From assembly GCA_035574315.1 (NCBI GenBank), contig DATLYW010000021.1:1-64000 (forward strand): DNA of 64,000 nucleotides, in the 5' to 3' direction. The notes below the pieces were generated by a model, which saw only the letters and a program-made list of their open reading frames with translations, did no database searches and was not told the origin of the DNA. Shown piece after piece: positions 1 through 64,000 of this stretch. Position 1 is the stretch's first letter. Each line of letters starts with the position of its first letter. The position numbers and the translations under genes are program-made. Origin of the DNA: Candidatus Zixiibacteriota bacterium (GTDB lineage Bacteria > Desulfobacterota > Binatia > UBA9968).

Positions 1-145
1 GAAGGATCACGAGTTCCTGCTGCGCGGGGATGTCTTCACCAAGGACGTCATCGAGACCTGGCTCGACTACAAACGCAAAAAAGAAGTCGACGCCATCCGC
101 ATGAGACCCCACCCCTGGGAGTTCGCCCTGTACTTCGATATCTGA
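1..145 (+). CDS. glnA: Glutamine synthetase type I, C-terminal end (partial)
   Basis: This is the last 47 codons of a gene that begins before the window, read in the frame starting at base 2 and stopping with TGA at 143-145. The translation contains [12 protein letters not shown], a Lys-rich stretch, and ends in [13 protein letters not shown], which is the characteristic C-terminus of dodecameric glutamine synthetase. The enzyme makes glutamine from glutamate, ammonia and ATP in the cytoplasm. Its presence gives a nitrogen-assimilation context to the amidotransferase and the sigma-54 promoter downstream. The retained end is too short to judge the adenylylation site or active site. Confidence 0.93.
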
Positions 146-254
146 AGTAGGACGGAACAGATAGGAGCGAGCACTGAGCAGTCTGACTGGAGACCATTCC
201 GCTGGCGAAGCGCTTCATCCTCAGCGCTCATTACTCTCGTGAGCGAGGGACCGC

Positions 255-1001
255 ATGGAAGAGGTCCTGGTTTTTCAGCACGATCCGTTTGAGGACCTGG
301 GAGTTTTTGCGGAGATACTGGAGAAGCAGCGCGCGCGTTACCGGGTCATCCAGCTTTTTAACGGGGAAATGCCCGCGGAGAATTGGGAGCGTGTCCGGGC
401 GCTAATCGTTCTCGGCGGGCCGATGAGTGCGGACGACGAAGATCGGTTCCCGTTTCTTCGCTGGGAAAAAAGAATAATCCGCGCTGCTATCGACGAAGCG
501 GTTCCGATCCTGGGAGTTTGCCTAGGAGCTCAACTGATCGCGAACGCGCTCGGCACCGTCACTTATCACGGGCGTCTCAAAGAAATCGGCTGGAGCCCGA
601 TTTTCCTGACTCCTCACGGGCAGGTGGACTCGCTCCTGGGGTACCTGCCGGAGACCGCGACCGTTTTTCAATGGCATGACGACTCTTTCGAGCTGCCTTC
701 GGGCGCCGTCAGGCTGGCTTCCTCGGCCCACTACGAGAACCAGGCTTTCCGTCTGGGAAAATCCGTTTACGGCTTGCAGTTCCACCTGGAGGTGACGCCG
801 CGAACCGTGGAAAGATGGGTCGAACAGCGGTCGAAGGACCTCGCCGCCGCGCCCTACGTTCTGCGGGAAAAAATTCTGGCGGACACACCGAGCTACGCGC
901 CCGCCCTGAAGTACTACGCCGACCGTTTTCTGTCCGAGTTCATCCGGAGGATGTCGCGGAGGGGGCCTCAGCGCGGAGACGGCGGACAGGCGGTTGCATG
1001 A
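255..1001 (+). CDS. Class I glutamine amidotransferase-like protein
   Basis: The 248-residue product is a stand-alone type 1 glutamine amidotransferase of the GMP-synthase-like group. The nucleophile elbow GVCLGAQ places the catalytic Cys at residue 89, and the QFHLEV motif supplies His177 and Glu179, so the triad is complete. These domains release ammonia from glutamine or hydrolyse gamma-glutamyl bonds, but no acceptor or synthase domain is fused, so the substrate is unknown. It lies 110 bp after glnA on the same strand, which suggests a link to glutamine metabolism, but this is inference from position. The start is ATG; an AGCGAGGGACC stretch precedes it. Confidence 0.82.
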   Translation: MEEVLVFQHDPFEDLGVFAEILEKQRARYRVIQLFNGEMPAENWERVRALIVLGGPMSADDEDRFPFLRWEKRIIRAAIDEAVPILGVCLGAQLIANALGTVTYHGRLKEIGWSPIFLTPHGQVDSLLGYLPETATVFQWHDDSFELPSGAVRLASSAHYENQAFRLGKSVYGLQFHLEVTPRTVERWVEQRSKDLAAAPYVLREKILADTPSYAPALKYYADRFLSEFIRRMSRRGPQRGDGGQAVA

Positions 1002-1191
1002 GGCCCCCTGCCCGTGCGCGGATCCGGACACCAGCTAGCCGAAGCAGCCGGAGCCCCGACAGGGGAAGAGTCCAAAGGGGCGCGGTGGTTTGCTCGCGCG
1101 AAGCTTGAGCGGGCGCTGACCGCATGGAGGCACGACGGCGAAAGTCTACGATCCCGGAAACGCCGCCAAAAGCGCCTGCTGAAAATTTGAC

Positions 1192-1224
1192 CAGCCGGCT
1201 GCCCAAGGCGCGAGCAGCCGGCTG
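1192..1224. promoter_or_regulatory. Paired palindromes, possible enhancer or operator
   Basis: The palindrome CAGCCGGCTG occurs twice without mismatch (1192-1201, 1215-1224). The centres are 23 bp apart, close to two helical turns, and about 75-100 bp upstream of the -24 element of the sigma-54 promoter, which is where enhancer-binding activators commonly bind. Being self-complementary, the two copies could also pair as a 10-bp stem with a 13-nt loop, but no T-tract follows, so a terminator is less likely. Confidence 0.4.
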
Positions 1225-1294
1225 AGCGCGAGTCGACCCTGAGAAAAAGCCTTTTACAATCGAAGAGGTGGAAGCGTTCGAAAAGGCCCGTTGC

Positions 1295-1310
1295 TGGCAC
1301 TTTTATTGCT
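1295..1310 (+). promoter_or_regulatory. Sigma-54 (RpoN) promoter of the porin gene
   Basis: TGGCAC, a 5-bp spacer and TTGCT match the -24/-12 consensus, with GG at 1296-1297 and GC at 1308-1309 exactly 10 bp apart. Transcription would begin near 1321, leaving about 77 nt of leader before the porin ATG. It implies nitrogen- or stress-dependent activation by an enhancer-binding protein. Confidence 0.72.
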
Positions 1311-1397
1311 ATTTGCGCGAGGAAAATTTCTCAATCCGTGGAAGCCCCGGCAAGCAAGGTCTTGTCGGTCGGGTTACGGAGCAGGGGGAGGTCGTCC

Positions 1398-2618
1398 ATG
1401 ACAAAGACGTTGGTAGGCGCACTGTTCCTGGTGGGGTGCGTGGCTTTGGTTCGGGGAGAACTTTACGCCCAGGAAGACAAGCCGCTCGGTCCAGGCTGGC
1501 TTGGCCTTGACGGCAGCGTTGGGCTGCTCGACAGAAAAGTGGCCGAAAGCAAATCGGCGATCGAGAGAGCGCTGGGAATCGGCATCAGCGGTTTTTTGGA
1601 CACCAGCTACACCTGGAGTTCGAATCATCCGCGAAGCCCGGCCAACATCAGCGGCAGGTATTTCGACAAGGACCACGACAAGGTCGTCTTCAACTACCTT
1701 CACCTCGCGGTTGAAAAACCGGAAAAAGACTGGGGAGTCGGCTTTCGCATTTCGGGGGACTTCGGCCGCGGCGGCGAGCTCTTGCGTGAGGCGACGTTGT
1801 GGGGCAATCGCCTCCAGGACGAACCTTCGGCGGAGCTGCGCGAGGCCTATCTCACCACAACGATTCCCCTGGGGGCCGGGCTCGGGGTCAAGGGCGGCCT
1901 GTTCGTGACGACTCACGGCACGGAGATTCTGCCGAACCCCGGGGCGTACAACGACAACATCTCTCGTTCCTTGCTGTTCAACTTCGGTATTCCGTTCCGG
2001 CATCTCGGCATGCTCTTGACCTATCCCGTCCATAAGATTTTCTCGGTCAACGGCGGCGTGGTGACGGGTTGGGACAACCCGAACGACAACAACGGTCAGC
2101 CCTCGGCGATGTGGGGGTTCAGCCTCACGCCGCTCGATCAGTTCGCCCTGGTGAGCAACTTCATGTACGGACCCGAGCAGTTCCACAACAGCGGCAACAA
2201 GCGCTTCACGATGAGCCACGTGGCGACGATCAAGCCGTTCGATCCGCTGGCTGTCACCGTCGAATATACCTACGGGCACGAAGAAAAAGCCTCCCTGGGG
2301 GGGACACGCGACGCGACGTGGCAAGGCGTGGCTGGCATCGTTTCCTATGGGTGGACGGATCGTTTCTCGACCGCGCTGCGCGGCGAGGTCTTCCGGGACC
2401 GCGACGGGACGCGCCTGCTCGGCGATTTCTTCGGAACCCACGCGGATCAAACGCTGGGCGAAGTAACGCTGACGGGGTCTTACAAATTCACCAAGATGCT
2501 GCTCGGCCGGCTCGAGTACCGCCAGGACTGGGCGGACACGCGTTTCTTCAAAAAGCGCGCCACCTCCGCTGACAAGAGCCAGGGAACGATCGCGGCGCAG
2601 CTCATCTACACGTTCTGA
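1398..2618 (+). CDS. Outer-membrane beta-barrel porin (BBP2/OmpL-like)
   Basis: The 406-residue product starts at ATG 1398 behind a GGGGGAGG ribosome site; upstream in-frame codons give no plausible N-terminus. Residues 1-25 form a signal peptide ending near LYAQ. The rest alternates aromatic and glycine-rich amphipathic strands, with features such as GISGFLDTSYTW near the N-terminus, RISGDFGRG, and a terminal aromatic residue (IYTF) typical of BAM-inserted barrels. This matches the putative beta-barrel porin-2 family of diffusion channels. The sigma-54 promoter upstream suggests nitrogen-limited induction, perhaps for uptake of small nitrogenous solutes; the substrate is not visible. A strong terminator follows. 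Confidence 0.75.
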   Translation: MTKTLVGALFLVGCVALVRGELYAQEDKPLGPGWLGLDGSVGLLDRKVAESKSAIERALGIGISGFLDTSYTWSSNHPRSPANISGRYFDKDHDKVVFNYLHLAVEKPEKDWGVGFRISGDFGRGGELLREATLWGNRLQDEPSAELREAYLTTTIPLGAGLGVKGGLFVTTHGTEILPNPGAYNDNISRSLLFNFGIPFRHLGMLLTYPVHKIFSVNGGVVTGWDNPNDNNGQPSAMWGFSLTPLDQFALVSNFMYGPEQFHNSGNKRFTMSHVATIKPFDPLAVTVEYTYGHEEKASLGGTRDATWQGVAGIVSYGWTDRFSTALRGEVFRDRDGTRLLGDFFGTHADQTLGEVTLTGSYKFTKMLLGRLEYRQDWADTRFFKKRATSADKSQGTIAAQLIYTF

Positions 2619-2646
2619 CCTCAGGCGCGATCTCCTTCGCGCGTGA

Positions 2647-2682
2647 ACGGGGAACGGCTCGCAGGCTGTTCCCCGTTTTTTT
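2647..2682 (+). terminator. Rho-independent terminator after the porin gene
   Basis: ACGGGGAAC pairs with GTTCCCCGT, extended by inner GC pairs around a short loop, and is followed by an uninterrupted run of T. It lies 28 bp after the porin stop codon and closes that transcript. Confidence 0.85.
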
Positions 2683-2767
2683 GGTGGTCGATCCGCCATG
2701 CGCCGGCAGGCGCTGGAAATGTCGGTTCTGGGCTGCTAAAGCCTCCTGGAGGCGCCTCGCCGACGTT

Positions 2768-4357
2768 ATGAATTTTCTTCCTCGATCCTACGCGGTACGC
2801 CTGCTCGTGCTGGCCGTGCTCCTCTACCTTCCCGGTCTGGGGAGCCGGGACTTCTGGGCGCCGGTGGAGCCGCGCTACGCGGAGATCGCGCGCGTCATGT
2901 TCGCCAGAAGCGAATGGCTCGTTCCGACGGTGAACGGGGACCTCTACACCGACAAGCCGATCCTCTACTTCTGGCTCGTCCTGGTTGCCTCGAAAATCGC
3001 GGGTGGCGTGAGCGAGTGGACTGTTCGCCTCCCGGCGGCAATGGGGGGAGTGGGGCTGGTTCTGGCCACGTATCTTTTCGGGCGCGATTTTTTTTCTCCC
3101 AGGCGAGGCTTCATCGCCGGAGCCGTCGTCGGTACCGCGTTCCGTGTTCTCTGGGAAGCTCGTTGGGCGCACGTGGACATGCTCTTCGTTTGCTTGTTCG
3201 CCGGCGCCATGCTCTTCGCCGCGCGCAGTCTCTTTCTGAGAGGCAGCCCGTCGGAGCTGCTCGGGGCCTACGCGCTGATGGGGCTGGCCACGCTGACCAA
3301 GGGGCTGATCGGCATCGTCCTTCCCGCTTTGATCGGCGTCTTGTTCATCGTCGTCAGCCGCGACTGGTCGCTTCTGCGAAGGCTTCGGATTCCGGCAGGT
3401 CTGGCCGTCTTTCTGCTGGTCTCCGCCCCCTGGTTCCTGATGGTCAACGCCGCGACGGAAGGCCGCTGGCTCGCCGACTTCATTTACATCCATCATGTTC
3501 AGCGCTACACCGCCGGTGCCGGCCATCGCCAACCGTTCTATTATTATCTGACGACGCTGCCGGTCGATTTTCTCCCCTGGACGGTGCTCGCTGTCCCGGC
3601 GCTGTGGGCGTACCGAAGGGAGCCGATCAGGGAAAAGCCCGTTTTGTTGTTCCTCGTTTGCTGGTTCGCGGCCGTTTTCGGCTTCTTCAGCCTTTCCGAT
3701 ACCAAACGCGACCTCTACCTCTTGCCGCTCTTTCCCCCGGTTGCGCTGCTAGTGGCGAGCTACATCGATGACCTCGCCGAGCGGCGGCTGCCACAGGACG
3801 GGCTGTTCCGGGCGCTCGTTTCCCCCTTCTCCCACCTCGTCTGGGTCACCGGCGCAGCGCTGCCGTTCGTCGCCTGGGCGGTCCGACCGGATGCCCTGCG
3901 GGCGGCGATCCCGGCCGGTGCCGTCCTGCTCGTCGGCGGATTGGGCGCGGCTCACAGCGCCCGCGCGCGCGACGCGGAGAATCTCTTCCGTGTGGTGACG
4001 CTGCTGATGTCCTCGCTTCTCCTGACTGCCTCGGCGGCGGCGATTCCCTATCTCGAGCAGTTCAAGTCGCGGCGACCGTTCTCGGTGGAGGTCAGGGCGA
4101 TGGTGCCGCCCGCGGCGCCGTTGCTCGTCTACGCCGATACGATGAACGACTTCAACTACTACACCGGAAGGGAGGTGATCGAGGTGGTAAGATCGCCGGC
4201 GGAGGTCGAAAAGCTGCTTTCCGCGCCTTTTCCCGTCTACCTTCTCATCAAGGACCGCGACCTTAAAAAGCTCGGCATTCCCATGGAAGGCAGGGTGGTT
4301 GCCGGTAGCGCAGTGGGAGGCACCGCCTGGAGTCTCCTCAAGCTCGGTGCCCGCTGA
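2768..4357 (+). CDS. ArnT-like glycosyltransferase, GT39/GT83 family membrane protein
   Basis: The 529-residue protein has about a dozen hydrophobic segments and the N-terminal signature of lipid-linked sugar transferases: LPGLGSRDFWAPVEPRYAEIAR, whose acidic residue is in the first periplasmic loop, then TDKPILYFW. Later loops contain RYTAGAGHRQPFYYY and a Ser-Asp-Thr-Lys-Arg motif (residues near 310) typical of ArnT/PMT-like enzymes. It should move a sugar from an undecaprenyl- or dolichyl-type carrier to a lipid or protein acceptor at the periplasmic face. The C-terminal soluble region (after about 450) resembles the extra domain of ArnT. ATG 2768 is chosen because the upstream extension is not membrane-like. 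Donor and acceptor are unknown. Confidence 0.78.
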   Translation: MNFLPRSYAVRLLVLAVLLYLPGLGSRDFWAPVEPRYAEIARVMFARSEWLVPTVNGDLYTDKPILYFWLVLVASKIAGGVSEWTVRLPAAMGGVGLVLATYLFGRDFFSPRRGFIAGAVVGTAFRVLWEARWAHVDMLFVCLFAGAMLFAARSLFLRGSPSELLGAYALMGLATLTKGLIGIVLPALIGVLFIVVSRDWSLLRRLRIPAGLAVFLLVSAPWFLMVNAATEGRWLADFIYIHHVQRYTAGAGHRQPFYYYLTTLPVDFLPWTVLAVPALWAYRREPIREKPVLLFLVCWFAAVFGFFSLSDTKRDLYLLPLFPPVALLVASYIDDLAERRLPQDGLFRALVSPFSHLVWVTGAALPFVAWAVRPDALRAAIPAGAVLLVGGLGAAHSARARDAENLFRVVTLLMSSLLLTASAAAIPYLEQFKSRRPFSVEVRAMVPPAAPLLVYADTMNDFNYYTGREVIEVVRSPAEVEKLLSAPFPVYLLIKDRDLKKLGIPMEGRVVAGSAVGGTAWSLLKLGAR

Positions 4358-4364
4358 GACGCCG

Positions 4365-4393
4365 TTGACACGCGGAAAAAGCTGGCGTAGCTG
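4365..4393 (+). promoter_or_regulatory. Possible sigma-70 promoter for the ABC transporter genes
   Basis: A perfect TTGACA (4365-4370) is followed after 17 bp by TAGCTG, a weak -10. It sits just after the glycosyltransferase stop and about 70 bp before the binding-protein gene, so placement is sensible, but the -10 is poor. Confidence 0.35.
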
Positions 4394-4459
4394 TAGGGGC
4401 GCAAGGCATTCCGGCGAGTCGCAAGTACCGGCAGGTCTAGAACCTTCAGAGGAGGTTTT

Positions 4460-6088
4460 ATGGCAATCCGGCTGTTCTTCAAGCGGGCGAATGCTGTCCG
4501 GGCCGGGGCCCTTCCGGTCGCGGTCATTGTTTGGGCGGGGCTGACTGCCGGACCTTCGGCGTTCGCCGCGGAGAAGCCGCGCGCCGGCAGCAATCTGGTT
4601 TTCGCCGTCGGCGGCACTCCCCCCTCGTTCGACGGCCATCGCGAGACCACCTTCGCGATGCTTCATCCGGTCGCCCCGCATTACAGCACGCTGCTTCGCT
4701 TCGACCCCCAGAGTTATCCTAAAATCGTCGGTGACGTCGCGGAAAGCTGGACGGTGTCCAAAGACGGTCTCGTCTACACCTTCAAGATCCGGCGCAACGT
4801 CAAGTTTCACGACGGCAGCCAGCTTACCGCCAGGGACGTCAAGGCGACGTACGACAAAATCATCTTTCCACCGGCCGGAGTGGCGAGCGCGCGGCAAGCC
4901 TCCTACGCCGTCGTTCAGGAGATCGAGACGCCCGACATTTACACCGTGATGTTCCGCCTCAAACAGGCGTCGGCGTCATTCCTGGCCAATCTGGCATCTC
5001 CCTGGAACTTCATCTACAAGGCCGACATTCTCGTCAGGGATCCGCGCTGGTACGAAAAGAACATCATGGGATCCGGCCCCTTCGTGTTCGTCGAGCACGT
5101 GCCGGGCTCCCATTGGGTCGGGAAGAAGAATCCCGATTATTTCATGAAGGGCCGGCCCTATCTGGACGGCTACCGGGCGATTTTCATTCGCGACACGGCG
5201 CCGCGTGTGGCCGCGATTCGCAGCGGCCAGGCGCTGATCGAGTTCCGGGGATTCAGTCCAGCCGCTCGCGACGACATCATGAAAACCCTCGGGAACAAGG
5301 GCGTGGTCCAGGAAAGCCCGTGGATCTGTAATCTCACCGTCACGATCAACAACGAAAAGAAGCCGTTCGACGATCCCCGCGTGCGGCGCGCGCTCACGCT
5401 GGCGATCGACCGGCGCCTGGCGTCCAAGGCGCTTTCGAAAATCTCGCTCGCCAAGTACGTCGGCGGCCTTTTCCGGCCGGGGTCGGAGTTTGCCGCTTCC
5501 GACGCGGAACTCAAGAAGCTAGCGGGTTTCGGCGACAACATCGAGGGGGCGCGAAAAGAGGCGCGCCGGCTGCTCAAGGAGGCGGGCGTCCCGGAAGGGT
5601 TTTCGTTTTCGCTCAAGAACCGCAACGTCAAGGAGCCCTATGAGGTCACCGGCGTTTTCGTCATCGACCAGTGGCGCCAGATCGGGCTCAACGTCAACCA
5701 CATCCAACAGGAGGGGGGGCCGTACTTCGACGATTTCCGCCAGGGGAATTACGACGCGGGTATCGACTTCGCGTGCGACTTCATGGATGAGCCGGACCTG
5801 CAGCTCATCAAGTTCTTGAGCAGCGACAAGAGCACGCTCAACTACGCGCGCTACAAGGATCCGGTCCTCGACGATCTCTACGAAAAGCAGAGCCGGGAAA
5901 CCCATCCCAAGAAGCGGCTGGCGTTGCTCCGGCAGTTCGAAAAGCGGGTGCTGGACGAGAGGGCTTACCAGTTCCACATCCTTTGGTGGCAGCGGCTGGT
6001 GCCGCACTGGGCGAAAGTCAAGGGCTGGAAAATAACCCCGAGCCACTACCTCAATCAGGATCTGAGGGACGTCTGGCTGGCGGAATAG
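4460..6088 (+). CDS. ABC transporter periplasmic solute-binding protein, family 5 (peptide/nickel type)
   Basis: The 542-residue protein has a signal peptide (residues 1-34, cleavage near AFA-AEK) and the layout of family 5 extracellular solute-binding proteins. FKIRRNVKFHDGSQLTARDVKATYD (residues near 108-132) is the typical family signature, and DPRVRRALTLAIDR marks the second lobe. Such proteins deliver peptides, opines, nickel complexes or other organic solutes to DppBC-type permeases. Two permease genes follow directly, but no ATPase genes do. The AGAGGAGG ribosome site before ATG 4460 is strong. Ligand specificity cannot be read from the sequence. Confidence 0.9.
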   Translation: MAIRLFFKRANAVRAGALPVAVIVWAGLTAGPSAFAAEKPRAGSNLVFAVGGTPPSFDGHRETTFAMLHPVAPHYSTLLRFDPQSYPKIVGDVAESWTVSKDGLVYTFKIRRNVKFHDGSQLTARDVKATYDKIIFPPAGVASARQASYAVVQEIETPDIYTVMFRLKQASASFLANLASPWNFIYKADILVRDPRWYEKNIMGSGPFVFVEHVPGSHWVGKKNPDYFMKGRPYLDGYRAIFIRDTAPRVAAIRSGQALIEFRGFSPAARDDIMKTLGNKGVVQESPWICNLTVTINNEKKPFDDPRVRRALTLAIDRRLASKALSKISLAKYVGGLFRPGSEFAASDAELKKLAGFGDNIEGARKEARRLLKEAGVPEGFSFSLKNRNVKEPYEVTGVFVIDQWRQIGLNVNHIQQEGGPYFDDFRQGNYDAGIDFACDFMDEPDLQLIKFLSSDKSTLNYARYKDPVLDDLYEKQSRETHPKKRLALLRQFEKRVLDERAYQFHILWWQRLVPHWAKVKGWKITPSHYLNQDLRDVWLAE

Positions 6089-6121
6089 GCGAAAGCTCGC
6101 CGCGGTTCCACCCTTGCGGTC

Positions 6122-7075
6122 ATGGTCCGCTATCTGCTGCGACGGTTGCTCCTGATGATTCCGACCCTGCTGGGTGTGGCCGCGCTCGTGTTTATCATGA
6201 TCCGGATCGTGCCTGGCGACATCGTCGAACTGAAGTATGCCGGGCAGGGAGCCTACGCGCCGCGGGAGGCGATCGAGCGCGAGCGCGCGCAACTCGGCCT
6301 GGACAAGCCGTTGTGGCACCAGTTCTCGACATGGATCTGGGGAATGGCGCGGTTGGATTTCGGGCAGTCGATGTGGACGGGCCGGCCGATCGCGCACGAG
6401 ATCGGCATCCGGCTGGAGCTGAGCCTGCAGCTGGCCTTGATGGCGACGCTGATCGCCGTCTTGATCGCGGTGCCGCTGGGCACGATTGCGGCGGTCAAAC
6501 AGGATACCTGGATCGATTATTGCGCGCGGGTGTTTTCCATCGCGGGCCTGGCCGTCCCGTCGTTCTGGCTCGGAATCTTGATGATCCTCGGCTTCGTTCT
6601 GTACTTTCGCTGGCTGCCGCCGCTCACGTTCACGTCGTTCTGGGTCGATCCGGTCGCCAACCTGTCGCAGATGATCTGGCCGGCGATCGCGGTCGGCTAT
6701 CGCTACTCGGCCGTGGCTACCCGGATGACGCGTTCGGCGCTTCTGGAGTCGCTGGGAGAAGACTACGTTCGTACCGCGCGCGCCAAGGGAGTCTGGGAGC
6801 CGAGGGTCATCGCGCGGCACGCGCTCAAGAACGCGATCCTTCCCGTCATTACGGTCATCGGTCTGGAATTCGCCTTTCTCGTCGGCGGTCTGGTCGTCAC
6901 GGAGCAGGTCTTCAATCTGAACGGGATCGGCAAGCTGTTCGTCGAGGCCATCAGCCAGCGCGATTACACGATGGTGCAGAGCCTCGTGCTGCTGACCTCG
7001 GCCGTGTTCATCGTCGTGAACTTCGCGGTCGATTTGGTCAACGCCTGTCTCGACCCTCGGGTCCGCTACCAGTGA
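6122..7075 (+). CDS. ABC transporter permease, DppB/OppB-like
   Basis: The 317-residue inner-membrane protein begins MVRYLLRRLLLMIPTLLGV, the usual first helix of DppB-like permeases, followed by a long periplasmic loop with GLDKPLWHQF. The cytoplasmic EAA loop, which docks the ATPase, is visible as EDYVRTARAKGVWEPRVI near residues 215-235. Six membrane segments are expected. It starts 33 bp after the binding-protein stop codon and is followed by its partner permease, so the three genes look like one transcription unit. Confidence 0.9.
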   Translation: MVRYLLRRLLLMIPTLLGVAALVFIMIRIVPGDIVELKYAGQGAYAPREAIERERAQLGLDKPLWHQFSTWIWGMARLDFGQSMWTGRPIAHEIGIRLELSLQLALMATLIAVLIAVPLGTIAAVKQDTWIDYCARVFSIAGLAVPSFWLGILMILGFVLYFRWLPPLTFTSFWVDPVANLSQMIWPAIAVGYRYSAVATRMTRSALLESLGEDYVRTARAKGVWEPRVIARHALKNAILPVITVIGLEFAFLVGGLVVTEQVFNLNGIGKLFVEAISQRDYTMVQSLVLLTSAVFIVVNFAVDLVNACLDPRVRYQ

Positions 7076-7094
7076 AGGCTCCGAGTCAGGGAGC

Positions 7095-8075
7095 TTGCCG
7101 GATCGCCCGGCCGCGTGCAGGCCGAACCGTCGGCTCGGTGCCGGAGCGGCTCGAGTTCCACGAAAGCTTTTGCAGCGACCCGCAAAAATAGCCGGCCCCA
7201 GGCCGCTCGTTCTTCCGCTGATCTCGCGGCTGGACCGGAGCCTGGAAGCGTCTTTCCAGTTCGCCCGCCGGCGGCCGCTCGGCGCGGTCGGGGCGGCGAT
7301 CATCGGCATGATGGTCTTGAGCGCGCTATCCGCCGGGCTGATCTCGCCCTACGACCCCTTGGCGACCGACTACGGCGCGATGCTGCAGGCTCCTTCGGCG
7401 GCACACTGGTTCGGCACCGATTCGTTCGGCCGCGACGTGTTGTCGCGCATCATCTACGGCTCGCGAACAGCGCTGTGGGTGGGGTTCGTCTCCTCGCTTC
7501 TCGGGGCGACCATCGGCGCGGTCATCGGAGTGTCGAGCGCCTATTTCGGCGGCAAGGTCGATCTCGTCGTGCAGCGCTTCATGGACCTGCTCCTGTCATT
7601 TCCGCTCATCATGCTCGCTCTGGTCATCGTTTCGGTTCTAGGCACCGGCACCACCAACGTCATCATCGCGATCACGATTCCGATGGTGCCGCGGTGCGCG
7701 CTCGTCGTGCGCAGCAGCGCTCTTCGGCTGCGGGAGCTGCCGTTCATCGAGGCCGCGCGGGCGTTGGGCTTCGGCCCGGTACGCATCATCGCGCGCCACA
7801 TGCTGCCGAACGTGGTCGCGCCGTACCTGATCATGCTCACCTCATTTCTCGGCCAGGCGATCCTGCTCGAGGCCTCCCTGTCGTTTTTGGGTCTCGGTGT
7901 CGCCGAGCCCGAGCCGGCCTGGGGGCTCATGCTGCGCGGGGCGGCGGTCGAGTTCGCCGAGCGCGCCCCGTGGATGGCCCTTTACCCGGGACTGGCTCTG
8001 AGCTTGGCGGTTTTCGCCTTCAACCTGTTCGGCGATTCCCTGCGAGACGCGCTCGATCCCAAGCTCCGGCTTTAG
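7095..8075 (+). CDS. ABC transporter permease, DppC/OppC-like
   Basis: The product has the DppC-type architecture: a cytoplasmic N-terminus, a first membrane helix (GAVGAAIIGMMVLSALSAG), the periplasmic HWFGTDSFGRDVLSRIIYGSR signature, and an EAA loop around IEAARALGFGPVRII. It ends with GDSLRDALDPKLRL, normal for the family. The start is uncertain: there is no ATG before the first helix, so TTG 7095 (after AGGGAG) or TTG 7170 are candidates. I use 7095 because it follows the upstream permease by 19 bp. No oligopeptide-type ATPase gene follows within the window. Confidence 0.88.
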   Translation: MPDRPAACRPNRRLGAGAARVPRKLLQRPAKIAGPRPLVLPLISRLDRSLEASFQFARRRPLGAVGAAIIGMMVLSALSAGLISPYDPLATDYGAMLQAPSAAHWFGTDSFGRDVLSRIIYGSRTALWVGFVSSLLGATIGAVIGVSSAYFGGKVDLVVQRFMDLLLSFPLIMLALVIVSVLGTGTTNVIIAITIPMVPRCALVVRSSALRLRELPFIEAARALGFGPVRIIARHMLPNVVAPYLIMLTSFLGQAILLEASLSFLGLGVAEPEPAWGLMLRGAAVEFAERAPWMALYPGLALSLAVFAFNLFGDSLRDALDPKLRL

Positions 8076-8134
8076 CCCGGCCGTCGCGGGGTCGTCGGTT
8101 GCTGGCGTTGTTCGAGGGAAACCGGTACGCTGGA

Positions 8135-8602
8135 ATGGATCACCCAGACCTCCAGGAATGTCCCGTGCGACCGCGCAACGTGTACAAGGTGGCTTTCGGA
8201 ACGGTGGCCCTGGCGGCAGGGATCTACCTGGGGTGGCGCGCGTGGAGCTATCCGGTTGCACCTCTCGACCCCAGCTCGGCTGAGCATCTGGCGGAGGTGG
8301 CCGCGGAAATCAACCGCCAGGTTCCGATGATGATCGATCCGGAGACCGAGCTGCTGCCGGTCCAGAGCGCCGAGGGGCTGCTCGTCTACAACTACCGGCT
8401 CGTGGGTTATTCCGCGGCCCAGCTCGACGCTGCGAAATTCGCTGCGGGAGCGAGGCGGCGCGTGGTTCAAGGGGCGTGCACCACCCCGCAGACGCGCGAG
8501 GATTTTCTCGACAAGGGCGTAACGCTGCGCTACGCCTACTTCGACAGGGATCGCCGCCCGATCGCAGCCGTCGACGTCAAGCCGTCCGACTGCGACCCCT
8601 GA
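8135..8602 (+). CDS. Membrane-anchored hypothetical protein
   Basis: The 155-residue product has one N-terminal hydrophobic segment (VAFGTVALAAGIYLGW, residues 18-33) and a soluble remainder that should face the periplasm. The C-terminal half contains a conserved-looking CTTPQTREDFLDKGVTLRYAY stretch and a final PSDC, giving two cysteines that could pair. Similar small proteins with a Cys-Thr-Thr-Pro motif and a terminal Cys are known as uncharacterised proteins in proteobacteria, from memory. GTG 8165 is an alternative start. It is convergent with the binding-protein gene at 8623. I do not assign a function. Confidence 0.6.
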   Translation: MDHPDLQECPVRPRNVYKVAFGTVALAAGIYLGWRAWSYPVAPLDPSSAEHLAEVAAEINRQVPMMIDPETELLPVQSAEGLLVYNYRLVGYSAAQLDAAKFAAGARRRVVQGACTTPQTREDFLDKGVTLRYAYFDRDRRPIAAVDVKPSDCDP

Positions 8603-8622
8603 AGGCGCCGGCTTGCAACCGG

Positions 8623-9648
8623 CTACTTCAGGATCTCCTTGGCCTTGGGTATCAGCGTCGGATCGAGATTGAATATCTCCTTGACGTTTCGCTCCAGCTC
8701 GACACCGTCCAGTGGATTGATATCCAGCTTGGACTTCTTCGCCTCGGCCAGGAACTCTTTGTCCTTCATGACCTCCATGAAGGCCTTCTGAAGGATCGCC
8801 ACCCGATCCTTAGGCGTCCCCGGAGGCAGCACGTAGGGCCGCGCGGCGGGGCCGACGCTGTGCACGAGCGCGCGGATGAGCTTTCGGGCCTCTTCGGTCT
8901 TGGCGTAGCTGATGACGAGGGGAACTTTCGGAAGGTCGGGATGTGGCTTGCCTACGGTTTGGGCGATGATGCGGAGGTCGCCCGAGTCGAGCTCGTTGCG
9001 CCAGGTCGCCCGGAAAGACTCCCACGCGTTGCATACTCCCTGGATCTCGCCGCTGTTGTAGGCGAGCCGGATGTCCGCCGTCCCCTTGTAGCCGGACACC
9101 AGCTGGGCGGGAAGACCGATCGTTGCGATCAGCACCTTGGGGATATCGTCCGTCGCCGACCCCGCTCCCACTCCGCCGAGCTTGATCGTGGTCTTCCCGG
9201 CCAGCCACTGCTCCATGGTCGCGATACCGGCCTTTCGCGAGATCCCGAGCATGTAGTTGTCCTGCGTCGGCACCCCGATGTACTCGAACTTTGCGGCATC
9301 GAACTCGATACCGGGCTTGCCCAGGAGCTGCTGCAGGAACAGGCCGCCGATAAAGTGCCCGATCGTAAGGCCGTCGGGCTTCGCGACCTTGTAAACGTGG
9401 TTGGCGGCGATGAGAAAGCCTGCCCCGGGCATGTTTTCGACGGCCACCGCCGGGTTGCCGGGAATGTATCTCCCGATATGGCGCGCGATGGTGCGCGAGT
9501 AGGTGTCATATCCGCCGCCGGCCGAAGCTCCGACGATGATCCGGATCGTCTTGCCGGCGTAGAACGAGTCCTGAGCCAGCGCCGATGCGGCGAAAAAACC
9601 GGGAACCAGCAACCACGTCGCGAACCAGCGAAAGATGTTGGCAGACAC
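8623..9648 (-). CDS. Tripartite tricarboxylate transporter (Bug/TctC-like) binding protein, copy 1
   Basis: The 341-residue protein has a signal peptide (cleavage near ALA-QD) and the TctC/Bug fold signatures: GKTIRIIVGASAGGGYDTYSR at residues about 33-53, then NMPGAG, and a C-terminal region in which PPGTPKDRVAILQKAFM is typical. These periplasmic proteins bind carboxylates, amino acids or aromatic acids for TctAB permeases. It is the second gene of a minus-strand pair, 32 bp after its paralogue at 9681-10700, and both end in KEILK. No TctA or TctB membrane gene is present nearby, so it may serve a distant permease or act as a sensor. Confidence 0.86.
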   Translation of the reverse strand: MSANIFRWFATWLLVPGFFAASALAQDSFYAGKTIRIIVGASAGGGYDTYSRTIARHIGRYIPGNPAVAVENMPGAGFLIAANHVYKVAKPDGLTIGHFIGGLFLQQLLGKPGIEFDAAKFEYIGVPTQDNYMLGISRKAGIATMEQWLAGKTTIKLGGVGAGSATDDIPKVLIATIGLPAQLVSGYKGTADIRLAYNSGEIQGVCNAWESFRATWRNELDSGDLRIIAQTVGKPHPDLPKVPLVISYAKTEEARKLIRALVHSVGPAARPYVLPPGTPKDRVAILQKAFMEVMKDKEFLAEAKKSKLDINPLDGVELERNVKEIFNLDPTLIPKAKEILK

Positions 9649-9680
9649 GTCTCCTCCCCAGCTTGGTTTTTGAAACGCTC

Positions 9681-10700
9681 TTACTTCAGGATCTCCTTCA
9701 GTTGACTGACCAGATCCGGGCTCATCTTGAACAGGGCGGCGATGATTCTGTCGATCTCGTCCCCGCTCAGCGGGTCGAGGTCCAGCTTCGATTTTCGCGC
9801 GTCGGCGATGAAGTCGCGATCCTTCATGGTTTCGGCGAAGGCCCGGCGCAGCAGCTCGAGGCGGTCCTTGGGCGTTCCGGGAGCCACGGCGTACAGGCGC
9901 GTGATCATCGCGGGATCGTGCCCGCCGAATTTCAGCAACTGCCGTGCGTTCTCGTTGGGCGCGAAGTCAATGGCGTTGGGAACCTTGGCCAGCTCGGGGT
10001 GAGGCTTGGGATTCACCTGCAGGACGATGACGACGTTGCCGGCGTCGAGTCCTTGTCGCCAGATCGACTTGATCGACTCCCATTGCCAGCAACCTCCCGC
10101 GACCTCTCCCGCTTCGGCCGCCAGCCGAATCTCGGCGGTTCCCTTGTAGCCGGCAACCAGCTGAATCGGCAGATTGAGGGCGGCCTGAAGCAACTTGGCC
10201 GTGTTGTAGGTCGTGTCGCCGGGGGCCACGCCCCCGAGCTTGACCGGAGTTTTGGCGCCTCGCAGCCGCTCGAAGCTGGTGATCCCGCTCGCCTTGGTAA
10301 ACGCGCAGGCGACGTTGTCCTGCGTCGGGCTGCCGAGATAGCCGAACCGGCGGGCGTCGAATTCGATGCCGGGCTTGCCGATGATCTGGTTGATAACCTG
10401 ATTACCGTGGAAGTTGAGGATAGTGAGCCCGTCGGGTTTCGCGACCTTGTAAACGTGGTTGGCCGCGACGAGGCTCGCGGCGCCGGTCATGTTCTCCACG
10501 ACCACGGTCGGATTTCCCGGAAGGTGCTTGCCGAGGTGGCGTGCGATCACCCGCGAGTAAGTATCGAACCCGCCGCCGGCCGAAAATCCAACGATCAGCC
10601 GGATCGACTTCCCCTCGTAAAACGGCGCAGCAGCCTGCGCGCTTCGAACCAACAGGCCGGTCATCAACGCGGTTGCAGCAATCGTAGCCCATCTTGCCAT
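9681..10700 (-). CDS. Tripartite tricarboxylate transporter (Bug/TctC-like) binding protein, copy 2
   Basis: The 339-residue protein starts at ATG 10700, preceded by AAAAGGAG at good spacing; longer in-frame extensions to 10817 lack a signal peptide and are rejected. The signal peptide ends near AQA-AAP. The family motif GKSIRLIVGFSAGGGFDTYSR and the C-terminal PGTPKDRLELLRRAF match copy 1 closely, so the pair arose by tandem duplication. Between residues 130 and 200 the two differ (for example NFHGNQVINQ versus HFIGGLFLQQ), which suggests different ligands. A candidate promoter lies about 200 bp upstream. No TctAB genes accompany the pair. Confidence 0.86.
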   Translation of the reverse strand: MARWATIAATALMTGLLVRSAQAAAPFYEGKSIRLIVGFSAGGGFDTYSRVIARHLGKHLPGNPTVVVENMTGAASLVAANHVYKVAKPDGLTILNFHGNQVINQIIGKPGIEFDARRFGYLGSPTQDNVACAFTKASGITSFERLRGAKTPVKLGGVAPGDTTYNTAKLLQAALNLPIQLVAGYKGTAEIRLAAEAGEVAGGCWQWESIKSIWRQGLDAGNVVIVLQVNPKPHPELAKVPNAIDFAPNENARQLLKFGGHDPAMITRLYAVAPGTPKDRLELLRRAFAETMKDRDFIADARKSKLDLDPLSGDEIDRIIAALFKMSPDLVSQLKEILK

Positions 10701-10893
10701 CGTATCGACTCCTTTTTGGCGCTCGGGCCGAGACCTTCCGACCGCGGTCAACGGGGCGGTACCTCCCGGGCCGCCGCCGATTCCCGCTCGCAAGCCGTAT
10801 CCCGGCTCCCGGCTCAACGAGAACTTTCATTGTGGTCTTCGGGCAGCCCTTCTCCGAACCGCAAACCAGAAGCTCTTCAGCCGATCAGACGGC

Positions 10894-10924
10894 ATACTAA
10901 CTATAGAAATGCCGGTCCTGTCAA
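10894..10924 (-). promoter_or_regulatory. Candidate promoter for the tandem binding-protein genes
   Basis: On the minus strand a perfect TTGACA (10924-10919) is followed by TTAGTA or TAGTAT at 18-19 bp spacing. The -35 is convincing, the -10 is only partial, and the leader would be about 190 nt. Confidence 0.4.
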
Positions 10925-10990
10925 TGGCCGGGAAGGCTCACGGGCGATCCGGGGCGCCCCCGAGCCCGTCTTCGTCTCGGTACCCTGCGG

Positions 10991-11019
10991 CTGGCATGAA
11001 TTCTCGCGCCGGATATGAT
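10991..11019 (+). promoter_or_regulatory. Candidate promoter for the yggS operon
   Basis: CTGGCA (10991-10996), a 17-bp spacer and TATGAT (11014-11019) match four and five of six consensus bases. The predicted start site lies only about 7-8 nt before the yggS ATG, so the mRNA would be almost leaderless. Confidence 0.45.
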
Positions 11020-11033
11020 AAGCAGGCTCAGCA

Positions 11034-11720
11034 ATGGTCGATGTCGCCGCCAACTATCGCAGGATCGTCGAGCGGATCGGCGAGGCGGCTGCGAGGTGCG
11101 GCAGAAAGCCTGAGGAGATCCGGCTCCTGGCTGCGGCGAAATCGCAGAGCGCGGAAGCGGTTCAGGCGGCGATCGCCGCGGGGGTCACCCTGGTCGGGGA
11201 GAACTACGTCCAGGAGGCGCAGCAGAAGAAGCGTCAGGTCCAGGGGCCTGTCGAGTGGCATATGATCGGCCACCTGCAGCGCAACAAGGCGAAGGCGGCG
11301 GTAGAGGTCTTCGATGTGATCGAGACGCTCGACAGCGTCGCGCTGGCGCGCCGGCTCGACGAGGAGGGGCGAAAACGGGGTCGAGTCGTGCGGACCTACG
11401 TCGAAGTAAACCTCGGGGGCGAGCCGAGCAAGTCGGGTATTGCCAAGGACGAGGTGCCCCGGTTGCTAGAGGAAGCCGGCTCCCTGGAGTTTCTCGCCGT
11501 AATCGGTCTGATGACGGTACCGCCTTTCAGGGAGGACCCCGAGCAGGTCCGCCCGTATTTCCGCGAGCTGCGGGAGCTCAGGGCCCGGCTGGCGGAGCGC
11601 TTCTTGCGCCATGATCTGCGTGAGCTTTCGATGGGAATGACGCACGACTACGTGATCGCCGTCGAAGAGGGAGCGACCATCGTGCGGATCGGTACGGGAC
11701 TGTTCGGGCCGCGTCCTTGA
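11034..11720 (+). CDS. yggS: YggS-family pyridoxal phosphate homeostasis protein
   Basis: The 228-residue protein matches the PLPBP/YggS family in length and motifs. [18 protein letters not shown] places the PLP-binding Lys near residue 36; [53 protein letters not shown] follow in the expected order, the last binding the cofactor phosphate. These proteins buffer pyridoxal phosphate and affect amino-acid pools. The gene heads an operon with yggT 11 bp downstream, a pairing common in many bacteria. Confidence 0.95.
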
Positions 11721-11731
11721 CCGGCCGTCGT

Positions 11732-12040
11732 ATGTTTATTATCGCTAATCTTCTGGTTGCCATCGCCCAGGTGCTAGACTACGTCCTGTGGGCGTACATC
11801 TGGATTCTGATCGGGCGGGTGATCGTTTCTTGGGTGAATGCCGATCCCTACAATCCGCTCGTGCGCTTTCTTTACAGCGCGACGGAACCCGTCCTGGAGC
11901 GGGTGCGCCGCATCGCACCGGTGTACGCCGGAGGCTTCGACCTGTCGCCCATCCTGGTCTGGATCGCCGTGATCTTCATCCAGCAGTTCGTGGTGCGCTC
12001 GCTCTACGACCTGGCGCGCGTCCTGGGCTCGGGCATGTGA
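11732..12040 (+). CDS. yggT: YggT family integral membrane protein
   Basis: The roughly 102-residue protein has two hydrophobic segments and the family pattern ILIGRVIVSWVNADPYNPLVRFLYSATEPVL followed by PILVWIAVIFIQQFV. YggT proteins are small inner-membrane proteins encoded beside yggS, linked in some bacteria to osmotic tolerance or division. ATG 11732 is taken as the start; TTG 11717 upstream is possible. It lies within the operon with yggS and the aldehyde dehydrogenase gene. Confidence 0.88.
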   Translation: MFIIANLLVAIAQVLDYVLWAYIWILIGRVIVSWVNADPYNPLVRFLYSATEPVLERVRRIAPVYAGGFDLSPILVWIAVIFIQQFVVRSLYDLARVLGSGM

Positions 12041-12084
12041 GGGCGCGCTCGCCGTCCGTGGATTTCGTTTCGGAGGTTTGATCC

Positions 12085-13503
12085 ATGAAGATATTTCTCG
12101 CGGGAAGCTGGGTCGACAAGCCGCAGAAAATCGAGGTCAAGAATCCCTTTGACGGGTCGGTGATCGACACGGTGCCGAGGGCCGACGCCGCCGATCTGGA
12201 GAAGGCCCTGGCCTTCGCCGAGCGCGGCGCCAAAGTCATGGCCAAGCTTTCGGCCTACGAACGCTGGAAGATCCTCCGTAAGGCGGCCGATCTCATGGCC
12301 GAGCGCAACCAGCAGCTGGGCGAGACCATCTCCCGGGAAGAGGGGAAGATCATCGCGGAGGGGAGGGGCGAGGCCAGCCGGGCGGTCGAGACGATGATGG
12401 GTTCGGCGGAAGAGGCGAAACGGGTACACGGGGAAACGGTTCCGCTGGACGCCGACCCCACGGGGGCGAAAAAGCTCGGCTTTACGTTGCGGGTGCCTTG
12501 CGGCGTGGTGGCGGCCATCGCGCCGTTCAACTTTCCGCTCAACCTCGTCTGCCACAAGGTCGGTCCGGCGCTGGCGGCCGGCAACACGGTGATCGTCAAG
12601 CCGGCCTCGGATACGCCGCTTTCCGCGCTGAAGCTCACCGAGATCCTGCTCGAGGCGGGGTTGCCGCCCGAAGGCATCCAATGCCTGACCGGCTCGGGAA
12701 GCGAGATCGGGGACGCTCTCGTGGCGGATCATCGCGTGCGCAAGGTAACGTTCACCGGAAGCCGGGAGGTCGGCGAACGCATCTGCCGGAGGGCCGGGAT
12801 CAAGAAGGTCACCATGGAGCTCGGCTCGAACAGCCCGGTGATCATTATGCCGGATGCAGACCTGGAAAAGGTGGCCGCCGCGATCGCCGTCACCGGTTAC
12901 GGCAACGCCGGCCAGACCTGCATATCGACTCAACGGGTGCTGGCGGCCAAGCGAGTCTACGGCGATTTCCTCGACGCCTTGAAACCCAAGGTCGAAGCCC
13001 TGACCACGGGCAACCAGCTCGACGAGAAGTCCAAGGTGGGTCCGATGGTCAAGGAGAGCGAGGCGGCGCGGGTCGAAAGCTGGATCAACGAAGCCGTGGC
13101 GGGCGGGGCCCGGCTGGTGGCGGGCGGTGGCCGCCGCGGGGCGATTTACACGCCCGCGGTTGTCGCCGACGTTCATCCCGACATGCGCATATCGCGCGAC
13201 GAGCTATTCGGGCCGGCGGTGGCGGTCACGCCGTTCGATACCATCGAGCAGGCCATCGCGCTGGCGAACGACAGTGTCTACGGGCTGGCCGCCGGCATCT
13301 TTACCGAAAACGTGGAATGGGCCATGAGATTTGCCCGCGAGGTGGAGGCCGGTAACCTGCACATCAATTGGGGATCGCAGTGGCGCGTGGACCTGATGCC
13401 CTACGGCGGGCTCAAGCAGTCGGGCTTCGGTAAAGAAGGACCGCGCTACGCCGTCGAAGAGATGACCGAGCTCAAGATGGTCGTTTTCCATCTGAGCAGC
13501 TAA
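12085..13503 (+). CDS. NAD(P)-dependent aldehyde dehydrogenase
   Basis: The 472-residue enzyme is full length for the aldehyde dehydrogenase superfamily. APFNFPLN near residue 148 binds the cofactor and orients the substrate, MELGSN holds Glu245, and GQTC holds the nucleophile Cys279. A Rossmann-type FTGSREVG motif lies between. It oxidises an aldehyde to the acid or an activated acid. The overall pattern resembles the lactaldehyde/non-phosphorylating glyceraldehyde-3-phosphate group, but the substrate is not certain. The gene follows yggT by 44 bp with a strong GGAGG site and precedes rph by 5 bp, so it is part of the operon. Confidence 0.92.
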
Positions 13504-13508
13504 GGGCA

Positions 13509-14246
13509 ATGGCACAACCCGCAGTGAGAGCCGATGGAAGAAAACCGCGGCAGCTCAGGTCGCTCAGCATAAGGCCCGGCTACATCAAGACGGCCGACGG
13601 ATCGGTGCTGATCGAGATGGGCGACACCCGGGTCATCTGCACCGCGAAGCTGGAAGAGCGTGTCCCGCAGTTCTTGCGCAACAGCGGCAAGGGCTGGATC
13701 ACGGCGGAGTACGGCATGTTGCCGGGCTCCTCTCAGGTGCGCATCGGCCGGGAGTCGGCGCGCGGCCATGTGGGGGGCCGCACGCACGAGATCCAGAGGC
13801 TGATCGGCCGTAGCCTCCGGGCGGTCGCGGACCTGAGGGCCCTGGGGGAACGGACGGTCTGGGTCGACTGCGACGTAATTCAGGCGGACGGTGGGACCCG
13901 GACGGCGTCGATCACCGGCGCCTACGTCGCTCTCGCCGAGGCGGTTCGCCGATGGTCCGCGAGCGGGCTCGTCGCCGGGAATCCGCTGCGGGATTCCGTG
14001 GCGGCGGTGAGCGTCGGGATCGTCGACGGCAAGCTCCTGCTCGATCTCTCGTACGAGGAAGACAGCCGCGCCGACGTCGACATGAATTTCGTGATGACCG
14101 GCTCGGGAAAGTTCGTCGAGGTCCAGGGCACGGCGGAGAGCACGCCGTTTACCCGGCGGCAGATGGAGCGCATGGCGGAGCTCGCCCACCAGGGAATTCG
14201 CGAGCTGCTCAAGGCGCAAAAACGCGTCATCGATTCGCTGCGCTGA
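13509..14246 (+). CDS. rph: Ribonuclease PH
   Basis: The 245-residue protein is a phosphorolytic 3'-5' exoribonuclease that trims tRNA precursors. The N-terminal [11 protein letters not shown], the central [22 protein letters not shown] with its tRNA-binding basic residues, [25 protein letters not shown] with the phosphate- and metal-binding acidic residues, and [19 protein letters not shown] are all intact. It is 5 bp after the aldehyde dehydrogenase gene and is followed by rdgB 11 bp on; rph-rdgB pairing is common. The tRNA genes just downstream are plausible substrates. Confidence 0.97.
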
Positions 14247-14257
14247 TTTCGTTCTCG

Positions 14258-14881
14258 ATGCACGATCGGCTGCTGGTGGCGACGAGAAATCCGGGGAAGC
14301 TCGAGGAGATTCGCGACCTTTTACGGTTTCTCCCCCTCTCCATCGTATCCTTGGACAGCATCCTCAATCCGCCGCAGATCGTGGAGGACGGCCGGTCGTT
14401 CGAGGAGAACGCGCTCAAGAAGGCGCGAACGCTGGCGGACTTTTCCGGTTTGCCCACCCTGGCCGACGACTCCGGCCTGGAGGTGGATGCCCTGGGCGGC
14501 GCGCCCGGAATCTATTCCGCGCGTTATGCAGGCGAGGAGGGGGACGACCGCAAGAACAACGAGAAGCTGCTCGCGGAGCTCGAGGGCGTGCCCGAAGAGC
14601 GGAGAACGGCGCGCTTCGTCTGTGTCCTCGCCCTGTGCGTTCCTGCCTGCGGGGGCGCGGCCGAGTGCTGGACGGTGCGCGAATGCTGCGAAGGGCGAAT
14701 CGCCTTTGCGCCCACGGGTAAAAACGGCTTCGGCTACGACCCGTTGTTCTTTTACCCACCCTTCGGCAAAACCTTCGGTGAAGTCGACCGGCAAACCAAG
14801 GCCACCGTGAGCCATCGGGGAAAGGCGCTGAGGCGGCTGGCAAAGATGCTGCCTGAGATCTGCCGCGCTGCAAATCCTTGA
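14258..14881 (+). CDS. rdgB: Non-canonical purine NTP pyrophosphatase (RdgB/HAM1)
   Basis: The 207-residue enzyme hydrolyses dITP, XTP and ITP, keeping deaminated purines out of nucleic acids. Family motifs are complete: ATRNPGKLEEIR at the N-terminus, SFEENALKKA, ADDSGLEVDALGGAPGIYSARYAG with the metal-binding acids, NGFGYDPLF, and VSHRGKAL near the C-terminus. ATG 14258 is the first in-frame start giving MHDRLLVATRNPGK. The stretch CVLALCVPACGGAAECW has an unusual number of cysteines but lies in a variable region. It is the last gene of the operon before four tRNA genes. Confidence 0.95.
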   Translation: MHDRLLVATRNPGKLEEIRDLLRFLPLSIVSLDSILNPPQIVEDGRSFEENALKKARTLADFSGLPTLADDSGLEVDALGGAPGIYSARYAGEEGDDRKNNEKLLAELEGVPEERRTARFVCVLALCVPACGGAAECWTVRECCEGRIAFAPTGKNGFGYDPLFFYPPFGKTFGEVDRQTKATVSHRGKALRRLAKMLPEICRAANP

Positions 14882-14905
14882 TTTCGGGCAGCGCCCGTGT
14901 AGAAT
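14878..14905 (+). promoter_or_regulatory. Sigma-70 promoter for tRNA-Pro
   Basis: TTGATT, a 16-bp spacer and TAGAAT lie across the end of rdgB. Transcription would begin near 14912, about 10 nt before the tRNA-Pro 5' end, and may read through the following tRNAs. Confidence 0.6.
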
Positions 14906-14921
14906 GGCTCTGATCGCTTGA

Positions 14922-14998
14922 CGGGGCGTAGCGCAGTCTGGTAGCGCACCTGCCTTGGGCGCAGGGGGTCGGAAGTTCAAATCTTCTCGCCCCGACCA
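14922..14998 (+). tRNA. tRNA-Pro (TGG)
   Basis: The acceptor CGGGGCG pairs with CGCCCCG. The anticodon stem CCTGC/GCAGG encloses a loop with TGG, the T-arm is intact and CCA is encoded. Length is 77 nt. Confidence 0.96.
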
Positions 14999-15085
14999 TC
15001 ACGCAGTACTGAGTTATGAGTGCTGAGCGCTGAGAACGGGTCGGGAGATCGTCCGGCCGGTTCTCGGTACTCGCTTGCGATGTCG

Positions 15086-15162
<77 letters not shown>

Positions 15163-15178
15163 GCATGGTTTCGGACGC

Positions 15179-15255
15179 GGTGAGTGTAGCTCAACGGTTA
15201 GAGCACTGGACTGTGGCTCCAGGGGTTGAGGGTTCAAATCCCTTCACTCACCCCA
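15179..15255 (+). tRNA. tRNA-His (GTG)
   Basis: GTGAGTG pairs with CACTCAC, with the extra G-1 at 15179 opposite discriminator C, as required by histidyl-tRNA synthetase. The anticodon GTG sits between CTGGA and TCCAG. CCA is encoded. Confidence 0.96.
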
Positions 15256-15345
15256 ACCCGTCAGGATCGCCGATCGGGAACACTGGACTGCCCGGAGAAG
15301 GTACGTTACATCCAGCTCGAGCACGATCCGGAGCAGCGCGAAGAT

Positions 15346-15426
<81 letters not shown>

Positions 15427-15441
15427 TTCAGGTACTTGCGA

Positions 15442-15506
15442 GCTGTGTCCGTGGAAAGTCATCCGGTCTAAAAACGCTGTGTCCGTGTCTGTGTCCGTGT
15501 CCGCGG
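15442..15506 (+). repeat. Direct repeats inside attL, likely integrase arm sites
   Basis: GCTGTGTCCGTG occurs at 15442-15453 and 15476-15487, CTGTGTCCGTG at 15489-15499, and a partial GTGTCCG copy follows. The same 12-mer occurs in inverted orientation near the other end (24887-24920). Position, size and orientation fit arm-type binding sites of a tyrosine integrase. Confidence 0.6.
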
Positions 15507-15510
15507 CTTT

Positions 15511-16644
15511 TTAGCCGCGCACCCCTGCCAGCCGGGCAACCTTGGGCTCCTGGCTCTGCTCGGCGAGATATTCAAAGAGTCGCTCGCTGGCTTGCGCGAG
15601 GTCGTCTTCCGAGACGATATGGTAGCGGTCGAAGACGCTCCGGGTTTTGTGCCCGGACAGGCTCATCGCAACCTTCTCCGCAATGCCCGCCCGGATCATG
15701 TTCCGAACCGCGCTTCGTCTCAGATCGTGAACGATAAGCCCACCGAGACCGGCCGCAACACAGGCAGATCGCCACGCCTTGCGAAAATCGCCGATCGGCT
15801 TACCGCCGACGTGAAAGACGAAGGGACAGTCGAGGCGTCGGGCCCGGTGCGCTCGCTCGATGATCTCTACTAGCGGCCCGGCGATGGGAAGAAGCCTCGC
15901 TTCCTTGTTCTTGCTCGTCTCGGGGCGAAGCCTGATCACTCCGCCCGGCAAGTCGACGTCGCGCCATTCGAGCTGCCTCATTTCGCTGACTCGCCAGCCG
16001 GAGTGATAGAGAAACGCAACCGGGTCTCGTAGGCTCTCGGGAAGGTGCTGTTTCAAGCGCAGGAAGCTCCCATGGTCGAGGAAGCCCTGCCGGGCGTTGT
16101 TCTCCTCCAGGGTGGGGATATAGGGCCGAGATGAAAGCCTCCCGGCTTGCTGCGCGAGAGTAAAGGCCCGCTTGAGCGCGGCCAGCTCCCGGTTGATCGA
16201 AGCGTTTGCGGCGCCCTGGCTCTGGCGCTGGGCGATGTAAGCCCGGATCCGGTCCGTGGTGATATGCACCGCCCGATCGCCACCGAAGAAGTTCGCGAGG
16301 TGCGAGAGAGAAAGCTCAACGCTCCTGAGGCTTCGCTTGCGGTTGACCAGATAATCGTTCTTCAGGTCCTCGGCCAGCCGCTCGAACGTCACCCGTTCTT
16401 CCCTGGTGCCCACCACGCCGCGGCCGAGATCCTGGACTCGCTTTTTGAGCAAGCGAATCGCGTCCCGCTCCTCGGTGGAATGGCAGCTTTCGCGTAGCTC
16501 CTCGCCGCGATGATAATAAGCAATGTGCCACACCGGATTTTCGTAAAGGTATTCCGTGCCGTCTTCCCGCCGGCGCTTGAAGCGCTTGCGGAAGATCGAC
16601 CCGAAGCCCTCAATCTTTTTTCGCCTTTCTCGTCCCTCCTCCAT
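15511..16644 (-). CDS. int: Tyrosine-type site-specific integrase
   Basis: The 377-residue protein should integrate and excise the element at tRNA-Lys. An N-terminal basic region (about residues 1-75, possible arm-binding part) is followed by a SAM-like core-binding domain (about 80-175) and the catalytic domain. The catalytic set is complete: Arg218 in GWRVSEMR, His306 and Arg309 in HDLRRSA, His332 in SGHK, and Tyr341 in FDRYHI. The stop codon lies within a GC-rich hairpin 85 bp inside attL. Its start overlaps the upstream xre-like gene by 35 bp in another frame, suggesting coupled expression. Confidence 0.95.
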   Translation of the reverse strand: MEEGRERRKKIEGFGSIFRKRFKRRREDGTEYLYENPVWHIAYYHRGEELRESCHSTEERDAIRLLKKRVQDLGRGVVGTREERVTFERLAEDLKNDYLVNRKRSLRSVELSLSHLANFFGGDRAVHITTDRIRAYIAQRQSQGAANASINRELAALKRAFTLAQQAGRLSSRPYIPTLEENNARQGFLDHGSFLRLKQHLPESLRDPVAFLYHSGWRVSEMRQLEWRDVDLPGGVIRLRPETSKNKEARLLPIAGPLVEIIERAHRARRLDCPFVFHVGGKPIGDFRKAWRSACVAAGLGGLIVHDLRRSAVRNMIRAGIAEKVAMSLSGHKTRSVFDRYHIVSEDDLAQASERLFEYLAEQSQEPKVARLAGVRG

Positions 16645-16846
16645 GACGACGGCCCTCCTTTCGCTTGTGCTTTTTCCCCATGGTCAGCAGCAGGTACTTC
16701 ACGGCAAGCTCGGTCACGCGAGAGATCGGTCGCTCGCCCCTTTCGCAGCGCGCGATGGAATTTCTCTGCCAGCCGATAGCCTCGGCCATTTCTCGCTGAG
16801 TCAGGCCCAGGCGCTCCCTTGCCCGTCTAAGTTCCGCTCCTGTCAT
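16610..16846 (-). CDS. XRE-family helix-turn-helix regulator
   Basis: This small protein (78 residues from ATG 16846) contains a Cro/CI-type domain: AELRRARERLGLTQREMAEAIGWQRNSIARCERGERPIS, followed by a helical and very basic tail rich in Lys and Arg. It probably represses the element. A perfect 15-bp inverted repeat starts one base upstream of the ATG, with no ribosome site visible, so the gene may be autoregulated and translated from a leaderless or coupled message. TTG 16864 would add MIPLVS and is less likely. It overlaps the integrase gene by 35 bp. Confidence 0.82.
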   Translation of the reverse strand: MTGAELRRARERLGLTQREMAEAIGWQRNSIARCERGERPISRVTELAVKYLLLTMGKKHKRKEGRRHGGGTRKAKKD

Positions 16847-16847
16847 A

Positions 16848-16862
16848 GATACCAAAGGTATC
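16848..16862. promoter_or_regulatory. Inverted-repeat operator next to the xre start codon
   Basis: GATACC-AAA-GGTATC is a perfect 6+3+6 palindrome in the 33-bp gap between the excisionase-like gene and the xre-like ATG. Size and symmetry suit an XRE dimer. Confidence 0.55.
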
Positions 16863-16879
16863 AACGACGCGGGGCCTTG

Positions 16880-17212
16880 TCAAGAAGATTTTGGCCGGCC
16901 CGTGGGGCTTTTCGCTTCGAGGTATGCGAGGATTCCGCGCTGGCTGAACCGGACCATCCGGCCGATCCGGCGGACAAACGGAAGGCTTTTCGCTCGGCGA
17001 TAGAGATAATCCGGGGAGCAGCCGATGAGCTTGGCCGCCTCCTCGGCGGTAAGCAACCGCTCAGCGCCCCCGTTCATTGCCGCCTGGATCTCTTCCCTTA
17101 CGATCCGGCGGATCTCCTCGAAGAACGGGGCGAATGGGTTCGCCGCCGCCGCCGGGTCATCGCTCCTGGTACGCCGGAGCGGAACGATCTTGTTGTTTCC
17201 CTGTTCGCCCAT
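16880..17212 (-). CDS. Excisionase/AlpA-like helix-turn-helix protein
   Basis: The 110-residue protein has a helical N-terminal half (PFAPFFEEIRRIVREEIQAAM) and a C-terminal MerR-like domain of the HTH_17 type: LLTAEEAAKLIGCSPDYLYRRAKS, then FVRRIGRMVRFSQRGILAYLE. This winged-helix arrangement is typical of excisionases and AlpA regulators, which direct the integrase toward excision. It lies three bases after the preceding gene and 33 bp before the xre-like gene, next to the integrase, which supports a role as recombination directionality factor. It is one of several HTH proteins in the same operon, so the excisionase cannot be singled out with certainty. Confidence 0.72.
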   Translation of the reverse strand: MGEQGNNKIVPLRRTRSDDPAAAANPFAPFFEEIRRIVREEIQAAMNGGAERLLTAEEAAKLIGCSPDYLYRRAKSLPFVRRIGRMVRFSQRGILAYLEAKSPTGRPKSS

Positions 17213-17215
17213 TTT

Positions 17216-17644
17216 TCACTGCGGCTCCCCGGCTCCCTGTGCTCGCGGCGTTCTGCGCCGCGCGTAGAGCCTTTTCGCTGCGAGCATTTTCTGGATCCGT
17301 TGCGAGCGGCTCGAACGCGGATCGAAGTCCGAGCCGGCAAGATCAGCGCTCGAAGGAAAATTCTCGTCGAAGAAGCGAACGAGATCGCGGTTGGCGAAGA
17401 GGAGTTTGAGCGTCCGGCCCGAAACGAGCTGATAGTGAGCCCGGAGAAGCCCGGCCTTCACCCACTGGCGCACCGTCAGGGGCGACACACCGAAAAGCTT
17501 CGCGACCCGCTTTGTGCTGCTCAGGGGAAAAAGAGAATGGTCAACGAGCGACGCCGAGACCGCCTTGGCGACGGCCTTTTCAATGGCCTTTTCAAGCTCT
17601 GCGAGCGACGCCGAGCTAAAGGGGGTTATCCCGTCCCTTTTCAC
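17216..17644 (-). CDS. HTH_17-type DNA-binding protein
   Basis: The 142-residue protein starts with a helical region (LAELEKAIEKAVAKAVSAS) and then carries STKRVAKLFGVSPLTVRQWVKAGLLRAHYQL, a MerR/excisionase-type recognition unit, followed by a wing-like RTLKLLFANRDLVRFFDENF. The tail is basic. It overlaps the upstream gene by 4 bp (ATGA) and is followed after 3 bp by a second HTH gene of the same type, so two winged-helix proteins are encoded back to back. They may be an excisionase and a transcription regulator. I cannot tell which is which. Confidence 0.65.
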   Translation of the reverse strand: MKRDGITPFSSASLAELEKAIEKAVAKAVSASLVDHSLFPLSSTKRVAKLFGVSPLTVRQWVKAGLLRAHYQLVSGRTLKLLFANRDLVRFFDENFPSSADLAGSDFDPRSSRSQRIQKMLAAKRLYARRRTPRAQGAGEPQ

Positions 17645-17907
17645 TGAATATTCCGCCTCGAACCCTGAAGTGCCGTCAGCGCGTCAATCAAAAGCACCAC
17701 CTTCGGCCCATAAGGCCGGCCATTCCTATCCACGGCCCGCCGCACCGGGATCTCGCCTCGATGGATCATCGCCGTGACCGTTTCGACCGCAAGCTCCAGG
17801 GCATCCGCCAGGGAATCGATCTCCTTGGGAAGGCGGAAGATGGCGAGGGGGTCGGGGAGGCGATGGCCGCAGTTCCGGCATTCTCGAGGGCGCGGGTTTC
17901 CTTTCAT
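17641..17907 (-). CDS. Small Cys-pair protein with possible HTH
   Basis: The 88-residue product has an N-terminal CRNCGHRLPDP segment, a possible zinc-knuckle half, then LADALELAVETVTAMIHRGEIPVRRAV, which reads like an excisionase-type helix-turn-helix with a short wing, and ends in a hydrophobic helix. The ATG overlaps the previous gene's TGA as ATGA, and its own end overlaps the next gene by 4 bp. No known family is recognised with confidence. Its place among HTH genes suggests DNA binding. Confidence 0.55.
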   Translation of the reverse strand: MKGNPRPRECRNCGHRLPDPLAIFRLPKEIDSLADALELAVETVTAMIHRGEIPVRRAVDRNGRPYGPKVVLLIDALTALQGSRRNIQ

Positions 17908-18194
17908 TGTGCCCCCCGGGTCCGCTCGGCGCAGTTGATCGCTTCGCCCGCCTCGATCCCCTCGATCTCGGTCCTGTACCTTCGCGCCAGCGCTGCGGCA
18001 TCCCGGGCGCAGAGAAAGAGCAGGCGCCGGCCGGCTCGGAGCTCGAGCCCCCTTTCCACCGCCGAGAACCAGGCGCGGCAAAACCCGCACCGGCCGACAG
18101 CGGGCCGGGAGATCAGCTTGATGCGTACCGCGGGCCGCCCACGCCGGACGGGCCTCGAACCCGCCCCCGGGGTCTCGGTGGTAATCTCTTTCAT
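17904..18194 (-). CDS. Small basic Cys-containing protein, unknown
   Basis: The 96-residue product is rich in Arg and contains CGFCRAWF near residue 36 and a third Cys in LLFLCARDAAALARRY, which together could bind a metal. The remainder is helical and ends EAINCAERTRGAQ. It is joined to both neighbours by 4-bp ATGA overlaps, so it is certainly in the same transcript as the primase-like gene two positions upstream. It resembles small zinc-ribbon-like proteins of phages in composition, but I recognise no family and assign no function. Confidence 0.5.
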   Translation of the reverse strand: MKEITTETPGAGSRPVRRGRPAVRIKLISRPAVGRCGFCRAWFSAVERGLELRAGRRLLFLCARDAAALARRYRTEIEGIEAGEAINCAERTRGAQ

Positions 18195-18649
18195 TGTATC
18201 CTCCTCAACTCCGCGATAACCCCGCAGGCCCGGAGCGCATCGAGCTTCTCGTCGATCAAGTCCTCCGCCCAGTGGGGCCGTCCGGCGTTTTCGGCGGCAA
18301 CGTAGGACGCGAGATCGGCAAGGGTGCACTCGACAAACCGCCGCGGGTCGAGAACTTTCGTCCAGGGGGTAAGAGCGATGGGGCCGGACGGGATCGGGCC
18401 GGACCGGACAACAACCAGGTCGAGCCGGGCGGGGCTAGCCAGGGCGTTTCGCTCTGCTGGACTACTGCTACCGGCCAGAGCTGGGGATTGGCTCAGCAAG
18501 GGAAGAATTTCTTCTTTGTGCTGGCGTATGGCCTGTTTTAACGCTTCCGTGAGGGCGCCGGCGGGGGCTCTGTACCGGAGCCGCCCAGCGTGCGGGACTA
18601 TCTCAATGCCCCGAGCTCGAAGCTCGGCCAGGATCGCCTGCGCAGTCAT
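18191..18649 (-). CDS. TubC N-terminal docking-like protein
   Basis: The 152-residue product begins with ILAELRARGIEIVPHAGRLRYRAPAGALTEALKQAIRQHKEEILPLL, a pattern resembling the TubC N-terminal docking domain, which in mobile elements is often encoded beside a primase-helicase. The middle is low complexity, rich in Ser, Pro and Ala, and the C-terminal third (about 100-150) is helical and acidic. It overlaps the primase-like gene by 4 bp. A role as replication partner or loader is suggested by that coupling only. Confidence 0.62.
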   Translation of the reverse strand: MTAQAILAELRARGIEIVPHAGRLRYRAPAGALTEALKQAIRQHKEEILPLLSQSPALAGSSSPAERNALASPARLDLVVVRSGPIPSGPIALTPWTKVLDPRRFVECTLADLASYVAAENAGRPHWAEDLIDEKLDALRACGVIAELRRIQ

Positions 18650-20715
18650 AGTTCCCCCTCCTCTTCGTCGAAATTCAAGACTCTTTTCTCTAGCCCCCCC
18701 TTTTCATCCGTTACAACGCTATTTCCATTGATTTTTCGCGTACTTACATCGCTTTTCGAAGTGTTACAAAACCCGACTTGTAACGGATCAAAAAGTGGTT
18801 CTAAGTTATTGATTTCACTAGGGTTTATATGATGTAACGGATCAGGGGGGGTGTATCTCGCGAAAGCGTCATCGAACTGCGAGCGCTCATAGCCACGCGC
18901 CAGCCCCTCGCCAGCCCGCAGGAGTTTCGGCGTTATCCCGACACCCCCGAGCAGGCGGGCGAGCTGGCGGGGGGTGATCGGTTTGCCGCTGCGCCACTCG
19001 GACCAGGGCCGGTCCTCGCGATTAGCAAGCGCTGAACAGATGTCAGCGCTGAAAAGCCGATCCGAACTGTTTTCTTCAAAAAGTACCCGCAAGTCTTCCA
19101 GGAGCTGAACGAGCGCCGAGCCGCCCCCTTCGTCCACGGTCCCTGATACCCGGATCGCGGCCGCCCGGGCGCGGTCGGGCCACTCCCCGCCCGCCAGCTC
19201 GGCGATGGCAAGCAGCGGACGCCAGTTGTCCGCCGCGCGGTCGTGGAGCGCCGCCGGAGCGTCCGGCCGCAGCGCGCGAAGCCGCTCGACGTTATCTAGC
19301 GCCCAGCGGGCGCTGCGGCGTCGGAGCGGCTCTGCGATCTTTGCTACTCCAGTCGAACGAAACCGATCTACCCGCTCCCCCGGAGCGCGACGCTTCAATC
19401 CTATCACGACCGACCGATCCTCGAGCGTCGCCGCGAGCCGTCCGATCGCCGCGATCGCTTTCGGGCACCAGGTCGAAAAAAGCTGCGGCTCGTGATCGTC
19501 GCCGACGCACCTTAGAACGAAAGCGGAGGCCCGGTGGTGGCCTGAGTTGATAATTCCCCGCAGCTCGTCTTTGTCCCCGAGAAAGGAGTCCGCCTCGTCG
19601 ATGAAGAGCGACGGCTTGAATTTTTCGATCGCGCGAAAGAGCGCCGGCCCCGTGATGTTCGACGACGGAAGCGCGCGCGGGGAAAGCATCGCGAGAATTT
19701 CGAGCAGCGTGGTTTTTCCACAGCGCTTCGTCGGACTCGTCAAAAAAAGATACGGCGAGACATCGAAAGCGTCCAGCGCCCACGCGTGGAGAACCCAGAG
19801 CGCCGCAGCGGCAGCCGCGTCGTCAGAGAGCACGACATAGCGCTTGATGAGTGTCATCAATAAGTCGAGCTGCTCGGCCGTGTCCACCGTGGACTCGACG
19901 GGTTCATCGTCAACAATGAGAGCTTTCTTCTCTGAACGCCCAACACCTCCGATCTTTTCCCTGCGCCAGGTTTCATACCAGGTTTTGTGTTGCTTCAGCG
20001 TCGGATGCTTGAGCGGAAGCCACTTTTCCCGCGAGAGGTCGTCGAGCGAGTGCGCGGCAAGATAGTCGTCGAGACCGACCTTCTGCGAGCCGGTCTGCGG
20101 CAGAACAACAACAAGCACTTTCGCCCCGCGGCTGTCGAGGAAGCGCGCGAGCGCGTACACGGCGCGCTGGAGATCGTCCCGCAGCCACACATCGGAATCG
20201 GGAACGATGCTCACTTCACGATCAACCAGGGGGATCGACTTCAAGTCTTCGATCCCTGTCCAGGTTCCGGCTTCGAGCCAGTTCCAGATCCCCGCGAACC
20301 CGACGGCATTCAGCCCCGCCTGGACCGCGGCCGCGGCTTTCTTCTCGCCCTCGACGAAAAAGAGCGGCTCCTTGATGTTCGAAATTTTTTCGAGAACGGA
20401 GGGAAGGATATAGAGATGATTGTCCGAGCCGGGCGGCTGGAAGTATTTAATCGTTCCGTTCGCCGTCTCGAGTGGGGGGAACAACTTGAATCGAGAAAAG
20501 CCCGGGACGTTGGGATACGGAAACTCGAGCACGGACTCCACGCGCGCGTAGAGTCCTGATTCGAAACCGGGGACATCGCGCGGGACCACGGAGCGCAGGT
20601 TCATCAGTCCGATCGTTGCATCGTCCAGTCCCGAGATTTTCAGGTCGGCATAGTGATCTTGGTGCAGCCGCGCGCGGACCCCATCGCTCGAGAGCCGCGG
20701 TGTTTCAGTTTTCAT
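18646..20715 (-). CDS. TOPRIM-like and DUF3631 P-loop replication protein (likely primase-helicase)
   Basis: The 689-residue protein is the largest in the element. Residues about 117-215 look like a DUF3854/TOPRIM-type domain (FFVEGEKKA around Glu122, then IVPDSDVW around Asp173). Residues about 280-445 match a DUF3631 P-loop ATPase with Walker A SPTKRCGKTT (327-336), Walker B LFIDEAD (370-376) and an arginine-containing VIGLKRR further on. The C-terminal region after 560 contains RLFSADICSALANRED and may bind DNA. Such proteins drive autonomous replication of satellites, plasmids and integrative elements. It overlaps both neighbours by 4 bp. Confidence 0.83.
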   Translation of the reverse strand: MKTETPRLSSDGVRARLHQDHYADLKISGLDDATIGLMNLRSVVPRDVPGFESGLYARVESVLEFPYPNVPGFSRFKLFPPLETANGTIKYFQPPGSDNHLYILPSVLEKISNIKEPLFFVEGEKKAAAAVQAGLNAVGFAGIWNWLEAGTWTGIEDLKSIPLVDREVSIVPDSDVWLRDDLQRAVYALARFLDSRGAKVLVVVLPQTGSQKVGLDDYLAAHSLDDLSREKWLPLKHPTLKQHKTWYETWRREKIGGVGRSEKKALIVDDEPVESTVDTAEQLDLLMTLIKRYVVLSDDAAAAAALWVLHAWALDAFDVSPYLFLTSPTKRCGKTTLLEILAMLSPRALPSSNITGPALFRAIEKFKPSLFIDEADSFLGDKDELRGIINSGHHRASAFVLRCVGDDHEPQLFSTWCPKAIAAIGRLAATLEDRSVVIGLKRRAPGERVDRFRSTGVAKIAEPLRRRSARWALDNVERLRALRPDAPAALHDRAADNWRPLLAIAELAGGEWPDRARAAAIRVSGTVDEGGGSALVQLLEDLRVLFEENSSDRLFSADICSALANREDRPWSEWRSGKPITPRQLARLLGGVGITPKLLRAGEGLARGYERSQFDDAFARYTPPDPLHHINPSEINNLEPLFDPLQVGFCNTSKSDVSTRKINGNSVVTDEKGGLEKRVLNFDEEEGEL

Positions 20716-21002
20716 CTTCTCCCCCGTCCCCGCCCGTCCCCGCTCGCGCTCGAAGTCGAAACGAGCTGCGCGTCTTCGATGTCAACCGCTGCCGCCGGCG
20801 GAATGCCCATGAGGAGCCGGCGAAGCTCCCCGGCGTCGATTCGAACCGTGCGCCCAATTTTTACGGCGGGCAGAACGCCTGTCCGAATAAACCGATAAAC
20901 CGTCCGCGGCTCGACTCTTAGGGCTTTTGCCACCTCATCCGGGCGCAGAAGTTCGATCTCGTTTTGTCGTGCGGTCGCAACCTCATCTGTGAACTTCATC
21001 AT
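20712..21002 (-). CDS. HTH_17-type regulator at the head of the replication operon
   Basis: The 96-residue protein contains LLRPDEVAKALRVEPRTVYRFIRTGVLPAVKIGRTVRIDAGELRRLL, a clear excisionase-family/MerR-type winged helix, with a short acidic and then Arg-rich tail. It is the first gene of the minus-strand operon and overlaps the primase-like gene by ATGA. ATG 21002 or 20999 could start it. It may activate or repress the operon or act as an excisionase. A terminator-like hairpin for the gene upstream lies about 70 bp before it. Confidence 0.75.
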   Translation of the reverse strand: MMKFTDEVATARQNEIELLRPDEVAKALRVEPRTVYRFIRTGVLPAVKIGRTVRIDAGELRRLLMGIPPAAAVDIEDAQLVSTSSASGDGRGRGRR

Positions 21003-21068
21003 GCATGTATTCTCTCAAACACAGAGCCTGCGATCGAGAGAAAACGCCCTGGGGCAAGGCGAAAAAAT

Positions 21069-21101
21069 TCCCACTTTTCTCGGAAACAGAGAAAAGTGGG
21101 A
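21069..21101 (-). terminator. Strong hairpin, likely terminator of the 21137-21964 gene
   Basis: A perfect 13-bp stem (TCCCACTTTTCTC with its complement) encloses a 7-nt loop. Read on the minus strand it is followed by ATTTTTT, the pattern of a rho-independent terminator, 36 bp after that gene's stop. On the plus strand the tract on the far side is not T-rich. Confidence 0.72.
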
Positions 21102-21107
21102 TGAGGC

Positions 21108-21173
21108 GGGGTCTCTTGGCCGGGAGATGGGGTCTCTTAGCCGGGAGATGGTATTGTTAAGGGTATCGTTAAG
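21108..21173. repeat. Two tandem repeats between replication operon and the unknown gene
   Basis: A 21-bp unit (GGGGTCTCTTGGCCGGGAGAT) is repeated at 21129-21149 with one change, and directly after it a 12-bp unit (GGTATTGTTAAG) is repeated at 21162-21173 with one change. They span the end of the 21137-21964 gene. Iteron-like spacing near a replication gene makes an origin role possible but unproven. Confidence 0.6.
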
Positions 21174-21964
21174 GGCGGAGGGTTCGCCGCCTCCTCGAGG
21201 ACGGCCGTGATCATGGCGCGCGACGAGTCAAATTTTGCGCGAAACCTTCGACAGCTCTCCTGGAGGGCCTCTTCATTTTTCGGCCCGTAGCCGCACCTTC
21301 GACAGCTCTCCTGGAGGGCCTCTTCCTTTTTCTGGAGGGCCTCTTCCTTTTCCGGCCCGTCGTCGCTGAAACAGACCAGTGTGATTCTATGAACCGCTTT
21401 CCAGTTGGGATTCCCTTGCTTCGCTTTAAACCAGTCCGCGAGGGTGCAGGCAAAAAACGTCTCTGTGTAATTTGTCCGTTTGGTTGGGGATCCGCATAGA
21501 TCGAGCGCTACGAGCGCCACTATAAAACTCTGCGGCTGCGGCTCCTTCGCCTCGATGAGGGCGCTAATTTCCTTTCTGGCACATCGGGCAAAATCGGCCC
21601 ACGTCGTTGTCGTGAGAGCATTGCTCAAAAGCCTGTTCGCTTCCGGGCGAAGCACAAAACCATACGGAGATTTTTGCAGCGCTCTCACCATGCCAGCGTA
21701 TCTCTTTAACTCGCGCTTCGGTTTTTCCTTCTCGACCAGGTCCCGCATCCACAATTTTGTCATCCAGGCGCAAATTGCGCGCCGGATGATCCAGGCGGTG
21801 CCATGGTCGAGGAGCCCAAGAGTCGCGAGGTCGCGCAAAGCCTTATAAACAACGCCGGGCTCTCCGCATGTTTCAAAGACGGTCTCAGCCCAAAGGACAT
21901 CGAACGCCATCGGCGTTAAGCCGCCGGGCCGCAGGGCGCGAGTTGTTCCGCTTCTCATTCCCAC
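21137..21964 (-). CDS. Unknown protein of the integrated element, with internal repeats
   Basis: The 275-residue product is mostly helical and basic in its first 150 residues (for example VYKALRDLATLGLLDHGTAWIIRRAI, which might be a winged-helix replication-initiator-like segment). Near residues 205-245 the sequence EEALQ is repeated four times, with EEALQESCRR present twice, encoded by near-identical DNA (21246-21334). The tail LTIPLTIPSPG is also repetitive. It lies between the replication operon and a divergent XRE-like gene. It could be a replication initiator or a cargo protein; I recognise no family. Confidence 0.6.
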   Translation of the reverse strand: MGMRSGTTRALRPGGLTPMAFDVLWAETVFETCGEPGVVYKALRDLATLGLLDHGTAWIIRRAICAWMTKLWMRDLVEKEKPKRELKRYAGMVRALQKSPYGFVLRPEANRLLSNALTTTTWADFARCARKEISALIEAKEPQPQSFIVALVALDLCGSPTKRTNYTETFFACTLADWFKAKQGNPNWKAVHRITLVCFSDDGPEKEEALQKKEEALQESCRRCGYGPKNEEALQESCRRFRAKFDSSRAMITAVLEEAANPPPLTIPLTIPSPG

Positions 21965-22126
21965 ACCTCCGTCACTGTTTGCGCCCGCTCTGCCTTCGGT
22001 GCCTCCGCCTCCTCATCGGCGTCGAGCAGCTCGGCGCGAATCCCGCTCTGCTCCGAACCGCGCTTGGTTTTCAGTACGAACCACCCCGATTTTTACCGCA
22101 ATGCCACCCCAGGGTCAAGAAAATTG

Positions 22127-22155
22127 TTGACGAGCGTTGTTGCACGTGATACATG
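22127..22155 (+). promoter_or_regulatory. Promoter and imperfect operator for the rightward regulator gene
   Basis: TTGACG (22127-22132), 17 bp, then TACATG (22150-22155). An imperfect inverted repeat, GTTGCACGTG against TACATGTAAC (7 of 10 pairs), covers the -10 region and suits control by the XRE-like protein encoded 10 bp downstream. Confidence 0.5.
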
Positions 22156-22165
22156 TAACCCGACG

Positions 22166-22357
22166 ATGATCTCCATCGACGTCAAGAAGCTTCGCGCGGC
22201 GCTCGGTCTCACGCAGCACCAGCTCGCCGCGCGGATTCGTTGTCATCGGTCGAGCGTCGCACGCTGGGAAATCGGCCTTGCGCGGCCGCATCGGTTCTAC
22301 GCCGAGCGGCTCCAGGAGCTGCGCGCCCGCCATGCGCGGAGGAGAAAGAAAAACTAG
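22166..22357 (+). CDS. Small XRE-like helix-turn-helix protein
   Basis: The 63-residue protein is almost entirely a DNA-binding domain: KLRAALGLTQHQLAARIRCHRSSVARWEIGLARP, followed by helical RFYAERLQELRARHARRRKKN. The start is ATG 22166; an upstream in-frame extension to 22064 runs through the promoter and is rejected. The gene is divergent from the 21137-21964 gene and opens the plus-strand module. Two XRE-type proteins, one in each direction, could form a CI/Cro-like switch, which is inference. Confidence 0.8.
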   Translation: MISIDVKKLRAALGLTQHQLAARIRCHRSSVARWEIGLARPHRFYAERLQELRARHARRRKKN

Positions 22358-22501
22358 AAGAACACTTCGCCACCCCTTCCCGCCGACTCCGCGCCCCGCC
22401 CACCGCTACTCGTTATGCCTTAATCTATATCGCCTGATCGCATCGCGCGCCCGCCCGCGCGGGCCGCCGGGGCTTCCTCCGCCGGCGCTGCTTTGCGCTT
22501 C

Positions 22502-22527
22502 GTTTTTGCGCATCGTTTTTGCGCATC
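22502..22527 (+). repeat. 13-bp tandem repeat upstream of the 22542 gene
   Basis: GTTTTTGCGCATC occurs twice in direct succession, preceded by a degenerate third copy (TTTGCGCTTC). It lies 14 bp before the start codon, so it may be a regulatory binding site. Confidence 0.5.
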
Positions 22528-22541
22528 CAACAGGGGGGAAA

Positions 22542-22880
22542 ATGAAGAAGCTAAAACCGGAAACAAAATCGGAAACAAAAGTTGACGTTGTGCGTGAAAT
22601 CATCAACGCAGTCGACGACTGGTTTGCCGTTTCGTCCGTGTACCTGATTCATATGGGCTCGGGGTCGGGGCCGGACGAGGCGCTCCTCGGCGACGCCGCG
22701 GCCGATCCGTTTGCGAGCTGGCGGAAAAAGCTTTTTCCTGACGGCTCCCCCGACGACGCGCCGCTCCTGGAGCGGCAAACCGGCTTTGCCGTGGGTTTTA
22801 TCGCGGGGCTTCGCGCGGCCGGCCTGGACCGCGGGCAGATTTTCAAGCGCGCGCGGGGGATCGCACGCAATGCCTGGTGA
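22542..22880 (+). CDS. Small acidic protein of unknown function
   Basis: The 112-residue product starts at ATG 22542 after a strong AGGGGGGAA site. A charged N-terminus (KKLKPETKSETK) precedes an amphipathic helix (VVREIINAVDDWFAVSSVYLI), an acidic middle and a helical C-terminus (FAVGFIAGLRAAGLDRGQIFKRARGIA). No motif is recognised. The last 11 bases overlap the next gene, which encodes an integrase-like core-binding domain, so the two products are likely co-regulated. It could be a partner or anti-recombinase, but nothing in the sequence proves it. Confidence 0.6.
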   Translation: MKKLKPETKSETKVDVVREIINAVDDWFAVSSVYLIHMGSGSGPDEALLGDAAADPFASWRKKLFPDGSPDDAPLLERQTGFAVGFIAGLRAAGLDRGQIFKRARGIARNAW

Positions 22881-23481
22881 GCGTTCGCTTGCCGAACTCG
22901 CCGGCGCGTTCCAGCGATACCTTCTCGAGCAGGGGAGGAGCGTCGTTGTCATACGCCGGATGATGTCCGTTGTGCGGCGCTTCGTGATTTACGCCGGCCA
23001 TGAGCCGATCGAGCAGATCTCCGATCGACAGGTCGAAGGCTTTATCCGCAGCGCCGCCGGCGGCCGGCGCGGGCAGGTCGCGCGGGACCTCGGCGCCTTT
23101 CTTCGCTTCGCCGCCGAGCGCCGCGACGTTCCCGCCGAGATGGCGCCGCTTGTGCCCCCCTCTGCCCCCGCCCGCGCGGAGCGTGACCGGCTCGCCCCGC
23201 TCCGGCAAAAATTGACCTTCGATCGGTTCGCCCGGGAGAAAGAAGCCGCCGACGAACTTATCGCCCGGCTCGCGCACAGGGTGATTGATCACTTTTTGTA
23301 TTTCCGCCGCCGCATCGCCGGCGAGCCAGACGACCTTGATGAGATCTATCGCCTCGCCGACGAGGCGGCCGAGATCATCCACGCGAACCTTCAAACCTTC
23401 ATGCGCCTGCAGGGCGCCGGAGGACTGAACGTTCACGCGGTCCTGGATGCGCCTGCAGGGCGCCGGAGGACTGAACGATGA
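22870..23481 (+). CDS. Stand-alone integrase core-binding (SAM-like) domain protein
   Basis: Residues about 5-80 of this 203-residue protein resemble the N-terminal core-binding domain of tyrosine recombinases: AFQRYLLEQGRSVVVIRRMMSVVRRFVIYAG, then DRQVEGFIRSAAGGRRGQVARDLGAFLRFAAE. No catalytic domain follows; instead there is a Pro-rich linker (VPPSAPARAE) and a second helical region (residues about 120-190). Its stop overlaps the start of a complete recombinase gene (ATGA). It might occupy recombination core sites, bridge recombinases, or dampen them. The extreme C-terminus (VHAVLDAPAGRRRTER) was created by a 46-bp duplication. Confidence 0.68.
   Translation: MPGERSLAELAGAFQRYLLEQGRSVVVIRRMMSVVRRFVIYAGHEPIEQISDRQVEGFIRSAAGGRRGQVARDLGAFLRFAAERRDVPAEMAPLVPPSAPARAERDRLAPLRQKLTFDRFAREKEAADELIARLAHRVIDHFLYFRRRIAGEPDDLDEIYRLADEAAEIIHANLQTFMRLQGAGGLNVHAVLDAPAGRRRTER
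23401..23477 (+). repeat. 31-bp perfect direct repeat with 46-bp period
   Basis: The 31 bases at 23401-23431 recur exactly at 23447-23477, separated by 15 bp. Because 46 is not a multiple of three, the second copy is read in a shifted frame and supplies the stop codon of the core-binding-domain gene. Confidence 0.95.
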
Positions 23482-24458
23482 CGAAACCGATTGCTACCGA
23501 TGCCCTGGGCCCCATGAGGGCCGGCGGCGGGCCGCAAGCGGCGCTTCTTATAAAGCGCTTCGCCGACTACCTCCGTTTCATCAAAAACCGCTCGCCGAAC
23601 ACGGTCGCTGCCTACGCCACGGACGTGCGTCTGCTTTACGAGAAAGTTTTGAAACCGGCCGGTCTGGAATGGGCCGACCTCACCGAACCGCTGGCGGTCG
23701 ACTACCTCAAAGACCTTCGAACCACAGTCAAGCCCGCATCGGTCGCCCGTAAGCTTTACGTTTTCCGCTACTTCTTCAGGTTTCTTCTTCGCCAGGGCGC
23801 GGCCGTCTCCAACCCCTTTGGCGAGGTTGAGTTCAGAAAGCTCCACCGCCCGATCCCGACAATCCTGAGCATCGATGAGACAAACCGCCTCCTGTCGCGG
23901 GTCCGGGAGCCCATCCCGGCGATGATCGGGCTGCCGCTCAAGCGAGTTTACTTGACGCTACGAGACCGGGCGATGCTTGAAACTCTTTATTCCGCCGCCT
24001 TGCGGGTAAGCGAGCTCTGTAACCTCGACTGGGAGGATATCGACCTTCGGGCGCACCAGCTCCGGGTCCTAGGCAAAGGCGGCAGGGAGCGGATTTGCCC
24101 GCTCGGCGAACGCGCCCTGCTGGCGCTCGCCGAATATGCCCGCGCATACGAGAACGTGCTCGGGAGAAAGCCCGAAGGGCCGCAACCGGTGTTTGTCTCC
24201 AATGTTTACCGCCGGCTCGCAACCCGCTCTGTCAACCGGATGATCCTGAAGTGGCTGGAGCTCACCGGCATCAAGAAGCGAATCACCCCGCACACCTTCC
24301 GCCACTCAGCGGCCACGCACATGCTCGAAAATGGCGCGGACCTCCGGGCGGTCCAGGCTCTGCTCGGCCATGCCAGTATCGCAACCACCCAGATTTACAC
24401 CCACGTCGGAACCCGCCGGTTAAAGGCCGTTCACGCTGTCACGCACCCGCGATCATGA
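23478..24458 (+). CDS. Second tyrosine recombinase, XerC/XerD-like
   Basis: The 326-residue enzyme has a SAM-like N-terminal domain (IKRFADYLRFIKNRSPNTVAAYATDVRLLYE, about residues 25-105) and a complete catalytic domain: Arg176 in ALRVSELCNL, Lys200 in LGKGGRERICPL, His272 and Arg275 in PHTFRHSAATHML, His298 in LLGHASIATTQIY and Tyr307. Length and spacing are closer to XerC/D than to the integrase at the other end of the element. It may resolve element dimers, act in an inversion, or be a second integrase. It is translationally coupled to the upstream core-binding-domain gene. Confidence 0.93.
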   Translation: MTKPIATDALGPMRAGGGPQAALLIKRFADYLRFIKNRSPNTVAAYATDVRLLYEKVLKPAGLEWADLTEPLAVDYLKDLRTTVKPASVARKLYVFRYFFRFLLRQGAAVSNPFGEVEFRKLHRPIPTILSIDETNRLLSRVREPIPAMIGLPLKRVYLTLRDRAMLETLYSAALRVSELCNLDWEDIDLRAHQLRVLGKGGRERICPLGERALLALAEYARAYENVLGRKPEGPQPVFVSNVYRRLATRSVNRMILKWLELTGIKKRITPHTFRHSAATHMLENGADLRAVQALLGHASIATTQIYTHVGTRRLKAVHAVTHPRS

Positions 24459-25116
24459 ACGCGGGGGCCGCTCAGGGGCTTGCTGCCATCCCGGCAGGGC
24501 GGTCTTTCCACCTAGGCGGGGGCGAGAAGCGACCGGGAAAACTCCGCCAAAAAAAAATTTCAAAAATTTTTGTTTGTGGGCCCCGCAAAGTAGGGGGAAC
24601 GAAATTTATGGAACCTTTAAAGGACCCCCCCGGGGGGCAGTTTGCTTTTCGCCGGCGACCCCGAGAACCCGCCTCGACTGCCCCGCCGCCCGGCCGGGCC
24701 AGCCTTTGATGATGATGAGATCGGATCCGCCCTCGAGGATGTCCCACCGGGCGGGGAGCGACCATCCCCGGGGCCGGGCCGCTCGGCGCCCCGAGCGGCA
24801 TTTGGGTCCCCTTTATCGCCGCGGCTGCCAGGATCGAGCCCGAGGGGTTTTTGTCGCTTGATCGCAGCCAGGGGCCGACTACCATAAGCGGACACAGCAC
24901 GGACACAGCACGGACACAGCAATTTCGACTTCTTCTTTTCGCGTACTTCCTCCGGCCCGTCTGATTGTCGATCAGCCGGCTCGGTGTCTCGCCCCTGGGC
25001 TGTGGGCGCTTTGTGTCCGTCCGCTCGATCAGAACCATGCGGGCTGCGGTCGTTACAAAGCTCGCTTCCCATTGGGCGCAGGCGAGTTGAGTTGGCCCCA
25101 GTACACAGCCTGAAAC
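24459..25116. other. Non-coding right end of the integrated element
   Basis: About 660 bp between the second recombinase gene and attR. It contains an A/T block at 24549-24577 with the palindrome AAAAATTTTT, a C7G6 block at 24625-24637, the inverted arm-type repeats (24887-24920) and a lone TGTGTCCGT at 25012-25020. Short open frames on both strands lack ribosome sites and familiar motifs, so I call no gene here. A decayed gene is possible. Confidence 0.55.
24887..24920 (-). repeat. Three direct repeats near attR, inverted relative to those near attL
   Basis: CGGACACAGC occurs at 24889-24898, 24900-24909 and 24911-24920, two of them as the full 12-mer CACGGACACAGC. This is the reverse complement of the repeat at 15442-15499. 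The 11-bp period is one helical turn, suiting cooperative protein binding. Confidence 0.62.
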
Positions 25117-25168
25117 GACTCTTAATCAGCGGGCCCGGGGTTCGAGTCCCCGGCGGCCCACCAATCTT
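25117..25168 (+). repeat. attR, displaced 3' half of tRNA-Lys
   Basis: It starts with the anticodon loop and keeps T-arm, acceptor 3' strand and CCA, so it is a tRNA fragment, not a gene. It differs from attL at 25134, 25139 and 25149, the last two forming a G-C pair in place of A-T. It probably represents the original chromosomal 3' end. Confidence 0.92.
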
Positions 25169-25382
25169 CGTTTTTCTTTCCCCTCGCAGGCTGATTTCTT
25201 CCCTTCGCAAGCGGCGGGCCGGCGCGCACGGCGTAGGAGCTCGCTGCAGGCTTTGCCGTGCACCGGCTGTTCGCCGGGCTCGGGGTTCTGACTCCCGTTT
25301 TCGGCGCCGGCTCGGCAGGTTAGCCCTTATATGGACGCATCGGTATGGCTTTTGCCCCTCGGCGACGGGGAGGAACGAAGCC

Positions 25383-25961
25383 ATGCCTCTCGGAGGGGAA
25401 TCCAAGCGCAGGGCTACCCAAAAAGGCCGGTCGGCCCGCAGACTCGCTTTTGCCGCCGCCTGGTTCGTCAGCCTCGGTAGCGCTTCCCTTGCGCCTCGAT
25501 CCGCCGGGGAGCCGCCCGGCGCCGCTGCAAGGCCGGATCGGCCGGAAACCCGCTACGAGCATCCGACGGGAGCGCAGAACGCTATTGGATCACAGGCAAC
25601 TCGGGGGCCCGCGGCACCGCCCGCCGGGAAGCCGGTCCAGAAAAGGTGGAAGGTGGTCGAGCGCGGTCGCGCGTCGTGGTACGGCCCCGGCTTTCATGGC
25701 CGAACGACCGCCAGCGGGGAAATTTTCGATCAGACCAAGCTCACCGCCGCGCACAGGACGCTTCCTCTGGGAAGCCGGGCACGCGTTACCAACCTTCGGA
25801 ACGGCGCGACCGTGGAGGTGGAGATCAACGATCGCGGCCCCTACGTCGAAGGTCGGATCGTCGATCTCTCGCGTGCGGCGGCAGGCGCGCTGCGGATGGT
25901 CGAGGCAGGAATCGCCCTGGTTCGGGTCGAGTCGCTCGACCGTCCCGTCGGCGCCGGGTAG
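25383..25961 (+). CDS. rlpA: RlpA-like septal peptidoglycan protein
   Basis: The 192-residue protein has an Arg-rich N-terminus and a hydrophobic segment (LAFAAAWFVSLGSASLAP) that could be a signal peptide, a Pro/Ala-rich linker, and a double-psi beta-barrel domain at about residues 90-190. The domain motifs are complete: RASWYGPGFHGRTTASGE, KLTAAHRTLPLGSRARVTNL and INDRGPYVEGRIVDLSRAAA, including the catalytic Asp of RlpA lytic transglycosylases. There is no lipobox Cys and no C-terminal SPOR domain, so it is a short soluble form. It is the first host gene after the integrated element, behind a GGGGAGGAA site. Confidence 0.88.
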   Translation: MPLGGESKRRATQKGRSARRLAFAAAWFVSLGSASLAPRSAGEPPGAAARPDRPETRYEHPTGAQNAIGSQATRGPAAPPAGKPVQKRWKVVERGRASWYGPGFHGRTTASGEIFDQTKLTAAHRTLPLGSRARVTNLRNGATVEVEINDRGPYVEGRIVDLSRAAAGALRMVEAGIALVRVESLDRPVGAG

Positions 25962-26076
25962 CGCATCGAGCCGGTCCTCGCGAGCCTCGTGGCCCGAATT
26001 TCGGTTGCCTCGCCGCTTACGGTGGTGCCATAATGGTGCCGTTCGACAAGCGAGTCTTCTCTGAACGGACTGGCCG

Positions 26077-26592
26077 ATGGCGACGAGCCCCGCCTTCACT
26101 TACTCCATGTCCCTGGAAGTTTACCTTCAGGGGGCGGTGGTGCGGGGACTGCTGGTGACGAGTCGGGATCGATTGAGCAACGAACTCATCCTGCGCGCCG
26201 GCGACGAGGTTTTCTCCCTGACCGAGGCAACGATTGAGAGCCTCGACTGCACTCCACTGCTGGCTGGGGTCGCCGATTACCTGATCTACATGCAGGAGGT
26301 GTTCTGCATCGCCGACTTGAGCCCCCAGGCGACGGGTCTTCGGCCGGGAAGCGAGCACCTGTATGTGAAAAAAGAAGCGAACCGCGTGGTGGTGAACGCG
26401 GGCCCGTACTGGTTACGCGGCAACGTTCACCTGGCTCCCGGAGCTCCGTTCCAGGAGCTGTTCCTTTCCAGGGGCCGCTTCGTCCCGGTCACCGACGCCG
26501 TCATGTTCAAGCCGATCTGCCGCAAGCCGCGCACCTACCTCGTCAACCGGACGAAGATCAGCTGCTTGACCGCCGCCGGCGACGTGGTTTAA
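26077..26592 (+). CDS. Conserved-looking hypothetical protein
   Basis: The 171-residue product has no signal peptide or membrane segment. The first half (MSLEVYLQGAVVRGLLVTSRDRLSNELI) is beta-rich and recalls small RNA- or nucleotide-binding barrels, and the second half has basic segments such as KPICRKPRTYLVNRTKISCL near its end. Codon use is like that of the neighbours, so it is probably a genuine host gene. It ends 19 bp before the DUF971 gene on the same strand. I do not recognise the family. Confidence 0.6.
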   Translation: MATSPAFTYSMSLEVYLQGAVVRGLLVTSRDRLSNELILRAGDEVFSLTEATIESLDCTPLLAGVADYLIYMQEVFCIADLSPQATGLRPGSEHLYVKKEANRVVVNAGPYWLRGNVHLAPGAPFQELFLSRGRFVPVTDAVMFKPICRKPRTYLVNRTKISCLTAAGDVV

Positions 26593-26611
26593 TCGGAAAC
26601 GAAGGCCGCCT

Positions 26612-26926
26612 TTGGAGAGCCGTTTTCCGGTCGAAATCCATCACCAGAAGGCTGCGGGAGCTGTCCGCATCATCTGGGACGACGGGCACAGCGCCGATTA
26701 CCCGCAGGACTATCTGCGCGGTTACTGTCCTTGCGCGCTCTGCCAGGGGCACGGCCCCGCCATCCGATTCCGGCCGGTGGAAGGAGCAAGGCTGGAAACG
26801 ATTCGGGCGGTCGGAAACTACGCCGTCGAGTTTGTCTGGAGCGACGGCCATTCGACCGGCATCTATTCCTACGACTATCTCCGATCGATCTGCCCTTGCA
26901 GCATCTGCCGCGGCGCGGGCGGTTGA
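26612..26926 (+). CDS. DUF971 (gamma-butyrobetaine hydroxylase-like N-terminal) domain protein
   Basis: The 104-residue protein uses a TTG start. It carries IIWDDGHSADYPQDYLRGYCPCALCQGHG, the hallmark of DUF971: two cysteine pairs after a WxDG(H) motif. A second similar half follows (FVWSDGHSTGIYSYDYLRSICPCSICRG), so the domain looks internally duplicated. In other bacteria DUF971 proteins occur alone or fused to iron-sulfur cluster proteins, and the cysteines probably bind a metal or cluster. Role here unknown. Confidence 0.8.
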   Translation: MESRFPVEIHHQKAAGAVRIIWDDGHSADYPQDYLRGYCPCALCQGHGPAIRFRPVEGARLETIRAVGNYAVEFVWSDGHSTGIYSYDYLRSICPCSICRGAGG

Positions 26927-27065
26927 TTCCGCGCTCGCCGTTCGGTTCCTTTGCCGGCGCTCGGACGCTATCGTGCTTGACTTACGGGAGGCCGTTTCCT
27001 ACTCTGCACTTCAAGCCCGAAGGTTTTCGATCCCACGGCTTGTATTTGGCGCGCTGCAAACGTGT

Positions 27066-27148
27066 GCGAGAGTGGCGGAACTGGCAGACGCACTAGACTT
27101 AGGATCTAGCGGGCAACCGTGGGGGTTCGAGTCCCCCCTCTCGCACCA
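27066..27148 (+). tRNA. tRNA-Leu (TAG)
   Basis: GCGAGAG pairs with CTCTCGC, the stem CTAGA/TCTAG encloses TAG, a short variable arm follows, and CCA is encoded (83 nt). A weak promoter (TTGACT at 26977, 17 bp, TACTCT) lies upstream. Confidence 0.94.
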
Positions 27149-27240
27149 GGTTTTATCGGCTGCGTTTGCGGCGCGCCGGACGAGAGAAAGTGCGGGCGCC
27201 GAGAGAACACGACGCCCGCCCGCCGAGATCGCCAGGATCC

Positions 27241-28536
27241 ATGAAAGTCGAAGTCGATGAGCTCAACCCGGTGCGGCGCAAAATCGAAATCGAGCTGCCC
27301 GCCGAAACCGTAGACGAGGAGCTGACGCGTGCTTACCGCAATCTGGCGCGTCGCGTTCGCATCAAGGGATTCCGGGCCGGGAAGGCCCCCCGGACCATGC
27401 TGGAAACGCTCTACGGCGAGGAGATCAAGAGCGAGGTCCGATCCCGGCTCGTGGAGCATGCGCTGAGCGCGGCGCTCCAGGAGCGGGGTCTGCAGATCGT
27501 GTCGCGGCCAGAGATTCAAGCCGATCCAGTGGCACAGGGTCGCGCCTTTTCGTTCTCGGCGGTGTTCGAGGTCAAGCCTGAGATCGAAGTGAGGAACTAT
27601 CTCGGGCTTGAGGTCCGAAAGCCGCGGTTGTCGCTCCCCGAAGACGAGGTGGAGCGGGCGTTGCGCCGGCTGCAGGAGAGCCAGGCGAGACTCGAACCGG
27701 TCGAAGACCGCCGGATCGCCCGCCGCGGCGACTTCGTAACGGTGGATTTTGCCGGAACGATCAGCGGCAGGCCGGTTCCCGCGGCCAAGGCGGAAAACTA
27801 CCTTTTGGAGATAGGCGGCGGGCGGTCGCTTCCGGAATTCGAGGAAGCCCTCGAGGGGCGCACGATCGACGAGCCGTTCGAGGTTAGAGTCCCGTACCCG
27901 GCCGATTATCCCAACAAGGAAATCGCGGGCCAGACGGTCGATTTTGTGGTTACCGTCCGCGATATCAAGCGCAAAGTGCTGCCGCCGCTGGATGACGAGT
28001 TCGCCAAGGACCATGGCGAGTTCTCCTCGCTCGAGGAGCTGAAGAAAAACGTCCGGGCGCGCCTGGAGGCCGAGCTGGAGCGCATTCAACGGGAAGCACT
28101 CAAGGAGCAGCTGCTCAGTCGCCTGCTCGAGGAACAGGCGTTCGTCCCGCCGCCAGCGATGGTGGAACGGCAGGTGCGCTATCTGATGGAACGCGAACGA
28201 GCGGCGAGCGGTGGCTCCGGGCCGCCGGCCGATTCGACCGTCGCGCCGGAAGAATGGCGCCGGAGCATCGAGGAACGGGCCAAACGCCAGGTCCAAGCGA
28301 CGCTCCTGATCGAGAAGATCGCCCGGCTGGAAAACGTCGAGGTGTCCGAGCGTGATCTCCAGCAGCGGGTCGAGGCGATCGCCGCCGCGGCGGGAGATCG
28401 GGGCAAAGCGTTGCGCGAGGTCTACTCCAGGCCCGAGACTCGGGACGAGTTGCGAGCCCAGATGGTCTTCGAGCGGACCCTGGACCTGCTGCTGGAGAAA
28501 GCAACGATTCGCGAGGTCGATCCGGCGCCTTCTTAA
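27241..28536 (+). CDS. tig: Trigger factor, ribosome-associated chaperone
   Basis: The 431-residue protein has the three trigger factor domains. The ribosome-binding domain (about 1-115) includes the signature GFRAGKAPR. The FKBP-type prolyl isomerase domain (about 150-235) contains GDFVTVDFAGTISGRPVP and FEVRVPYPADY. The C-terminal chaperone arms (about 255-425) are helical and charged. It binds nascent chains at the ribosomal exit tunnel. ATG 27241 gives the standard MKVEV start. It heads the block tig-clpP-clpX-lon-HU seen in many former deltaproteobacteria and relatives. Confidence 0.96.
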   Translation: MKVEVDELNPVRRKIEIELPAETVDEELTRAYRNLARRVRIKGFRAGKAPRTMLETLYGEEIKSEVRSRLVEHALSAALQERGLQIVSRPEIQADPVAQGRAFSFSAVFEVKPEIEVRNYLGLEVRKPRLSLPEDEVERALRRLQESQARLEPVEDRRIARRGDFVTVDFAGTISGRPVPAAKAENYLLEIGGGRSLPEFEEALEGRTIDEPFEVRVPYPADYPNKEIAGQTVDFVVTVRDIKRKVLPPLDDEFAKDHGEFSSLEELKKNVRARLEAELERIQREALKEQLLSRLLEEQAFVPPPAMVERQVRYLMERERAASGGSGPPADSTVAPEEWRRSIEERAKRQVQATLLIEKIARLENVEVSERDLQQRVEAIAAAAGDRGKALREVYSRPETRDELRAQMVFERTLDLLLEKATIREVDPAPS

Positions 28537-28538
28537 GG

Positions 28539-28567
28539 TTGATGAGGGCGGTAAAAAACGCTAAAAT
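28539..28567 (+). promoter_or_regulatory. Sigma-70 promoter for clpP
   Basis: TTGATG (28539-28544), 17 bp, TAAAAT (28562-28567) lie in the tig-clpP gap. The clpP ATG follows 30 bp later after TTGAGGAG. Confidence 0.62.
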
Positions 28568-28596
28568 GCGTTTACAGTTGAGGAGTTTGGCAAAGC

Positions 28597-29199
28597 ATGA
28601 GCTTCATACCGATTGTCGTCGAGCAAACCGGGCGCGGGGAGCGGGCCTATGACATCTACTCCCGGCTGCTCAAAGACCGGATCGTGTTCCTCGGATCGGT
28701 GATCACGGACGACGTGGCCAACCTCATCACCGCGCAGCTTCTGTTTCTCGAATCCGAAGACCCCGAGCGCGACATTTACTTCTACATCAACAGCCCCGGG
28801 GGCTCGGTCACGGCAGGCCTGGCGATTTACGACACCATGCAGTACATCCGCCCGCAGGTCTCGACCGTCTGCCTGGGGCAGGCGGCCAGCATGGGGGCGG
28901 TTCTCCTGGCCGCTGGCGCAAAGGGCAAACGCTACGCCTTGCCGCATTCGCGAATCATGATCCACCAGCCCATCGGAGGATTCCAGGGCCAGGCGGCGGA
29001 CGTCGACATCCAGGCGCGCGAGATCCTGCGAATGCGCGAGGAGCTCAACAACATCCTGATGAAGCACACGGGACAGAGCCTGAAGCGGATCGAGAAGGAC
29101 ACGGACCGGGACCTCTTCATGTCGGGGAGGCAGGCTCAGGAGTACGGGATCATCGACGAGGTGATCGCGACTCGGCCCGACGGAGTCCAGAAAAAGTAA
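28597..29199 (+). CDS. clpP: ATP-dependent Clp protease proteolytic subunit
   Basis: The 200-residue serine peptidase is the degradative chamber of ClpXP. The catalytic Ser98 lies in [11 protein letters not shown], His123 in [10 protein letters not shown], and an Asp near 172 in [10 protein letters not shown], matching the usual triad spacing. The N-terminal [28 protein letters not shown] stretch is standard. It is followed after 20 bp by clpX, giving a clpPX operon next to lon. Confidence 0.98.
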
Positions 29200-29219
29200 C
29201 CGAACCATGCGGGGGATCT

Positions 29220-30473
29220 ATGGCAAAGCACGGTGATGATCGGTCGGGAAACCTCGTCTGCTCTTTCTGTGGAAAGAGCCAGGACGAGGTGCGGAAACTG
29301 ATCGCCGGCCCGACCGTCTACATCTGCGACGAGTGCATCGATCTTTGCAATGACATCATCGCGGAGGAATGCGATCACGATGAAACCCTGACGGCTTCGT
29401 CGAACGTACCGAAGCCGGCGGAGATCAAGCGTGTCCTGGACCAGTACGTCATCGGGCAGGAGCGGGCGAAGAAGATCCTCGCCGTGGCGGTTCACAACCA
29501 TTATAAGCGCATCGACAGCCAGATGATGACGGGCGATGTCGAGCTGCAGAAAAGCAACATCCTGCTCCTGGGCCCGACTGGCTCGGGGAAGACGCTGCTC
29601 GCCCAGACGCTGGCGCGCTTCCTCCAGGTACCGTTCACCATCGCCGACGCCACGAGCCTCACGGAAGCGGGCTACGTCGGGGAGGACGTCGAAAACATCA
29701 TTCTCAATCTGCTCCAGGCGGCGGATTACGACGTGGAGAAGGCCCAGCGCGGGATCGTCTACATCGACGAGATCGATAAGATCTCGCGCAAATCCGACAA
29801 CCCGTCGATCACCCGCGACGTTTCGGGCGAAGGCGTGCAGCAGGCGTTGTTGAAGATCATCGAGGGCACGATGGCGAGCGTGCCGCCGAAGGGCGGGCGC
29901 AAGCACCCGCAGCAGGAATTTCTCCAGGTGGACACCACCAACATCCTGTTCATTTGCGGCGGCGCCTTCGTGGGCCTGGAGGACATCATTCGCAAGCGTC
30001 TGGGAAAGAAGCGCATGGGGTTCGGCGGCTCGCTGGAGGATCCGGCGAGCAAGAGCTCCTCGGAGCTGCTCCACGAGGTGCAGCCGGAGGATCTTCTTAA
30101 GTTCGGGTTGATTCCCGAATTCATCGGCCGGTTGCCGGTGATCGCTACCCTGGACGAGTTGAATGAGGCCGCGCTGGTGCGTATCCTGAAAGAGCCGAAG
30201 AACGCGCTCACGAAGCAGTACGGCAAGCTGTTCGAGATGGAAAGCGTTCACCTTAAGTTCACCGAGGAGGCGCTCCGCGCGATCGCCCGCGACGCGATGA
30301 AACGAAAGTCTGGCGCGCGGGGGCTCCGTGCGATCATGGAGAACATCATGCTCGACATCATGTACGAGATGCCCTCGCAGCCGAACATCAAAGAGGTGGT
30401 CATTTCCGAGGACGTTGTCAACAAACAGGAGCCTCCGATCGTGGTCTACACCAAAGCGGCCGAGAGCGCTTAG
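29220..30473 (+). CDS. clpX: ATP-dependent Clp protease ATPase subunit ClpX
   Basis: The 417-residue AAA+ unfoldase feeds substrates to ClpP. A zinc-binding domain with four cysteines (CSFCGKSQ and CDECIDLC) occupies residues about 14-45. The ATPase carries Walker A GPTGSGKT, Walker [11 protein letters not shown] and the pore loop GYVGEDVE. The IGF-like ClpP-docking tripeptide region lies in the loop near KKRMGFGG. It is preceded by clpP and followed by lon 12 bp later. Confidence 0.98.
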
Positions 30474-30485
30474 GGAGACAGAGCC

Positions 30486-32960
30486 ATGTTGTTCCGCAAC
30501 GACAAGAAAGACGACAAGGAGCGCGAATCGGGCGGCGTGATGCGGGCTCCGTTGCTCCCGCTGAGGGACATTATCGTGTTTCCGCACATGGTCGTGCCGC
30601 TGTTCGTGGGACGGCAGCGCTCGATCAAGGCGCTCGAAGAGGCCACCCAGAAGCAGTCCTTGATCTTTCTGTCTTCCCAGAAGGACGCCAAGACCAACGA
30701 GCCGACCGAGGAGGACATCTACCGGGTCGGTACGCTGGGGACCGTCGTGCAAATGCTGAAGCTTCCCGACGGCACGGTGAAAGTGCTGATCGAGGGTAAG
30801 CGCCGCGCGCAGATCGTGCGGTTCCTCAGCCATCCCGATTTCTTCCTGGTGGAAGTGGAGCCGGCGGAGGAGATCGTGGAGCGCAACAGCGAAGTCGAGG
30901 CGCTGATCCGCGAGGTGCACTCGACCTTCGAGAACTACGTCAAGCTGAAGAAGAAGATCCCGCCCGAGATGGTGATGTCGGTGTCGGCGATCGACGATCC
31001 AGGACGCCTGGCGGACACCATCGTCGCTCACCTCGGGATCAAGCTCGAGGACCGGCAGAATCTGCTGGAGACCTTTAACACCGCGGAGCGCCTGGAAAAG
31101 GTTCTCGGACATATGCGCGCCGAGATCGAGATCCTCGAGGTCGAGCGGCGCATCCGCTCGCGCGTGAAGAAGCAGATGGAGCGCTCGCAGAAAGAGTACT
31201 ACCTGAACGAGCAGATGCGGGCGATCCAGAAAGAGCTCGGAGAGAAGGACGAGTTCAAGAACGAAATCCAGGAGATCGAGGAGAAACTGAAGGAGAAGAA
31301 GCTTTCGGCGGAAGCGCGCGAGAAGGTGGAAAAGGAGCTCAAGAAGCTCAAGATGATGTCGCCGATGTCGGCGGAGGCGACGGTCGTCCGGAACTACATC
31401 GACTGGATTCTCAGCCTGCCGTGGAACGAGTTCACCGACGACAAGCTGGACATCAACGAGGCCGAGCGGGTTCTGGAAGAAGACCATTACGGGCTGGAGA
31501 AGGTGAAGGAGCGGATCCTCGAGTACCTGGCCGTTCAGAGCCTGGTCGGGAAGATCAAGGGCCCGATTCTCTGCCTGGTCGGCCCGCCGGGGGTCGGCAA
31601 GACATCGCTGGGGCGGTCGATCGCCCGCGCCACGGGGCGCAAGTTCGTGCGCGTCTCGCTCGGCGGCGTGCGCGACGAGGCGGAAATCCGCGGTCACCGG
31701 CGGACCTATATCGGAGCGCTTCCGGGGAAGATCATCCAATCCATGAAGAAAGCCGGATCCAGCAACCCGGTCTTTCTCATGGACGAGATCGACAAGATGT
31801 CGACGGATTTCCGGGGCGACCCGTCGTCGGCGCTGCTGGAGGTGCTGGACCCGGAGCAGAACACGACGTTCAACGACCACTACCTCGACCTCGACTACGA
31901 TCTGTCCAAGGTCATGTTCATCACGACCGCGAACACGCTCGACCGTATCCCCCGGCCGCTGCAGGACCGGATGGAGATCATCCGGATCGCGGGGTACACG
32001 GAGCTCGAGAAGCTGAGCATCGCGAAACGCTACCTGCTCGCCAAGCAGCAGGAGGCCAACGGTCTCAAGCCTGAGAACGTGAGCTTCACCGACAACGCGC
32101 TGCTGAGCCTGATCCGCCACTATACCAAGGAGGCGGGGGTGAGAAATCTCGAGCGCGAAATCGCGGCCATCTGCCGCAAAGTGGCGGTCGAGGTCGTCAA
32201 GAAGGACCGCAACGCGCACGTCCAGGTCGGGAGCAAGAGCCTCCACAAATTCCTGGGCCCGATCAAGTACCGGTACGGGAAGGCCGAGGCGGAGCAGAAG
32301 ATCGGCGTGACCACCGGCCTGGCCTGGACGGAGCTGGGCGGCGAGCTGCTCGCGACCGAGGTGACGATCATGCCGGGCAAGGGCCAGCTCATCATCACCG
32401 GCAAGCTGGGCGACGTGATGCAGGAGTCGGCTCAGGCGGCGATGAGCTACGTCCGGTCTCGGGCGACGGATCTGGGATTGGAGCGTGACTTTTACCAGAA
32501 GATCGACGTGCACATCCATGTTCCGGAGGGTGCGATCCCGAAGGACGGACCCTCTGCCGGGATCACGATGGCAACCTCGCTGGTCTCCGCTTTGATGAAG
32601 ATCCCGGTGCGCAACGACCTGGCGATGACCGGGGAGATCACGCTGCGGGGAGCGGTGCTGCCGATCGGTGGCCTCAAGGAAAAGATCCTGGCGGCGCACC
32701 GGGCGGGGATCAAAAAAGTCTTGATTCCCGCGGAGAACGAGAAGGACATCGAGGAGATCCCGGCTACGGTTCTCAAGACCGTGGAGCTCGAGCTCGTCGC
32801 GCACATGGACGACGTGCTCAAGAAGGCCCTGTTCATGGAAGATCCGGACAGTCTCTTCAAGCGGCCGGCGCTGTCGGTTGAATCGAAAGAAGAATCGCCT
32901 CCGTTCGGCCAGGAGGAGAAGGTGGAGGATACCCCGGGGCCCGAGATCCTGCCGCAGTAA
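30486..32960 (+). CDS. lon: ATP-dependent protease Lon
   Basis: The 824-residue protein combines an N-terminal substrate-binding LON domain ([21 protein letters not shown] at about 23), a long coiled-coil region, an AAA+ ATPase with Walker [12 protein letters not shown] and FLMDEIDKM, and a C-terminal protease with Ser690 in KDGPSAGIT and Lys733 in LKEKI. It degrades misfolded and regulatory proteins. The final 35 residues are acidic and Pro/Glu-rich, somewhat longer than usual. It lies 12 bp after clpX; HU follows behind its own promoter. Confidence 0.97.
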
Positions 32961-32973
32961 AGCCTTCGTTTGT

Positions 32974-33002
32974 TTGACAGCCCGGGGTGCGGCTGCTATA
33001 AA
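32974..33002 (+). promoter_or_regulatory. Strong sigma-70 promoter for the HU gene
   Basis: A perfect TTGACA (32974-32979), 17-bp spacer and TATAAA (32997-33002) lie just after the lon stop codon, 42 bp before the HU start codon. Confidence 0.8.
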
Positions 33003-33044
33003 CCCGTAGCTCCGTTTCTTGGCGCCGGAGGAGAGCGCTGGGAC

Positions 33045-33317
33045 ATGACAAAGGCGGACCTGATCGATTCGATCGCCCGACGAACCGCGATTCCCCGGCA
33101 ACAGGCGGAGGATATCGTCAACGGCTTGTTTGACGATGTCGTAGCCGCGCTCAAAAAGGGCGAAAAAGTAAACATCTCCGGTTTCGGGACGTTTTCGGTC
33201 TCACAGCGCAAGGGGCGGACCGGAAGGAATCCGAAGACCGGAGAATCTATCGAGATTGCTCCTTCTCGAGCCGCCAAGTTCAAGGCCGGCAAAACGCTGA
33301 AGGAATCCCTCAGCTGA
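33045..33317 (+). CDS. HU-family DNA-binding protein
   Basis: The 90-residue protein is a typical HU/IHF-fold histone-like protein. TKADLIDSIARR opens the helical part, and KVNISGFGTFSVSQRKGRTGRNPKTGESIEI contains the beta-arm with the conserved RxGRNPxTG tip that intercalates into DNA. It would form dimers that bend and compact the chromosome. ATG 33045 follows GGAGGAGAG. The lon-HU order is a common neighbourhood. Confidence 0.95.
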   Translation: MTKADLIDSIARRTAIPRQQAEDIVNGLFDDVVAALKKGEKVNISGFGTFSVSQRKGRTGRNPKTGESIEIAPSRAAKFKAGKTLKESLS

Positions 33318-33406
33318 TCATTTTTCGCCGGCCGCCCGGGAGGGCTGCGGTTGCGAAAGCTGGCGGATGGATTCCAGCGCGTGGAGCTCATTGGGATCGG
33401 CCGATA

Positions 33407-33481
33407 GGGCGGTTAGCTCAGCGGGAGAGCATCGGCCTTACAAGCCGGGGGTCACAGGTTCAAGTCCTGTACCGCCCACCA
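33407..33481 (+). tRNA. tRNA-Val (TAC)
   Basis: GGGCGGT pairs with ACCGCCC, the anticodon TAC lies in a loop after TCGGC, and CCA is encoded (75 nt). Confidence 0.95.
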
Positions 33482-33499
33482 TCGCGGGTTGAAAGGGAC

Positions 33500-33576
33500 G
33501 GGGTCGTAGTTCAGTCGGTTAGAACGCCGGCCTGTCACGCCGGAGGTCGCGAGTTCGAGTCTCGTCGGCCCCACCA
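33500..33576 (+). tRNA. tRNA-Asp (GTC)
   Basis: GGGGTCG pairs with CGGCCCC (one G-T pair), the stem CCGGC/GCCGG encloses GTC, and CCA is encoded (77 nt). Confidence 0.96.
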
Positions 33577-33627
33577 TTTTTTTTGCAGCAAGCAACAGGA
33601 AACATCGTCGCGGGAGAAGACAGGGCA

Positions 33628-34053
33628 ATGAAGACGGAAGCAGCGGCGGCGCAGCGGCAGTGGTACGTCGTCGACGCGCGCGGCAAGATCCTGGGCCGCA
33701 TGGCCAGCGAGATCGCCAAGGTGCTGCGCGGCAAGAACAAACCGGTTTTTGCTCCGAACGCGGACGTCGGCGATTTCGTAATCGTCGTAAACGCGCGCGA
33801 GGTGAAGCTCACCGGCAGGAAGATGTCGGACAAGATCTATTACCGCCATACCGAGTACCCCGGCGGGATTCGCGCCCGAACCGCGGCGAAAATGCTCGAA
33901 GAGAAGCCCGAAGAGCTGGTGCGACTCGCCATAAAGGGCATGTTGCCGAAGAACCGGCTGGGACGAAAGCTTGCGACCAAGCTCAAGGTCTACGCCGGGC
34001 CGGAGCATCCTCACGACGCCCAGAGACCTCAGCCTCTGCCACTCGAGTTATAG
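33628..34053 (+). CDS. rplM: 50S ribosomal protein L13
   Basis: The 141-residue protein matches L13, an early assembly protein of the large subunit. [68 protein letters not shown] and the C-terminal [16 protein letters not shown] are all family signatures. ATG 33628 gives [17 protein letters not shown]. The gene is followed by rpsI 13 bp later, the near-universal L13-S9 pair. Confidence 0.97.
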
Positions 34054-34066
34054 GAGCGGAAACAAG

Positions 34067-34459
34067 ATGGCCGAAAAGGTAATCATGGCGACCGGCAGGC
34101 GAAAAACCTCCGTGGCTCGCGTTTTTCTTCGACCCGGCAAGGGGACGATCGAGGTGAACGATCAACCGTTGGAGCGGTATTTCGGTCGCGAGACGGCGCG
34201 TATGGTCGTGCTCCAGCCTTTCGAGGTGACCCAGACCGCCGGGAGCTTCGATATCTCGGTGAACGTCAAAGGCGGCGGGATCTCCGGGCAGGCGGGAGCG
34301 ATCCGCCACGGTATTACGCGTGCCCTCATGCAGTTCAATCCGGAACTGCGCGGCCCCCTGAAGAAGGCCGGGTTCGTCACGCGGGACCCGCGTGCCGTCG
34401 AGAGAAAGAAATACGGACACCATAAAGCGCGTAAACGGCCACAGTACTCCAAGCGCTAG
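34067..34459 (+). CDS. rpsI: 30S ribosomal protein S9
   Basis: The 130-residue protein matches S9, whose C-terminal tail ([14 protein letters not shown]) reaches the P-site t[23 protein letters not shown] and [19 protein letters not shown] are intact. ATG 34067 follows an AGGAGCGGAA site. It pairs with rplM and is followed by argC at TTG 34464, only 4 bp away. Confidence 0.97.
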
Positions 34460-34463
34460 ATCA

Positions 34464-35522
34464 TTGCCCAAGCCCGCCGCCGACTCGAAAAGCGCACGTG
34501 TCGCGGTTCTCGGAGCCACCGGCTATGCCGGCGTCGAGCTGGTCCGCCTGCTTCTGGGCCACCCGCGCGTTCGGATCACCCTGCTCACCTCTCAGCAATA
34601 CGCCGGCAGGAAGCTGAGCGACATCTATCCGTCGCTCGCGGGAAAATGCGACCTGACGCTCGAGGAGATCGCGCCGGAAAAGGTGGCGGAGCGCGCCGAT
34701 CTCGCGTTCGCCGCGTTGCCGCACGCGGCGTCGATGGTCGTGGTCGCCGAGCTGGTTCGCCGCCGGCTGCGCGTCATCGATCTCAGCGCCGACTTTCGCC
34801 TTCACGACCCGGAGTGCTACCGGAAGTGGTACGGCGAGCATAAGGCTCCCGGACTGCTGAAGAAGGCGGTCTACGGGTTGCCCGAGATCCACCGAAAGAG
34901 AATCGCAGGGGCGACGTTGGTCGCCAATCCCGGGTGTTATCCGACCGGCGCGGTGCTCGGCCTGGCTCCGCTTTTTGCGGAAAAAATGGTCGAGGGCGGC
35001 GTCGTGGTCGACGCGAAATCGGGCGTTACCGGCGCCGGACGGAGCGCCGCCGTGGAGCTGTCGTTCGGCGAGGTGCACGACAATTTCAAGGCCTATAACG
35101 TCGCCGCTCACCGTCACACGCCCGAGATGGAGCAGGAACTGGGGGAAATCGCCGGCCGCCCGGTTTCGGTGCTCTTTGCGCCGCACCTGCTACCGATCAA
35201 CCGGGGAATCCTGTCGACGATCTACGTCCGCTTGAAGAAAAAACCCACCGCCGAGCAGCTGCTCGACCTCTACCGCGACCATTACCGCGACGAGCCTTTC
35301 GTGCGAGTCCACGAGGCCCGCTTTCCGGAAACCAAGGAAGTTCGCGGGACCAATGACTGCGCGGTCGGGCTCCGCTACGACCCGCGGACCGAAACACTCG
35401 TGGTGATCACCGCTATCGACAACCTCGTCAAGGGAGCCGCCGGCCAGGCGATCCAGAACATGAACCTGATGTGCGGGTGGCCGGAAGCGGAAGGGCTCGG
35501 AGGGGCCGCATTGGTGCCCTAG
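34464..35522 (+). CDS. argC: N-acetyl-gamma-glutamyl-phosphate reductase
   Basis: The enzyme reduces N-acetylglutamyl phosphate in arginine synthesis. The Rossmann motif AVLGATGYAGVELVRLL starts near residue 13, the nucleophile Cys158 is in ANPGCYPTGA, and a catalytic His is in AAHRHTPEMEQEL. About 352 residues is normal for the family. The only start after rpsI is TTG 34464 (MPKPAADSKSARVAVLG); an extension inside rpsI is not credible. The gene is convergent with lptG, with 7 bp between the stops. Confidence 0.95.
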   Translation: MPKPAADSKSARVAVLGATGYAGVELVRLLLGHPRVRITLLTSQQYAGRKLSDIYPSLAGKCDLTLEEIAPEKVAERADLAFAALPHAASMVVVAELVRRRLRVIDLSADFRLHDPECYRKWYGEHKAPGLLKKAVYGLPEIHRKRIAGATLVANPGCYPTGAVLGLAPLFAEKMVEGGVVVDAKSGVTGAGRSAAVELSFGEVHDNFKAYNVAAHRHTPEMEQELGEIAGRPVSVLFAPHLLPINRGILSTIYVRLKKKPTAEQLLDLYRDHYRDEPFVRVHEARFPETKEVRGTNDCAVGLRYDPRTETLVVITAIDNLVKGAAGQAIQNMNLMCGWPEAEGLGGAALVP

Positions 35523-35529
35523 GTTCTTT

Positions 35530-36639
35530 TCATTCCTCGGCGGTAAAGAAGAACAGTCCGATCATGGCGAAGATCAAGTTGGGAATCCAGGCCGCCGCCC
35601 ACGGCGCCAGGGTCCCGCTATGCCCGAGCGAGAAGCAAAAAGCGGAAAGCACCCAGTAGCCGAAGGCGATCACCATGGCGGTGCCGAAGCTCAACGCCAT
35701 CCCGGCGCCGATGCGGCGCTTGAGCGCGAACGGCGTCGCCAGCAGGACCATCAGCGGGGAGATGAAGGGGATCGCGAGCTTGACCTGGAGGTCCACCTCA
35801 TAGACCGTGGCGTCGATTCCCTTGCTCTTCATTTCGGCGATGTGCTTTTGCAGATCGAAGAACGTGAACTCCTCCGCGTCGCGAGCGAGCAGCTTCAGGT
35901 CGTCCGGCGTTTCGGAAATCTGCGGGGCGGCAAGAATCTTTTCGCTCGACATCTTCCCGTCCGGCAGAAAGCTCCAGCGGACGCCCTCGCGCGTCTTCCA
36001 CTGCCGCCCGTCCCATTCGGCCGCCGGTATCTCGATGAGGTTCTTGAGGCTGAAGTCGCGGTTGAGCGTGAAGACGGTGATCCCTTCGAGCGAGACGCGG
36101 CGGGTGTCGAACCGGTCGACGTTGATGAAGCTGTTTTCGCTCCGGATCCAGATGTCGCGCGTCCCGAAGAGGCTCTGGGGCAGCTTGTTCTTGATATGGG
36201 TCTTGTAAATCGTCTGCGCCCGGTGGGTGAAGACGGGAACCAGCGCCTCGTTCCAGAGAAACGTAACGCCGCAGATCACCAGGGAGAGCAGCAGGAGCGG
36301 CAGCGCGATCCTCTGGACCGTGAGCCCGCCGGCGCGCATCGCGGTGATTTCGTGGCTGCGCGCCAACGTGCCGAGGCAGAACAAGGTGGAAAAGAGCGTC
36401 GCGAAGCCGATGACCCGAGAGATCGACAGCGGTACCTTGTAGAGCAGGTAGCGGATGGCGGTCATCAGCGAAACGCCGGCGTCGATAAACGTCCCGGTCC
36501 GGTCGAAAAACTCAACGACCACGAACAGCGAGGTCACCACGGCGAGGCTGGCGAAGAAGATTGCGATGAAGCCGCGGGCGATGTAGCGGTCCAGAACGCT
36601 TCCCAGGGGCAGAAAACGGATGCGGTGGTTGGCGGCCAT
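35530..36639 (-). CDS. lptG: LPS export permease LptG
   Basis: The 369-residue inner-membrane protein belongs to the LptF/LptG family. Three helices near the N-terminus (DRYIARGFIAIFFASLAVV opens the first) and three near the C-terminus flank a periplasmic beta-jellyroll domain (about residues 125-265), with IDATVYEVDLQVKLAIPFISPLMVLLATPFAL at the second membrane block. With LptF and the LptB ATPase it extracts lipopolysaccharide from the inner membrane. ATG 36639 follows GAGGAG and is 2 bp after the lptF stop. Confidence 0.93.
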   Translation of the reverse strand: MAANHRIRFLPLGSVLDRYIARGFIAIFFASLAVVTSLFVVVEFFDRTGTFIDAGVSLMTAIRYLLYKVPLSISRVIGFATLFSTLFCLGTLARSHEITAMRAGGLTVQRIALPLLLLSLVICGVTFLWNEALVPVFTHRAQTIYKTHIKNKLPQSLFGTRDIWIRSENSFINVDRFDTRRVSLEGITVFTLNRDFSLKNLIEIPAAEWDGRQWKTREGVRWSFLPDGKMSSEKILAAPQISETPDDLKLLARDAEEFTFFDLQKHIAEMKSKGIDATVYEVDLQVKLAIPFISPLMVLLATPFALKRRIGAGMALSFGTAMVIAFGYWVLSAFCFSLGHSGTLAPWAAAWIPNLIFAMIGLFFFTAEE

Positions 36640-36641
36640 GC

Positions 36642-37835
36642 TCAGCTCCTCCCCGCCATCCGGGCGAGCCTGTAGACGACCGCCGACCATCCGTCCTCCA
36701 CCCGGGCCGGCAGAAACAGCGGCGATTCCCGCAGGGCCTTGTAGAACAAATGAAGCGCGATCAGGCTCACGACGAAATTCGGAAACCACAGCGAGACGGC
36801 CGGGTGGACCAGGCCTTTTTCGCCGAAGGCCTTGCCCAGGGAAAGCAGCCCGTAATAGAGCAGAAGCCAGAACAGGGAAAGCGTAAAACCCCAAGAGCGG
36901 CTGGTACGCCAGCTCCGCGGCAGCAATGTCAGCGAGACCCCGAGCAAGGCGAAAATGAGGGGCACGAAGGCGAACGAGAACCGCTGGTGCAGCTCCATGC
37001 GCTCGGCGATCGCTTGCGAGCCGGCTTCTCGCTTCTCCCGAATGGCGCCGAGCAGCTCTCCGAGCGACATCTCCTTGGGTCCCGCATCCTTCTTCTGCAC
37101 CGGCCCCACGAGCTCGTCCAGGTCAAGCTTGAAATCGTAAATGTTGAAGCGGGTCTGGCTGAAACCCGCGCGCTTCTTGTCGCGCTCGTAGATCGAGCCG
37201 TCGAACAGCTTCAGCCCGAAGGTGTTGCTGGACTCGTCGGTCGTGATCAGCGCGACCTTTCCGAGAATGACGGAATCCTTCAATTTGTCGCGCTTATCGA
37301 CGATGAGAATTCCCTGCGCGGTGTTTCCCGGAGGGATCACTTCTTCGACGTAGATGAGGATATGGGGAAAGTCGTCGTTGAAGACTTTTTCCTTGAGGGC
37401 GGTTCCCACCCGGCTCTTGGCGATATTATAGAGTTCCTTCTTGAGGGCGGCGTTTGCGGTCGGGCGTGCCAGCGTGGTGAGCAGCAGGGTGATAACGGCG
37501 ATGAGCAGCCCGAGCCAGGCCACCGGCCAGAAGATCTGTGCCGGGCTTACGCCCGAGGCCTTAAGGGCGAGGATCTCATGGTCGGCCGCCAGCCGGCCGA
37601 GCCCGACCAGGACCGACAGCAGAAAGGCCATGGGCACCGTGAGCTCGAGGAATGTGGGAAAGATATAGGCGAAGAGCGTGCCGATCTGCGTGAGCGAAAC
37701 GCCGCGGTTCACGACCAGCTCGATGAGCTTCAAAACTCTGGCGACCAGCAGGATCGACGTGAATGCCAGCAGGCCGAAAAGGAAAACTGGCAGGATCTCG
37801 GAGATCAGATAACGCGCGAGCGTAGTCCTTTTCAC
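36642..37835 (-). CDS. lptF: LPS export permease LptF
   Basis: The 397-residue protein starts at GTG 37835 (MKRTTLARYLISEILPVFLFGLLAF). It has the LptF layout: VPMAFLLSVLVGLGRLAADHEILALKASGVSP in the second helix and coupling-helix region, a periplasmic domain, and ELHQRFSFAFVPLIFALLGVSLTLLPR before the last helices. It is co-transcribed with lptG. Presence of both proves a lipopolysaccharide-exporting outer membrane. The upstream divergent gene is rlmB-like; an extended N-terminus beyond GTG is not supported. Confidence 0.93.
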   Translation of the reverse strand: MKRTTLARYLISEILPVFLFGLLAFTSILLVARVLKLIELVVNRGVSLTQIGTLFAYIFPTFLELTVPMAFLLSVLVGLGRLAADHEILALKASGVSPAQIFWPVAWLGLLIAVITLLLTTLARPTANAALKKELYNIAKSRVGTALKEKVFNDDFPHILIYVEEVIPPGNTAQGILIVDKRDKLKDSVILGKVALITTDESSNTFGLKLFDGSIYERDKKRAGFSQTRFNIYDFKLDLDELVGPVQKKDAGPKEMSLGELLGAIREKREAGSQAIAERMELHQRFSFAFVPLIFALLGVSLTLLPRSWRTSRSWGFTLSLFWLLLYYGLLSLGKAFGEKGLVHPAVSLWFPNFVVSLIALHLFYKALRESPLFLPARVEDGWSAVVYRLARMAGRS

Positions 37836-37843
37836 GACTCCCC

Positions 37844-37872
37844 ATGGTATCGGTTGTCCCGGCTTTTGTAAA
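37844..37872 (-). promoter_or_regulatory. Candidate promoter for lptF-lptG
   Basis: On the minus strand TTTACA (37872-37867), 17 bp and TACCAT (37849-37844). The start site would fall about 2 nt before the GTG start codon, so the message would be near leaderless. Confidence 0.35.
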
Positions 37873-37905
37873 TTCAATCCGGCGAAATCGGAGAGGAGCG
37901 CCAGC

Positions 37906-38676
37906 GTGACGGTCGGGCGGGAAACTCTGATCTCGGGGGTGAACCCCGTTATGGAAAAGCTCAGGGCGGCGCCGGGGGATATCGTGGAGATCATCGTCGG
38001 CGAGGGTGTACGCCGGCCGGCATTGCGCGCGATCGTGGCACAAGCGCGAGATTCCGGGGTGACCGTGAGGACCCTGCCGCAGGGCGCGCTCGACGGCTTG
38101 GCCGGCGGACGGAGCCACCAAGGGGTGTTGGCCCGGGTGGCTGCTTATGTTTACGCGGAATTTCCAGAGCTTATCCGGGAGCTCGCGGCTTCCACCGGCC
38201 GGTGTTGGGTGCTGGTCCTCGACGGAATCACGGACCCACGGAATTTCGGCGCCCTCCTGCGCACCGCTGAGGCCGTGGGCATCCGGGACGTCGTGATCCC
38301 CAGGGACCGCTCGGTCGGGGTAACACCCGCCGTTGTGAAGGCGTCGGCAGGCGCGGTCAGCTACCTCAGGATCTGCCGGGTCACGAACCTGCGCCGTGCC
38401 CTGGCCGAATTGAAGGAGGCGGGTTTGTGGATCGTGGGGCTCGACCCGGCTGCTCCAGACAGCGCCTACGGGCGGAGTTACCCGGAAAGGCTCGGGATCG
38501 TGCTTGGGAGCGAGGGCAAAGGCATCAGGCCGCTCGTCAGCCGGGAATGCGATTTTCGGGTTTCGCTCCCTATGCGAGGCAAACTGCAGTCGCTCAACGT
38601 CAGCGTCGCGGGCGGGGTCTTTCTGTACGAGCTGCTGCGCCAGGCGGAGGTTGACAAGGCCGGGGGTACGGGATAA
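37906..38676 (+). CDS. rlmB: TrmH/SpoU-family RNA 2'-O-ribose methyltransferase, RlmB-like
   Basis: The 256-residue protein has an N-terminal substrate-binding domain (ISGVNPVMEKLRA to about residue 85) and a knotted SPOUT methyltransferase domain: VLDGITDPRNFGALLRTAEAVG, GIVLGSEGKGIRPLV and SLPMRGKLQSLNVSVAGGVFLYELLRQ, the three SpoU motifs. The family member RlmB methylates G2251 of 23S rRNA; related enzymes act on tRNA, so the target is likely but not certain. The start is GTG 37906, after GGAGAGGAG. Confidence 0.88.
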   Translation: MTVGRETLISGVNPVMEKLRAAPGDIVEIIVGEGVRRPALRAIVAQARDSGVTVRTLPQGALDGLAGGRSHQGVLARVAAYVYAEFPELIRELAASTGRCWVLVLDGITDPRNFGALLRTAEAVGIRDVVIPRDRSVGVTPAVVKASAGAVSYLRICRVTNLRRALAELKEAGLWIVGLDPAAPDSAYGRSYPERLGIVLGSEGKGIRPLVSRECDFRVSLPMRGKLQSLNVSVAGGVFLYELLRQAEVDKAGGTG

Positions 38677-38725
38677 TAGGTGCTTCGGTGGGAGAGGTGG
38701 AGCACGGTTTGACGAGGCTCGCCTG

Positions 38726-38755
38726 TTGACATAACCGTTCCGAGGTGCTTTAAAT
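38726..38755 (+). promoter_or_regulatory. Promoter of the tRNA-tuf transcription unit
   Basis: TTGACA (38726-38731) is followed at 17-18 bp by TTTAAA or TTAAAT. A GC-rich 15-bp region after it has a hairpin (CAGGGG with CCCCCTG). The first tRNA begins about 170 nt downstream. Confidence 0.6.
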
Positions 38756-38924
38756 AATCGTTTACTACAGGGGAGTGTCCCCCTGCCGTCTTTTGCCGTG
38801 TAGGCATAGGATTCACTAAAAACTTACGAGCTGTTGATCAAATCTTAAGGTCATTCCCATCACGACCCCGGGGGTGGACGAACGAGTCTCTTTTCGTCGG
38901 GCGGCTGGGTCCTTGGCAGGTTGG

Positions 38925-38999
38925 GCTGGCGTAGCTCAACGGCAGAGCAGCTGATTTGTAATCAGCAGGTTGTAGGTTCAAGTCCTATCGCCAGCTCCA
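38925..38999 (+). tRNA. tRNA-Thr (TGT)
   Basis: GCTGGCG pairs with CGCCAGC, the stem GCTGA/TCAGC encloses TGT, discriminator T and CCA are encoded (75 nt). Confidence 0.95.
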
Positions 39000-39071
39000 A
39001 GCGAGACCCGCGGTCGGGGATCAAGAGGCAAGGCGGCCGGGTATCCGTGAAGGGGTCGTAAACAGGGCAAG

Positions 39072-39156
<85 letters not shown>

Positions 39157-39159
39157 TTT

Positions 39160-39235
39160 GCGGGAATAGCTCAGTTGGTAGAGCGCGAGCCTTCCAAGCT
39201 CGGGGTCGCGGGTTCGAGTCCCGTTTCCCGCTCCA
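39160..39235 (+). tRNA. tRNA-Gly (TCC)
   Basis: GCGGGAA pairs with TTCCCGC, the stem CGAGC/GCTCG encloses TCC, and CCA is encoded (76 nt). It starts only 3 nt after tRNA-Tyr ends. Confidence 0.96.
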
Positions 39236-39321
39236 AACGTGTTTGGACGATGGCGGGCAGCGAACGGTTGGCGGCCGCCGGCGGCCGGGGCCGGCTATCC
39301 GCTGCAAGCCATCGGGACTGT

Positions 39322-39394
39322 GCCCAGGTAGCTCAGTCGGTAGAGCACGTCCTTGGTAAGGACGAGGTCGGCGGTTCAATCCCGCTCCTGGGCT
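39322..39394 (+). tRNA. tRNA-Thr (GGT), without encoded CCA
   Basis: GCCCAGG pairs with CCTGGGC and the stem CGTCC/GGACG encloses GGT. The 3' end reads T then TTG, so the CCA must be added by a nucleotidyltransferase; every other tRNA in this window encodes it. Confidence 0.94.
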
Positions 39395-39475
39395 TTGCGT
39401 AATCGACATTTTGCGACGAATCCGGGCGCCGGAAGCCGAAGCACGGGCTGTCGAACAAATTAGGAGGAAGCGACG

Positions 39476-40666
<1,191 letters not shown>

Positions 40667-40687
40667 CTCGGGAAGGGGGTTGCGACC

Positions 40688-40840
40688 ATGCGCGAGCTGA
40701 TTGGCTTCGCCTGCGATCAGTGCAAGCGGAAGAATTATACGACGACCAAGAACAGAAAACGAACCACGGAAAAGCTGGCTTTAAAGAAATTCTGTCCTTT
40801 TTGCCGGGCCCATACCCTGCACCGCGAGGTCAAGGTTTAG
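40688..40840 (+). CDS. rpmG: 50S ribosomal protein L33
   Basis: The 50-residue protein (MRELIGFACDQCKRKNYTTT opening, CPFCRAH near the end) has two CxxC pairs, so this is a zinc-binding form of L33. It lies between tuf and tRNA-Trp, the usual place. A GGGAAGGGGG site precedes ATG 40688. Being only 50 residues, it is easily missed by length cut-offs. Confidence 0.95.
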   Translation: MRELIGFACDQCKRKNYTTTKNRKRTTEKLALKKFCPFCRAHTLHREVKV

Positions 40841-40851
40841 GAAAGGCGTCG

Positions 40852-40929
40852 GGGTCAGTAGCTCCAATTGGCTAGAGCACCGGACTCCAAATCCGGTTGT
40901 TGCAGGTTCGAATCCTGCCTGACCCGCCA
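40852..40929 (+). tRNA. tRNA-Trp (CCA)
   Basis: GGGTCAG pairs with CTGACCC, the stem CCGGA/TCCGG encloses CCA as anticodon, and CCA is encoded at the 3' end. It sits in the conserved rpmG-trnW-secE order. Confidence 0.95.
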
Positions 40930-40947
40930 TTTGTTCATTGGAGCCTC

Positions 40948-41163
40948 ATGGGGGATTGGATTCAAAGGGTCCAGGATGGCGTTCGGCGTACGCTCGAGTT
41001 TTTCGAAGAGTCCTGGCAGGAGCTCAAGAAGGTTCACTGGCCTTCGCGCAAGGAAACCTATGCGGCGACCGCCGTGGTCATCATTGTCGTGGTGCTGGTG
41101 TCGATCTATCTGGCGATCATCGACTTCGGCCTGACCAAGGCAATCCAGTCCCTGATCGATTGA
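40948..41163 (+). CDS. secE: Preprotein translocase subunit SecE
   Basis: The 71-residue protein is the short, single-helix form of SecE. The amphipathic segment FFEESWQELKKVHWPSRKET is the conserved cytoplasmic part, and ATAVVIIVVVLVSIYLAIIDF is the transmembrane helix. It stabilises SecY. It follows tRNA-Trp and precedes nusG by 20 bp. Confidence 0.95.
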   Translation: MGDWIQRVQDGVRRTLEFFEESWQELKKVHWPSRKETYAATAVVIIVVVLVSIYLAIIDFGLTKAIQSLID

Positions 41164-41183
41164 ACCTCGCGGGGGACTTCCCT

Positions 41184-41714
41184 ATGGCGAAGCAATGGTA
41201 CATCGTCCACACCTTCTCCGGCTACGAGCAGAAAGCGAAGGCGGCTCTCGAAGAACGGATCAAGGCTTTGGGCAAGCAGGATTATTTCGGCGAGATCCTG
41301 GTCCCGGTGGAAAAGGTGGTGGAGCTGGTCAAGGGAAAGAAAAAAACTTCTTCCCGGAAATTTTTCCCGGGGTACATCCTCGTACAGATGGAGCTGAACG
41401 ACGAGACCTGGCACGTGGTCAAGGAGACGCCCAAGGTGACTGGCTTCGTCGGCGGGAGCACGAATCCGCCGCCGGTGAGCGACGAGGAGGTCCGGGCGAT
41501 CACCCAGCAGATGGAGGAAGGAGCGATCAAGCCGAAGCCGAGAGTGCTCTTTTCGGTCGGAGAGAACGTGAAGGTGATCGACGGGCCGTTCGCGGACTTC
41601 AACGGGGTGGTCGAGGAAGTGCGGCCCGATAAGGGAAAGCTGCGGGTGTTGATCAGCATTTTCGGCCGGGCGACGCCGGTGGAGCTGGAATTCGTGCAGG
41701 TGGAGCGCAATTAG
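41184..41714 (+). CDS. nusG: Transcription termination/antitermination factor NusG
   Basis: The 176-residue protein joins an NGN domain (QWYIVHTFSGYEQKAKAALEERI and FPGYILVQM) that binds RNA polymerase with a C-terminal KOW domain (GENVKVIDGPFADFNGVVEEV) that contacts Rho or ribosomal S10. No insertion is present. It is co-oriented with secE and rplK. Confidence 0.97.
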   Translation: MAKQWYIVHTFSGYEQKAKAALEERIKALGKQDYFGEILVPVEKVVELVKGKKKTSSRKFFPGYILVQMELNDETWHVVKETPKVTGFVGGSTNPPPVSDEEVRAITQQMEEGAIKPKPRVLFSVGENVKVIDGPFADFNGVVEEVRPDKGKLRVLISIFGRATPVELEFVQVERN

Positions 41715-41729
41715 AGTCAGGGGACGGAA

Positions 41730-42155
41730 ATGGCCAAGAAGGTAATCGGGGAAATCAAGCTGCAGATTCCGGCGGGCCAAGCCAACCCCAGCCCTCCCGT
41801 GGGGCCGGCGCTGGGCCAGCGCGGCGTCAACATCATGGAGTTTTGCAAGGCCTTCAACGCAGCGACGCAGTCGCAGCAGGGCATGATCATTCCGGTAATC
41901 GTCACGGTCTACGCCGATCGCTCTTTCACGTTCGTCACTAAGACGCCGCCCGCCTCGGTGCTCTTGAAGAAGGCCGCCGGTGTCGAGAAGGGCTCCGCCG
42001 AGCCGGGAAAGAAAACGGTCGGCAGGGTCACGCGAGCTCAAATCCGGCAGATCGCGGAACTCAAGATGAAGGACCTGACCGCAAAGGACCTTGCCGCGGC
42101 CGAGCGATCGGTCGAGGGGACCGCGCGGAGCCTGGGCCTGGAAATCGAGGGGTAG
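41730..42155 (+). CDS. rplK: 50S ribosomal protein L11
   Basis: The 141-residue protein has the L11 signatures: [34 protein letters not shown], the proline-rich N-terminal domain, and the RNA-binding C-terminal domain with [22 protein letters not shown]. It forms the GTPase-associated centre stalk base. It follows nusG by 15 bp and begins the L11-L1-L10-L12 operon. Confidence 0.98.
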
Positions 42156-42174
42156 GGGGAACTAGGGAAACGCC

Positions 42175-42879
42175 ATGAGCGGGAGCGGAAAAGGTTATCG
42201 GGCGGCCCTGGCGAAGGTCGATCGCACCCGGCGCTATGCGCTGGAAGAAGCATTGAAGCTGGTCAAGGAGATCGCACGGGCCAAATTCGACGAAACGGTG
42301 GAGATGGCGGTGCGCCTCGGCGTGGATCCCCGGCAGGCGGACCAAAACATTCGAGGCACCGTCAACCTGCCCCACGGGATGGGAAAACCGGTGCGGGTTC
42401 TGGCCTTCGCCAAAGGGGAGAAGGAAAAAGAAGCCCGGGAGGCGGGCGCCGATTTCGTTGGCAGCGACGATCTCATCAAGAAGATCAGCGAGGGGTGGCT
42501 CGACTTCGACAAGGCGGTCGCCACGCCGGACATGATGGGAGCGGTGGGCCGGATCGGGAAGATCTTGGGCCCGCGAGGGCTGATGCCGAATCCCAGGACC
42601 GGCACGGTCACGATGGAGATCGGCAAGGCGGTCCGGGAAATCAAGGCGGGCAAGCTGGAATTCCGCGTCGACAAGGCGGGCAACGTCCACGTGCCGATCG
42701 GCAAAGCGTCGTTTTCCGCCGAGCAGTTGATCGACAACGCAAAGGCAGTTCTGGCTTCGATCCTGAGGGCGAAGCCGGCGTCGGCCAAGGGAAACTACGT
42801 GCGCGGGGTGACGGTGGCAACCACGATGGGTCCGGGCGTCAAGATCGACCTTTCGCAGGTCCGCACGATGGCGGCGTGA
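42175..42879 (+). CDS. rplA: 50S ribosomal protein L1
   Basis: The 234-residue protein is full length. [36 protein letters not shown] and [24 protein letters not shown] are the conserved RNA-contact and interdomain motifs. L1 forms the mobile stalk beside the E site and often represses its own operon. It is followed by rplJ after 40 bp. Confidence 0.98.
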
Positions 42880-42919
42880 GGGCGCCAGAGGTTTCTTGAG
42901 CGGGGGCAGGGAGACGAGC

Positions 42920-43465
42920 ATGACGGAAGCGCAAACGGAGCGAGCCAGCCATCGCGCAAAGGCGGCAACGGTGGCGGCGGTGCATCGGAAGTTCAAGGCC
43001 GCGAAGATGGCGATCGCAACCGAGTACCGGGGGCTGACGGTGGCCCAGATGACGAGGTTGCGCCGCGAGATCCGCGAGGCTGCGGGCGAGTACCAGGTGA
43101 TCAAGAACACGCTGGTGCGCCGGGCGCTCAAGCAAACCGATTTCGTCGCGCTGGAGGGTTTGCTTCAGGGGCCCAATGGTTGGGTGTTCGCCTATGAGGA
43201 TCCCGTGGCGCTGTCCAAGGCTCTCGTCAAGTTCGCGGAGGCTCACGAGAAGCTCACGATCAAAGGGGCGATGTTCGAAGGCCAGGTGATGGACCCTGCC
43301 AAGGTGAAGCTCCTGGCTCAGATGCCGAGCAAGCCCGAGCTGCAGGCCAAGCTGCTGGCGCTTATCCAGGCGCCGGCGACGCGGCTCGTCCGGCTCCTTC
43401 AGGAGCCTGGAGCGCGGGTGGTGCGATTGCTGGAGAGCGTGCGCAAGAGCAGGACCGAATCCTAG
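42920..43465 (+). CDS. rplJ: 50S ribosomal protein L10
   Basis: The 181-residue protein is the stalk anchor for L7/L12 dimers. YRGLTVAQMTRLRREIREAAGEYQVIKNTLVRRAL is the RNA-binding part, and the helical C-terminus (RLLQEPGARVVRLLESVRKS) carries L12-binding helices. ATG 42920 follows GGGAGACGAG; an apparent upstream TTG at 42896 is not needed. Confidence 0.96.
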   Translation: MTEAQTERASHRAKAATVAAVHRKFKAAKMAIATEYRGLTVAQMTRLRREIREAAGEYQVIKNTLVRRALKQTDFVALEGLLQGPNGWVFAYEDPVALSKALVKFAEAHEKLTIKGAMFEGQVMDPAKVKLLAQMPSKPELQAKLLALIQAPATRLVRLLQEPGARVVRLLESVRKSRTES

Positions 43466-43504
43466 ACAAAGCAAGTGGAATAACACAAAGGGGGACCACA
43501 TCTT

Positions 43505-43882
43505 ATGGCCGAGGTATCGAGAGAGCAAGTCAAGGACTTCATCAAGAACATGACGCTGATGGACGCGGCCGCGCTCGTGAAAGAGCTGGAGGAAGAGCTG
43601 GGGGTGAGCGCGGCGGCCCCGGTTGCGGTGGCCGCCGCGGCCGGACCGGCGGCGGCGCCGGCAGAGGAGAAGACCGAGTTTAACGTGATTCTGACCGACG
43701 CCGGGGAGAAGAAAATCCAGGTGATCAAGGTCGTCCGCGAGCTCACGGGGCTCGGCCTCAAGGAGGCCAAGGACCTGGTGGACGGGGCGCCGAAACCGGT
43801 CAAGGAAGGGGTTTCCAAGGCCGAGGCCGAAACCATCAAGAAAAAGCTGGAGGAGCAGGGAGCCAAGGTCGAGATCAAGTAG
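43505..43882 (+). CDS. rplL: 50S ribosomal protein L7/L12
   Basis: The 125-residue acidic protein has a dimerisation N-terminal domain, an Ala/Pro-rich hinge ([20 protein letters not shown]) and the factor-binding C-terminal domain ([41 protein letters not shown]). It recruits translational GTPases. It follows rplJ by 39 bp and precedes rpoB. Confidence 0.98.
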
Positions 43883-43942
43883 GGGATGGCGCGGGCGGAC
43901 GACGGGGTTTCGGTAACGGCGTTCAGCTGAAGAGGAGCGAGC

Positions 43943-48046
<4,104 letters not shown>

Positions 48047-48087
48047 GGGAACCGAAAGGCCGCAACGCTGCCCGGAGGGAAGCCTGT

Positions 48088-52215
<4,128 letters not shown>

Positions 52216-52235
52216 ACGGCTGGCGCATCGGGGTT

Positions 52236-52264
52236 TTGACATGACCGGAGGGATTTGTTAAAAA
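52236..52264 (+). promoter_or_regulatory. Strong sigma-70 promoter of the rpsL operon
   Basis: TTGACA (52236-52241), a 17-bp spacer and TAAAAA (52259-52264) lie just after rpoC. The rpsL ATG is about 60 nt downstream. Confidence 0.75.
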
Positions 52265-52324
52265 AAAGAGTTTCCCAGTATCCAGGCCGCATCGCAGATC
52301 CGCGGCGGCGTACCGAACGGAGCT

Positions 52325-53175
<851 letters not shown>

Positions 53176-53200
53176 GTAAGACTCTATCGAGAATCGGAAG

Positions 53201-53229
53201 GGAGGCGGTCGAACCGCCTCCTCTTTTTT
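53201..53229 (+). terminator. Rho-independent terminator or attenuator between rpsG and fusA
   Basis: A 9-bp GC-rich stem (GGAGGCGGT with ACCGCCTCC) with a 3-nt loop is followed by TCTTTTTT. It lies 25 bp after the rpsG stop and 16 bp before the fusA ATG, so read-through or an alternative promoter is needed for fusA. Confidence 0.8.
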
Positions 53230-53244
53230 CGGCAATAAGGGATA

Positions 53245-55341
53245 ATGGCCAGATCGGTCCCACTGGAAAGAACTCGCAACATCGGCATCATGGCGCACAT
53301 CGATGCCGGGAAGACGACCACAACCGAGCGCATCCTGTACTACACCGGTATCACCTACAAGCTCGGCGAGGTCCATGAAGGGACCGCGACCATGGACTGG
53401 ATGGTCCAGGAGCAGGAGCGCGGCATCACCATCACGTCGGCGGCGACCACCTGTTTCTGGCGCGATCACCGGATCAACATCATCGATACCCCCGGCCACG
53501 TGGACTTCACCATCGAGGTCGAGCGGTCTCTCAGGGTGCTGGACGGCGCGGTCGGGGTGTTTTGCTCGGTCGGCGGTGTCGAGCCGCAGACGGAGACCGT
53601 GTGGCGGCAGGCGGACAAGTACCGCGTGCCGCGCATCGCGTTCGTCAACAAAATGGATCGGCTCGGTGCGGACTTTTTCCGCGTCGTCAAGATGATCGAG
53701 GATCGGCTCGGAGCGCGGCCGGTGCCCCTCCAGCTGCCGATCGGGGCCGAGGAGCGCTTCGTCGGGATCGTCGATCTCGTCAAGATGAGAGCGGTGGTCT
53801 GGGAGGAGGAGAGCCTGGGGGCCCGGTTCCGCTTCGAGCCGGTTTCCGAGGATATGGCGGCCCAGGCGGCCCAGTACCGCGAAAAGCTCGTCGAGGCGGT
53901 CGCCGACTGCGACGAGCGGATCATGGAGAAATACCTCGAGGGCAAGGAGATCGAGGAGGCCGAGCTGCGCTCGGCGATCCGCAACGCCACGCTCTCGCTC
54001 AAGATCGTGCCGGTGCTTTGCGGCAGCGCGTTCCGCAACAAGGGCGTGCAGCCGCTGCTCGACGCGGTCGTGGACTATCTGCCCTCGCCGCTGGATATTC
54101 CTCCGGTCAAGGGTACGGAGCCCGGCTCGCAGAAGCCGGCCGAGCGGCCGGCGAGCGACGATGCTCCGTTCTCCGCGCTCGCGTTCAAGATCATGACCGA
54201 TCCCTTCGTCGGGACGCTGACCTTCTTCAGAGTTTATTCCGGGTCCCTGCAGTCGGGGTCGAGCGTTTACAACTCGACGAAAGGGAAGCGCGAGCGCATC
54301 GGCCGGCTCCTCAAGATGCACGCCAACAAGCGCGAAGAGATCAAGGAAGTCTACGCCGGCGACATCGCCGCCGCGGTCGGTCTGAGGACCACGACGACCG
54401 GCGACACCCTGTGCGATGAGAACAAGCCGATCATCCTGGAGTCCATCGAATTCCCCGAGCCCGTGATCTCGATCGCCATCGAGCCGAAGAGCAAGGCCGA
54501 CCAGGAAAAGCTCGGGCTCTCGCTGCAGAAGCTCGCGACCGAGGACCCTTCGTTCCGGGTGCGCACCGACGAGGAGACCGGACAGACGATCATCTCGGGG
54601 ATGGGCGAGCTGCACCTGGAGATCATCGTCGATCGCCTGTTGCGTGAGTTCAACGTCGGCGCTAACGTTGGCCGGCCGCAGGTGGCCTACAAGGAGACGA
54701 TCCGCAAGAAGGTCGAGCAGCAGGGGAAGTTCATCCGGCAGACCGGCGGTCGCGGCCAGTACGGCGACGTCTGGATCGCCGTCGAGCCGCTGGAGCCGGG
54801 AAGCGGCTTCGAGTTTGTGGACGCGATCAAAGGCGGGGTGATCCCGCGCGAGTACATCCCGGCGGTGGAGAAAGGGGTGCGTGAGGCAGCCGAATCGGGA
54901 CCGCTCGCCGGTTATCCGATGGTGGATATCAAGGTGACGTTGTTCGACGGCAGCTATCACGAGGTCGATTCGTCCGAAATCGCCTTCAAGATCGCCGGCT
55001 CCATCGCGTTCAAGGAGGCGGTCCGCAAGGCCAGTCCGATTCTGCTCGAGCCGATCATGTCGGTCGAGGTGGTGGTTCCGGAGGAATTCATGGGCGAGGT
55101 GATCGGCGATCTCAATTCCCGGCGCGGCAAGGTTCTGGGATTCGAGAGCCGCCCGGCCGCTCAGGCGATCGATGCGCGGGTGCCGCTGGCGCAGATGTTC
55201 GGCTACGCCACCGACCTGCGCTCGATGACGCAGGGGCGGGCGACGTACACGATGCAATTTTCCCATTACGAGCCGGTGCCGTCTTCGGTTGCCGAGGGGA
55301 TCATCGCCAAGTTCGAGGGCGACGCGAAGAAGGAAGTATGA
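53245..55341 (+). CDS. fusA: Translation elongation factor G
   Basis: The 698-residue GTPase moves tRNAs and mRNA after peptide-bond formation. [16 protein letters not shown] is the P-loop, [21 protein letters not shown] the G3 region, [10 protein letters not shown] the G4 motif, and domains III-V are complete through [16 protein letters not shown]. The stop codon overlaps the rpsJ start (ATGA), so the two are translationally coupled although a terminator precedes fusA. Confidence 0.98.
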
Positions 55342-55646
55342 ACGAGAAGATCAGGATTCGACTCAAGGCATACGACCACCGCGTGCTGGACCAGTCGGTG
55401 GGGGAAATCGTCGAGACGGTCAAGCGGACGGGCGGAAGGGTCGCCGGGCCGATCCCTCTTCCCACCCGCATCGAACGCTTTACGGTGAACCGCTCCCCGC
55501 ACGTCGACAAGAAATCCCGGGACCAGTACGAGATTCGGACGCACAAACGGCTGCTCGATATTCTCGAGCCGACGCAGCAGACCATCGACGCGCTCGGCAA
55601 GCTCGACATCGCCGCCGGAGTCGACGTCGAGATCAAGCTGCAGTAA
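55338..55646 (+). CDS. rpsJ: 30S ribosomal protein S10
   Basis: The 102-residue protein also serves as NusE in antitermination. [17 protein letters not shown] and the loop [39 protein letters not shown] are standard. It overlaps fusA by 4 bp; no tuf gene intervenes. It opens the S10 cluster. Confidence 0.98.
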
Positions 55647-55673
55647 GGTGACCGGCGCTTGCGAGGTTTTGCG

Positions 55674-56306
55674 ATGGCGGGGCTTATCGGAAAGAAGATC
55701 GGGATGACGCAATACTACAACGCCGAGGGCAACGTCGTCCCCGTGACCGTGATCCAGACGGGTCCCTGCGTAGTCGTGCAAAAGAAAGAGACTGCTCGGG
55801 ACGGCTACAACGCGCTTCAGCTCGGTTACGGCGCGCGCAAGCTCCAGCGGGTGAACAAGGCCGAGCAGGGCCACTTCGCGAAGGCGGGAAAGGGCGCGTT
55901 CGCCGTCCTGAGGGAGTTCCGCTCCGACGACGTGGCGCGCTACGAGGTCGGCCAGGAGATCAAGGTCGGCGACCTCTTCAAAGCTGGAGACCGCGTCGAC
56001 GTCGCGGGGACCTCCAAGGGCCACGGCTTCGCGGGCGTGATCAAGCGCTGGTCCTTCGGCGGGTTTCCCGGATCGCACGGCACGCACGAATATTTTCGCC
56101 ACGGCGGCTCCATCGGCAACCGCTCCTTTCCGGGCCGCGTCCGCAAAGGCAAGAAAATGGCCGGCCACTGGGGCAACGAGCGGATTTCGGTGCAAAACCT
56201 CGAGGTGGTGGAAGTGCGCCCGGAGCAGAACCTCCTGCTGGTCAAGGGCGCGGTCCCGGGGGCCAGGCACGGCGTGGTGATCGTAAAACGCGCGGTCAAG
56301 GGGTAG
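55674..56306 (+). CDS. rplC: 50S ribosomal protein L3
   Basis: The 210-residue protein matches L3, which reaches the peptidyl-transferase centre. [28 protein letters not shown] at the start and [47 protein letters not shown] in the extension are family signatures. ATG 55674 follows GCGAGG; a TTG further upstream is not needed. Confidence 0.98.
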
Positions 56307-56312
56307 GCGGCA

Positions 56313-56909
56313 ATGGGAGTTCGCGTCATTCAACCCGAGCTGAACGAACGGATCTTCGGCGTCAAGGAGCGCCTGGAGCTCCTGCACGAGGCGGTGGTGA
56401 TGCAGCTGCGTAACCGGCGGGCCGGTACCGTGGCGACCAAGTCCAAGGGACTGGTGAGCGGGGGCGGCAAGAAGCCATGGCGGCAGAAGGGTACGGGGCG
56501 CGCTCGCGCCGGCAGCATCCGCTCTCCGTTGTGGGTCGGCGGCGGGACGATCTTCGGTCCGCAGCCGCGCGATTATTTTTCCCGAATGCCGCGGGCCGCA
56601 CGCAGGCAGGCGCTGCTGTCGGCGCTGAGCGCGAAACGGCGCGACGGGAAGCTGATCGTGGTGGACCGGTTCGATCTCGAGGCGCCGAAGACGCGCCTGA
56701 TGGCGCAGGCGCTGGCGGATCTCCAGGTCTCGAGCGCGCTGATCGTGATTCCTGCATCCGAGGAGACGGTCGAGCGTTCGGCGCGCAACCTCCCCGGGGT
56801 CAAAGTGCTGCGCGTCGAAGGGCTCAACGTCTACGACCTGCTCCGTTACGAGCACTTGATCCTTACCGAAGGAGCGCTCAGGCTGCTCGAAGAGAGGCTG
56901 GCGGCATGA
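56313..56909 (+). CDS. rplD: 50S ribosomal protein L4
   Basis: The 198-residue protein lines the exit tunnel with its extended loop (GGKKPWRQKGTGRARAGSIRSPLWVGGGTIFGPQPRDY). The globular domain carries DRFDLEAPKTRLMAQALADL. Its stop overlaps the rplW start as ATGA. In some bacteria L4 represses the S10 operon; whether that holds here is unknown. Confidence 0.97.
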   Translation: MGVRVIQPELNERIFGVKERLELLHEAVVMQLRNRRAGTVATKSKGLVSGGGKKPWRQKGTGRARAGSIRSPLWVGGGTIFGPQPRDYFSRMPRAARRQALLSALSAKRRDGKLIVVDRFDLEAPKTRLMAQALADLQVSSALIVIPASEETVERSARNLPGVKVLRVEGLNVYDLLRYEHLILTEGALRLLEERLAA

Positions 56910-57196
56910 AAGGACCCGAATCCGTTATCGAAGCGCCGTTGATTTCCGAGAAGGGCTCTCTGCTCGCCGAAAGCGCGAACCAGGTGCTGTTCAAGGTGCG
57001 ACCGGACGCCAACAAAATCGACGTGAAGCGGGCCGTGGAGAGCCTGTTCAAGGTCAAGGTCGTCAAGGTCCGGATGTCCCGCTATCTGGGCAAGGTGCGC
57101 CGGGTCGGACGGAACATCGGACGGCGGCCGCAGTGGAAGAAGGCCTACGTGACCCTCAGGGAAGGGGACAAGATCGACTTTTTCGGAGGCGCTTAA
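56906..57196 (+). CDS. rplW: 50S ribosomal protein L23
   Basis: The 96-residue protein sits at the tunnel exit and binds trigger factor and SRP. IEAPLISEKGSLLAESANQVLFKVRPDANKIDVKRAVESLF, KVVKVRMSRYLGKVRRVGRNIGRRPQWKKAYVTL are typical. Its start codon is in the ATGA overlap with rplD. The trigger factor partner is encoded at 27241. Confidence 0.97.
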   Translation: MKGPESVIEAPLISEKGSLLAESANQVLFKVRPDANKIDVKRAVESLFKVKVVKVRMSRYLGKVRRVGRNIGRRPQWKKAYVTLREGDKIDFFGGA

Positions 57197-57205
57197 AGAA
57201 CCGCC

Positions 57206-58030
57206 ATGGCCATCAAGACCTATCAGCCGACTTCCGCCGGAATACGCTTCCGCACGGGTCTGACCTTCGAGGAGATCACGCGGACCGAGCCCGTAAAGGG
57301 GCTGTGCGAGCCGCTCAAGCGCAGCGGGGGGCGCAACAACACCGGGCGCGTGACCGCGGACCATCGCGGCGGCGGACACAAGCGCCTGTACCGGGTGATC
57401 GACTTCAAGCGCGACAAGAAGGGGGTGCCGGCGAAGGTGGAGGCGATCGAGTACGATCCGAACCGTTCGTGTCGGATCGCGCTCCTCTGCTACGCGGACG
57501 GCGAGCGGCGCTACATTCTCGCGCCTGATCGGCTCAAGGTGGGGGACCAGGTGGTGGCGGGCGACGACAACGTCGACATCCAGCCGGGGAATTCCTTGCC
57601 GCTCAAGTACATCCCGGTCGGAACCGTGGTGCACAACATTGAGCTCAAGATCGGCAAGGGGGGGCAGCTCGCCCGCAGCGCCGGTTCCGGGGCGCAACTG
57701 ATGGCGAAGGAAGGCAACTACACGCTGCTCAAACTGCCCTCGGGCGAGCTGCGTTACGTGCTCGCCGATTGCCGGGCGACGATCGGCCAGGTCGGGAACG
57801 CCGACCAGGAGAACATCTCGTGGGGAAAAGCCGGGCGGATGCGGTGGCTCGGCCGGCGCCCCATTACCCGGGGGATCGCCAAGAACCCGGTGGATCATCC
57901 GCACGGCGGCGGCGAAGGCCGCTCCAAGGGCAATCACCCGATGACGCCCTGGGGCAAGCCCACCAAGGGCTACAAGACGCGCAAGAACCGCGCGTCGGAC
58001 CGGTACATCGTGCAGCGTAGAAAGGCGTAG
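57206..58030 (+). CDS. rplB: 50S ribosomal protein L2
   Basis: The 274-residue protein is one of the most conserved in the large subunit. [31 protein letters not shown] and the catalytic-centre-proximal [35 protein letters not shown] are complete. It lies 9 bp after rplW with a short SD-like AAAGAACC region. Confidence 0.98.
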
Positions 58031-58035
58031 CGAAA

Positions 58036-58362
58036 ATGGCGCGTTCGGTGAAAAAAGGACCGTTCGTCGACGAGCATCTCGCGAAGAAGATCGCCGCGAT
58101 GAACGAGTCGCGGCAAAAGCGCGTGATCCAGACCTGGTCGCGTCGTTCGACGATCACTCCGGAGATGGTGGGTCACACCATCGGGGTGCACAACGGGCGA
58201 AAGTTCATCCCGGTTTTCATCACCGAGAACATGGTCGGCCACAAGCTCGGAGAATTCGCGCCGACGCGGACCTTTTTCATGCATTCAGGGGACCGCAAGG
58301 GAGAGGCCAAGGAAACCACCGGGGCTCCGCGGCCTGCACCTGGCGCGCCGCCGAAGAGCTGA
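58036..58362 (+). CDS. rpsS: 30S ribosomal protein S19
   Basis: The 108-residue protein contains the S19 core ([67 protein letters not shown]). It carries about 20 extra residues after that core, Gly/Ala/Pro-rich ([20 protein letters not shown]), beyond the usual length near 92. It is part of the S10 cluster, 5 bp after rplB. Confidence 0.97.
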
Positions 58363-58397
58363 CGCCAGCGGGAGCTACGCTGGGAAGGTAAGGAAAG

Positions 58398-58742
58398 ATG
58401 GAAGCCCGCGCGATCACCCGATTCACGAGACTCTCGCCGCGCAAGGTCCGGCTGGTCGTCGACCAGATCCGGGGCAAGGGCGTGGAGGAGGCGTTGAATA
58501 TCCTGAAATTCATTCCGAAGCGCGCCGCCGGCACGGTCGCCAAGACGCTCCGTGCCGCCGTGGCGAACGCGGAAAACACCCAGAGCGTGGACGTCGACCG
58601 GCTGTACGTCAAGCGGGCGAGGGTGGACGAAGCCGGGATGTGGAAGCGGTTCACGCCGCGCGCCCAGGGCCGGGCCACTCGGATCCGCAAGCGGCTGAGC
58701 CACATTACGATCGTCCTGGACGAGGCCGAGGAGAGGAGCTGA
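58398..58742 (+). CDS. rplV: 50S ribosomal protein L22
   Basis: The 114-residue protein extends a loop into the exit tunnel. [82 protein letters not shown] are conserved. It follows rpsS by 35 bp and precedes rpsC by 4 bp. Confidence 0.97.
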
Positions 58743-58746
58743 CCGG

Positions 58747-59409
58747 ATGGGCCAGAAGACGCATCCCAAGATTTTTCGGCTCGGCGTGATCGAGTCCTGG
58801 GACTCGCGGTGGTATGCCCGCCAGGACTACGCCAAGCTGCTGCACGAAGACCTGCGGATAAAGAAGTTTCTCAAGAGCCGACTTTACCATGCGGGCATTT
58901 CGCGGATCGAGATCGAGCGCGCGGCGAACAAGGCCAAGATCAACATACACACCGCGCGCCCCGGCATCGTGATCGGAAAGAAAGGGGCGGAGATCGAAAA
59001 GCTCAAGGAAGACCTCACCAAGCTCACGGGCCGGGAAACCTACATCAACATCCACGAGGTGCGACGCCCCGACCTCGACGCGCAGCTGGTCGCGGAAAAC
59101 GTCGCCCTCCAGCTCGAGCGGCGGGTCGCCTTCCGGCGGGCGATGAAGGAGAGCGTTTCCCGGGCCATGCGGATGGGGGCCCAGGGGATCAAGATCCAGT
59201 GCGCGGGGCGGCTCGGCGGAGCGGAAATCGCGCGCACCGAGTGGTACCGGGAGGGCCGGGTGCCGCTGCACACGCTGCGGGCCGACATCAGCTACGGCTT
59301 CGCGGAGGCGCGGACCACGTACGGCGTGATCGGCGTCAAGGTCTGGATCTTTCGCGGCGAGGTATTGACCGAGGAAGAGGAACAGCAGAAGGCGATGCTG
59401 GGCGGATAA
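58747..59409 (+). CDS. rpsC: 30S ribosomal protein S3
   Basis: The 220-residue protein has the KH domain ([35 protein letters not shown]) and the C-terminal RNA-binding domain ([59 protein letters not shown]), which together line the mRNA entry channel. Length is normal. An 80-bp gap separates it from rplP. Confidence 0.98.
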
Positions 59410-59489
59410 CAATCAGGTTGTCGGTTTCCGCTTGAGAGATCGAAGCGGCAACTGCAACCTCGAGCCCGAAACGGGAAACTCGCAGATCG

Positions 59490-59915
59490 ATGCTCGAACC
59501 GAAAAAAGTAAAATATCGCAAGCAACAAAAGGGCCGGCGGCGCGGCCTGGCTTATCGCGGGGCCTCGCTCGCCTTCGGCGACTACGGGCTGAAAGCGGTG
59601 GGGCGCGGCTGGATGACCGCACGTGAGATCGAGGCGGCTCGGGTGGCGCTCACGCGCTACCTGAAACGCGGCGGCAAGGTCTGGATCCGGATCTTCCCCG
59701 ACAAGCCGCTTACGAGAAAGCCGGCGGAAACCCGGATGGGCAAAGGCAAGGGGGCTCCGGAGCTGTGGGTGGCGGTGATCAAACCCGGCAGGATTCTCTT
59801 CGAGATGGAAGGGGTCGAGGCGAACCTGGCGCGGGAGGCTTTCCGGCTGGCGGCCCACAAGTTGTCGATTCCGACTATTTTCGTCGAAAGAAGGGGGCTG
59901 GCTCATGCTGGCTAG
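59490..59915 (+). CDS. rplP: 50S ribosomal protein L16
   Basis: The 141-residue protein contacts A- and P-site tRNAs. [73 protein letters not shown] and [24 protein letters not shown] are typical. ATG 59490 lies in a region without strong SD. It overlaps rpmC by 11 bp. Confidence 0.97.
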
Positions 59916-60114
59916 AGAGCTGAGGGAAATGAGCGACGGAGATCTCGCGCGCAAGCGATCGGAGCTGCGCGAAGAGATCAGTCACCTGAAGCTGCGGCGC
60001 GCGACCAGCCGGCTCGAGAACCCGATGAAGCTGCGGCAGACCCGGCGGGAGCTGGCGCGGGTGGAGACGGTGCTCCGGGAAAAGGCGCTCGCGAGGGAGA
60101 AGGGCGGAGTATGA
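59905..60114 (+). CDS. rpmC: 50S ribosomal protein L29
   Basis: The 69-residue protein is all helical: [59 protein letters not shown]. It sits near the tunnel exit next to L23. It overlaps rplP by 11 bp and rpsQ by 4 bp (ATGA), so it is translationally coupled on both sides. Confidence 0.96.
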
Positions 60115-60404
60115 AGCAGCGGGGGCTGAGAAAGGAGCGCACCGGGGTGGTGGTGAGCGACCGGATGCAGAAGACGGTGGTGGTAGCGGTGGAGCGTACG
60201 ATCATGCACCCCAAGTACAAGAAGTACCTGCGCCGCCGCACGAAGATGATGGCGCACGACGAGGCCAACGCATGCCGGGTGGGCGACCGCGTGCTGATCG
60301 TGGAGTGCCGTCCGATCAGCCGGACCAAGCACTGGCGCGTCCGCAAGATCCTCGAGCGCGCCAAGACGGCGGTCGAAACCGAGCCGGTCGAGGTGGGGTC
60401 ATGA
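60111..60404 (+). CDS. rpsQ: 30S ribosomal protein S17
   Basis: The 97-residue protein has the S17 OB fold: [74 protein letters not shown]. It overlaps rpmC and rplN by 4 bp each. It is slightly extended at the C-terminus. Confidence 0.97.
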
Positions 60405-60769
60405 TTCAGATGCGGACGGTTCTCGACGTGGCGGACAACTCGGGGGCCCGAAAGGTGCAGTGTATCAAGGTGCTGGGCGGAAGCCGGCGGCGGTACGCCT
60501 CGATCGGCGACATTATCGTCGTGTCGGTCAAGGAGGCGGTCCCCAACGCGAAGGTCAAGAAAGGCGACGTGATGAAAGCGGTGGTGGTGCGGACGGCCAA
60601 GGAGGTGGGACGCCCCGACGGGACCTACATCCGCTTCGACAACAACTCGGCGGTGCTGATCGACAACCAGAAGGAGCCGATCGGAACCCGTATTTTCGGT
60701 CCGGTCGCGCGCGAGCTCAGGGCCAAGAAGTTCATGAAGATCATTTCGCTGGCGCCCGAGGTGTTATAG
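60401..60769 (+). CDS. rplN: 50S ribosomal protein L14
   Basis: The 122-residue protein is full length: [57 protein letters not shown], and [30 protein letters not shown]14 bridges to 16S rRNA. Its ATG overlaps the rpsQ stop. Confidence 0.98.
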
Positions 60770-60795
60770 CGGCGGGCCCGGGGAGAAGGCTAACC

Positions 60796-61107
60796 GTGCA
60801 TATCCGAAAGAACGACAGCGTCATGGTGATCGCCGGCAAGGAGCGCGGTAAGACCGGGAAAGTGTTGCGGGTGGTGCCCAAGAAGGGCGGGGTGGTGGTC
60901 GAGCGGCTCAACCTGGTCAAGCGACACATGCGGCCCCGCGGTCCTCAGCATCCCGGCGGGATCGTCGAGAAAGAGGCTCTCATCCGGGCGGCGAACGTCA
61001 TGCTGATGTGCGACAAGTGCAACGCTCCGGTGCGCGTCGGGCACAAGGTCCTCTCCGACGGGAAGAAGGTGCGTGTTTGCCGACGCTGCGGGGAAGCCTT
61101 AGATTGA
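60796..61107 (+). CDS. rplX: 50S ribosomal protein L24
   Basis: The 103-residue protein starts with GTG at 60796 ([47 protein letters not shown]). The C-terminal extension [28 protein letters not shown] has two Cys pairs and is a zinc-binding tail found in many L24 proteins. It initiates large-subunit assembly. Upstream in-frame codons lack a start. Confidence 0.96.
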
Positions 61108-61118
61108 CGGGTACGGCA

Positions 61119-61658
61119 ATGGCGAGGCTCAAGGACAAGTACTACAACGAGGTCGTGCCGGCGATGCAGCGGGAGTTCGGGTACAAGAACGCGATGCAGG
61201 TGCCCCGGCTGGAGAAGATCACGGTGAACGTGGGCCTGGGCGAGGCGACGCAGAACATCAAGGCCCTTGAGACGGCTGCGGCCGAGGTCGCCGCGATCAC
61301 CGGGCAGAAACCGGTGATCACCCGGGCGAAGAAGGCGATCGCCAATTTCAAGCTGCGCCAGGGGATGCCGATCGGCTGCATGGTAACGCTGCGGCGCGAT
61401 CGCATGTACGAGTTCCTGGACCGGCTTATCCACGCGGCGTTGCCCCGGGTGCGGGATTTCAAGGGAGTGCCGGACCGATCGTTCGACGGTCGCGGCAACT
61501 ATTCCCTGGGGCTGCGGGAGCAGATCATCTTTCCCGAAATCCAGGCCGACAAGGTGGACAAGCCCAGGGGTATGACGGTGACGATCACCACGACGGCAAA
61601 AACCGACCGGGAGGCGCGGTCGCTGCTCAGACTGCTGGGCATGCCTTTTGCCGGCTGA
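61119..61658 (+). CDS. rplE: 50S ribosomal protein L5
   Basis: The 179-residue protein binds 5S r[94 protein letters not shown] and [40 protein letters not shown] are typical. It is followed by zinc-type S14. Confidence 0.98.
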
Positions 61659-61676
61659 GGCGCAGGGGGGGTTCCG

Positions 61677-61862
61677 TTGGCCAAGAAATGTCTTCGTGTC
61701 AAGGCCGAAAGGCCGAACAAATTCAGGGTTCGAGAGTACAACCGCTGCCCGCTGTGCGGCCGGGCCCGGGCTTTCTACCGCCGTTTCCGCATGTGCCGCC
61801 TCTGCTTGAGGGATTACGCGCGCAAGGGCCAGATCCCGGGCCTGATCAAGGCGAGTTGGTGA
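61677..61862 (+). CDS. rpsN: 30S ribosomal protein S14, type Z (zinc)
   Basis: The 61-residue protein is the short, zinc-binding form of S14, with [38 protein letters not shown] giving the four cysteines. It starts at TTG 61677, after a GCAGGGGGGG site. The zinc form can be replaced by the cysteine-free form in zinc limitation in some bacteria; no second copy is visible in the window. Confidence 0.96.
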
Positions 61863-61875
61863 GGCGGAGAAGAAT

Positions 61876-62280
61876 ATGGCGATGACCGATCCGATTGCAG
61901 ACATGCTCACGCGGATACGCAACGCGGCCCGTGCGCGGCATCCGAAGGTTTCGGTGCCGTGGTCCCGCATAAAAGAAAGCATCGCCCGCGTGCTGCTCGA
62001 AGAGGGCTACGTCAAGGACGTCAAGAAGGTCAAGGCGGCCCGGGGCGGGGGAGAAGATCTGGTGATCCAGCTCAAGTTCGACCGGGAAAACCGCCCGGTC
62101 ATCTCCGGGCTCAAGCGCGTGAGCACTCCCGGACGGCGAGTCTACACCGGGACGAGAGAACTGATGCCGGTCCGAAAAGGACTGGGGATTCATATCCTCT
62201 CGACGCCGAAGGGTATCCTGGTGGACCGGGAAGCGCAGCGCGCCAGGGTCGGGGGCGAGCTGATCTGCTCGGTGTGGTAG
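61876..62280 (+). CDS. rpsH: 30S ribosomal protein S8
   Basis: The 134-residue protein matches S8 (MTDPIADMLTRIRNAARARHPKVSVPWSRIKESIARVLLEEGYVKDV, and STPKGILVDREAQRARVGGELICSVW at the end). It organises the central domain of 16S rRNA and regulates the spc operon in E. coli. It follows rpsN by 13 bp. Confidence 0.98.
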   Translation: MAMTDPIADMLTRIRNAARARHPKVSVPWSRIKESIARVLLEEGYVKDVKKVKAARGGGEDLVIQLKFDRENRPVISGLKRVSTPGRRVYTGTRELMPVRKGLGIHILSTPKGILVDREAQRARVGGELICSVW

Positions 62281-62295
62281 GCGGCGAGGTGTACG

Positions 62296-62844
62296 GTGTC
62301 GCGAATCGGTAAACTTCCCATAATGCTGCCGCAAGGGCTCAAGGTCGCGGTCGAGGGCGACCGTGTTCGCATCGAGGGGCCGAAGGGCAGGCTCGAGACC
62401 ACGGTTCCGGAAGGCATCAGCGTCAAGGTCGAAGGGAACGTGGTGCGCGTGGAGCGCCGGGGGGATGAGCGCAAGGTGAAGGCACTGCACGGTCTCACGC
62501 GGAAGCTGCTCGCCAACATGGCCGACGGCGTCAGCAAGGGCTTTACCCGCGTGCTGGAGATCAACGGCGTGGGTTACCGCGCGGAAGTGAAGGGGCAGGA
62601 GCTCCACATGACGCTCGGCTACTCGCATCCGGTAGTGTTTCCCCTCCCGCCCGGCATCACTGCTTCGGTCGAGCGCCAAACGATCATCACGTTGAGCGGC
62701 GCGGATCGGCAGCTGCTCGGCGAAACCGCTGCCAAGATCCGAAGCCTGAGGCCCCCCGAGCCCTACAAGGGCAAGGGCATCAAGTACCGTGAAGAAGTGA
62801 TCAGGCGCAAGGCCGGAAAGGCCGTGGGCTCCGCGGGGGCGTAG
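62296..62844 (+). CDS. rplF: 50S ribosomal protein L6
   Basis: The 182-residue protein has the duplicated L6 fold: MSRIGKLPIMLPQGLKVAVEGDRVRIEGPKGRLETTVPEGI and the second half ending PPEPYKGKGIKYREEVIRRKAGKAVG. It starts with GTG at 62296. It stabilises the GTPase centre. Confidence 0.97.
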   Translation: MSRIGKLPIMLPQGLKVAVEGDRVRIEGPKGRLETTVPEGISVKVEGNVVRVERRGDERKVKALHGLTRKLLANMADGVSKGFTRVLEINGVGYRAEVKGQELHMTLGYSHPVVFPLPPGITASVERQTIITLSGADRQLLGETAAKIRSLRPPEPYKGKGIKYREEVIRRKAGKAVGSAGA

Positions 62845-62859
62845 CGACGAGGTTTGCTG

Positions 62860-63216
62860 ATGTTGGGAAATGAACGATATATCGGGCGAGTCCGGCGCCG
62901 CAAGCGGGTACGGAAGAAGGTTCTCGGCACGGACGAGCGGCCGCGCCTTTGCGTCTTCCGCAGCAACAAGCATATCTACGCTCAGGTGATCTCCGACGAC
63001 CGGGGCGTCACACTGGCTTCGGCGTCGACCCTGGCGTCCGCCGCGACCCCCAGACCCAAGGGCGTGGAGGCGGCCAGGCAGGTCGGGCTGGAGATCGCCA
63101 GGATATGCAAGGAACGGAACATCACGCGCGTGGTTTTCGACCGTAACGGCTTTCTCTATCACGGCCAGGTCAAGGCGCTGGCGGACGGGGCGCGCGAGGG
63201 CGGGCTGGAATTTTAG
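62860..63216 (+). CDS. rplR: 50S ribosomal protein L18
   Basis: The 118-residue protein binds 5S r[49 protein letters not shown] and [26 protein letters not shown] are conserved. ATG 62860 is chosen because it is well spaced from GACGAGG; TTG 62854 would add two residues. Confidence 0.97.
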
Positions 63217-63238
63217 CCGGCGGGACAGCGAGGGTGCA

Positions 63239-63736
63239 TTGGAACGGATTGATCCGCAGGGATTGGAGCTAAAGGAAAAGGTCGTTCACATCAGCCGCGT
63301 CGCCAAGGTCGTCAAGGGCGGCCGCCGCTTCAGCTTCAGCGCGCTGGTGGTGGTCGGGGACGGCAAGTCGGTGGTCGGCTGCGGCCTCGGTAAGGCCAAC
63401 GAGGTGCCCGAGGCGATCCGCAAGGGGCTGGAGCAGGCGAAAAAGAATCTCATACGCGTGCCGGTGGTGAACGGCACGATTCCGTTCGAGGTGACCGGAC
63501 ACTTCGGCGCCGGCCACGTGATCCTCAAGCCCGCCTCGGACGGCACGGGCGTGATCGCCGGGGGCGGCGTGCGCGCCGTCGTGGAGGCGGCCGGCATCCA
63601 GAACGTGCTCACCAAGTGCATCGGCTCCAACAACCCGCACAACATGGTCAAGGCGACCTTCGAGGCCCTGCGCGACCTGCGGGCCCCGGAAGAGATCGCG
63701 GACCGGCGCGGAAAGGCGCTGGCGGAGATTCGCTGA
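63239..63736 (+). CDS. rpsE: 30S ribosomal protein S5
   Basis: The 165-residue protein has the S5 double-stranded RNA-binding fold: [60 protein letters not shown] and [43 protein letters not shown]. It starts with TTG 63239. It helps accuracy of decoding. Only 2 bp separate its stop from rplO, so no rpmD gene is present here. Confidence 0.97.
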
Positions 63737-63738
63737 AG

Positions 63739-64000
63739 ATGAAGCTGAGCGACTTGAAACCCGCGGCGGGTTCGAAGAAAAAGAGAAAACGGGTAGGACG
63801 CGGCGACGGCTCCGGCCACGGCAAAACCTCGGGCCGGGGTCACAAGGGCCAGGGGGCCCGATCGGGCGGCAACGTGGCGCCGGGCTTCGAGGGCGGGCAA
63901 ATGCCGCTCCAGCGGCGCCTTCCGAAACGGGGCTTTCATAACCCGTTCCGCGTCGAGACCGCGGTGGTGAACCTCAAGCAGCTCGAGGAAGTCTTTCCCG
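63739..64000 (+). CDS. rplO: 50S ribosomal protein L15 (partial, continues past the window)
   Basis: ATG 63739 begins [66 protein letters not shown], the N-terminal RNA-threading region of L15. The reading frame is open to the end of the window (87 codons). It follows rpsE directly, with no rpmD between. Confidence 0.96.

Follow-up and report, generated by a model that had tools for sequence, protein, structure and literature searches.

Organization of the locus

The window (the whole stretch of 64 kb that was analysed) covers the start of contig C21 in a draft genome of 4.26 Mb. Its left edge carries the 3' end of glnA, the glutamine synthetase gene (positions 2–142, forward strand; Pfam Gln-synt_C, 24.4 bits for a cut-off of 24), cut by the contig start so that only the last 47 codons are present. 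It is followed on the same strand by a class-I glutamine amidotransferase gene (255–1001; PF00117, 71.8 bits) and, after a gap of 396 bp, by the ATG of a gene encoding a BBP2-family outer-membrane porin (1398–2618, forward strand). The initial annotation had placed the porin after glnA: the end of glnA is indeed present upstream, but the immediate neighbour is the amidotransferase gene. The latter also lies between glnA and the porin in locus L091, and after glnA in loci L092 and L093.

The assembly is broken here, and the contig starts inside glnA, because two glnA copies share identical stretches. The 141 bp at positions 1–141 of the window are identical to G000:C50:11797-11937, contigs C21 and C50 sharing the same glnA end at their edge over exactly 141 bases. 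Contigs C27 and C31, which carry the two amtB genes, both break off in an identical glnA start, again with 141 bases in common. Very probably, one of the two amtB–glnA units runs on into the window. The assembly itself is indecisive between C27 and C31 as the upstream contig, and synteny favours C27; the order nitrilase–P-II–amtB–porin–glycosyltransferase is found in L086 and L089.

The porin has 406 amino acids, with a predicted 16-strand barrel and an N-terminal signal-like segment. Its identity as a BBP2-type porin, proposed in the initial annotation, was confirmed by the match to PF07642 (215.3 bits for a Pfam gathering cut-off of 26.2, over profile positions 2–339 of 339), and it is the only BBP2 protein in the genome. 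Translation likely starts at ATG 1398 and not at GTG 1338, because of the ribosome-binding-like stretch GGGGGAGG and the signal-like N-terminus. AlphaFold2 predicts 16 long strands, with moderate overall confidence (pLDDT 69.9) and loops too weakly modelled to show an arginine ladder, the substrate-specific constriction of OprP-type porins. The best Foldseek match was OprP (TM 0.58), and the nearest solved structures, OprP, OprO, PorB, DcaP and Omp32, gave TM values of 0.56–0.59 at 11–15% identity. The predicted fold thus supports a porin and tells little about its solute. The net charge of the mature protein is near neutral, which is uninformative on this point.

Promoter box and upstream dyads

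The sequence TGGCACTTTTATTGCT at 1295–1310 (forward strand) is an exact −24/−12 element of the sigma-54 type (TGGCAC/T-N5-TTGC, with GG and GC at the canonical spacing), as the initial annotation had read it. It is the sole match within one mismatch in the window. Chance gives a mean of 1.24 such matches per 64 kb, so the match by itself is no proof, and the evidence therefore lies in its position before the porin and in its conservation. Genome-wide, exact TGGCAC-N5-TTGCW occurs 24 times vs. five in the reversed control, and TGGCAY-N5-TTGC 93 times vs. 15. The initial annotation had made sigma-54 control depend on the presence of rpoN; an rpoN gene was found (215 bits), together with 33 matches to AAA+ sigma-54 activators, of which 27 were strong and six weaker ones were left out.

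Conservation was assessed on loci from two sources. The porin was searched in 39 genomes including that of the window, with matches in 22, and a second set comprised 58 named loci, of which 11 overlapped. After removal of one duplicate (L147 = L101), 67 loci were retained, the window counted; 53 were assessable and 14 had too little upstream DNA. The pattern [TC]GGCA[CT]-N5-TTGC was looked for upstream of the porin or, where the porin lies in a P-II/amtB operon, upstream of that operon. It was exact in 37 of the 53 assessable loci, where about one was expected, and present with one mismatch in four more; the remaining 12 had no box even at one mismatch. The background density on both strands of the same loci was 0.0344 per kb, i.e. 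about 0.015 per tested region. In two draft genomes (L097 and L103), stops or frame changes interrupt the porin gene, reflecting either decay or assembly error.

A Pfam search of 145 genomes of the class found BBP2 in 122. A held-out set was drawn from 60 further loci; 13 without a porin match and five duplicates of training loci were removed, leaving 42. The box was exact in 18 of these and within one mismatch in 23 (shuffles, 0.1% exact; reversed sequences, 0/42). A dyad (described below) of at least 10 bits accompanied 20 of the 23 boxes, exact or with one mismatch, vs. 1.6% in shuffles. Sigma-54 control of the porin, as initially proposed, is thus backed by the presence of rpoN and by a box kept both in relatives and in held-out loci. 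No box was found in 19 of the 42 held-out loci, many of them in family f10, where BBP2 genes precede glnA or have an NtrC-like gene nearby and lack a box in the DNA immediately before them. The sigma-54/Ntr link therefore looks like a trait of part of the BBP2 family and not of all BBP2 genes. In seven loci of another family of the class (L283, L286, L288, L302, L305, L307 and L311), glnA follows a BBP2 gene in the same orientation, its 3' end 1.6–2.9 kb beyond the porin, and the porin has no sigma-54 box immediately before it.

BBP2 homologues of Planctomycetota (L161–L168) carry exact sigma-54 boxes in eight of eight loci, and several occur in tandem pairs. No P-II or amtB matches were found in the sequence stretches around them. 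A dyad-like word 40 bp from their box was discounted: six of the eight have nearly the same site and seem to form a single clade, so that the word proves nothing.

The dyad came from a palindromic EM search, run on the 220 bp that precede each of 16 boxes in the family. The 17-bp motif (approximately TGCYYA-aantt-TRRGCA) reached a log-likelihood ratio (LLR) of 82.8, vs. 22.6–30.1 in 12 shuffles, and lies 77–135 bp before the box in 15 of the 16 promoters. It was found again independently in 13 promoters of the class (LLR 74.3 vs. at most 26.1 in four shuffles) and in nine promoters of Rokubacteria (62.4 vs. at most 24.9 in four shuffles). A second dyad lies 19–23 bp from the first in 12 of 15 family promoters, for a null rate of 5.8%. 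The spacing is variable, mostly 18–23 bp or 29–33 bp overall and 18–22 bp or 29–33 bp in the other groups, which is near two or three helical turns. For this count, promoters whose best dyad was below 8 bits were dropped (1/16 in the family, 3/9 in Rokubacteria), and the held-out set was thinned by hand to 17 promoters by exclusion of near-identical copies and some weak boxes. By leave-one-out scoring, the L091 porin promoter has a box and no dyad, and the dyads of the L092, L093 and L097 porin promoters are weak.

Two such sites, together forming a putative enhancer that the initial annotation had not noted, precede the window porin. Site 1, TGCTGAAAATTTGACCA (1177–1193, forward strand), is the best 17-mer in the 64 kb; its leave-one-out score of 14.4 bits was reached by none of 200 shuffles. 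Site 2, TGCCCAAGGCGCGAGCA (1200–1216, forward strand), scores 10.4 bits, ranks third in the 64 kb and was equalled by five of 500 shuffles of the upstream region. The two are 23 bp apart, about 135 and 112 bp upstream of the inferred transcription start. A 17-bp dyad with TGC/GCA ends upstream of the box, as expected in an NtrC regulon, is thus present, exactly in site 2 (TGC-N11-GCA) and with a CCA end instead of GCA in site 1 (TGC-N11-CCA).

The two CAGCCGGCTG palindromes reported in the initial annotation are present at 1192–1201 and 1215–1224, 103 and 80 bp upstream of the start of the box. Site 2 overlaps each palindrome by two bases, starting within the end of the first and running just into the second. 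The palindromes are therefore the arms of a 33-bp inverted repeat (1192–1224; 11-base arms holding both palindromes), unique in the genome and centred on the NtrC-like site, which could form an RNA hairpin.

Nitrogen genes around the porin and the switch shared with amtB

The 93 TGGCAY-N5-TTGC boxes of the genome were scored for the dyad with a matrix trained on other genomes only. A strong dyad was found at three of them: P-II–amtB1 (17.0 bits), the porin (16.2 bits) and amtB2 (16.0 bits); the next box scored 8.8 bits. The genome has two amtB genes, and both carry the porin-type box and dyad. Within this one genome, the same site is therefore common to the porin and to glnK–amtB, as is expected of an NtrC regulon.

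Nitrogen genes are also frequent close to the porin in relatives. P-II, amtB, nirA or glnA lie within 6 kb in 10 of 15 other loci at 50% porin identity or more, in 23 of 36 loci at 33–50% identity and in 4 of 15 loci below 33%, counts in which many contigs are short. P-II/AmtB is the commonest neighbour among the 36 loci of 33–50% identity; the neighbouring proteins also include NirA and NarK-like proteins. The arrangements include P-II–amtB–porin, amtB–P-II–porin, porin–P-II–amtB–kinase–NtrC-like regulator and amidotransferase–porin–ANTAR regulator–nirA–narK–nasA. In L091, L092 and L093 the porin is located inside the nirA–narK–nasA cluster. The link with nitrogen drawn in the initial annotation is thus borne out by the P-II, amtB, nirA–narK–nasA and glnA neighbours and by the enhancer common to the two amtB promoters of the genome.

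Two observations concern these neighbours. A response regulator with an ANTAR domain is repeatedly encoded next to the porin or the nitrate cluster (L089, L091, L092, L093 and L095). In L089, L091 and L095 its gene is preceded by a separate box and dyad, which suggests an antitermination layer. In L091, a gene on the reverse strand (L091:12655-14508) encodes a NirA-type nitrite reductase with a C-terminal NirD-like Rieske domain, so that a ferredoxin-type enzyme appears to be fused to the small subunit of the other type.

The best match to the ntrC model in the genome is a gene on contig C33 (G000:C33), adjoined by a sensor-kinase gene. Its score of 547.2 bits is 11 bits under the curated cut-off of 558.6, so that its naming as NtrC is probable. 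The 27 strong activator genes compete with this assignment. The activator L002, the one closest to that encoded beside the porin in L098 (46%), is a possible alternative to NtrC.

Proposed role, rival readings and known systems

The locus is best read as encoding an outer-membrane porin of the nitrogen-limitation (Ntr) regulon, dependent on an NtrC-family activator and sigma-54 and made under scarcity to raise nitrogen permeability. We hold this reading with good confidence. The box, the paired dyads, their sharing with amtB, their conservation and the gene neighbourhood are computed results, and from them we infer which activator acts and that the porin of this organism is induced when nitrogen is limiting. 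The solute, which the initial annotation took to be nitrogen-rich, would be ammonium or some other small nitrogen compound. When nitrogen is scarce, a phosphorylated NtrC-family protein, most simply NtrC itself, would bind both dyads. It would then contact sigma-54 polymerase by looping and activate transcription from the 1295–1310 promoter. The porin would be inserted in the outer membrane together with the production of AmtB and P-II, and the raised permeability would feed the transporters of the inner membrane, chiefly AmtB, as well as glutamine synthetase.

The regulon could be correctly assigned and the porin still serve nitrate, amino acids, urea, amides or general permeability instead of ammonium. 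This is quite possible: the porin of L091, L092 and L093 lies among nitrate genes, OprP and Omp32, both anion-specific porins, are among the closest folds, and the net charge of the mature protein is near neutral. Against it, P-II/AmtB is the commonest neighbour (23/36 loci of 33–50% identity), and a Kuenenia porin with the same domain is reported to respond to ammonium limitation. Moreover, no NirA was found in this genome (best match, 37% over part of the query), so nitrate is unlikely as the main solute here; a porin for nitrate only is a candidate weakened for this genome.

A second reading concerns the 33-bp inverted repeat, which might act, perhaps in addition, at the RNA level, by terminating the glnA–amidotransferase transcript or stabilising its 3' end. 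The repeat lies 190 bp after the amidotransferase stop and has an 11-bp stem, and the RNA fold of 1180–1240 reaches −25.7 kcal/mol (z −2.78). However, the stem has no U run behind it, the palindromes were not found in relatives and the repeat coincides exactly with enhancer site 2, and we regard such a role as unlikely.

It is still less probable, indeed very unlikely, that another enhancer-binding protein reads the CAGCCGGCTG palindromes and ties the porin to a different signal, the direction in which the initial annotation pointed. The genome does hold 27 strong sigma-54 activator genes, and the palindromes, spaced by 23 bp (about two helical turns), lie as far from the box as an enhancer would. 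However, the search of the genome for further copies of the palindrome pair returned this single one, which excludes them as a regulon-wide operator. The pair is absent before both amtB units and did not turn up upstream of 17 other orthologs, one of which (L065) has AGCCGGCT once. The conserved element occupying the same place is the NtrC-like 17-bp dyad, beside and between the palindromes. Finally, a box arisen by chance, with transcription of the porin from a housekeeping promoter, is scarcely credible: one match within a mismatch is expected about every 64 kb, but chance does not account for conservation across genera and classes, the held-out test and the coupling of box and dyad.

A porin of the Ntr regulon that has the P-II–AmtB promoter type, the same enhancer and often the same operon would suggest regulated outer-membrane entry in low-nutrient bacteria. 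It gives a testable role to BBP2, a porin family with a structural name only, and the enhancer motif may be used to read the nitrogen regulons of uncultured phyla. A more speculative generalization, which we hold as rather doubtful, is that GlnK and AmtB have a regular third partner, a dedicated nitrogen-scavenging porin, in a number of deep-branching phyla: Binatota-like bacteria, Rokubacteria/Methylomirabilota, Omnitrophota and possibly Planctomycetota. The outer membrane is usually regarded as freely open to ammonium. If the generalization were true, the outer membrane itself would limit ammonium uptake in oligotrophs, and the problem would be solved by an NtrC-switched channel, as OprP/PhoE do for phosphate.

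OprP and OprO, the phosphate and pyrophosphate porins of Pseudomonas, embody the concept of a porin made when one nutrient is scarce. They share the 16-strand fold and are the closest solved match, but at 12–14% identity (TM about 0.58) and for another nutrient, and they are induced via the phosphate regulon and not by sigma-54. The regulatory region resembles the NtrC/sigma-54 regulon of E. coli and other Proteobacteria (glnK–amtB, glnA) in its −24/−12 promoter, in dyads about 100 bp upstream and in their being common to P-II–amtB. The E. coli NtrC box is given in the available text of PMC8743547 as TGCACCAnnnTGGTGCA; the dyad found here has the same length and the same TGC/GCA ends, whereas positions 4–6 are YYA here and ACC in E. 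coli. The core NtrC regulon comprises glnA, amtB and glnBK, with nas, nirA and narK added in some groups, according to the portion of PMC5343134 consulted. An outer-membrane porin is not among the core members given there, and the word 'porin' occurs 0 times in that paper.

On the regulator side, a precedent is provided by Desulfovibrio vulgaris, in which an NtrC-family regulator binds the ammonium transporter/P-II operon in a gel shift (PMC3333781, from the text available). In Burkholderia cenocepacia, porins are among the NtrC-dependent transcriptome changes of an ntrC mutant; the available text describes them as porins or outer-membrane proteins and does not name BBP2 (PMC5491218). The idea of a nitrogen-limitation porin itself has a precedent, since KSMBR1_3177, a BBP2 porin of the anammox bacterium Kuenenia stuttgartiensis, is described in the available part of PMC7438415 as highly upregulated under ammonium limitation, the authors suggesting ammonium influx. 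The two porins have the same Pfam domain and belong to different phyla, and the comparison is one of domain and of proposed response; 'sigma-54' and 'NtrC' occur 0 times in that paper. In the literature search, this was the sole precedent, and a sigma-54/NtrC-controlled BBP2 porin was found described nowhere. Thus, the component parts (box, dyad and porin) are of known kinds, and what appears to be new is the grouping of a BBP2 porin with P-II–AmtB in a sigma-54/NtrC-type regulon in Binatia-like bacteria and Rokubacteria, with isolated support elsewhere.
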